DNA from: Sphingobacteriales bacterium | Lineage (GTDB): Bacteria; Bacteroidota; Bacteroidia; Sphingobacteriales; Sphingobacteriaceae | Reading direction: 5' to 3' | NCBI GenBank assembly: GCA_947505035.1 | Contig: CANNIS010000008.1 | Location: forward strand, 1-35,991 | Length of the DNA: 35,991 bases | In this document: positions 1 to 35,991 of the stretch, one piece after another | How positions within the stretch are numbered: the first letter of the stretch is position 1 | Layout of the letters: each line of letters starts with the position of its first letter | Notes under the pieces: model-generated | Databases searched by the model: none | Told to the model about the DNA's origin: nothing | What the model saw: the letters and a program-made list of their open reading frames with translations, nothing else | Made by a program: the position numbers and the translations under genes

Positions 1-130
1 CGTGTCCTAAATGCGGATCGCCATAAACGGTTGGGCCACATAAATACATACCTACAAAAGGCGCATTAATGGGCTCAAAAACTTCTTTATTTCTGCTTAA
101 AGAATTGTATAAGCTAATAACCTGACTCAT
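1..130 (-). CDS. cysS: cysteinyl-tRNA synthetase, N-terminal fragment (runs off the window)
   Basis: This is the 5' end of a minus-strand gene starting at ATG 130-128; only the first 43 codons are inside the window. The enzyme charges tRNA-Cys with cysteine in the cytoplasm. The visible part begins [11 protein letters not shown], then carries [10 protein letters not shown] and HLGH. C31 is the expected zinc/cysteine-binding cysteine and residues 40-43 are the class I 'HIGH' ATP-binding motif, here HLGH. This spacing is typical of the CysS N-terminus. The gene lies 54 bp downstream of the EEP-family gene on the same strand. A CAAACATA at 135-142 (TATGTTTG on the minus strand) resembles a Bacteroidota -7 box but sits only 4 bp from the ATG. 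The identification rests on 43 residues but the motif combination is distinctive. Confidence 0.88.
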
Positions 131-184
131 ACTACAAACATACGGAATTTATCTAATTTTGATATTTTCGGCACCTTAAAAAAG

Positions 185-1297
185 CTATTTATGGTACTGA
201 ATATCGGCTACCACAGGATAGTGGTCGGAATATTTTTTCTTGATGATTTTATAATTTAAGACATCCATAGCAGGGTCGCATAAAATATAATCGATCTGAA
301 AATTCGGGAATGCCCCGCCATAGGTGGTGCCCAGGCCGCTGCCTTTTTCTTGAAAAGCACTTTTTAAACCATTTCCAATCACATTAAATGCATAAGAATT
401 GGGCGTGTCGTTAAAATCGCCACATACAATTACTTTATACTCCGATTCGTCGATCAGCTCGCGCACCATTTCTGCTTGAGTGGCCCTACGAATAAATGCA
501 TTTTTTAAACGACTCCCGATGCGCCTCGAAGATTGTAAATCGGTTTCGGCTTCGGTAGTAACTTTGCGAAAATAATTATAATCTTTTGGTTTAAAACTAA
601 TGGATTGTAAATGTACATTGATGACACGAATGGTATCTGATTGAATAACTATATCTGCGTAGCTACACATGTTTGGATGTAACCCTTCGTAAAAAGAAAT
701 TTTGTGGTAATTGATGATTGGGTATTTGGAGAAAATAGCTTGAGACATCAATTCGTTTTCGATAGAGTCGATGGTTTGATATCGGTAATATTTTAATTCG
801 CTAAATTTTTGCAAAGAATCTTTGATGGCGTATTCTCCTTTTTTGCGGGTATAAAATTCTTGAAAACAAATAATGTCTGCCTTTTCGGAAAGCAATAATT
901 CCAACATCGAATGTTTCGATTTTTTATCGTACTTATTGGTATTAATTGGTCTAAAACTATGTGCATTGTAGCTCATGATGCGCAAAGTAGAATCGGGGCT
1001 TATTTCAACAGGGCTAGGCATTTGAAAGGCGAACACTTTTGGATGTACTTGATAACCTAAGGCTAGCATACTGATCGAAACAATGGCTACCCATCTTAAA
1101 CGCAGTACCCAATAAATAGCAAAAATAATATTCAATAAAAAAATAAATGGATAAGCTAAACCGATAAAGGCAATAGGCCAAAATAAACTTGGGCTAATCC
1201 AAGGCGAAGCATAAGAAGCTAATAAAGCAAAGGCCACAAAAAAATTAATGACAAATATGGCCCAATAAAAGAAGGATCTTTTTTTTGATTTTTTCAT
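185..1297 (-). CDS. membrane-anchored endonuclease/exonuclease/phosphatase (EEP) family protein
   Basis: 370 residues. Residues about 10-95 hold three hydrophobic segments, so the protein is probably inner-membrane anchored. Residues about 105-370 are an EEP (DNase I/sphingomyelinase-like) metallohydrolase domain. Visible motifs in order are MSYNAHSF (about 108), ICFQEF with the metal-binding Glu (about 147), NVHLQS (about 226), CGDFND (about 292), QIDYIL and SDHYPV with the catalytic Asp358-His359 pair. All core EEP residues are present, so it should be active. The substrate cannot be told from sequence: nuclease, phospholipase and phosphatase members share this fold, and membrane-anchored Bacteroidota members are mostly uncharacterised. 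Its ATG overlaps the stop of the upstream rhomboid gene by 4 bp, indicating translational coupling as the last gene of the mutL-rhomboid-rhomboid operon. Confidence 0.85.
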   Translation of the reverse strand: MKKSKKRSFFYWAIFVINFFVAFALLASYASPWISPSLFWPIAFIGLAYPFIFLLNIIFAIYWVLRLRWVAIVSISMLALGYQVHPKVFAFQMPSPVEISPDSTLRIMSYNAHSFRPINTNKYDKKSKHSMLELLLSEKADIICFQEFYTRKKGEYAIKDSLQKFSELKYYRYQTIDSIENELMSQAIFSKYPIINYHKISFYEGLHPNMCSYADIVIQSDTIRVINVHLQSISFKPKDYNYFRKVTTEAETDLQSSRRIGSRLKNAFIRRATQAEMVRELIDESEYKVIVCGDFNDTPNSYAFNVIGNGLKSAFQEKGSGLGTTYGGAFPNFQIDYILCDPAMDVLNYKIIKKKYSDHYPVVADIQYHK

Positions 1298-2148
1298 TTT
1301 TTGCTTGCTTTAAATAACAATTCTTTTTCTGATTTGCTTAAGCTATCGTATCCAGATTTGGTAATTTTTTCGAGCAATTGGTCTACTTCGGCTTGCGATA
1401 CAGTTGCCATGCTCGCTTGCGCTTGCTCCTTACTTTGGTGTACAATTTTTAATTTGTTCTTGCGGCTAAATAATTTATCTAAAAAGTTATTGATGCGAAT
1501 CACAATGCTAGACCAATCGTTTCCTGCTTGGATTTGTTTAATCGTGAAGTATCCAATCAGTGCGCCACCTATGTGCGCCACACTGCCGCCAGCATTGCTA
1601 CCCATCATGCTCAATAAGTCTATGACCAAATAGGCTAAGCCTACATATTTTAATTTAATGCGACCAAAAATGGCCAATACGATTTCGTAATTTGGTAATA
1701 AAGTAGCGCTTGCAATGACGAGTGCCATGATTCCTGCCGATGCGCCAATGAGTTGATTGCCATCAAAAAATAAAGAATACAAAATACCGCCACCCAATAC
1801 GCCTGCCCAAAAAATAAATAACATGCGGTTTTTATTCAGATACTCAATGATTAAATTTCCAAACCAATGAAAAACCAGCATGTTAAATATTAGGTGAAAA
1901 AGTTTTTCGTGAATAAATGCATAGGTAAAAAAGGTCCAAGGTTTGAAAACAAAAACTTTCCAAATGGCTGTTAAAGAAAAATATTGCATCACCCAGATCT
2001 TAAATGGATTGGGAATATCGCCTAAGACATAAAAAGCAGCAGAGATGAGCAAAGCCACAAATACAAAGGCGTTGATGGCAATATATTTATTAATTGGATT
2101 CTTTTGATCCGCAAATGCTTGTTTAATAGCCGACAGTATCAGATTCAT
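1294..2148 (-). CDS. rhomboid family intramembrane serine protease (first of a tandem pair by coordinate)
   Basis: 284 residues with about six hydrophobic segments. Rhomboids cut transmembrane proteins inside the membrane with a Ser-His dyad. The nucleophile motif GASAG has Ser137 and the histidine motif AHIGGALIGY has His192. The second-helix signature H80-x4-H85-x3-N89 is also intact. The tail after about residue 205 is soluble and charged, with a stretch rich in Ser, Lys and Glu. It starts 2 bp after the stop of the other rhomboid gene and overlaps the EEP gene by 4 bp, so all three should be co-translated. The two rhomboids are similar in plan but differ in the loop before the nucleophile, consistent with an old duplication. 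Substrates are unknown. The family call is firm. Confidence 0.92.
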   Translation of the reverse strand: MNLILSAIKQAFADQKNPINKYIAINAFVFVALLISAAFYVLGDIPNPFKIWVMQYFSLTAIWKVFVFKPWTFFTYAFIHEKLFHLIFNMLVFHWFGNLIIEYLNKNRMLFIFWAGVLGGGILYSLFFDGNQLIGASAGIMALVIASATLLPNYEIVLAIFGRIKLKYVGLAYLVIDLLSMMGSNAGGSVAHIGGALIGYFTIKQIQAGNDWSSIVIRINNFLDKLFSRKNKLKIVHQSKEQAQASMATVSQAEVDQLLEKITKSGYDSLSKSEKELLFKASKK

Positions 2149-2150
2149 TT

Positions 2151-2975
2151 TTAATATTGTCTAAATTGATTTTTCTGCCAGTATTTAATTAAAATATAGC
2201 CAAACAACATACCGCCTAAATGGGCAAAGTGCGCCACATTATCGCTTGGATTATTTTGAATGCCACTGTACAATTCGAATGCACCATATAGCGCGACAAA
2301 GTATTTAGCTTTAAGCGGGAAAAAGAAATAAATATAAATTAAAGTATTAGGGAACAACATACCAAAGGCCAATAGCAATCCAAATACGGCACCAGAAGCG
2401 CCAACGGTTGGCACATTGATTCGAATGTTTGCTAATTCTTTGGCAATGGTAATGGTATTGTCTTTAATAGAAATAGAGTTGGGGTTGGCGTTCCAAGCGT
2501 CTACTAATTGTACAAATACAGGTTTGAAATTACTGGGTACATGTTGAAAGGTAAAAGCCTCAAAACTAGCAGGAGTCGGATTGCTCAAGTAATCGCTGAT
2601 GGCATTTTGTAAGGGAACTATTTCTGCATATTGAATGGCGGTATGTAAAAAAGCAGCCCCTAATCCGGTCACAAAATAAAATATAAAAAAGCGTTTAGCA
2701 CCCCAAAAGTTTTCGAGTGTTGCGCCAAACATCCAAAGTGCCAACATATTCGAAAACAAATGAAAAAAGTTTCCGTGCATAAATAAATGCGTAATTAATT
2801 GATGTGGCTTGAATGATTCGCTACCCGGAAAATATAAGGCAAAGTATTTATTTAAATCTAATCCAATAGTACTTTGCAGTACATAGGTGGTTAAAAATGC
2901 CAATCCATTAATGATGAGTAAATTTTTTACAACGCTTGGGAGTAAAGAAAAACCTTGTGGTCTAAAATTGTTCAT
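2151..2975 (-). CDS. rhomboid family intramembrane serine protease with extended internal loop
   Basis: 274 residues and multi-spanning. The catalytic Ser194 lies in VGASGAVFGL and His252 in AHLGGMLFGY. The second-helix signature is H67-x4-H72-x3-N76. Compared with its neighbour at 1294-2148 it has roughly 60 additional residues (about 115-180, polar, containing several Asn-Pro pairs) between the early helices and the nucleophile helix. This probably forms a soluble periplasmic or cytoplasmic insertion. It begins 6 bp after mutL and is followed after 2 bp by the second rhomboid. Both active sites are intact, so neither gene looks like a decaying copy. Substrate and physiological role are not predictable from sequence. 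Confidence 0.92.
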   Translation of the reverse strand: MNNFRPQGFSLLPSVVKNLLIINGLAFLTTYVLQSTIGLDLNKYFALYFPGSESFKPHQLITHLFMHGNFFHLFSNMLALWMFGATLENFWGAKRFFIFYFVTGLGAAFLHTAIQYAEIVPLQNAISDYLSNPTPASFEAFTFQHVPSNFKPVFVQLVDAWNANPNSISIKDNTITIAKELANIRINVPTVGASGAVFGLLLAFGMLFPNTLIYIYFFFPLKAKYFVALYGAFELYSGIQNNPSDNVAHFAHLGGMLFGYILIKYWQKNQFRQY

Positions 2976-2981
2976 ATGTAT

Positions 2982-4832
2982 TTACCCAAATAATTTACTA
3001 AGATCTGTTAAACTCAATTTGATAAAACTAGCTTTACCGCTTATGCCTACTTGAGGAAATTCGCAAGCAAAAAGTTCGTCAATTAATTGATTGATTTCTT
3101 CTGTGTTTAAAATATTACCCGACTTGATAGCCGCCTGTCTGGCAAGGGATTTGGCGAGTTGTTCTTTTTTATCAAATTTGGTAATAGCTGCTTGTTGTTT
3201 GTAGTTTTCGAGTAAAGCTAAAATAATTTTTTCTTCGTTACCGCTTTCAATTTCTGCTGGATAACCTTGTACTACAATGGTATTTTTACCAAACTCGCGA
3301 ATGTCAAAGCCTAAGGCTTTAAGTTCTTCCGATAACTCTTGAAATAATTCAAAATCTGCTGCACTTAAAGCAATGCTTTGCGGAAATAAACTTTGTTGCG
3401 AGCTACCTTGATTATTTGCTAATGCGGCAATAAATTTTTCGAATAAGATTCTTTCGTGAGCAGCTTGTTGGTCTATTAAAATAATACCACTTTTAATTTG
3501 TGTTAAAATATATTGACCATGAATTTGAAAGGTATTGTTTCTAGTTGCAGTTACATGGTGAATGTCGTCGTTAGTAGCGGCAATTAATTGCGACTGGCTA
3601 TTCATATTGGAATCTGCGATTTGATACAATGTTTCCCAACCAGCAATATCCGTTTTTTGTTTTGCATAACTTTGCCCAGCATAACCCGAATGTGCACTGT
3701 TACTTTGGTTTGTAGCCGATCCAAATGGGTTAAAACTTGGATTAACAGGTATAGTAGGTATTTTAATTTCGTCGTTGAGCGGATCAAAAGGCTTTAAGTT
3801 TCCAAAACTGGTTTCGATATTAAAATCGATGCTTGGACTAATATTGTATTTGCCCAAGGCTCTTTTAACAGCTGCTCTTAAAACGGCATAGATTAATTTT
3901 TCGTCTTCAAATTTAATTTCTGTTTTGGTAGGATGCACATTTACGTCAATGTGTGAAGGGTCTACCGTAAGAAATAAAATATATAATGGAAAACTATTAT
4001 CGCCCAATAATTGATCGAATGCATTATTGATGGCGTGGTTTAAATAATTGTCTTTAATGAATCTATTATTGACGAAAAAATATTGTTCGCCTCTAGTTTT
4101 TTTAGCAAAAGCAGGTTTGCCAATGTACCCTTCAATACTCACCTGTTCGGTGCTTTCTTCTACTGGTACAATTCTTTCGGCATAATTATTTCCAAAGATG
4201 CCGGTAATTCTTTGTTTAAGATTTCCAGCAGGCAAATGAAATAATTCATTGCCATCGTGGTGTAAACTAAAAAATAGGTCTGGGTGCGCAAGCGCTTGTC
4301 TTTGAAATTCGTCAATGATATGACGCAATTCAACTGAATTCGATTTTAAAAAATTGCGTCTTGCAGGGGTAACATAAAATAAATTTTTAATGGAGATGCT
4401 TGTACCATCGCTGCTGCTGCAGGGTTCGACCAAAGTTATTTGCGAAGCTTCGATGCGCACTAATGTGCCAGTGCTATCGGAAGCGCGTTTGGTTTTTAAT
4501 TCTACTTGTGCAATAGCCGCAATAGATGCCATGGCTTCGCCTCTAAAACCCATGGTTTTTATTTTAAACAAATCTGCTGCACTCGCTAGTTTGGAAGTAG
4601 CATGTCTTTCAAAACAAAGTTTTGCATCTGAAGGGCTCATGCCCGATCCATTATCGATGATTTGAATAAGTGCGCGTCCGGCATCTTTTAATACCACCTT
4701 AATGCTCGTTGCCCCAGCATCAACCGCATTTTCCATCAGCTCTTTTACAGCCGATGCAGGTCGTTGAATAACTTCGCCGGCTGCAATTTGATTCGCAACA
4801 GCATCGGGTAAAAGGTGAATAATATTCGACAT
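2982..4832 (-). CDS. mutL: DNA mismatch repair protein MutL
   Basis: 616 residues, the usual length. MutL is the GHKL ATPase that links MutS mismatch recognition to strand removal. The N-terminal ATPase (about 1-330) shows NQIAAGEVIQRPASAVKELM, ENAVDAGA, DNGSGM and GFRGEA, the classic GHKL motifs. A polar linker (about 345-430) precedes the C-terminal dimerisation domain. The endonuclease motif DQHA-x2-E-x4-E appears as DQQAAHERILFE (D454-E465), with Gln replacing His. The two other C-terminal metal-site motifs are altered: ARQAA where ACHAA is usual, and GISGKA where CPHGRP is usual. Nicking activity is therefore uncertain. It is the first gene of a minus-strand operon with two rhomboids and the EEP gene. 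A TATTTTTG -7-like box lies at 4932-4939 (minus), without a well-spaced -33 element. Confidence 0.96.
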   Translation of the reverse strand: MSNIIHLLPDAVANQIAAGEVIQRPASAVKELMENAVDAGATSIKVVLKDAGRALIQIIDNGSGMSPSDAKLCFERHATSKLASAADLFKIKTMGFRGEAMASIAAIAQVELKTKRASDSTGTLVRIEASQITLVEPCSSSDGTSISIKNLFYVTPARRNFLKSNSVELRHIIDEFQRQALAHPDLFFSLHHDGNELFHLPAGNLKQRITGIFGNNYAERIVPVEESTEQVSIEGYIGKPAFAKKTRGEQYFFVNNRFIKDNYLNHAINNAFDQLLGDNSFPLYILFLTVDPSHIDVNVHPTKTEIKFEDEKLIYAVLRAAVKRALGKYNISPSIDFNIETSFGNLKPFDPLNDEIKIPTIPVNPSFNPFGSATNQSNSAHSGYAGQSYAKQKTDIAGWETLYQIADSNMNSQSQLIAATNDDIHHVTATRNNTFQIHGQYILTQIKSGIILIDQQAAHERILFEKFIAALANNQGSSQQSLFPQSIALSAADFELFQELSEELKALGFDIREFGKNTIVVQGYPAEIESGNEEKIILALLENYKQQAAITKFDKKEQLAKSLARQAAIKSGNILNTEEINQLIDELFACEFPQVGISGKASFIKLSLTDLSKLFG

Positions 4833-4961
4833 CGTTTAAAAAATATTTAGCTATGTTGAGAACTTTAGGGTTCTAACGGGCTTTTTGATTTATTTATTTG
4901 AGGAAATACCTATAAATTTATCGCCATCAGACAAAAATATAAAAATTTTCGGGCACCTATT

Positions 4962-7892
4962 ATGCAAAGAACCGGCTATATACTTTTAATCTCCTTTTTT
5001 TTCTCCACATCCATTGTGAATGGACAGGTAGTAGATACGGCCAAAGCCAATCATTGGGTCGATTCGGTGATGAATACCTTGCAGACAGATGAACGAATTG
5101 GACAATTATTCACCGTTGCAGCCTTTTCAAACAAAGATTCCTTGCATATTAAAGAAATTGCCAAATTGGTTAAAGACTATAAAATAGGCGGCTTGTGTTT
5201 TTTTCAAGGCGGCCCAGTTCGCCAGGCAAACCTGACCAATTATTACCAATCCCTTGCTAAAACACCTTTATTGATTTCCATAGATGGAGAATGGGGTTTG
5301 TCGATGCGCTTAGATAGTACCGTAAGATATCCTAAACAAATGGCTTTGGGTGCCATCAACGATAACCAATTGATTTATGATTTTGGCGTAGAAACTGCAA
5401 GGCAATGTAAGCGAATGGGCATTCATTTAAATTTTGCACCGGTAGTAGATGTCAACAATAATCCACGCAATCCGGTTATTAACGATCGCTCTTTTGGCGA
5501 AGATAAATACCGCGTAGCCGCTAAGAGTATAGAATACATGCGGGGTTTACAAGACAATGGCTTAATTGCAACGGCTAAACATTTTCCGGGTCATGGCAAT
5601 ACCGATAAAGATTCTCATTTAACCTTGCCTAAATTAAATCGCAGTAAAGAAGAATTAGATAGTTTAGAATTATATCCATTCAAAGAACTCATCGATCGAG
5701 GATTGTCGAGCATCATGGTGGCGCATCTATTTGTACCGGCATATGATAGTTCAAAGAATATGGCCGCATCTATTTCGAAACCAATCGTTACCGATTTATT
5801 AAAAAATAAATTAAATTTTAAGGGACTGATTATTACCGATGCCTTAAACATGAAAGGCGTGTCGGCAAATTTTCCGCCCGGCGTAGTAGATGTAAAAGCT
5901 TTATTAGCGGGTAACGATATGTGTTTGTATTCCGAGAATGTACCCATTGCCATTGCAGAAATTAAAAAAGCAATGTTGGCTGGTGAAATTACCCAAGCCG
6001 AATTAGATGAAAAGGCTAGAAAGGTATTATTTGCTAAGTTTCAGGTAGGGCTTGCGCATTATCAACCGATTGTAATCGATGGCTTAATTGCCGATTTAAA
6101 TAGCAACGAAGCTAAATTACTGAGTCGTAAATTATACGAAAACGCACTTACTTTATTAGAAAATAAAAACAATCTAATTCCTTTAAAAAATTTAGCGAGT
6201 AGCAGCATTGCCAGTATTAGTATTGGGGCCGAAATCAATAATGATTTTTTAACGACTTGCGAATTATATGCGCCTATGGCTAAGTTTTCATTAAAGAAAG
6301 ACGCGAGCTTAAACGATTTTAATTTTTTAAATAAAAACTTAGAAAATTACAACACCGTAATTGTTGGCTTACACGATATGAGCAGAAACGAATCAAAGAA
6401 TTTTTCTTTGTCTAAGCAAACCATCGATTTTTTGAATAATTTATCTGCCCATAAAAATGTAGTCTTAGTGGTATTTGGTAATGCCTATAGTTTAAGAAAT
6501 TTCGAAAACCATGCGCCCATTGTATTGGCTTACGAAGAAAATTCTTATACGCGTACAAGTGCTGCTACGCTTATATTTGGTGGAATTCCGGCTAAAGGAA
6601 CGATGCCTGTTACGGCATCTAATAAATTTCAAGTAGGCGATGGTTATATCATCAACGAAAGCATTCGTTTAAAATATACCCAGCCCGAAGAAGTTGGCAT
6701 GGATGCGCAGAAATTAAACGGTATAGATGAATTAGTTGCCATGGCCATTGCCGCTAAAGCCATACCTGGCTGTCAAGTATTAGTGGCTAAAAATGGCAAA
6801 GTTATTTATCAAAAATCTTTTGGCTACAGTACTTACGATTCTGCTCATTTGGTGGTCAATACCGATTTATACGATTTAGCCTCGATGACCAAAATTTTAT
6901 CGACTAATTTAGGTATGATGAAATTAGTAGAAGAAAATAAAATTTCTTTGAATGGTCATTTGCATAATTATTTACCCGGAATTAAAAGTTCGAATAAGAA
7001 AAATATTATTATCGCAGACCTGTTAACTCACCGCGCAGGCTTATCGCCATTTATTCCTTTTTACAAAGACATTCAAAATGTAAAAGGCTTGGAAACAGCT
7101 GTGCTATCTACAGATTCTTCTGGTGTATTTGCCATTCCGGTTGCCAATCATTTGTTTTTAAATGCAAATTACATGGCCACTATGAAGCAACGAATACTCA
7201 AATCTGAAATAAAAAATCCAGGAAAATATGTGTACTCCGATTTGAGTTTTTATTTCTTAAAAGAAGTATTAGAGGCGCAAACAAATTCACCAATTGATGA
7301 ATTTGTCAGTACTCATTTTTATAAAAAATTGGGCTTGAATTATTTGGGTTATTTGCCATATCGCAAATTTCCAATGGCAAATATTATGCCTACCGAAAAC
7401 GACCTCACCTTTAGAAAACAAGTGGTACAAGGTTATGTGCACGATCAAACAGCTGCCATGTTTGGTGGTGTGGCGGGTCATGCTGGCTTGTTTGGTAATG
7501 CGAATGATGTAGCGATAATTATGCAAATGTTGCTAAACAAAGGAAGCTATGGTGGCGAAGAATATTTTAAATCGGCAACGGTAAGCTTGTTTACTACTAA
7601 ATATTATGCAGACAACAGAAGAGGTTTAGGTTTTGATAAGCCCGAAACGGATCCTTCCAAAACTAGCCCTACGGCATTAGCGGTATCACCGCAAACCTAC
7701 GGCCATACTGGCTTTACAGGCACTTGTACTTGGGTAGATCCAGCATATGATTTGGTTTATGTGTTCTTATCGAATAGGGTTTATCCTTCTACAGAGAATA
7801 AAAAAATGTTGGAAATGAATTTGCGTACCGAAATACAAGCAATTATTTATAATTCTTTTTCTGAAAATCTTGTTCAGGGAATTAAAAAATAA
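4962..7892 (+). CDS. secreted GH3 beta-N-acetylglucosaminidase fused to a beta-lactamase-like serine hydrolase
   Basis: 976 residues with a signal peptide (about 1-21, ending ...IVNGQ). Residues about 35-370 are a GH3 domain of the NagZ type. KHFPGHGNTDKDSH (206-219) gives the Asp-His acid/base pair D217/H219, and IITDALNMKG gives the nucleophile Asp293. About 380-560 looks like a GH3 C-terminal-type region. Residues about 590-965 are a class C beta-lactamase/penicillin-binding-type serine hydrolase with SMTK (Ser641, Lys644), YSD (Tyr758) and HTG (915-917). Both active sites are complete. NagZ-type enzymes remove GlcNAc from peptidoglycan fragments and the second domain family acts on peptide or ester bonds, so a periplasmic peptidoglycan-processing role is inferred. 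This two-domain arrangement is known in Bacteroidota. It is divergent from mutL with a 129-bp gap. Confidence 0.9.
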   Translation: MQRTGYILLISFFFSTSIVNGQVVDTAKANHWVDSVMNTLQTDERIGQLFTVAAFSNKDSLHIKEIAKLVKDYKIGGLCFFQGGPVRQANLTNYYQSLAKTPLLISIDGEWGLSMRLDSTVRYPKQMALGAINDNQLIYDFGVETARQCKRMGIHLNFAPVVDVNNNPRNPVINDRSFGEDKYRVAAKSIEYMRGLQDNGLIATAKHFPGHGNTDKDSHLTLPKLNRSKEELDSLELYPFKELIDRGLSSIMVAHLFVPAYDSSKNMAASISKPIVTDLLKNKLNFKGLIITDALNMKGVSANFPPGVVDVKALLAGNDMCLYSENVPIAIAEIKKAMLAGEITQAELDEKARKVLFAKFQVGLAHYQPIVIDGLIADLNSNEAKLLSRKLYENALTLLENKNNLIPLKNLASSSIASISIGAEINNDFLTTCELYAPMAKFSLKKDASLNDFNFLNKNLENYNTVIVGLHDMSRNESKNFSLSKQTIDFLNNLSAHKNVVLVVFGNAYSLRNFENHAPIVLAYEENSYTRTSAATLIFGGIPAKGTMPVTASNKFQVGDGYIINESIRLKYTQPEEVGMDAQKLNGIDELVAMAIAAKAIPGCQVLVAKNGKVIYQKSFGYSTYDSAHLVVNTDLYDLASMTKILSTNLGMMKLVEENKISLNGHLHNYLPGIKSSNKKNIIIADLLTHRAGLSPFIPFYKDIQNVKGLETAVLSTDSSGVFAIPVANHLFLNANYMATMKQRILKSEIKNPGKYVYSDLSFYFLKEVLEAQTNSPIDEFVSTHFYKKLGLNYLGYLPYRKFPMANIMPTENDLTFRKQVVQGYVHDQTAAMFGGVAGHAGLFGNANDVAIIMQMLLNKGSYGGEEYFKSATVSLFTTKYYADNRRGLGFDKPETDPSKTSPTALAVSPQTYGHTGFTGTCTWVDPAYDLVYVFLSNRVYPSTENKKMLEMNLRTEIQAIIYNSFSENLVQGIKK

Positions 7893-7917
7893 CTAATCGC
7901 GAAATCATTGTTCGGTT

Positions 7918-8001
7918 TCTCGCCTCGATTGTAAACTGATTGCGCAGCAGATTGAATAATTAAGCTTCAATCGGATACTGATTGCGCAGTGGGTTGAATA
8001 A
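7918..8001 (-). repeat. 42-bp imperfect tandem duplication spanning the stop codon of the 59-aa gene
   Basis: Two adjacent 42-bp units (8001-7960 and 7959-7918 on the minus strand) match at about 31 of 42 positions. The first encodes LFNPLRNQYPIEA-stop. The second, in the same frame directly after the stop, reads LFNLLRNQFTIEAR. They share 10 of 13 residues and the substitutions are largely conservative. The unit is a multiple of three. Confidence 0.75.
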
Positions 8002-8139
8002 ATATTTTTTGGTGTAGTCAAAACTTTTAGCGCCCATTTGTTCGAAATGACTTTTTAGTTCTTGGAATAAAATGTCGTCTTTGATTTTCAAAGTTTCCAG
8101 ATTGATTTTTTTCTTCGCAAAAAATTCTTCAAAAGTCAT
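7960..8139 (-). CDS. small conserved-looking protein of unknown function (59 aa)
   Basis: The frame starts at ATG 8139-8137 and ends at TAA 7962-7960, beginning MTFEEFFAKKKINLETLKIK and ending NPLRNQYPIEA. It is 5 bp downstream of the threonine dehydrogenase stop, on the same strand, so it should be co-transcribed. The protein is soluble, rich in Lys, Phe and Glu, and predicted mostly helical, with no known motif. I believe similar small proteins occur in other Bacteroidota, but cannot verify this here. Just past the stop the last 14 codons are repeated as a diverged 42-bp copy (7918-7959) that stays open for 24 codons (to a TAA inside the end of the GH3 gene). This suggests the protein may once have been longer or that its 3' end was duplicated. 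No function is assigned. Confidence 0.65.
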   Translation of the reverse strand: MTFEEFFAKKKINLETLKIKDDILFQELKSHFEQMGAKSFDYTKKYLFNPLRNQYPIEA

Positions 8140-8144
8140 AGGGT

Positions 8145-9086
8145 TTATTTTAAATTGTCAATCATATTTTTGACTAAAGCTTTTAAGTCGTATTGGTTAT
8201 GCCAAGCCCAATCTTTTCTAGCATAATCGTCGTTGATACTTTTTGGCCACGAATCTGCAATAGCTTGACGCGGATCGTTTTCGAGATAGGTCAATGTAAA
8301 ATCGGGTAAATGAATATTAATTTCTTCGCCTAATTGATGCGGTGTAAAGCTCATTCCGGCTACATTATAGCTCGAACGAATTTTGATTAATTCGGCTGGT
8401 GCATCCATAATACCAATGGTTGCTTTAATCGCATCTTCCATATGCATCATAGGCAATTCGGTTTGCGCCGATAAAAAAGAGGCGTAAGTATTGTTTTTCA
8501 ATGCTTCGTGAAAAATGTGCACTGCATAATCGGTGGTGCCGCCACCTGGTGCCGATTTCCAACCAATTAAGCCTGGATATCTTAAGCTTCTTACATCTAA
8601 ACCATATTTTAAAAAGTAATATTCGCACCATCTCTCGCCCGCTAATTTACTGATACCATAAACCGTATTCGGATCCATGACCGAATATTGTGGGGTATTG
8701 TTTTTTGGAGAGTTGGGGCCAAACACCGCTATCGAACTTGGCCAATACACTTTTTTAGTTTGGTAAGTTAGGGCAAAATCTAATACATTGATTAAGCCTT
8801 CCATATTTAATTCCCATGCCATTTTTGGTTTTTGTTCGCCTGTTGCCGAAAGTAATGCGGCTAACAAATAAATTTGCGTGGGTTTATATTTTTCAAAAAT
8901 TGCTTGAAGATTTTGTTTGTCTAGTACATTTGAAATTTCAAATGGGCCAGCGTTAAGCATTTCATAACCTGGTTCTCTGATATCTGTAGCGACAACATTT
9001 TGAGGGCCATAGATTACTCTCAAATCTGCGACTAATTCGGTTCCAATTTGTCCGTTTGAGCCAATAACTAGGATAGATTCCTTCAT
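8145..9086 (-). CDS. tdh: L-threonine 3-dehydrogenase, SDR (NAD-dependent epimerase-like) type
   Basis: 313 residues. It has an extended short-chain dehydrogenase fold with the NAD-binding GSNGQIGTE motif (9-17) and the catalytic YGISK motif (Tyr143, Lys147). The sequence pattern, including MKESILVIGSNGQIG, WPSSIAVFGP and the C-terminal WPKSINDDYARKDW segment, matches the SDR-type threonine dehydrogenases first characterised in Flavobacterium, not the zinc-containing E. coli Tdh. These oxidise L-threonine to 2-amino-3-ketobutyrate with NAD. The next enzyme of the pathway (Kbl) is not in this window. The start MKESILV puts the Rossmann motif at the expected N-terminal position. It is followed after 5 bp by the 59-aa gene. 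A nucleotide-sugar epimerase is the alternative call but fits less well. Confidence 0.85.
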   Translation of the reverse strand: MKESILVIGSNGQIGTELVADLRVIYGPQNVVATDIREPGYEMLNAGPFEISNVLDKQNLQAIFEKYKPTQIYLLAALLSATGEQKPKMAWELNMEGLINVLDFALTYQTKKVYWPSSIAVFGPNSPKNNTPQYSVMDPNTVYGISKLAGERWCEYYFLKYGLDVRSLRYPGLIGWKSAPGGGTTDYAVHIFHEALKNNTYASFLSAQTELPMMHMEDAIKATIGIMDAPAELIKIRSSYNVAGMSFTPHQLGEEINIHLPDFTLTYLENDPRQAIADSWPKSINDDYARKDWAWHNQYDLKALVKNMIDNLK

Positions 9087-9201
9087 GTTTTTTTAAGGGT
9101 ATTGTACTCGAAATTAAGCAATATTTCCTAAATATTTCTTTTCGAATACCCAAGCATTTGTTTGTGTCTAATTTTCAGCATTTTCGATGATACGAGGCGC
9201 A

Positions 9202-12200
9202 CTAATAATGGACGCCAAATGGAATTTTATAATTATTAATTAAGCCTTTTTCATCGAATAAACTAAAGCGTAAAATGTAAATGCCATTGGGTACATATTG
9301 GCCATTACAGATACCATCCCAAATAAAGTTTCCTTTTTGACCCAAGGAAATGGTGTTGCCAATTTGTGTAATGGCTTGACCCTCGCGATTATAAATATCA
9401 ATATTGGCCATAATGTTTGGATAGGGGAATGCATAGTGTATAGTTAAAATATCATTTACCCCATCGGCATTGGGAGAAAATATTTTAGGATTAATGTTTA
9501 AGCCAAATTCCCTGTCCGAAAAATATTGATGATTGGAGTTGCTATATCCAGGTGTGGCATAACCATAATTTGCTGCGGCCGATCCCCAATTAGCAAGGTC
9601 TTTGCTGCTCCAATTTTCGGAACGCCTTTCGAGCGAAACATTTTTAGTATTCGTAATTAAACTTAAATGCATTTGATCGGCATAATAAACTTCGTCGATG
9701 AGTTGTTGGTTCGGTGAAAGTAGCACTACGGTGCCCTGTTCGTTAGTAAGTGTAGGCATTTCGGGGTTGGTGATAAAATCGTTGACACTTTTAAAACCAA
9801 AATGATTTTGTAACAACGGCGCATTGGTGCTGATGCAAACATAATGTGCGGGTTGTAAAAAATAATTGGCTGCTATACTTTTACAATAACTAATTTCGTT
9901 CTTCGAATTTCGAACGCCAATGCACCAGTTTTTTAAATTTTGAATTTGATTCGAACGATTATATAATTCAATAAATTCGGGAAGGCTATCGCCGGTATTG
10001 AATAATAGCTCGTTGATGATGACTTGATTATGGTAAACACTATCGCTGATAAATAAAGGGAAAGTGCTGTCTATTTTTTGGCCTAGGCAATTTTGTAAAG
10101 CGTTAATTTGTATTTCAAATTTGCTTGCTATTGGAAATGCTTGTTGGTAAAACAAACGGAGTGTTTGGTAATTGTTGCTAAATTGATAATTAATTGGGCT
10201 ATTGGCTAAGCCAATTAATTGTATGGTATGCCAATCGAAAGCCGCGCTATCTATGCCCTCTGTACAAGTGATACTTATTTCCTGTTCGCTTAATTCGAGC
10301 TGTTTAATTTGGAATTCAGCCATTTGGCTCAATTCGAGCTGATTGCTTTTGGCCGGACTTCCACCTATTGCAGCTAAACTACTATGCCATAATTTTGTAT
10401 TAGGACAATCATAAAAATCATTCAAACGCGCTAAGCTGTATCCGCCTTCTCTTTTATTACTTTCCCATTGATTGATTTTATAAGAAACGCTGTCGATCAA
10501 TTGTAACTTTTCGTCAAATAAGTATAAGGTGTCAATGCTATTACCAATAGAAGGGAAACTGGTAATGCCAATGGTTTTTCCATATTTTAAAAAGGCATTG
10601 GTATCGCTGCGCTCACATAAGATGGCAAATGCATAAGGGGCTAAAGTATCTAATTCAAAAAAACGTTTACTGTTATGATTTCCAAAATAAAGTTGACAAG
10701 CACTCACACCTATCGCTGTCGGATTACTTATTTCAACAAATTCTAATTCGGGTAAACCTATGGCAGGTGTTGGATCTGCCATTATTTCGCTTATTTTTAA
10801 ACGAAGTGTTTGAAACGGAATATTTTTTCCAAATGATTGAATTATATTATAATCCCTGCCATCAAATGCGATGATATTTTTTGCATAAAATTGATATAAA
10901 CCTTTGTCAATTTCTTCATCAAAAGTCAAAACTAAATAATCTAAATAGGTCCAATCAAAAAAGTAATCGACCGGAAAAAATAAATGTTGGTTGCTATCTG
11001 CGATGTAAAATTGTATCGCATTAAAAGTTTGCGGTGCTATTTTATTATTGAATCGAATGGCAAGTTGATTTTTATTCAGGACATTTATGCTGCTAAGCGT
11101 TATGGCTAAAGTATCTATATGAAATTTTGCGATTTTATTTAAACTACCCGGGCTGCCGCCCATAATTTCTGTAGCGGCATTCCAATTGCCTGCAGTTTTA
11201 CATTTGCTATATGGGTCTATTTTTGCCAAGCTATAGCCACCATTGCTTTTGCTGACTTCTCTATACCAACTCAATCGGTAAGTAAGGCTGTCTATTATAA
11301 TCCCCGCTGGATTTTTTAAAGTCAGATGATCGTATGTATTGTTGAGTGTTGGCCAAATAGTACAACCAATGGTTTTACCATAGGCCCGATAAGCAAGGGT
11401 ATCGGCTACATTACATAAAATTAAATAAGCGCCTGGCAAAAGGCTGTCTTTCTTAAAAGTATAAGTACTACTGCCATCGCTGATACTATGGTTTTGTAGT
11501 TGAATAGTATAAGCTTGGGTATTATAGATTTCAATAAATTCGCCATTTGGCAAGCCTATGCTTGGGCTTGGGTCTGGATAGATTTCGTTCATCACTAAAT
11601 CTTGAAATTTTTCGGCGATGCTTGGTTTGAATATAAAGTTTATTTGGCTATCACTGCTGATTAAATAATTTCCAGAAAGATCTTTTAAATTTTTCAGCCT
11701 CAAAAAATGTTTACCATAATTTATGCTATCATTAAACTGAATTTGAAGGCTAAAAAAATTGAGCCAATGCGCCGAAATGGCCAATTGTTGACTGTCTAAT
11801 TCAAAATTAGCTAAATCTTGAATGGCAGTGCTATCCATGCTTTCGTTGAATTGCACAATTAATTGATGGCTATTTTTAGCAAAGCAACTCATTACCCTTG
11901 GTTGCAGCGAATCGATACTGCTCGGGTAGATTTTAATTTGATCAAATTGAAATAAATTGCTTCTTGTTGCGGTGTACCTGACCAATATTCCAAAATACTT
12001 ATTACTATAATTTAAAGAATCTGCTACGCTACCTAATGCCTGATAATTACTGGCCGTATCATTCGCTGCAAACAGCGACCACCTGCCATCGCTTGCGCGA
12101 GTGATTTTTATTTTTGTAAAAAGCGTATCGGTTTTGAGTCGAGGCATTGCCGGGCCGTCAATTATTTTGATCAGGCTATTTCCTTTTTGCCGGTACAAAT

Positions 12201-12567
12201 CATACGAATCGGTATTGCCACTTTCGCCAATTTGCAAGAAATAACCATTCAGACTTTTGTCTAATGTAGCGGCATCGGCAATTAAATAGATGCGAGTATA
12301 GTTACTAGTAGAGGGGTCGAATAAAAGTTTAAGTTGAAATTCCCAAGTGGTGTTTAAATTAATTGTGGATGCAGTAGTTAGGAAACAAGTATCGGTTTTT
12401 GTCGACATTTTTGTTTGCATGTGCCCCATACCGCTCACATAAAATGCTGCCGTATCTCCCAACCACTGCGGATTGCTACTCAAATCGCCATCACTAAAAT
12501 CATCCTGCACTTGCCCAAAAACCAGCGAATGAATAAACAATCCTAAAATCCACAATATCTTTTTCAT
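9202..12567 (-). CDS. large secreted lamin-tail-domain protein with gliding-motility/T9SS C-terminal domain
   Basis: 1121 residues. A signal peptide (about 1-19, ending SLVFGQ) is followed by a region of about 190 residues resembling a carbohydrate-binding/LamG-like jelly roll. Three lamin-tail-type beta-sandwich domains follow: about 324-460 (VMNEIYPDPSPSIGLPNGEF), about 590-735 (ISEIMADPTPAIGLPELEF) and about 845-960 (VIINELLFNTGDSLPEFIEL). The first two each end with a GGYSLA...GGSP module. The last about 90 residues contain NPKIFSPNADGVND, an IYNREG segment, WDG and PNGIYIL, the C-terminal signature of gliding-motility-associated T9SS cargo. It is probably exported by type IX secretion and displayed on the cell surface. 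It has no recognisable catalytic motif, so it may be structural or adhesive. It is divergent from asd. Confidence 0.85.
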   Translation of the reverse strand: MKKILWILGLFIHSLVFGQVQDDFSDGDLSSNPQWLGDTAAFYVSGMGHMQTKMSTKTDTCFLTTASTINLNTTWEFQLKLLFDPSTSNYTRIYLIADAATLDKSLNGYFLQIGESGNTDSYDLYRQKGNSLIKIIDGPAMPRLKTDTLFTKIKITRASDGRWSLFAANDTASNYQALGSVADSLNYSNKYFGILVRYTATRSNLFQFDQIKIYPSSIDSLQPRVMSCFAKNSHQLIVQFNESMDSTAIQDLANFELDSQQLAISAHWLNFFSLQIQFNDSINYGKHFLRLKNLKDLSGNYLISSDSQINFIFKPSIAEKFQDLVMNEIYPDPSPSIGLPNGEFIEIYNTQAYTIQLQNHSISDGSSTYTFKKDSLLPGAYLILCNVADTLAYRAYGKTIGCTIWPTLNNTYDHLTLKNPAGIIIDSLTYRLSWYREVSKSNGGYSLAKIDPYSKCKTAGNWNAATEIMGGSPGSLNKIAKFHIDTLAITLSSINVLNKNQLAIRFNNKIAPQTFNAIQFYIADSNQHLFFPVDYFFDWTYLDYLVLTFDEEIDKGLYQFYAKNIIAFDGRDYNIIQSFGKNIPFQTLRLKISEIMADPTPAIGLPELEFVEISNPTAIGVSACQLYFGNHNSKRFFELDTLAPYAFAILCERSDTNAFLKYGKTIGITSFPSIGNSIDTLYLFDEKLQLIDSVSYKINQWESNKREGGYSLARLNDFYDCPNTKLWHSSLAAIGGSPAKSNQLELSQMAEFQIKQLELSEQEISITCTEGIDSAAFDWHTIQLIGLANSPINYQFSNNYQTLRLFYQQAFPIASKFEIQINALQNCLGQKIDSTFPLFISDSVYHNQVIINELLFNTGDSLPEFIELYNRSNQIQNLKNWCIGVRNSKNEISYCKSIAANYFLQPAHYVCISTNAPLLQNHFGFKSVNDFITNPEMPTLTNEQGTVVLLSPNQQLIDEVYYADQMHLSLITNTKNVSLERRSENWSSKDLANWGSAAANYGYATPGYSNSNHQYFSDREFGLNINPKIFSPNADGVNDILTIHYAFPYPNIMANIDIYNREGQAITQIGNTISLGQKGNFIWDGICNGQYVPNGIYILRFSLFDEKGLINNYKIPFGVHY

Positions 12568-12713
12568 CCCATGATTGCTGTTGCTATTATTTTAAACAAG
12601 TGTAGGCACTCTAGCCCTTATTTGAAATTGCATAAATGAAGGATTTTTAATCAGCTATTATAAGGCCATGCAAGTATTTTTTTTTATTTTTACCTCGTAT
12701 TTAATCTATTCAT

Positions 12714-13709
12714 ATGAAGGTTGCAGTTGTAGGAGCCACAGGCTTAGTAGGCACTAAAATATTAGCTGTTTTGGCAGAAAGAAATTTTCCAATAAGCGAA
12801 TTGCTATTGGTTGCATCTGCCAAAAGTGTGGGTAAAGAAATTGCTTACCAAGGCAAAGCGCATCAAGTTTGCAGCATGGAAGAAGCCATTGCACAAAAAC
12901 CGACCATTGCTATTTTTTCTGCAGGTGGAAATACTTCCTTACAATACGCGCCGCAATTTGCAGCTGTTGGTACGGTAGTTATCGATAATTCATCGGCATG
13001 GAGAATGGATCCAAACATTGCACTAATAGTACCAGAAGTAAACGCACATGTATTAACTAAAAAAGATTTAATCATTGCGAATCCAAATTGTTCAACCATA
13101 CAAATGGTAATGGTGTTAAAGCCATTGCATTTAAAATATAAAATTAAAAGAGTAGTTGTTTCTACTTATCAATCGGTAACCGGAACAGGTGTTAAAGCGG
13201 TGGAGCAACTCATGAATGAGCGTGCTGGTATTGAAGGAGAGCGTGCCTATACTTATCCAATAGATTTAAATGTGATTCCTCAAATTGATGTTTTTCTCGA
13301 AAATGGTTATACCAAAGAAGAAATGAAAATGATTTTGGAAACCAAAAAAATTATGGAAGACGACAGCATTCAAGTAACCGCTACCACTGTTCGTATTCCA
13401 GTAATGGGTGGTCATTCAGAAGCCATCAATATTGAATTCGAAAATGATTTTGATATGGCTACTGTTAAAAATATCTTAGCCAATTCGCCGGGTATTGTTT
13501 TGCAAGACGATCCAGCTAATTTAATTTATCCAATGCCTTTAACTGCTAACGATAAAGACGAAGTTTTTGTTGGCCGACTAAGAAGAGATGAATCGCAAGC
13601 AAATACGCTAAACTGTTGGGTAGTATCGGATAATTTAAGAAAAGGAGCGGCAACCAATGCGGTTCAAATTGCCGAATATTTAATGAAAAATAATTTATTG
13701 AATGCCTAG
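12714..13709 (+). CDS. asd: aspartate-semialdehyde dehydrogenase
   Basis: 331 residues, full family length. It reduces aspartyl phosphate to aspartate semialdehyde with NADPH, the branch point to lysine/diaminopimelate, threonine and methionine. The N-terminal GATGLVGTKIL motif binds NADP. NPNCSTIQ carries the catalytic Cys126. The region TYQSVTGTGVKAV follows and IPVMGGHSEAINIEF supplies the active-site His. The ATG lies directly before the Rossmann strand (MKVAVVGATG), as in other Asd proteins. It stands alone: divergent from the lamin-tail gene and 112 bp upstream of ispH. Its product feeds cell-wall diaminopimelate synthesis, in keeping with the other envelope genes nearby, but no operon link is evident. 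Confidence 0.96.
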   Translation: MKVAVVGATGLVGTKILAVLAERNFPISELLLVASAKSVGKEIAYQGKAHQVCSMEEAIAQKPTIAIFSAGGNTSLQYAPQFAAVGTVVIDNSSAWRMDPNIALIVPEVNAHVLTKKDLIIANPNCSTIQMVMVLKPLHLKYKIKRVVVSTYQSVTGTGVKAVEQLMNERAGIEGERAYTYPIDLNVIPQIDVFLENGYTKEEMKMILETKKIMEDDSIQVTATTVRIPVMGGHSEAINIEFENDFDMATVKNILANSPGIVLQDDPANLIYPMPLTANDKDEVFVGRLRRDESQANTLNCWVVSDNLRKGAATNAVQIAEYLMKNNLLNA

Positions 13710-13821
13710 TTTGGGACAAACAAAAGGCAATAAAAATGGTTAAATAGGTAAGTTTTTGGGTTTTTTGCGAATTTTATAGCATTTAATGCCCTTAGCTTAG
13801 TATTTTTGATAAAATCGAAAT

Positions 13822-14667
13822 ATGTTAAATCTTGCTGTTACAATAGATCAAGAATCTGGCTTTTGCTTTGGGGTAGTTTACGCCATTGAAATGGCCGAAG
13901 AAATATTGGCCGAAAAAGGCTATTTATATTGCCTTGGCGATATTGTGCATAACGACGAAGAAGTAGATCGTTTAAAAGCGAAAGGCTTAAAAATTATTTC
14001 ACAAGAAGATTTAATAAACTTAACAAACGAAACTGTTTTAATTAGAGCGCATGGCGAACCGCCAGCTACCTACCAAACTGCTTTAGCAAATAATATTACT
14101 TTAATAGATGCCTCTTGTCCGGTTGTTCTCAAATTACAAAATAGGGTAAAGAATTCTTTCGACGACGAGGAACAAATTTATATTTATGGAAAGCATGGAC
14201 ATGCCGAAGTAATTGCTTTACAAGGGCAGACAAATAACCAAGCAGTTGTTTTTCAAGATATCAAAGAGCTCGACTTTGCGAGCATGCCTCAAAAAATCAC
14301 CTTGTATTCGCAAACCACTAAAAGCACCGATAAATTTTATGCTATCAAAAACGAATTGATTGCAAAAGGATTTGAAGTGAGAGCCAACGATACCATTTGT
14401 CGTCAGGTTTCTAATCGTGACGAAGAATTGCGCAAGTTTGTAACCAATTACGATCGCATTATTTTTGTTTCGGGCAGAAAATCATCTAACGGAAAAATTT
14501 TATATGATGTTTGCAGACAACACAATGTGAACACTTATTTTGTTTCGGCAAGTTCGGAAATAGATGCCACCATGTTCCATGCAAACGATACGGTTGGTAT
14601 TTGTGGCGCTACCTCTACACCCATGTGGTTAATGGAGGAAGTAAAAAATAAATTACAAAGTTTATAA
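13822..14667 (+). CDS. ispH: 4-hydroxy-3-methylbut-2-enyl diphosphate reductase (IspH/LytB)
   Basis: 281 residues. This is the last enzyme of the MEP pathway, an iron-sulfur protein that makes isopentenyl and dimethylallyl diphosphate. The three cluster cysteines are visible: Cys15 in SGFCFGV, Cys99 in DASCPVV and Cys193 in DTICRQVSNR. The substrate-site histidines His43 (IVHND) and His77 (RAHGEP) and the C-terminal CGATSTPMWLMEEV are also in place. A TATTTTTG -7-like box at 13801-13808 precedes the ATG by 13 bp, but no convincing -33 element is seen. The crtZ-like gene starts 3 bp after the stop, linking precursor supply to carotenoid hydroxylation. Confidence 0.96.
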   Translation: MLNLAVTIDQESGFCFGVVYAIEMAEEILAEKGYLYCLGDIVHNDEEVDRLKAKGLKIISQEDLINLTNETVLIRAHGEPPATYQTALANNITLIDASCPVVLKLQNRVKNSFDDEEQIYIYGKHGHAEVIALQGQTNNQAVVFQDIKELDFASMPQKITLYSQTTKSTDKFYAIKNELIAKGFEVRANDTICRQVSNRDEELRKFVTNYDRIIFVSGRKSSNGKILYDVCRQHNVNTYFVSASSEIDATMFHANDTVGICGATSTPMWLMEEVKNKLQSL

Positions 14668-14670
14668 AAA

Positions 14671-15126
14671 ATGATTCAGAATATATTAGTTGTATTAGCC
14701 ACCTTTATCATTATGGAATTGGTGGCTTGGTTGGCTCATAAATTTGTAATGCATGGTTTTTTATGGTATTTACACAAAGATCATCATCAAAAGGAGCCTG
14801 GTTTTTTCGAAAAAAATGACGCCTTCTTTTTAATATTTGCCTGCCCAAGTTCTTATTGTTTTATTTCAGGTTCTATCCACAACGACTTTCGTTTTTATAT
14901 TGGTTTAGGGATTTTATTATATGGCATTTGCTATTTCTTAGTACACGATATTATTATTCACCAAAGGTTTAAAATTTGGAGAGATTGGGATAATAAATAT
15001 GTCAGGGCTATTCGTCGCGGGCATAAAATGCACCATAAATATTTAGAGAAGCACGATGGAGAATCTTTCGGAATGCTCCTTGTTCCATTCAAGTATTTTG
15101 TAGAACAATACGCCAAAAAAAATTAA
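14671..15126 (+). CDS. crtZ: beta-carotene hydroxylase, CrtZ-type (fatty acid hydroxylase superfamily)
   Basis: 151 residues, an integral membrane di-iron hydroxylase. All four histidine boxes of CrtZ are present: H23-x4-H28 (HKFVMH), H35-x2-HH (HKDHH), H-x4-H (HDIIIH, about residue 91) and H-x2-HH (HKMHH, about residue 120). Length, box spacing and the ending HGESFGMLLVP-like segment fit beta-carotene 3-hydroxylase, which makes zeaxanthin via cryptoxanthin. It starts 3 bp after ispH and is followed after 10 bp by a TonB-dependent receptor, so the three probably share a transcript. No phytoene synthase or cyclase is in the window. A related sterol-desaturase-like enzyme is possible, but the compact size favours CrtZ. 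Confidence 0.88.
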   Translation: MIQNILVVLATFIIMELVAWLAHKFVMHGFLWYLHKDHHQKEPGFFEKNDAFFLIFACPSSYCFISGSIHNDFRFYIGLGILLYGICYFLVHDIIIHQRFKIWRDWDNKYVRAIRRGHKMHHKYLEKHDGESFGMLLVPFKYFVEQYAKKN

Positions 15127-15136
15127 AAAATATTTT

Positions 15137-17503
15137 ATGAAAAAAATTGGATTAATCTTGCTGATAGCAATGGCAAGTTTGCAATCATTTGCTCAATCTG
15201 GAATTATCAAAGGGAAAGTAAAAAACGCCATCAATAACGAGGTGTTGCCAAGTGTAGTAGTGGTTATTCAAGGCAGCACGGTGGCTACTACTACTGGCTT
15301 TGATGGTTTTTTTGAATTGAAAAATTTAAAACCAGGTTTTTATAATGTCGAATTCAAGTTGATTGGATTTAAGAAAAAATTACTCTACGAAATTCAAGTA
15401 AATAATTTAAAAGCGAGTATTGTTGATATTGAATTAGAAGAAGATTCGAGAAATATTAATACGGTAGAAGTTACTGCAAAGAATTTTTACAAGCCAGCAG
15501 AAAGTCCGGTTTCTTTAAGAACCATTGGCGTGTCAGAAATTAAAAGAAATCCTGGTGGTGGAAGAGATATTTCTAAAGTAATTCAATCTTTACCGGGTGT
15601 TGCATCGAGCGCCACTTTCCGTAACGATATTATTATTAGAGGGGGTGCGCCCAACGAAAATAAATTTTATTTAGATGGTATTGAAATCCCTAACATCAAT
15701 CATTTTGCTACGCAAGGCTCTACTGGTGGTCCAGTGGGTTTAATCAATGTAGATTTTGTGCGCGAAGTAGATTTTTATTCGGGAGCTTTTCCTGCAAATA
15801 GAGGTAATTCCTTAAGTTCTATTTTCGACTTTAAATTTAAAGATGGCCGCAACGATAAACAATTTGCATCGATGACCGTTGGCTCTAGTGATTTAGCATT
15901 GGTGGCCGAGGGCCCAATCAATAGTAAAACAACTTACATGGCTTCGTATCGAAAGTCTTATTTGCAATTTTTGTTTCGTGCCATCGGATTACCATTCTTA
16001 CCAGAGTATAACGATTTTCAATTTAAAGTAAAATCTAAAATTGATGATAAGAATGAAATTACTTTTATTGGTTTAGGTGCCTTAGATGATTTTTCTTTAA
16101 ATTTAGATGCGAACGAAACAGAAACCCAAAAATTTCAATTAGAAACCTTACCGGTATTTTTACAATCTAATTATACCATTGGTGTTAATTATAAGCACTA
16201 CAAAGCGCATGGCTATTCAACGGTGGTGCTCAGTAGAAATTATTTAAAAAATACCACTAAAAAGTATAAAGAGAATTCAGAAGATTCGGTTATGCTATTA
16301 AATTATGCATCGACCGAAATAGAAAACAAAATTCGTATCGAAAATACCAGCCGACACCAAGGCTATAAATTTAATTATGGTATTAGTGCAGAACAAGCAA
16401 GCTATACAAACGATACCTATCAATTAAATCCATTTGGATTAATTGATTATACTTCTACTTTAAATTTAATTCGTTATGGGGCATTTGCACAAATAGCTAA
16501 AGGATTTGTGAATGATCGTTTGCAATTATCTAGCGGATTAAGGTTAGATGGAAATAATTTTGCGACAGGCATGTCTAATCCATTAGATCAATTATCTCCT
16601 CGTTTTTCTGCGGCATATGCTTTGAGCGATAAATGGAGTTTAAATTTTAATACCGGTATTTATTACCAAACGCCGGCTTACACTGTATTGGGTTACAGAG
16701 ATACAAACGGAATTTTAACCAATACAAATGTGAAATATATTTCGGTTAAACAAGTGGTGGGTGGTATAGAATACAATACGCTTTCTAATTTAAGATTTAC
16801 AGCAGAAGGTTTTTACAAAGGTTATGCTAATTACCCTATGTTGTTAAGCAATGGCGATACCATTCCATTAGCAAACTTAGGTATTGATTTTGGTGTAGTA
16901 GGAAATAAGCCTGTAGCGGGTTTAACCAAAGGCAGAAGTTATGGTGTGGAGTTTTTAGCACAACAAAAATTAAATAAAGGATTTTATGGCATTGTTGCCC
17001 TTACTTTAGTGCACAGCGAATTCAATGATAAAAATAACAAATCGGTTGTTTCTTCTTGGGATTCAAAATACATTGTGAGTTTAACTGCAGGTAAAATATT
17101 GAAGAGAAATTGGGAATTAGGCTTGAAGCTAAGATCTGCTGGCGGTGCACCTTATACGCCTTTCAATAAAGAATTTTCTTCTGTTATTGCGAACTATAAT
17201 GCAAATCCTGCTGGCTTTTTAGATAATAGCAAATTAAACACCAATCGCTTACCTGCATTTTATCAATTAGATGCCCGCATCGATAAAAAATATAATTTCA
17301 AGAAATGGAATTTGAATGTATTTATTGACATCACTAATTTAACCAATGTACAATTGGATGATAAACCAATTTTTGTTTTAGACCGAGATGCAGCGGGTAA
17401 TAAACAAATAGACCCTAACGATCCAAGTAAATATAAAACCAAATTACTTGCTGATAAATCGGGTAGCTTATTATCGACGATTGGAATTATCATTGAAATT
17501 TAA
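15137..17503 (+). CDS. TonB-dependent outer-membrane receptor with carboxypeptidase-regulatory N-domain
   Basis: 788 residues. A signal peptide (about 1-20, MKKIGLILLIAMASLQSFAQ) is followed by a CarboxypepD_reg-like beta-sandwich (about 22-110, GTTGFDGFFELKNL-type pattern with VEFKLIGF). The plug domain (about 120-230) has RDISKVIQSLPGV, IIRGGAPNENKFYLDGIEI and VDFYSGAFPANRG. The rest is a beta-barrel with alternating aromatic strands, ending STIGIIIEI. It imports an unidentified substrate across the outer membrane using TonB energy. No SusD partner follows, so a polysaccharide utilisation locus is not indicated. It sits 10 bp behind crtZ. Its last 33 bp overlap the convergent waaA gene. Confidence 0.92.
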   Translation: MKKIGLILLIAMASLQSFAQSGIIKGKVKNAINNEVLPSVVVVIQGSTVATTTGFDGFFELKNLKPGFYNVEFKLIGFKKKLLYEIQVNNLKASIVDIELEEDSRNINTVEVTAKNFYKPAESPVSLRTIGVSEIKRNPGGGRDISKVIQSLPGVASSATFRNDIIIRGGAPNENKFYLDGIEIPNINHFATQGSTGGPVGLINVDFVREVDFYSGAFPANRGNSLSSIFDFKFKDGRNDKQFASMTVGSSDLALVAEGPINSKTTYMASYRKSYLQFLFRAIGLPFLPEYNDFQFKVKSKIDDKNEITFIGLGALDDFSLNLDANETETQKFQLETLPVFLQSNYTIGVNYKHYKAHGYSTVVLSRNYLKNTTKKYKENSEDSVMLLNYASTEIENKIRIENTSRHQGYKFNYGISAEQASYTNDTYQLNPFGLIDYTSTLNLIRYGAFAQIAKGFVNDRLQLSSGLRLDGNNFATGMSNPLDQLSPRFSAAYALSDKWSLNFNTGIYYQTPAYTVLGYRDTNGILTNTNVKYISVKQVVGGIEYNTLSNLRFTAEGFYKGYANYPMLLSNGDTIPLANLGIDFGVVGNKPVAGLTKGRSYGVEFLAQQKLNKGFYGIVALTLVHSEFNDKNNKSVVSSWDSKYIVSLTAGKILKRNWELGLKLRSAGGAPYTPFNKEFSSVIANYNANPAGFLDNSKLNTNRLPAFYQLDARIDKKYNFKKWNLNVFIDITNLTNVQLDDKPIFVLDRDAAGNKQIDPNDPSKYKTKLLADKSGSLLSTIGIIIEI

Positions 17504-18727
17504 CAACGCGTTAATTTTTGCAATGATTTTTTCGCTAGCACCTTTTCCGCTGGCAATAAACTGTCGACTTTTTTCGCAGGCCGCAAAGTAATTAGTCTCA
17601 TTAAGATATAGCTGATCAATAGCATTTATAAAGCTTTCGGCGTTATGTATGCTGCTAGCTGCACCAATTGCAATGAGTTGTTTTGCTTCTTCGAACTTAT
17701 GATAATTAGGGCCAAAAATAACTGGTTTACCAAATGCCGTAGCCTCTAAAGTATTATGAATACCTACACCAAACCCACCGCCAATATAGGCAATGCCTGC
17801 ATATTGGTATAGCGAACTCAGCATGCCTATGTTATCGATAATTAAAACCTTAGCTGCAGAAATGCTGATTTCATTAGCTTGACTATAACGAATGCATGCA
17901 TGATTAAAAGTAGCTTCGATTTCTTGCAATCTACTTTCTTTAATTTCGTGTGGTGCAATAATGAATTTGAAATTACTTTTATTTAATAGCGATGCAATTA
18001 TTTTTTCATCTGGGCTCCAAGTGCTACCACCTAGTATTATATCATTACCTTTTATAAATTGTTCGATGATTGTATTTTCATGTTGTTTAGCAGCATTGGC
18101 TGCAACTCTGTCAAAACGGGTATCTCCGGTTACGAGTACTTGATCAATGCCAATATTGTTTAATAAATTTTTACTGCTTTCATTTTGTACAAAAAAGAAG
18201 CGGACTTGTGTTAAAATTTGGCGGAAGAAGCCACCATACCATTTAAAAAAGATTTGGTCTTTTCTAAAAATGCCAGAAATTAAAAACAAAGGGATTTTTT
18301 TTTGGGCTAAATATTGAAAATAGAAATACCAAAATTCATATTTAGTAAAATAGGCTTGTGTTGGATTGATGAGTTCAATAAATTGTTTCGAACGTTGCGC
18401 ACCATCCATCGGTAAATAAAATACATAGTCTGCTGCAGTATGTGTTTTTTTAGTTTCGTATCCCGAAGGCGAAAAAAAAGTCATCACAATTTTATGATCT
18501 GTGTATTGTGCTCGAATGGCTTCTTGAACGGGCCGGCCTTGTTCAAACTCACCCAGAGAGGCATAATGAAACCAAATTCTTTTTTCGTTTTCAGCTAAAC
18601 TAAGGGCAATGCCTTCAAAAATATTTTTTCGACCAGCCAACCATAATTTTGCTTTAGGATTAAAATTAGCGGCAATTCTAATGAGAAGAGTATAAAGGGC
18701 AATGCCTATTTGATAAATAATTTTCAT
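17471..18727 (-). CDS. waaA: 3-deoxy-D-manno-octulosonic acid (Kdo) transferase
   Basis: 418 residues, usual length. WaaA transfers Kdo from CMP-Kdo to lipid A precursors at the inner membrane. It has an N-terminal membrane anchor (about 1-22), then IWFHYASLGEFEQG with the catalytic-base Glu60. A second Rossmann half carries ILGGSTWSPDE, IIAPHEIKESRL, YIGGGFGVGIHNTLEATAFGKPVIFGPNYHKFEEA and a final helix, all typical of KdtA/WaaA glycosyltransferases (GT30). The ATG overlaps the stop of the upstream barrel-like gene by 1 bp, showing tight coupling. Its 3' end overlaps the opposing TonB-receptor gene by 33 bp. Whether it adds one or more Kdo residues cannot be read from sequence. Confidence 0.94.
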   Translation of the reverse strand: MKIIYQIGIALYTLLIRIAANFNPKAKLWLAGRKNIFEGIALSLAENEKRIWFHYASLGEFEQGRPVQEAIRAQYTDHKIVMTFFSPSGYETKKTHTAADYVFYLPMDGAQRSKQFIELINPTQAYFTKYEFWYFYFQYLAQKKIPLFLISGIFRKDQIFFKWYGGFFRQILTQVRFFFVQNESSKNLLNNIGIDQVLVTGDTRFDRVAANAAKQHENTIIEQFIKGNDIILGGSTWSPDEKIIASLLNKSNFKFIIAPHEIKESRLQEIEATFNHACIRYSQANEISISAAKVLIIDNIGMLSSLYQYAGIAYIGGGFGVGIHNTLEATAFGKPVIFGPNYHKFEEAKQLIAIGAASSIHNAESFINAIDQLYLNETNYFAACEKSRQFIASGKGASEKIIAKINALLNFNDNSNRR

Positions 18728-19497
18728 TATTTGTAGTAAAATTCTTTAGGCATGCGTTTGTATAGCGGCACAATTAATCCAAATTTTAATCCAATTAAAT
18801 AATCATTTCTTTTTTGAAGATCTTGGCTTTGGGTAAAATAATCATACGACCTGCGACTTTGGGTAAAGGCTTGCGTAAATTCTGCTCCTACATAAAAATT
18901 AAAAGTTTTTTGATTGCTCATGTGCCAGTATCCAATAAACTCATTGAATGCAAGTCCATTGCTTAAACGATCGTAGCCTTTCTTAAAATCATCGGTGAGT
19001 TCTGGAATATTATTTTCGATCACTTCTATTTGAATTTTATGTTGCAAAAATCCAATACCTGTACTCAGCAAAATACCCGAATTTTCGTTGGGTCCAATTA
19101 CTGGAAATAATTTTCCAACTTTTAGAAAGGTGCTTAATCCGCGTTGAAATAATCGAACATCACCTGCATATCCACCATCGGTTAATATATGTCCTTTGCT
19201 ATTGCGGATGCTATCTAATATATTTGATTCGTTGATATTATCACCAAAATGGTAATTTAAATCGAAACCATATAGCCAATTATTGGCCATTTTTCTGTTG
19301 AAATTTACCCCAACACTCGAACTGTTACCAAATCGGGTGCTCATATCACCAGCAGAAAGGTTGACACCTGTATTTATCGATAAGGCAGATATGCCAATGG
19401 CTTCTCCTTTGAAACTTACGCGTTGCGCATATCCTACTGAAAATAAGCAGCAAAGAAATAGGACTAAAAAAAGGCTAATCGCAAAGGTATTTTTCAT
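18727..19497 (-). CDS. uncharacterised outer-membrane beta-barrel-like protein, coupled to waaA
   Basis: 256 residues. It has a clear signal peptide (about 1-24, ...FSVGYAQ). The mature part is rich in alternating hydrophobic/aromatic strands (SVGVNFNRKMANNWLYGFD, FNFYVGAEFTQAFTQ, YLIGLKFGLIVPLY) as in small outer-membrane barrels, and ends with a basic-aromatic KEFYYK. I recognise no specific family. It is the first gene of a two-gene unit in which its stop overlaps the waaA start by 1 bp. A role in lipopolysaccharide or outer-membrane assembly is therefore a reasonable guess from context only. An orphan porin-like or surface protein is equally possible. Confidence 0.7.
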   Translation of the reverse strand: MKNTFAISLFLVLFLCCLFSVGYAQRVSFKGEAIGISALSINTGVNLSAGDMSTRFGNSSSVGVNFNRKMANNWLYGFDLNYHFGDNINESNILDSIRNSKGHILTDGGYAGDVRLFQRGLSTFLKVGKLFPVIGPNENSGILLSTGIGFLQHKIQIEVIENNIPELTDDFKKGYDRLSNGLAFNEFIGYWHMSNQKTFNFYVGAEFTQAFTQSRRSYDYFTQSQDLQKRNDYLIGLKFGLIVPLYKRMPKEFYYK

Positions 19498-19635
19498 GGT
19501 ATTTAGGCTAATATTTTGCAGATCAATCCGTATATTCGTAGGTAATATCGCTAAAATCGATCATTTTATTATAAAGGTTCAATTTCTGCAATATTTTTAG
19601 CTAATTCAAGGGTTTTAATATTTATTTTTCAAAAT

Positions 19636-20952
19636 ATGAAGATTGCAGTTGTAGGAACTGGATATGTAGGATTGGTTACCGGAACCTGTTTAGCCGAAGT
19701 GGGTATTCAGGTAACTTGTGTGGACATCGACGAAAAAAAGATAGCGGGTTTAAAAGCAGGTAAAATGCCAATTTATGAACCAGGCTTAGAAGAGATGGTG
19801 ATTCGTAATTTTCAAAAAGGGAAATTAAATTTTTCTACTTCTTTGAAAGATACTATTGCTGGTTGCGATGTAGCTTTTATTGCGGTGGGTACGCCTCCAG
19901 GCGAAGATGGTAGCGCCGATTTAAAATATGTTTTAGGCGTGGCTAAAGAAATTGGTACACACATGAGTAATTATTTAGTGTTGGTTACCAAAAGCACCGT
20001 GCCTGTAGGAACTGCTAATTTAGTGCGTGCTACGGTTCAGCAAGCTATTCAAGATAGAAACGAAAATTTAGAATTTGATGTAGCCTCTAATCCCGAATTT
20101 TTAAAAGAGGGTGCGGCCGTAGACGATTTTTTAAAGCCCGATAGAATAGTGATTGGTGTTGATTCACCCCGAGCAGAAGACGTATTAAAAAAACTATACA
20201 AACCTTTTGTACTAAATGGACATCCCATTATTTCTATGGATATTCCATCTGCCGAGATGACTAAATATGCTGCGAATGCCATGTTGGCCACCAAAATTTC
20301 TTTCATGAACGACATTGCAAACTTATGCGAAATTATGGGAGCCGATGTAAACATGGTGCGCCGTGGCATTGGTTCGGATCCCCGCATTGGTAATAAATTT
20401 ATTTATCCTGGCATAGGTTATGGTGGATCTTGTTTCCCAAAAGATGTGAAAGCATTAATTAAAACCGCATACGAAAACGGCTACCATATGGGCGTACTCA
20501 AAGCGGTAGAAGAAGTTAACGATAAACAAAAATCAGTTTTATTCGATAAAGTGATGCGTCATTTTGAGGGCAACATTAAAGGAAAAACTTTTGGCATGTG
20601 GGGTTTATCTTTCAAACCAAAAACCGATGACATGCGCGAAGCACCTTCTTTGGTGATCATCGAAAAATTATTAGCGCAAGGGGCGATTATAAAAGTACAC
20701 GATCCCATTGCTATGAATGAAGCAAAACATATTTTGGGAGATAAAGTTATTTTCTGTGAGCAGCAAGAACAGGCCATTGCTGGTTCAGACGCACTACTGG
20801 TGATTACCGAATGGGCCGATTACCGCTCACCAGATTTAACTGAATTAAAGTCAAGTTTAGCAAGCCCAATTATTTTTGATGGCCGCAATATTTTTGATGT
20901 AAGCGAAATGCGCGAGCATGGATTCACCTATTATGGAATTGGAATAAATTAA
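19636..20952 (+). CDS. ugd: UDP-glucose 6-dehydrogenase
   Basis: 438 residues. It oxidises UDP-glucose twice with NAD to give UDP-glucuronate. The N-terminal [15 protein letters not shown] motif binds [15 protein letters not shown] and the substrate-site region follow, and [10 protein letters not shown] holds the catalytic Cys266. The third domain contains [17 protein letters not shown], standard for the family. The start codon lies immediately before the Rossmann strand. It is the first gene of a four-gene operon; the next gene, 2 bp downstream, decarboxylates its product. The leader upstream (19498-19635) is AT-rich and I see no exact -7 consensus there. Confidence 0.96.
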
Positions 20953-20954
20953 TT

Positions 20955-21935
20955 ATGAAATCAAAAAGAGTATTAATTACCGGTGCAGCAGGATTTTTAG
21001 GATCTCATCTTTGTGATCGATTTATCAAAGAAGGGTTTCGTGTAGTAGCGATGGATAATTTAATTACAGGTTCGCTAAGCAATATCGAACATCTTTTTAA
21101 ATTGGAAGAATTCGAATTTTACCATCACGATGTTTCTAAATTTATTCATGTACCTGGCGAAATAGATTATATTTTACATTTTGCTTCGCCTGCAAGTCCG
21201 ATCGATTATTTAAAAATTCCGATTCAAACTTTAAAAGTAGGCTCTTTAGGAACCCATAATTTATTAGGTTTAGCAAAAGCAAAAAAAGCACGTATGCTGA
21301 TTGCTTCTACCTCTGAAGTATACGGCGACCCAACGGTTCATCCGCAAACAGAAGATTATTGGGGTAATGTAAATCCGGTTGGTCCGCGTGGTGTTTACGA
21401 CGAAGCAAAAAGATTTCAAGAAGCCATGACCATGGCATACCATACTTTTCATGGTTTAGAAACTAGAATAGTAAGAATTTTTAACACCTATGGTCCACGC
21501 ATGCGACTAAACGATGGCAGGGTATTGCCTACATTTATTGGTCAAGCTTTACGCGGCGAAGATTTAACCGCTTATGGCGATGGTTCACAAACCAGGTCTT
21601 TTTGTTATGTTGATGATTTAGTAGAAGGTATTTATCGTTTATTATTTAGCGATTACGCTTACCCAGTAAACATTGGTAACCCCGACGAAATTACCATTGC
21701 CCAATTTGCAGAAGAGATTATTAAATTAACGGGTGCAAAACAAAAAATTATTTTTGAACCTTTGCCTCAAGACGATCCAAAACAAAGAAGACCAGATATT
21801 TCAAAAGCTATTGAATTATTAGATTGGCAGCCAAAAGTTAACAGGGCCGATGGTTTGAAGATCACCTACGATTATTTTAAATCATTACCCGATAAAGAAT
21901 TGAAGCCTAAAGATTTTGTATCCTACAATAAATAA
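20955..21935 (+). CDS. UDP-glucuronate decarboxylase (UDP-xylose synthase), SDR family
   Basis: 326 residues. It is an extended SDR with the NAD motif [10 protein letters not shown] (10-19), TSEVYGDP (about 129-136) and the catalytic YDEAK (Tyr148, Lys152). The combination [15 protein letters not shown] plus [19 protein letters not shown] is diagnostic of UXS-type UDP-glucuronate decarboxylases, which convert UDP-glucuronate to UDP-xylose. Its position 2 bp after ugd, whose product is the substrate, supports this strongly. UDP-xylose may feed capsule, exopolysaccharide or LPS sugars; no glycosyltransferase using it is in the window. The galE start follows 1 bp after its stop. Confidence 0.93.
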
Positions 21936-21936
21936 G

Positions 21937-22959
21937 ATGAAAAAGATTTTAGTAACAGGTGGTACAGGTTATATTGGTTCGCATACCGTTATCGAATTAA
22001 TTAAATTAGGTTACGAAGTTTTAGTGATTGATAATTTATCGAATTCTAAAGCCGAAGTAATCGATATTATTGAAAGCATTACCGCTGTGCGTCCGCATTT
22101 CGAAAAAATAGAAATGTGTGATAAAGCTGCATTAGCTAATTATTTCAGTAAGCATTCCGACATTGCTGCAGTGATTCATTTTGCAGGCATGTTGCAAGTG
22201 GCCGAGTCGGTCGAAAATCCGCTGAAGTATTACCACAACAATATGTTCTCTACCATTAATCTATTAGAATGCATGGTAGCTTATAAAATTAAAAATATTG
22301 TTTTTTCTTCTTCTTGTACTGTTTACGGAAATCCAACGCAGTTGCCAGTTACAGAAACAGCACCGGTACAAAAAGCGATGTCTCCTTATGGAAACACCAA
22401 ACAAATGGGCGAAGAGATTTTAGAAAATGTTGCCAAGGCAAACGACATCAATGTGATTACGCTTCGTTATTTTAATCCAATTGGCGCACACGAATCGGCA
22501 AAAATAGGAGAGATACAACATGGAGTGCCGCATCATTTAATTCCATACATTACCGAAACAGCAGCAGGCATAAGAAAACAATTAAATGTTTTTGGAGGCG
22601 ATTATCAAACCCACGATGGCACTTGTGTACGAGATTATATTCATGTGGTCGATCTTGCAAAAGCACACATAGCCGCTATTTTAAGACTGCTCACCGAAAA
22701 AAATGAAGCAAAATTAGAAGTCTATAATATTGGTACGGGATTAGGTTATTCGGTGCTAGATATTATTAGCGCTTTTGAAAAAGTAACCAACATTAAAATT
22801 AATTATCAAATAGTAGATAGAAGACCCGGCGATGTAGAAGCAGTTTATGCAGATACTACTTTAGCCGAGCAAAAATTAAATTGGAAAACGGTATTGAGCA
22901 TCGAAGATATGATGCGCAGTGCATGGAATTGGGAACAAGCGCTAGCCGAAATCAAATAA
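21937..22959 (+). CDS. galE: UDP-glucose 4-epimerase
   Basis: 340 residues from ATG 21937. An earlier in-frame ATG at 21916 lies inside the preceding gene and would add MYPTINK; the ATG at 21937, one base after the upstream stop and directly before KKILVTGGTGYIGSH, fits the family better. It interconverts UDP-glucose and UDP-galactose. NAD motif GGTGYIGSH (8-16), SSSCTVYGNP (about 124-133) and catalytic YGNTK (Tyr151, Lys155) are all present. HDGTCVRDYIHVVDLA and IGTGLGYSVL complete the GalE pattern. It belongs to the ugd-uxs-galE-rfbB unit supplying activated sugars. Confidence 0.95.
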   Translation: MKKILVTGGTGYIGSHTVIELIKLGYEVLVIDNLSNSKAEVIDIIESITAVRPHFEKIEMCDKAALANYFSKHSDIAAVIHFAGMLQVAESVENPLKYYHNNMFSTINLLECMVAYKIKNIVFSSSCTVYGNPTQLPVTETAPVQKAMSPYGNTKQMGEEILENVAKANDINVITLRYFNPIGAHESAKIGEIQHGVPHHLIPYITETAAGIRKQLNVFGGDYQTHDGTCVRDYIHVVDLAKAHIAAILRLLTEKNEAKLEVYNIGTGLGYSVLDIISAFEKVTNIKINYQIVDRRPGDVEAVYADTTLAEQKLNWKTVLSIEDMMRSAWNWEQALAEIK

Positions 22960-22962
22960 ATT

Positions 22963-24033
22963 ATGCAAAATTATCAACACGTAGTAATTACCGGAGCTGC
23001 CGGTTTCATTGGTTCACATGTTATTCGTTTGTTTGTTAATAAATACCCGAATACCCATTTTTATAATTTAGATAAATTAACTTATGCAGGTAATTTAGCT
23101 AACTTAACCGATATCGAAAAAAAATCAAATTATACTTTCATTAAAGCAGATATCATAGATGCAGTGCAAATCGAAGCATTATTTCAACAATATCAATTTG
23201 ATGCAGTGATTCATTTAGCTGCGGAGTCGCATGTAGATCGCTCTATTACCGATCCAACTGCATTTGTAATGACGAATGTAATTGGTACCGTAAATTTATT
23301 GAATAGCGCCAAAGCATTGTGGAAGAGCGATGCACATAAAAATGCTCTGCATCGTTTTTACCATGTTTCTACCGACGAAGTATATGGTTCATTAGGCGAA
23401 ACAGGTATGTTTACTGAAACAACTAGTTACGATCCGCATTCTCCTTACTCTGCTTCTAAAGCAAGTTCGGATCATTTTGTGCGTGCATACCACGACACTT
23501 ATCAAATGGATTGTGTGATATCTAACTGTTCAAACAATTATGGTTCTTTTCATTTTCCAGAAAAATTAATTCCATTATCGATCAATAACATTAAAAATAA
23601 TTTACCTATTCCAATTTATGGTAAAGGTGAAAATGTACGTGATTGGTTATGGGTAGAAGATCATGCGCGTGCAATTGAGGTAATTTTTAATGGTGCAAAG
23701 CCAGGTGATACCTATAACATAGGCGGACACAACGAATGGACAAACATTGATTTGATTCATTTGCTGTGTAAAATAATGGATGAAAAATTAGGACGCGAAG
23801 CAGGAAGCTCTGCTAAATTAATTACCTATGTAACCGATCGTGCAGGCCACGATTTGCGTTATGCTATAGATTCATCGAAATTACAAAATGAATTAGGTTG
23901 GAAACCAAGTTTGCAATTCGAAGAAGGTTTATCGAAAACAGTAGATTGGTATTTACAAAACGAAGATTGGTTGAACAATGTAACTTCTGGTAATTACCAA
24001 AACTATTACGCCAAACAATACGATCATCGTTAA
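22963..24033 (+). CDS. rfbB: dTDP-glucose 4,6-dehydratase
   Basis: 356 residues. It converts dTDP-glucose to dTDP-4-keto-6-deoxyglucose, the first committed step to dTDP-rhamnose and other deoxysugars. The NAD motif GAAGFIGSHV (11-20), catalytic STDEVYGSLG (Asp128, Glu129) and YSASK (Tyr152, Lys156) are all visible, with NCSNNYGSFHFPEKLIP and RDWLWVEDHARAI typical of RmlB. It follows galE by 3 bp and ends the operon. The other rml genes (rmlA, rmlC, rmlD) are not adjacent, so the final sugar is not defined by this locus. It ends 3 bp from the convergent ABC permease gene, with no visible hairpin between. Confidence 0.95.
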   Translation: MQNYQHVVITGAAGFIGSHVIRLFVNKYPNTHFYNLDKLTYAGNLANLTDIEKKSNYTFIKADIIDAVQIEALFQQYQFDAVIHLAAESHVDRSITDPTAFVMTNVIGTVNLLNSAKALWKSDAHKNALHRFYHVSTDEVYGSLGETGMFTETTSYDPHSPYSASKASSDHFVRAYHDTYQMDCVISNCSNNYGSFHFPEKLIPLSINNIKNNLPIPIYGKGENVRDWLWVEDHARAIEVIFNGAKPGDTYNIGGHNEWTNIDLIHLLCKIMDEKLGREAGSSAKLITYVTDRAGHDLRYAIDSSKLQNELGWKPSLQFEEGLSKTVDWYLQNEDWLNNVTSGNYQNYYAKQYDHR

Positions 24034-24036
24034 ATA

Positions 24037-25272
24037 TTATTCGTGTCGAAGTGCTTCGACTGGATCTAATTTAGAAGCTTTTAAAGCAGGGTAAAATCCT
24101 GCAAAAAGCCCTACGAGCATGCAAAGCGCCACGCCGCTAAACATCCATAACCAGGGCACGATAAAGCCTCCGCCAATAAACATCGACATCAAATTACCGA
24201 TGGCAATGCCGAGTATAATACCACCAATTCCACCGAGTTGGCAAATTACAATGGCTTCAATTAAAAATTGTCTGCGAATAACGCCAGGCGTTGCGCCCAT
24301 CGCTTTACGCAAACCAATTTCTTTGGTTCTTTCGGTAACCGATACCAACATGATATTCATTAATCCAATAGAAGCGCCTAATAATGTGATGATGCCAATA
24401 ATGGTTGCTGCAATGGTGATGAATTTTAAATTATCGATGAGCGAACTGGCTAAACTATCGCTTTGCGTAATTTGAAAATTATTTTCATCACTGGTATTTA
24501 TTTTTCTAATATTTCTAAAAATTCCAGTTCCTTCGGATACCGCAGCATCGAGCAAATTACCATCGTTTACCATAACGGTTATGGTATAAGAAGTATTTGG
24601 ATTAGTATTGATTAATTTTCCTTTGACTAGTGGAATTATACAAACCTTGTCGCCGCCAAAGCCCATGCTGCTGCCCTTTTCGGCAAGTACGCCTATTACT
24701 CTAAATTTATCGCTGCCAATGGTGATGATGTTGCCTTCTGCTACTCCGTCTTTAAATAAGGTCTTTTTAACTTCGCTGCCGATCATCGCAACTCCGGTGC
24801 CAAATTCTTGTTCGCTGTTCGAAAAATTTCTACCCTCGGCTAATTTATAACCAGCCGTAAATAAATAATTTGCATCCGATGCAATGACAGAAATATTAGG
24901 ATTGGTTTTGTTGGTATTGTATTTTGCTGTTGCGGCAAAAGAGGCAAAAGAAGAAACCGAAACGGTTGCAGGAAATTTAAATTTTCTTTTAAAATCTGCC
25001 GCTTGGTCAAAAGTAATATTATCGAATCTTTTTTGTTTGGCTCTGCCACCGCCTATATGAATACTGCCCGAGCCTCTGTTTCGGATACTGTAAGAATTTG
25101 CACCCATGCTGGCAAAATTATCGTTGATCGATTTTTTCATGCCATCGATAGAAGTTAAAATACCGACCAAAGCCATAATACCAATGGCAATAATTAATGC
25201 GGTTAAAACAGTGCGCAGTTTATTGTCGTTGATAGAGCCAAAGGCTACTTTAATATTGTCTTTGAGTTTCAT
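24037..25272 (-). CDS. ABC transporter permease, MacB/FtsX type
   Basis: The frame extends upstream to 25314 (GTG), but ATG 25272 (MKLKDNIKVAFGSI) gives the usual start of these proteins, so about 411 residues are called. One N-terminal helix (RTVLTALIIAIGIMALVGIL) is followed by a periplasmic MacB-type domain of about 220 residues. The FtsX-like region has three helices and the conserved IMLVSVTERTKEIGLRKAMGA motif that touches the ATPase. It ends PALKASKLDPVEALRHE, the standard terminus. MacB-like permeases drive mechanotransmission-type export of lipoproteins, peptides or drugs; the substrate is unknown. No ATPase or membrane-fusion gene is within the window on this strand. Confidence 0.88.
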   Translation of the reverse strand: MKLKDNIKVAFGSINDNKLRTVLTALIIAIGIMALVGILTSIDGMKKSINDNFASMGANSYSIRNRGSGSIHIGGGRAKQKRFDNITFDQAADFKRKFKFPATVSVSSFASFAATAKYNTNKTNPNISVIASDANYLFTAGYKLAEGRNFSNSEQEFGTGVAMIGSEVKKTLFKDGVAEGNIITIGSDKFRVIGVLAEKGSSMGFGGDKVCIIPLVKGKLINTNPNTSYTITVMVNDGNLLDAAVSEGTGIFRNIRKINTSDENNFQITQSDSLASSLIDNLKFITIAATIIGIITLLGASIGLMNIMLVSVTERTKEIGLRKAMGATPGVIRRQFLIEAIVICQLGGIGGIILGIAIGNLMSMFIGGGFIVPWLWMFSGVALCMLVGLFAGFYPALKASKLDPVEALRHE

Positions 25273-25343
25273 GATGCGAAAAATACCTATATTTTTTAAA
25301 AAGCCTCGAATCACCTAAAAATGTTACGCAATAAAGAAATAAA

Positions 25344-25366
25344 AAAAGGAGCCATTGGCTCCTTTT
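25344..25366 (-). terminator. rho-independent terminator of the IscA/ErpA-type gene
   Basis: A 10-bp perfect stem (AAAAGGAGCC / GGCTCCTTTT) with an ATT loop lies 19 bp past the stop of the 25386-25745 gene. On the minus strand it runs into a seven-T tract, the expected orientation for that gene. It separates the Fe-S gene from the ABC permease downstream. Confidence 0.85.
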
Positions 25367-25385
25367 AAAAAATTGTTAAGCTGAA

Positions 25386-25745
25386 TTAGGCGCTAAATGA
25401 ACTGCCGCAACCGCATGTGCTGGTTGCATTTGGGTTATTAAAGGTAAATCCTCTGGAGTTTAAGCCATCTTGAAAATCTACTTCGGTTCCTAATAGGTAA
25501 AGTCCATGCGATTTGTTCATGAATACCTTTACGCCTTCTATTTCAAACTCTTGGTCTTTATCTTGTTTCTTGTCGAAGCCAATAGTATAGCTCATTCCTG
25601 AACATCCACCACCATCTACGCCAACTCTTAAACCAAATTCTTCGCTGAGTTCTTTTTCAGAAATTAACTTTTTTACTTCTTTTACCGCATTAGCCGTTAA
25701 ACTGACAGGGGTAAAAGTTTGAATTGGGTTTGCTACTGTTTCCAT
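25386..25745 (-). CDS. IscA/ErpA/HesB-type iron-sulfur cluster carrier
   Basis: 119 residues, an A-type carrier that receives and delivers Fe-S clusters in the cytoplasm. The three cluster-binding cysteines are present: Cys48 in GGGCSGMSY and Cys111/Cys113 in CGCGSSF, with the FNNPNA segment before them. A tail of about 12 residues precedes the conserved domain. It is a single-gene transcription unit: a textbook Bacteroidota promoter lies upstream (25768-25798) and a hairpin terminator downstream (25344-25366). Family assignment is firm; which of IscA, SufA or ErpA it replaces functionally cannot be told. IspH in this window is a possible client by general knowledge, not by linkage. Confidence 0.93.
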   Translation of the reverse strand: METVANPIQTFTPVSLTANAVKEVKKLISEKELSEEFGLRVGVDGGGCSGMSYTIGFDKKQDKDQEFEIEGVKVFMNKSHGLYLLGTEVDFQDGLNSRGFTFNNPNATSTCGCGSSFSA

Positions 25746-25767
25746 TTATTGTTCTTTCTTAATTATA

Positions 25768-25798
25768 CAAAAGTACATCTATACTATGTTATTACAAA
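25768..25798 (-). promoter_or_regulatory. Bacteroidota-type promoter of the Fe-S carrier gene
   Basis: On the minus strand, TTTG (25798-25795), a 19-bp spacer and TACTTTTG (25775-25768) match the Bacteroidota consensus TTTG-N19-TAnnTTTG exactly. The expected transcription start is around 25761, giving a leader of about 16 nt to the ATG at 25745. Confidence 0.75.
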
Positions 25799-25888
25799 CA
25801 CCTTGCTGTTTTTGTTTCAGAAAATCTAAATTTTATACGGCCTATGCTAAATTAGGGCATTTTAAGCCGAAATACCTCCAATTAAATA

Positions 25889-25919
25889 TTGCTCCTTAAG
25901 CCTATTTTTTGCACATTTG
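25889..25919 (+). promoter_or_regulatory. possible promoter for the 25943-29721 gene group
   Basis: TTGC (25889-25892), 19 bp, then CACATTTG (25912-25919) match TTTG-N19-TAnnTTTG with one mismatch in each box (T to C in the second). The position fits a short leader before ATG 25943. Weak, based on spacing and one good box. Confidence 0.4.
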
Positions 25920-25942
25920 TAAGCATATAAAAAACATTCAAA

Positions 25943-26473
25943 ATGAATTGGTCTATCTTTTTTCTGGAGTTATTAAAATTAATCATTCCTTCGCTAATTG
26001 TCTTTTTAACCGCTTATTACATTATTACTTCTTATTTAGAAAGCGATTACAATAAAAAAATGTTGGAATTGAAATTGGCAAATCAACAAAGCATATTGCC
26101 ATTGCGTTTACAAGCCTACGAACGATTGACTATTTTTTTAGAAAGAATTAACCCAAGTGCCATGATTCTACGCACGCATGTAAATGGTTTAACGGCCCGC
26201 GAATTTCAACAAGTATTGGTGCAAGATATTCGTTCTGAGTTTGACCATAACGTAGCGCAGCAAATGTATGTAGCGCAACAAACATGGACTATGATTAAAA
26301 CGACAAAAGAAGATACCATTAACTTAATTAATTTTGCATACAATGCTTTACCTGCCGATGCAACGAGTGTTGATTTAAGCAAAACAATTTTTGAAAGTTT
26401 AGCAGTAGCAGAACGCAATCCACACGAAGTAGCAATTGCAATGATTCGCACAGAGGTACAAACACTTTTTTAA
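25943..26473 (+). CDS. membrane-anchored protein of unknown function upstream of methylmalonyl-CoA mutase
   Basis: 176 residues. One N-terminal membrane helix (about 5-28, FFLELLKLIIPSLIVFLTAYYI) is followed by a charged helical segment (YNKKMLELKLANQQSILPLRLQAYERLTIFLERINP) likely to form a coiled coil, then more helices to the end. No catalytic motif is visible. It is 3 bp upstream of the mutase gene, so the two are probably co-transcribed. My impression is that this pairing recurs in Bacteroidota, but I cannot check it. The topology (short N-out or N-in anchor, long cytoplasmic helical domain) suggests a scaffold or regulator; nothing links it directly to B12 chemistry. Function unknown. 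Confidence 0.75.
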   Translation: MNWSIFFLELLKLIIPSLIVFLTAYYIITSYLESDYNKKMLELKLANQQSILPLRLQAYERLTIFLERINPSAMILRTHVNGLTAREFQQVLVQDIRSEFDHNVAQQMYVAQQTWTMIKTTKEDTINLINFAYNALPADATSVDLSKTIFESLAVAERNPHEVAIAMIRTEVQTLF

Positions 26474-26476
26474 TTT

Positions 26477-28027
26477 ATGGCAGCTTCGAATTCTAAAAAA
26501 ACATCATCAGGTATTACCATTAAAACGGTTTATTGCACACCAACCGAACATAAAGATCTACCTGGCGAATTCCCTTTTACTAGAGGGATACAGCCCGACA
26601 TGTACCGTGGTAGGTTATGGACGATGCGCCAATACGCTGGTTTTTCTACCGCCGAAGAATCAAATAAAAGATACCATTATTTATTGCAACAAGGCACCAT
26701 GGGTTTATCGGTTGCTTTTGATTTGCCAACTCAAATTGGTTACGATTCCGACCACGATTTTGCAGATGGCGAAGTGGGTAAGGTAGGCGTTGCGATTGAT
26801 TCTTTGCAAGACATGGAAATTTTATTTGATGGCATAAAATTAGAAGATATTACTACTTCGATGACCATCAATGCTACTGCAGCTATTTTATTAGCCATGT
26901 ATTTAGCATTGGCAAAAAAGCAAGGAGCCGATTGGGCAAAAATTTCTGGCACTATTCAAAATGATATTTTAAAAGAATATGCCGCACGCGGAACCTATAT
27001 CTATCCTCCAAAGGCTTCGATGCGTTTGATTACAGATGTTTTTGAATTTTGTAGTAAAGAAGTACCAAAATGGAATACGATTTCTATTTCTGGCTATCAT
27101 ATTCGAGAAGCCGGATCTACTGCGGTTCAAGAATTGGCTTTTACTTTGGCCAACGGAAAATCTTATTTACAAGCAGCCATTGATAAAGGCTTAGCCATCG
27201 ATGTTTTTGCCAAGCGTTTATCTTTCTTTTTTAATTGTCATAATAATTTCTTTGAAGAAATTGCCAAGTTTAGAGCTGCACGTAGAATGTGGGCAAAAAT
27301 TACCTCCGATTTAGGAGCTAAAGATCCGCGTGCCATGCAATTGCGTTTCCATACACAAACAGGTGGTTCTACGCTAACCGCGCAACAACCCATGAATAAT
27401 ATTGTGCGTGTAACAAATCAAGCCATGGCGGCTGTATTAGGTGGTACGCAATCATTACACACCAATGGTTACGACGAAGCACTGGCATTGCCTTCCGAGG
27501 CTGCTGCAAAAATTGCTTTGCGTACACAACAAATCATTGCCTACGAATCTGGTGTAACCGATACGGTAGATCCATTAGCAGGTTCTTATTTTGTAGAAGA
27601 ATTAACCGACACCATGGAACAAGAAGCTTGGAAATACATCGAAAAAATTGATACCATGGGTGGTTCTGTGCAAGCTATTGAAGAGGGCTATATTCAAAAA
27701 GAAATTGCCGATGCGGCTTATGTTTATCAAAAAGAAATGGAAGCGGGCGAGAGTATTTTAGTGGGCGTCAATAAATTTACACAAGATAAAGAACCTTTCG
27801 AATCTTTATTTTCTGTAAATGACAGTATTCGTATTCAACAAATCCAAAAATTAGTACAATTGCACGCAAATAGAGACAATACAAAGGTTTCGGCTATACT
27901 AGCTAATTTAACAATTGCCGCAAATAGTAATGAAAACTTAATGCCAATCATCATCGAAGCGGTCGAAAATTTAGCCACCTTAGGCGAAATTGCAGACACT
28001 TTAAGGGCTGTATTTGGCGAATATTAA
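26477..28027 (+). CDS. methylmalonyl-CoA mutase catalytic (large) subunit, without B12-binding domain
   Basis: 516 residues, covering only the substrate-binding TIM-barrel part. Mutases of this class rearrange methylmalonyl-CoA and succinyl-CoA. [21 protein letters not shown] gives the methylmalonyl-type Tyr53; Gln161 (TIQNDILKE), Arg183 (SMRLI) and Tyr207-His208 (SGYHIREAG) follow. Isobutyryl-CoA mutases usually replace the Tyr and Arg, so methylmalonyl-CoA specificity is favoured. [17 protein letters not shown] and [15 protein letters not shown] are typical of the two-subunit type. The cobalamin-binding domain that normally follows after about residue 540 is absent and must be a separate gene, not seen here. 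It lies 3 bp after the 176-aa gene. Confidence 0.9.
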
Positions 28028-28037
28028 TTTTAAAGAA

Positions 28038-28784
28038 ATGATTCGGTTAAGAAAAATTGCATTATTTATGTTTGTGCTTTTTTTAACTGCTTGTAGTAAG
28101 CAGTTAATTTTAAAGCAAACTAATATTTCGCAAATCAATGTTGCCGCTAAGGTACAACCCGATCAATCGATACTAGATTTTTATGCTCCTTTTAAAAAGT
28201 CTTTAGACTCGCAAATGAATCGCGTAGTTGGTTCAAGTGCCATTGCCTTAGCTAAAAATAGTCCAGATAATAATTTAAGTATTTTCTTTGCCGATGCAGT
28301 TACAGCATCTTGTAAGCAGCGCAATGCGGTTTTTGATTTTGCATTTCCAACAACTAACGGAGGTATTCGCAATTCGATGCCCCAAGGCGATTGGACTTTG
28401 CGCAATATATATGAGCTCATGCCTTTCGAAAACGAATGTGTATTGCTTACTATTTCAGGAAAAAAAATAAATAGTTTAGTTGATTTTATTATTGCCAAAG
28501 GAGGCCAACCACTTGCCGGGATTACTATTCAAGCAATTGCTCCTGCCGCAGCAATTGTTAAAATCAATGGCTTAGCAGTAGATACCAATCGCACTTATAT
28601 CGTACTTACCTCCGATTATTTAGCCAATGGGGGCGATGGAATTATGGCATTTGCAAAACCCATCAACAAAGCGAGCCTTCATTATAAAATTCGAGATGCC
28701 ATTTTAGATTATGTGCAATCGCAACAACTTATAGGTAAAACCATTAATCCAAACATCGATGGAAGAATTAGCATCCAGCAGTAG
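28038..28784 (+). CDS. lipoprotein with 5'-nucleotidase C-terminal domain
   Basis: About 248 residues from ATG 28038. An in-frame ATG at 28014 lies inside the mutase gene; starting at 28038 places a proper lipoprotein signal (MIRLRKIALFMFVLFLTACSKQ, lipobox LTAC) at the N-terminus. The rest is the substrate-recognition domain of 5'-nucleotidases: FADAVTASCKQRNAVFDFAF, TNGGIRNSMPQGDWTLRNIYELMPFEN and VLTSDYLANGGDG. The FAFPTTNGG stretch corresponds to the region holding the nucleoside-stacking site and the arginine of the normal enzyme. No metal-binding motifs are present; these are in the next gene. Probably anchored in the outer or inner membrane facing the periplasm. Confidence 0.88.
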   Translation: MIRLRKIALFMFVLFLTACSKQLILKQTNISQINVAAKVQPDQSILDFYAPFKKSLDSQMNRVVGSSAIALAKNSPDNNLSIFFADAVTASCKQRNAVFDFAFPTTNGGIRNSMPQGDWTLRNIYELMPFENECVLLTISGKKINSLVDFIIAKGGQPLAGITIQAIAPAAAIVKINGLAVDTNRTYIVLTSDYLANGGDGIMAFAKPINKASLHYKIRDAILDYVQSQQLIGKTINPNIDGRISIQQ

Positions 28785-29721
28785 AAGATCCTTTATCAAA
28801 AAATTATCGGCATCGGCTGCATTATTGGCAATCGGTGCTAATCCTTTAGCTGCAACTGCTAAAGAACGAATCACTAAGCTTACTATCTTGCACACCAACG
28901 ATGTACACAGTCGAATCGAACCTTTTCCAGAAGATGGTTCGAGAAATGCTGGATTAGGAGGGGTGGCAAGACGTGCTTCGCTTATAAAGCAAATTAGAGC
29001 AGAAGAAGCACAGGTCTTATTATTAGATGCAGGCGATATTTTTCAAGGAACACCTTATTTCAATTTATATGGAGGCGAACTCGAGATTAAACTCATGTCT
29101 AAATTGGGATATGATGCCGCAACCATGGGTAACCACGATTTTGATGCAGGTATAGATGGTTTTGATAAACAATTAAAACATGCCAATTTTCCATTTTTGA
29201 TTGCGAATTATGATTTCAGCGGAACGGTACTAGAAGGTAAAACGCAGCCTTTCAAGGTGTTTCATAAAGGAGCACTCAAAATAGGGGTGTTTGGTTTGGG
29301 TATTGCACTCGAAGGTTTAGTCGAGGCAAGCAATTACGGTCAAGTCAAATACCTCGATCCAATTCCAGTAGCCAATCAAATTGCCAATCAATTAAAGCTA
29401 GAGCATCAATGTGATTTAGTGATCTGCCTCTCTCATTTAGGCTATTCTTATAAAGACAATAAAGTCTCAGACAAGGTCTTAGCCGATCAAACAAGTGGTA
29501 TCGACCTCATTATAGGTGCGCATACCCACACCTTCATGACGGCGCCTGAAATACGCAAAAACAAGCAAGGAGAAGAGGTAAGGATATTCCAAGTAGGTTT
29601 TGCAGGGATAAATTTGGGTCGAATAGACTATTATTTTGAAAAAGGGCGCAAGAAAAAGCAAGCTATTGGGCTTGCGATGCGAATAGACCAACAATTGAAC
29701 GACGATTTTGAGATTGCTTAG
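28759..29721 (+). CDS. Tat-exported 5'-nucleotidase metallophosphatase domain protein
   Basis: 320 residues, overlapping the preceding gene by 26 bp in another frame. The N-terminus SSRRSFIKKLSASAALLAIG carries the twin-arginine motif SRRSFIK, followed by a hydrophobic stretch and an AATAKE cleavage-like site. The metallophosphatase domain shows LHTNDVHSR (Asp48, His50), LDAGDIFQGTP (Asp93), MGNHDFD (Asn125, His126), CLSHLGY and GAHTHTFM, the full dinuclear metal site. In most bacteria this domain is joined to the C-terminal domain in one chain; here the C-terminal domain is the separate upstream gene. The start could instead be internal, but the Tat motif supports 28759. The two products presumably act together in the periplasm to hydrolyse nucleotides or UDP-sugars. 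Confidence 0.88.
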   Translation: MEELASSSRRSFIKKLSASAALLAIGANPLAATAKERITKLTILHTNDVHSRIEPFPEDGSRNAGLGGVARRASLIKQIRAEEAQVLLLDAGDIFQGTPYFNLYGGELEIKLMSKLGYDAATMGNHDFDAGIDGFDKQLKHANFPFLIANYDFSGTVLEGKTQPFKVFHKGALKIGVFGLGIALEGLVEASNYGQVKYLDPIPVANQIANQLKLEHQCDLVICLSHLGYSYKDNKVSDKVLADQTSGIDLIIGAHTHTFMTAPEIRKNKQGEEVRIFQVGFAGINLGRIDYYFEKGRKKKQAIGLAMRIDQQLNDDFEIA

Positions 29722-29825
29722 CTTTTTGAAATAAATAAATTCATTTTCAGCGACTTATATTTTGCTTTAAAATCATTTTTGCCAGCTTTGATTTTAGAAA
29801 TATTTAGCAGAAATTCGATTAGTTT

Positions 29826-29840
29826 TTGATTGTCAATCAA
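29826..29840. promoter_or_regulatory. perfect 15-bp palindrome upstream of dnaA, possible operator
   Basis: TTGATTGTCAATCAA is a perfect 7-bp inverted repeat around a single central T. It lies 256 bp upstream of the dnaA start in an otherwise low-complexity region. The short centre suits a dimeric DNA-binding protein more than an RNA hairpin. The protein is unknown. Confidence 0.35.
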
Positions 29841-29858
29841 TTATAGGTGGTATCTCGA

Positions 29859-29881
29859 AAAGCCTTAACTATAAAGGCTTT
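29859..29881. other. hairpin between the nucleotidase gene and dnaA
   Basis: AAAGCCTT and AAGGCTTT form a perfect 8-bp stem with a 7-nt loop (AACTATA). It lacks a following T tract and is 138 bp from the upstream stop, so a terminator role is doubtful. It could be a transcript stem or a chance inverted repeat. Confidence 0.4.
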
Positions 29882-30096
29882 CACCATTTACAAAAAAATA
29901 CTCGAAAAAAATAATTTTAATTTTTTTTATTTTTTTTTTCGGCAAAAAACGCCTTCTTGCTAGTTAAAATCAACTTTGGAAAAAACAAATTTTTTTTTTA
30001 TTTTTTTGTTAAGAAATAAATGCAAATATTCGTAAACTCAATTATGAAATACTATTTCGATGGGCTTTTCACAACAACAATATTTGAAGAATAGAA

Positions 30097-31524
30097 ATGA
30101 TAGAAACTAGCACAGCAGTATGGGAGAATTGTCTTAAGATTATTAAAGACAACGTGCCGACACAAAGCTTTAAGACTTGGTTTGAACCAATCAAAGCTTT
30201 AAAATTAGATGGATCCGTGCTTACCATCCAAGTACCTAGTTTGTTTTTCTACGAATGGTTAGAAGAGCACTACGTAAATTTATTGCGTAAAACCATTAAA
30301 CACGAATTGGGAGCAGACGCTCGTTTAGAATACAACATTGTAGTAGATAACGCTACCGCAAATTCTAAAGCACAAACCATTAATATTCCAGCATCTCCAA
30401 ATGGAGAGTTGAAAAACCCTTCGGTGCCAATTCCGGTTACCGTTCCTTCTTCTATCCGTAATCCTTTCGTGATTCCTGGATTAAAGAAAATAAACATTGA
30501 CAGTCAATTAAATTCAAAATATTCATTCGATAATTTTGTTGAAGGAGATTGCAATCGTTTAGCGCGCTCTGCGGGCTTTGCAGTTGCAAACAAGCCAGGA
30601 GGCACTTCTTTTAATCCTTTGATGATATATGGCCCTACAGGCTTAGGCAAGACCCATTTAGTACATGCCATTGGTGGTGCTATTAAAGATCGTTTTCCCG
30701 AAAAACAAGTATTGTATGTAAATGCAGAAAAATTTACACAACAATTTGTGGAGTCGATGAAAAACAATACCATCAACGACTTTAAAAACTTCTATCAATT
30801 AATAGATGTATTAATTTTAGATGACGTTCACAATTTTGCAGGTAAAGAAAAAACACAAGATATTTTCTTCCATATTTTTAACGAACTACATCAAACCAAT
30901 AAACAAATTGTTTTAACTTCAGATAAACCACCTAAAGATTTAATCGGAGTAGAAGATCGTTTATTGTCTCGTTTCAAATGGGGTTTAACAGCAGATTTGC
31001 AAATTCCAGATTTTGAAACTAGAATGGCTATTCTTTACAAGAAGATGCAATTAGATGGTATTGAATTACCACAAGATGTAGTAGAATACGTTGCGCATAA
31101 TATTGATAGTAACATGCGTGACCTAGAAGGAGCAATGGTTTCCTTGTTAGCGCACTCTACTTTAAACAAAAAAGAAATCGATTTGCCTTTAGCAAAACAG
31201 ATGCTAAAGAATTTCATAAAAAATTCTAGTAAAGAAATTTCGATAGAATATATTCAAAAATTAGTGTGTGAATATTTCGAAGTGCCAGTAGAATTATTAA
31301 AATCGCAAACGCGCAAAAGAGAAATTGTTCAAGCAAGACAAATCTCTATGTACCTTGCAAAAAGCCATACAAAATCTTCTCTGAAGTCTATTGGCATGCA
31401 CTTTGGAGGCAGAGATCACTCTACGGTAATTTATGCTTGTCAAACTGTTGAAGACTTAATAGACACCGATAAAAAATTCCGTGCTTATGTAGCCGACATT
31501 CAGAAAAAATTAAAATTAAGCTAA
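30097..31524 (+). CDS. dnaA: chromosomal replication initiator DnaA
   Basis: 475 residues, full length. DnaA binds origin DNA boxes and opens the duplex. Domain I (about 1-90) includes AVWENCLKIIKDNVPTQSFKTW. A linker (about 90-135) follows. The AAA+ domain has Walker A GPTGLGKT (179-186), Walker B LILDDVH (Asp242, Asp243) and sensor/arginine-finger region SRFKWGL. Domain IV ends with the DNA-binding signature GMHFGGRDHSTVIYAC. It is a single-gene unit: 375 bp AT-rich leader upstream and a strong hairpin terminator just downstream. No dnaN or gyrase gene adjoins, which is common in Bacteroidota. Confidence 0.97.
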   Translation: MIETSTAVWENCLKIIKDNVPTQSFKTWFEPIKALKLDGSVLTIQVPSLFFYEWLEEHYVNLLRKTIKHELGADARLEYNIVVDNATANSKAQTINIPASPNGELKNPSVPIPVTVPSSIRNPFVIPGLKKINIDSQLNSKYSFDNFVEGDCNRLARSAGFAVANKPGGTSFNPLMIYGPTGLGKTHLVHAIGGAIKDRFPEKQVLYVNAEKFTQQFVESMKNNTINDFKNFYQLIDVLILDDVHNFAGKEKTQDIFFHIFNELHQTNKQIVLTSDKPPKDLIGVEDRLLSRFKWGLTADLQIPDFETRMAILYKKMQLDGIELPQDVVEYVAHNIDSNMRDLEGAMVSLLAHSTLNKKEIDLPLAKQMLKNFIKNSSKEISIEYIQKLVCEYFEVPVELLKSQTRKREIVQARQISMYLAKSHTKSSLKSIGMHFGGRDHSTVIYACQTVEDLIDTDKKFRAYVADIQKKLKLS

Positions 31525-31563
31525 TTCCTTTTTAGCTTTGGTTCTAAATAATTTGTTCTAAAT

Positions 31564-31592
31564 AAAAAACCCAGCAATTGCTGGGTTTTTTT
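31564..31592 (+). terminator. strong bidirectional hairpin terminator after dnaA
   Basis: The core CCCAGCAATTGCTGGG is perfectly self-complementary and is flanked by six A's on one side and seven T's on the other, so it works on either strand. It lies 39 bp after the dnaA stop and 149 bp past the TPM-domain gene stop on the opposite strand. Confidence 0.9.
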
Positions 31593-31633
31593 GTGTCTAT
31601 ATTTTTTGAGTTTCTTTTGCTGTTTGTATAGGG

Positions 31634-31766
31634 TTTTACCAAATCCGCTGGAGCCGCCTGTTCAACTAGAACAGAAACCGCCGCTTTTACCAAATCCGCT
31701 GGAACCGCCGCTTTTACCAAATCCGCTGGAACCGCCGCTTTTACCAACTTCCGCTGGAACCGCCGC
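31634..31766. repeat. 27-bp tandem repeats duplicating the 3' end of the TPM-domain gene
   Basis: The unit TTTTACCAAATCCGCTGG-AACCGCCGC (27 bp, plus strand) occurs exactly at 31685-31711 and 31712-31738. A 28-bp form (31739-31766) contains the gene's stop. A further copy from 31634 is interrupted by CTGTTCAACTAGAACAG (31658-31674), itself a 6-bp inverted repeat. On the minus strand the coding copy reads GGSSGSW-stop. The downstream copies are shifted by one base and read SGFGKSGGS repeatedly, with no stop until 31662. Confidence 0.85.
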
Positions 31767-32487
31767 CTCCGAAGCTTCCGCCTCCGAAGCCACCAAATCC
31801 GCCGCTGCCACCAGAGAAATCTCCATAAGAGCCTCTGCCGCCTCCGCCAAGCCAGATTGGAGGCATAAAGCCACCACCGCTATTTCGGTTGCCACCAATA
31901 CCACCAGCATTGCCTTTATTTTTACTTGCAATAAATAAGTAAACAATAAAAAAACCGATGACCCAGCCAAATGGAATTTTTTTGCCGCCTTTTTTTGCAT
32001 AATTACCGGCAGTATATTCGCCTGCTGCAAATTTAAAGATAGCCGAACTCGCTTGGTCTATACCTGCGTAGTAATCGCCTTGTTTAAATGCGGGTTTTAT
32101 TTCTTTTTCTATAATTCTTTTACAAATAGCATCGGGCAAAACACCTTCCATGCCATAACCAGTTTGAATGGTTACTTGACGGTCTGCTAAGGCAACCAAT
32201 AACAATATGCCATTGTCCTTGTCTTTTTGACCTATACCCCAGCTTTCGGCAAGGGTGTTCGCATAATGACTAATCTCATCGCCATCTATGCTGTTCACTA
32301 TTACAATACATACTTGGGTAGAAGTAGAGTCGTTGTATGCCAAAAGTTTTTGTGATAAGGCATTTTGTTGTTCGGCGCTTAGCGTATTGGTATAATCGTT
32401 TACTAATGCGCTCGACTTACTTGGAATACTTTCGGATTTTCCAATGCTTGTTATTAATACGAATAATATAAGTAGGATTTTTTTCAT
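31741..32487 (-). CDS. TPM-domain membrane protein with Gly-rich tail
   Basis: About 248 residues from ATG 32487. The frame extends upstream to 32535 inside the preceding gene, but starting at MKKILLILFVLITSIGKSES gives a proper signal peptide. The TPM domain (about 25-145) contains LVNDYTNTLSAEQQNAL, VCIVIVNSIDG, YANTLAESWGIGQKDKDNGILLLVALADRQVTIQTGYGMEG. A membrane helix (about 170-188, GWVIGFFIVYLFIA) is followed by a Gly/Ser/Phe-rich tail ending GSW, as usual for this family. TPM proteins face the periplasm; proposed roles include photosystem II repair in plants and membrane-quality functions, but the bacterial role is unclear. It is third in the lemA-TPM-TPM unit, 1 bp after the previous stop. 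Its 3' end is tandemly repeated beyond the stop. Confidence 0.86.
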   Translation of the reverse strand: MKKILLILFVLITSIGKSESIPSKSSALVNDYTNTLSAEQQNALSQKLLAYNDSTSTQVCIVIVNSIDGDEISHYANTLAESWGIGQKDKDNGILLLVALADRQVTIQTGYGMEGVLPDAICKRIIEKEIKPAFKQGDYYAGIDQASSAIFKFAAGEYTAGNYAKKGGKKIPFGWVIGFFIVYLFIASKNKGNAGGIGGNRNSGGGFMPPIWLGGGGRGSYGDFSGGSGGFGGFGGGSFGGGGSSGSW

Positions 32488-32488
32488 A

Positions 32489-32917
32489 TTAATGTGCGAT
32501 ATCATTTGAAAGTTCGTTGGTATCTCCAATTTCAAAAGGAAAATAATTTTTTACTTTTTCTGCTACGGCTGTAATGCCTAATATCAGACCGTTTGTAAGA
32601 TTTTCTTGTTTAAATTCTTGCAGCATTATTTCTTTTACACTGTCCCAAAATTCATTTCCAGTATGTTGATTGATTCCTGCATCACCTATAATAGCAAATT
32701 TTTTATCTTCCGTAGAAAGGTAAATTAATATGCCATTTCTTAAGGCAGTTTTATGCATTCCTAATTTTTTAAATTGAAAGGCAGCCCTGTCCAATACTTC
32801 TAATTTAGCAAAGTCTTCTACAAAAACTTTGATTTCGCAGGAAGTTAATAATTCTGATTTTTTAATAGCAGATTTAATACTTTGTTGTTGATCTTTTGAA
32901 AATCTATTGATGCCCAT
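32489..32917 (-). CDS. small soluble TPM-domain protein
   Basis: 142 residues: a TPM domain without signal peptide or membrane helix. Typical segments are SKDQQQSIKSAIKKSELLTSCEIKVFVEDF, FKKLGMHKTALRNGILIYLSTEDKKFAIIGDAGIN and a C-terminal helix with LTNGLILGITAVAEKVKNYF. In many Bacteroidota a short cytoplasmic TPM protein lies between lemA and a longer membrane TPM protein, exactly as here. It is 51 bp downstream of lemA and 1 bp upstream of the next TPM gene start. Biochemical function unknown; an interaction with the neighbouring TPM protein is a reasonable guess. Confidence 0.86.
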   Translation of the reverse strand: MGINRFSKDQQQSIKSAIKKSELLTSCEIKVFVEDFAKLEVLDRAAFQFKKLGMHKTALRNGILIYLSTEDKKFAIIGDAGINQHTGNEFWDSVKEIMLQEFKQENLTNGLILGITAVAEKVKNYFPFEIGDTNELSNDIAH

Positions 32918-32968
32918 TAGCTCGTTTTTATTGGTTTTGAAGCGTTTGTTAAGCGGATAAAGTTCAAT

Positions 32969-33550
32969 TTAGAATTTTACTTCAGGAACTTTTTCTGCGC
33001 CTTTTTCTGCTTCAAAATATCCTTTTTTGCTAAAGCCAAACATGCCCGACGTAATATTATTTGGGAAAGTACGAATGGTAGAATTGTATTCTTGCGTTAC
33101 TTCATTGAAACGTCCGCGTTCTACTGTAATTCTATTTTCGGTACCTTCTAATTGCGCTTGTAATTCTAAAAAGTTTTGATTCGCTTTTAAGTCTGGGTAT
33201 TTTTCAACTACTACTAACAGTTTAGATAAAGAAGAACTTAATTGTCCTTGTGCTTGTTGAAATTGCTGAATTGATTCTGGACTTAATTTGCTTGCGTCTA
33301 CATTAACCGATGTTGCTTTGGCTCTAGCCTCTGTAACTGCTGTTAATACGTCTTTCTCGAAATTTGCATATCCTTTAACAGTATTCACCAAATTGGGTAT
33401 TAAATCTGCTCTGCGTTGGTAAACATTTTCTACTTGAGCCCATTGTGCGCTCACTTTTTCATCTAGTTTAACCATCGAGTTATAACCGCAGCCACTGAAT
33501 AAAAATACGATAGCAATTAATGCTAAAATAATAAGGTTTGTTCTTTTCAT
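32969..33550 (-). CDS. lemA: LemA family lipoprotein
   Basis: 193 residues. The N-terminus MKRTNLIILALIAIVFLFSGCGYN has a lipobox (FSGC), so this LemA is probably lipid-anchored, with the helical LemA domain in the periplasm. KLDEKVSAQWAQVENVYQRRADLIPNLVNTVKGYA and FEKDVLTAVTEARAKA are the family core, with long helices likely to form a coiled bundle. LemA function is not settled. It is the first gene of lemA-TPM-TPM. A TAAATTTG -7-like box (minus strand 33581-33574) lies 23 bp before the start, without a good -33 partner. Confidence 0.92.
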   Translation of the reverse strand: MKRTNLIILALIAIVFLFSGCGYNSMVKLDEKVSAQWAQVENVYQRRADLIPNLVNTVKGYANFEKDVLTAVTEARAKATSVNVDASKLSPESIQQFQQAQGQLSSSLSKLLVVVEKYPDLKANQNFLELQAQLEGTENRITVERGRFNEVTQEYNSTIRTFPNNITSGMFGFSKKGYFEAEKGAEKVPEVKF

Positions 33551-33649
33551 GAGTTTATTTTTTTTTAATAATTCAAATTTACAGAAATAAACCTGTTTCT
33601 GCCGAGATTGTTCTATAAAATAATGTAACAGTTTAGGTACTGCACATTT

Positions 33650-33683
33650 TTTGGATAATTTCTTTTGCTTTTAGCTATATTTG
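33650..33683 (+). promoter_or_regulatory. likely promoter of the FAD-dependent dehydrogenase gene
   Basis: TTTG (33650-33653), a 22-bp spacer and TATATTTG (33676-33683) match the Bacteroidota promoter, with a slightly long spacer. Expected transcription start is near 33690, about 22 nt before ATG 33712. Confidence 0.55.
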
Positions 33684-33711
33684 TTTGCTTGTAAGATAAA
33701 CACTTACCCAT

Positions 33712-35268
33712 ATGATCAAAGAAATCGAATTAGGTATTTCGCCTACTATTATCAACGACGCAGAGGCTTTAAAAGCTTTTATATCAAAAAACATTGGTTT
33801 TCCTGTTCATCGTATCCATGCATTTGAAATTAAGAAACAATCCATCGATGCTCGTTCCCGAATCATTGTTTTTCGAGCTAAAATGCTTGTGTATATAGAT
33901 GAAGATCCTATTCAAACACCTAATCCCCATTTATTTATTCCTCAAAAAATAAATCATGCAAAGCGGGTTTTGGTTATTGGTGCTGGTCCTGCCGGATTAT
34001 TTGCAGCCTTGCGTTTGATAGAATTAGGATATCAACCCATTGTAATTGAAAGAGGAAAAGAGGTACAGGCTAGGCGCAGAGATTTAGCGGCAATTAATAA
34101 AAATGGAATTGTAAATCCAGAATCTAATTATTGTTTTGGCGAGGGCGGCGCAGGCACTTATTCCGACGGAAAATTATATACTCGTTCCACTAAAAGAGGC
34201 GATGTAGATCGAATTTTAACTCGATTTATCGAACATGGCGCCGATCCAAATATTATGGTAAACGCGCGTCCGCACATTGGAACCAATAAGCTGCCGCAAA
34301 TTATTGTGAAATTGCGCGAGCAAATTTTAAATTGTGGAGGCGAAATTTTATTTGATGCAAAAGTTATTGATTTCGACATCGCATTTGGTTTGTGCAAAGG
34401 CGTGCAGCTAGCCGACGGCACTCGCATTGCGGCCGAGGCATTAATTTTAGCTACAGGTCATTCGGCAAAAGATATTTATGAATTATTAGATAGAAAAAAA
34501 ATTAAAATTGAAGCGAAAGCTTTTGCGATGGGTCTTCGCATCGAACATCCGCAAGCACTGATCGATCAAATTCAATATAAATGTGAATTGCCACATCCAA
34601 ATTTGCCACCTTCTTATTATAGTATAGTGGAACAAATAGATGGGCGTGGCGTTTTTTCTTTTTGCATGTGTCCGGGCGGTATTGTTGCACCTTGCGCCAC
34701 CGCGACTGACGAAATTGTAGTCAATGGTTGGTCGCCTTCTAAGCGAAATAATCCATTTGCAAATTCGGGTTTAGTGGTACAAGTAAATTTAGAAGACATT
34801 CCTGGCATTACTCAATCGCCTTTAGCGGCATTGCATTTTCAACACAAAGTAGAGCAATTGGCTTTTCGCCTAGCGGGCAACACCATTAAGGCTCCTGCGC
34901 AAAGAGTAGCCGATTTTATCAATCGAAAAGTTTCTACAGATCTTCCTAAAAACTCCTATATACCCGGTCTTACCGCTTTATCTTTAGACGAAGTTTTACC
35001 TGGTTTTGTGTCGGATAGTATTCGAAAAGCATTGCCCATTTTTGGAAAGAAAATGAAAGGTTATGATAGCAACGAAGCATTATTAATTGGCGTGGAGTCG
35101 CGTACTTCTTCGCCTGTTAGAATTCCAAGAGATAAAATTACTTTACAACATCCCGAAGTTTCGGGATTTTTCCCATGTGCAGAAGGGGCTGGATATGCCG
35201 GCGGCATTGTGTCTGCAGCAATCGATGGCGAAAAATGTGCCGAAGCAGTTGCACAATTTTTAAACTAA
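33712..35268 (+). CDS. FAD-dependent dehydrogenase (NAD(P)/FAD-dependent oxidoreductase)
   Basis: 518 residues. An N-terminal small alpha/beta domain (about 1-80, containing RIHAFEIKKQSIDARSRI) precedes the FAD-binding Rossmann motif VLVIGAGPAGLFAALRL (about 86-102) and the IERGKEVQARRRDLAAINK segment. FGEGGAGTYSDGKLYTR follows, then the second dinucleotide region. The final segment FPCAEGAGYAGGIVSAAIDG closes the FAD site. This pattern is that of the uncharacterised FAD-dependent dehydrogenase group (COG2509-like), widespread in bacteria; substrate unknown. It starts with its own promoter and is followed after 14 bp by the CoA-binding gene, so the two probably share a transcript. Confidence 0.88.
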   Translation: MIKEIELGISPTIINDAEALKAFISKNIGFPVHRIHAFEIKKQSIDARSRIIVFRAKMLVYIDEDPIQTPNPHLFIPQKINHAKRVLVIGAGPAGLFAALRLIELGYQPIVIERGKEVQARRRDLAAINKNGIVNPESNYCFGEGGAGTYSDGKLYTRSTKRGDVDRILTRFIEHGADPNIMVNARPHIGTNKLPQIIVKLREQILNCGGEILFDAKVIDFDIAFGLCKGVQLADGTRIAAEALILATGHSAKDIYELLDRKKIKIEAKAFAMGLRIEHPQALIDQIQYKCELPHPNLPPSYYSIVEQIDGRGVFSFCMCPGGIVAPCATATDEIVVNGWSPSKRNNPFANSGLVVQVNLEDIPGITQSPLAALHFQHKVEQLAFRLAGNTIKAPAQRVADFINRKVSTDLPKNSYIPGLTALSLDEVLPGFVSDSIRKALPIFGKKMKGYDSNEALLIGVESRTSSPVRIPRDKITLQHPEVSGFFPCAEGAGYAGGIVSAAIDGEKCAEAVAQFLN

Positions 35269-35282
35269 ATTAATTTAACAAC

Positions 35283-35642
35283 ATGAAAAAAACAGTAATT
35301 ATTGGCGCCACTGTCAATCCCGAAAGGTATGCTTTTAAAGCTGCTCAAATGCTCTTAAAATTTGGACACGAGATCTGTTTGTTTGGCTTACGTGCAGGAC
35401 AAGTGAACGACATTCCCATTCAAACAAGTTTAACACATTGCGAGGATGTGGATACCGTAACTTTATATGTTTCTGAAAAAAACCAAGCAGAATACATCCC
35501 TTTTATTTTAGCATTAAAACCGAAAAGAGTTGTTTTTAATCCAGGTACCGAAAGCGCGCATTTTCAAAATATCTGCGAAGAAAGCGGCATTGAAGCAGCC
35601 GAAGCTTGCACTTTAGTATTATTGAGCACCGGTCAATATTAA
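35283..35642 (+). CDS. CoA-binding-domain protein
   Basis: 119 residues, a small Rossmann-like protein of the CoA-binding 2 family. MKKTVIIGATVNPERYAFKA is the typical nucleotide-binding N-terminus. VVFNPGTESAHFQNICEESGIEAAEACTLVLLS is the typical C-terminus with its conserved Asn-Pro-Gly and Glu. Homologues bind CoA, the same fold as succinyl-CoA synthetase alpha, but their role is not known. It lies 14 bp after the dehydrogenase gene. No terminator is obvious in the roughly 45 bp following it, before the tandem promoters. Confidence 0.85.
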   Translation: MKKTVIIGATVNPERYAFKAAQMLLKFGHEICLFGLRAGQVNDIPIQTSLTHCEDVDTVTLYVSEKNQAEYIPFILALKPKRVVFNPGTESAHFQNICEESGIEAAEACTLVLLSTGQY

Positions 35643-35691
35643 ATTTTCCTGCTCATTATCAGGCTATTTATAGGTTAAAGTTTATCAGGAG

Positions 35692-35721
35692 TTGCGAATG
35701 CGGTTTTCTTGCTTACCTTTG
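35692..35721 (+). promoter_or_regulatory. upstream copy (P1) of tandem promoters before the putative rRNA operon
   Basis: TTGC (35692-35695), 18 bp and TACCTTTG (35714-35721). The second box matches TAnnTTTG exactly; the first has one mismatch to TTTG. The segment after it (GCAGCCCTATCA) is nearly repeated after P2, 75 bp downstream, indicating a duplicated promoter. Confidence 0.6.
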
Positions 35722-35765
35722 CAGCCCTATCAAAAGCATATTTTATTAAAAATAATGTAATTGTA

Positions 35766-35796
35766 TTTGGTGGGTAACATTATTTTTCTACCTTTG
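35766..35796 (+). promoter_or_regulatory. downstream copy (P2) of tandem promoters, perfect consensus
   Basis: TTTG (35766-35769), exactly 19 bp, then TACCTTTG (35789-35796): an exact Bacteroidota promoter match. The start would be around 35803, in GCAGTCCTTTC. The TACCTTTGCAG core is shared with P1. Strong tandem promoters like these commonly precede rRNA operons. Confidence 0.8.
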
Positions 35797-35802
35797 CAGT
35801 CC

Positions 35803-35991
35803 TTTCAGCGCAAGGTTTGGGTATAAGTTGGAGATAAAGAGAGGAAAAAGTATAACGATTGCGGGGCACACAAGCGGGTTCGAGTCCGGCACAATTGTCA
35901 AAAAGGATTTTCAAGCGTGAAAATCCGAGAGTTCTTTGAGATGTACTATGAAGCATAGCGGATGATTCAATCGTGAGATTGAAGAATCAAA
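35803..35991 (+). other. structured leader, probably of an rRNA operon continuing past the window
   Basis: About 190 nt without an open frame. It includes a tRNA T-arm-like GGTTCGAGTCC (35877-35887) and a boxA-like AGTTCTTTGA (35930-35939). Three hairpins are visible: GGATTTTC/GAAAATCC with loop AAGCGT (35905-35926), CTATG/CATAG with loop AAG (35946-35958) and TTCAATC/GATTGAA with loop GTGA (35966-35983). AGTTCTTTGA shortly before the 16S gene is common in Bacteroidota. The 16S sequence itself is not reached, so the call rests on the promoters and boxA. Confidence 0.6.
35930..35939 (+). promoter_or_regulatory. boxA-like antitermination element in the rRNA leader
   Basis: AGTTCTTTGA resembles boxA (TGCTCTTTAA) and the GTTCTTTGA motif common just upstream of Bacteroidota 16S genes. 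It would recruit NusB/S10 for antitermination. Motif match only. Confidence 0.45.

Follow-up and report, generated by a model that had tools for sequence, protein, structure and literature searches.

A pair of overlapping genes in the window (the whole 35,991-nucleotide stretch of DNA analyzed here) encodes a predicted 5'-nucleotidase split into two exported proteins, with the gene order reversed (Table 1). The first gene, referred to as gene C, contains the substrate-binding domain PF02872 as its sole Pfam match (residues 73-206, E 1.3e-18), and the second, gene N, contains the metallophosphatase domain PF00149 (residues 42-258, E 1.1e-17), which is overlapped by a weaker match to PGA_cap. 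An earlier note on this DNA had described this reversed split, a lipobox on the first protein and a twin-arginine signal on the second, and all three features are present. The start of C, MIRLRKIALFMFVLFLTAC, is a plain lipoprotein signal in which the lipobox L16-T-A-C19 follows a hydrophobic signal. In N, the motif S-R9-R10-S-F-I-K fits RRxF[LI] and is followed by a hydrophobic stretch, and the Tat-signal model TIGR01409 (NCBIfam) scores 20.4 bits compared with a cut-off of 16.7. The 26-bp overlap described in the same note is exact; the two frames differ by one base, and the stop codon of C (28782-28784) shares bases with the Ser8 and Arg9 codons of N. When Tat genes were sought in the host assembly (1.68 Mb, 136 contigs, estimated completeness 84%), one TatC and one TatA were found, along with a single PF02872 gene.

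Table 1. Features of the gene C and gene N pair in the window
Feature	Position	Strand	Description or basis
Gene C	28038-28784	+	Lipoprotein, PF02872 substrate-binding domain, 248 aa; ATG 28038, stop to 28784
Gene N	28759-29721	+	PF00149 metallophosphatase, Tat signal, 320 aa; ATG 28759
Gene C lipoprotein signal peptide	28038-28094	+	Lipobox LTAC, Cys19 = 28092-28094; from sequence
Gene C residues 43-60, counterpart of the CD73/UshA linker helix, contains K53	28164-28217	+	Predicted secondary structure, CD73 alignment, coupling
Gene C substrate-site residues R111, F130, N132, Y194, D200	28368-28640	+	UshA alignment
Gene N Tat signal peptide	28759-28860	+	SRRSFIK at 28780-28800; signal end inferred from A-T-A
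Overlap of both reading frames	28759-28784	+	26 bp
Gene N metal/catalytic residues D48, H50, D93, N125, H126, D129, H226, H255, H257	28900-29529	+	
N Glu54, coupled to C Lys53	28918-28920	+	Coupling analysis

The gene directly after the pair is dnaA (30097-31524, + strand), and in 40 of the 77 named loci (L063-L142 set) that have at least 400 bp past N, dnaA is likewise found on the same strand downstream of N. Elsewhere, the window encodes a protein of 1121 aa that combines lamin-tail domains with a CHU_C type IX secretion domain (9202-12567, - strand) and a 976-aa protein in which a glycoside hydrolase family 3 domain is joined to a beta-lactamase-like domain (4962-7892, + strand).

The earlier note had suggested that split versions may occur in other Bacteroidota. 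This was borne out, and the arrangement is common in the class: at a profile cut-off of E 1e-60, a split-type N is present in 159 of 295 genomes of a class sample (160 genomes pass the profile, one of them, G226, with a fused protein at locus L022), and PF02872 is present in 184 of the 295. In a phylum sample of 198 genomes, N matches of at least 343 bits, in frames of 312-442 aa, were found in 12 genomes from other classes; below these 12, matches drop to 189 bits and are mostly to long fused frames. C is upstream of N in all 12 (L241-L252) and, within the sequence covered at each locus, in 79 of the 80 named-genome loci with the best matches, the exception being L080. Named loci containing the pair include those of Flavobacterium, Chryseobacterium, Hymenobacter, Pontibacter, Pedobacter, Sphingobacterium, and Saprospiraceae. 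The 252 loci that were inspected comprise 240 split pairs, 5 with C only, 4 with N only, 2 fused, and 1 with neither (the TatC locus L001). Three of the loci scored as N only (L009, L023, and L029) encode fused proteins whose C part was overlooked by the profile, and two of those scored as C only (L211 and L233) stop at contig ends. When pairs with identical N proteins were counted once, 226 distinct pairs remained, and C comes first on the same strand in every one of them. A screen of viral contigs for gene C gave 11 stretches that fit a pattern, none of them a relative.

Each chain was modeled singly with AlphaFold, using alignments of 54 (N) and 52 (C) sequences (mean pLDDT 88.1 and 92.3, respectively). 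Both models match the Thermus 5'-nucleotidase 2z1a (Z 35.5 for N and 24.3 for C), CD73, and UshA. Against CD73 (4h2f), the N model corresponds to residues 26-316 (Z ∼35) and the C model to residues 317-549 (Z ∼23), so the two together span 26-549; against UshA (1hp1), they correspond to residues 30-341 and 342-550. The CD73 spans place the cut just before the linker helix, and C therefore begins with this helix. Alignments of the C model that start at about residue 54-59 have rmsd values of 1.6-2.5, and those that include the helix from residue 40-42 have values of 2.3-4.7, a set that contains open as well as closed forms. These values suggest a hinge inside C, a placement consistent with the hinge region of UshA.

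The residues of both predicted sites are conserved across 222 pairs. The nine N residues listed in Table 1, which presumably have metal-site and catalytic roles by analogy to UshA, are each present in 222 of 222 pairs. In C, Arg111 is found in 219 pairs, Phe or Tyr at position 130, Asn132, and an aromatic residue at position 194 in all 222, and Asp200 in 200. These five align with UshA Arg410, Phe429, Asn431, Phe498, and Asp504, which belong to the substrate site. UshA Gln254 is His257 in N, so the metal or substrate preference may differ.

The two halves are also inherited together. PF02872 is found in 155 of the 160 genomes with a split-type N compared with 29 of the 135 without one (Fisher p 6.6e-46, a value that is overstated because the genomes are related). 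Among the five N-containing genomes that have no PF02872 match, N sits at a contig end in two (G151 and G155), and in the other three (G061, G098, and G130) a diverged C-like gene overlooked by PF02872 lies upstream of N; our own C profile scores 55.7 bits in G061 and 61.8 bits in G098 but gives only a partial match of 19.2 bits in G130. In at least three genomes (G490 at L080, G042, and G113), C and N are separated and each is present once. The retention of both genes even when they are apart favors a working pair over mere neighbors.

In a mean-field coupling analysis of the 222 pairs (effective number 184), the strongest signal between the two proteins was N54-C53 (z 14.2); of the long-range pairs within a chain, a single one scored higher. 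The sum of the top 25 couplings is 27.3 with true pairing and 18.8-19.5 in three random re-pairings, a weak control because re-pairing also destroys shared ancestry. Of the top 25 inter-protein pairs, 9 include a residue from positions 43-60 of C, the linker-helix counterpart (2.1 expected, p 1.3e-4), and this share fades down the list (11 of 50, 4.3 expected; 15 of 100, 8.5 expected, p 0.02). The residues at N54 and C53 are Glu-Lys in 67 pairs, Asp-Arg in 66, Asp-Lys in 51, Glu-Arg in 8, and others in 30 (Fisher p 6e-11 on the four acid-base combinations). For phylogenetic contrasts, a tree was built without the N54-C53 column and 200 draws were made. Of 18 independent pairs of rows that differ at N54, a mean of 6.3 also differ at C53 in the expected direction and a mean of 0.0 in the opposite one (median p 0.03); the reverse contrast from C53 gives means of 7.3 of 14 and 0.0 (median p 0.016), and one contrary pair appears in a few of the 200 draws. 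A size-matched acid-base pair at these positions supports docking of the C linker helix on N. As evidence of contact the coupling is good but not final, because the pair was chosen post hoc and the set is small for a mean-field method.

These data bear on the alternative that N is a lone phosphodiesterase or phosphatase and C a separate nucleotide-binding lipoprotein, the two being co-inherited for a shared pathway. In favor of this alternative, G220 (L008) has a second, weakly matching lone PF02872 gene with no N within its 3.5-kb stretch. We nevertheless regard separate functions as unlikely, given that the halves sum to one CD73-like enzyme with no part missing, that C keeps its substrate residues, and that the C helix is coupled to N.

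The earlier note had also drawn attention to a division of export routes between the two proteins and had proposed a survey of signal types in homologous pairs. In that survey, an RR motif is present on N in 200 of the 226 distinct pairs and a lipobox on C in 215 (with a lipobox pattern that was broadened following a first pass); 191 pairs have both, and 2 have neither, one of these being a fragment (L062). In the wrong-partner controls, the RR pattern fits C in 6 pairs and the lipobox pattern fits N in 13. A relaxed [RK][RK] pattern is present on N in 219 of 226 pairs, and the N protein of L252 carries NRRAFL yet missed the hydrophobicity filter. Recurrence of the reversed order together with these signals is far beyond chance. 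The division between a lipoprotein and a Tat substrate thus holds in most pairs, but its Tat part is not strict, as five pairs (L178, L180, L195, L206, and L209), all from a single family, have Sec-like N signals; TatC is present in all five of their genomes (G139, G073, G199, G170, and G032). The presence of TatC is itself uninformative on Tat use because 276 of the 295 class genomes possess it; it was not found in 9 of the 160 genomes with N, several of them incomplete assemblies, compared with 10 of the 135 without (p 0.64).

The five Sec-like signals, and the nine N-containing genomes in which TatC was not detected, would fit the proposal that the RR motif is incidental and that N uses Sec as C does. 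This proposal is quite improbable in view of the agreement of RRxF[ILV] with the Tat consensus (Phe in 195 of the 200 RR motifs and Lys, Arg, or Gln at the last place in 177), the TIGR01409 score above cut-off, and the fit of the exported C protein to the RR pattern in just 6 of 226 pairs.

Three of the nine N-containing genomes in which TatC was not found belong to one genus (G098, G130, and G061; loci L278, L279, and L280). Their N proteins have an unusual signal, an initial RRR stretch running into a lipobox (LSSC or LPSC), and are preceded by a strongly diverged C. This genus may show what becomes of the pair in nature once Tat has been lost.

The spacing of the two genes was analyzed in the 178 pairs for which only one N start is possible. 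The genes overlap in 106, are separated by a gap of 0-50 bp in 47, and have a longer gap in 25; the exact 26-bp overlap occurs in 28. Across pairs generally, the spacing spans from a +32 bp overlap to gaps of hundreds of bp. The earlier note had read the overlap as a sign of balanced synthesis. This claim is weakly supported, because spacing varies and the genes are separated in at least three genomes; for the same reasons, a general role of the overlap in equalizing synthesis is not supported. Overlapping frames one base apart could also arise if one gene had been broken by an assembly error or frameshift, but this is ruled out for practical purposes because the two domains stand in the opposite order to that of the fused enzyme, the same arrangement is seen in 226 distinct pairs, and each gene has its own signal.

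Taking these results together, we conclude that the pair is probably a two-subunit extracytoplasmic nucleotidase of the UshA/CD73 type whose halves are exported separately and assembled in the periplasm. In this two-subunit enzyme, C would leave the cytoplasm through Sec, receive a lipid at Cys19, and stay attached to a membrane on the periplasmic side, and N would be exported by Tat, probably folded beforehand; putative loading of metal and folding of N ahead of Tat export are plausible. In the periplasm, the N-terminal helix of C would dock on N through contacts that include a putative N54-C53 salt bridge. The base of the nucleotide would be gripped between Phe130 and Tyr194 of C, and rotation about the hinge inside C would deliver the phosphate to the dimetal site of N. 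By analogy, N might have weak phosphodiesterase activity when alone and act as a nucleotidase once it is joined by C.

Surface-exposed lipoproteins of Bacteroidota carry an acid-rich export signal just after the lipidated Cys. This signal is absent from C in the window, where the five residues after the Cys are SKQLI, and these five positions contain no acidic residue in 185 of 217 pairs and one in the other 32. The low number of acidic residues favors the periplasmic face as the predicted location of C.

Catalysis by UshA and CD73 is a textbook case of large domain rotation within a single chain. A more specific and tentative reading of the pair is that it is an ancient nucleotidase with two obligate components, which pass the inner membrane through different machines and first meet beyond it, with C swinging on its internal hinge while its helix is clamped noncovalently to N. 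If so, full activity would be confined to the sites of lipoprotein anchoring. With a naturally two-chain version, the need for a covalent linker can be tested, and the pair offers a way to ask how proteins that leave the cytoplasm by separate routes come together.

In searches of open-licence papers, the split pair is not described in any title or opening of an abstract among the matches listed. A metallophosphatase in PMC5742166 was considered and set aside, as it is among proteins with a Por secretion tail. The split pair bears on a published ushA gap in Bacteroidota: according to a 2023 tblastn survey of ushA-like genes, Chitinophagia, Cytophagia, Flavobacteriia, Saprospiria, and Sphingobacteriia were negative at a score of >150 and query coverage of >70% (PMC10454023). 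A split gene would be expected to fail the >70% coverage rule, which could explain the negative result in these five classes.

Fused 5'-nucleotidase-like proteins of the same class contain the same two domains in one polypeptide. An RR motif is present in 6 of 25 fused enzymes, which shows that Tat signals also occur outside the split form; lipobox-like signals are found in others. In an N-domain tree of 88 rows built by a quick method, the 63 split rows fall in one group (SH-aLRT 99), 24 of the 25 fused rows lie outside it, and the split/fused label requires two changes. This topology is compatible with a single origin of the split N domains, and the deep order is unsure because long branches meet there. 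The family with Sec-like N signals may have lost a Tat signal or never had one, as either fits the tree. The fused row inside the split group, on a long branch, is the 520-aa lipoprotein of L022 (G226), whose N domain groups with split N domains; it is a candidate for either a fused ancestor or a re-fusion.

Among known systems, CpdB, the 3'-nucleotidase/cyclic phosphodiesterase of E. coli, has catalytic and specificity domains with separable roles, as predicted for the pair, and one study reports that, when the domains were produced apart, the C domain was inactive and the N domain was strongly impaired on 3'-AMP (PMC7922932), a result in line with a two-subunit enzyme here. CpdB is, however, a single chain whose domains have been parted only in the laboratory. 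Human ecto-5'-nucleotidase, CD73, is alike in the folds of both halves, but it too is a single chain, with a covalent linker helix. UshA, the periplasmic 5'-nucleotidase/UDP-sugar hydrolase of E. coli, shares both domains and the metal, catalytic, and substrate residues with the pair, apart from the replacement of Gln254 by His and of Phe498 by Tyr. It differs in being one chain with the catalytic domain first and in lacking the combination of Tat and lipoprotein signals. With two genes and C first, the pair is thus predicted to work as UshA does, yet it stands outside the single-chain architecture.
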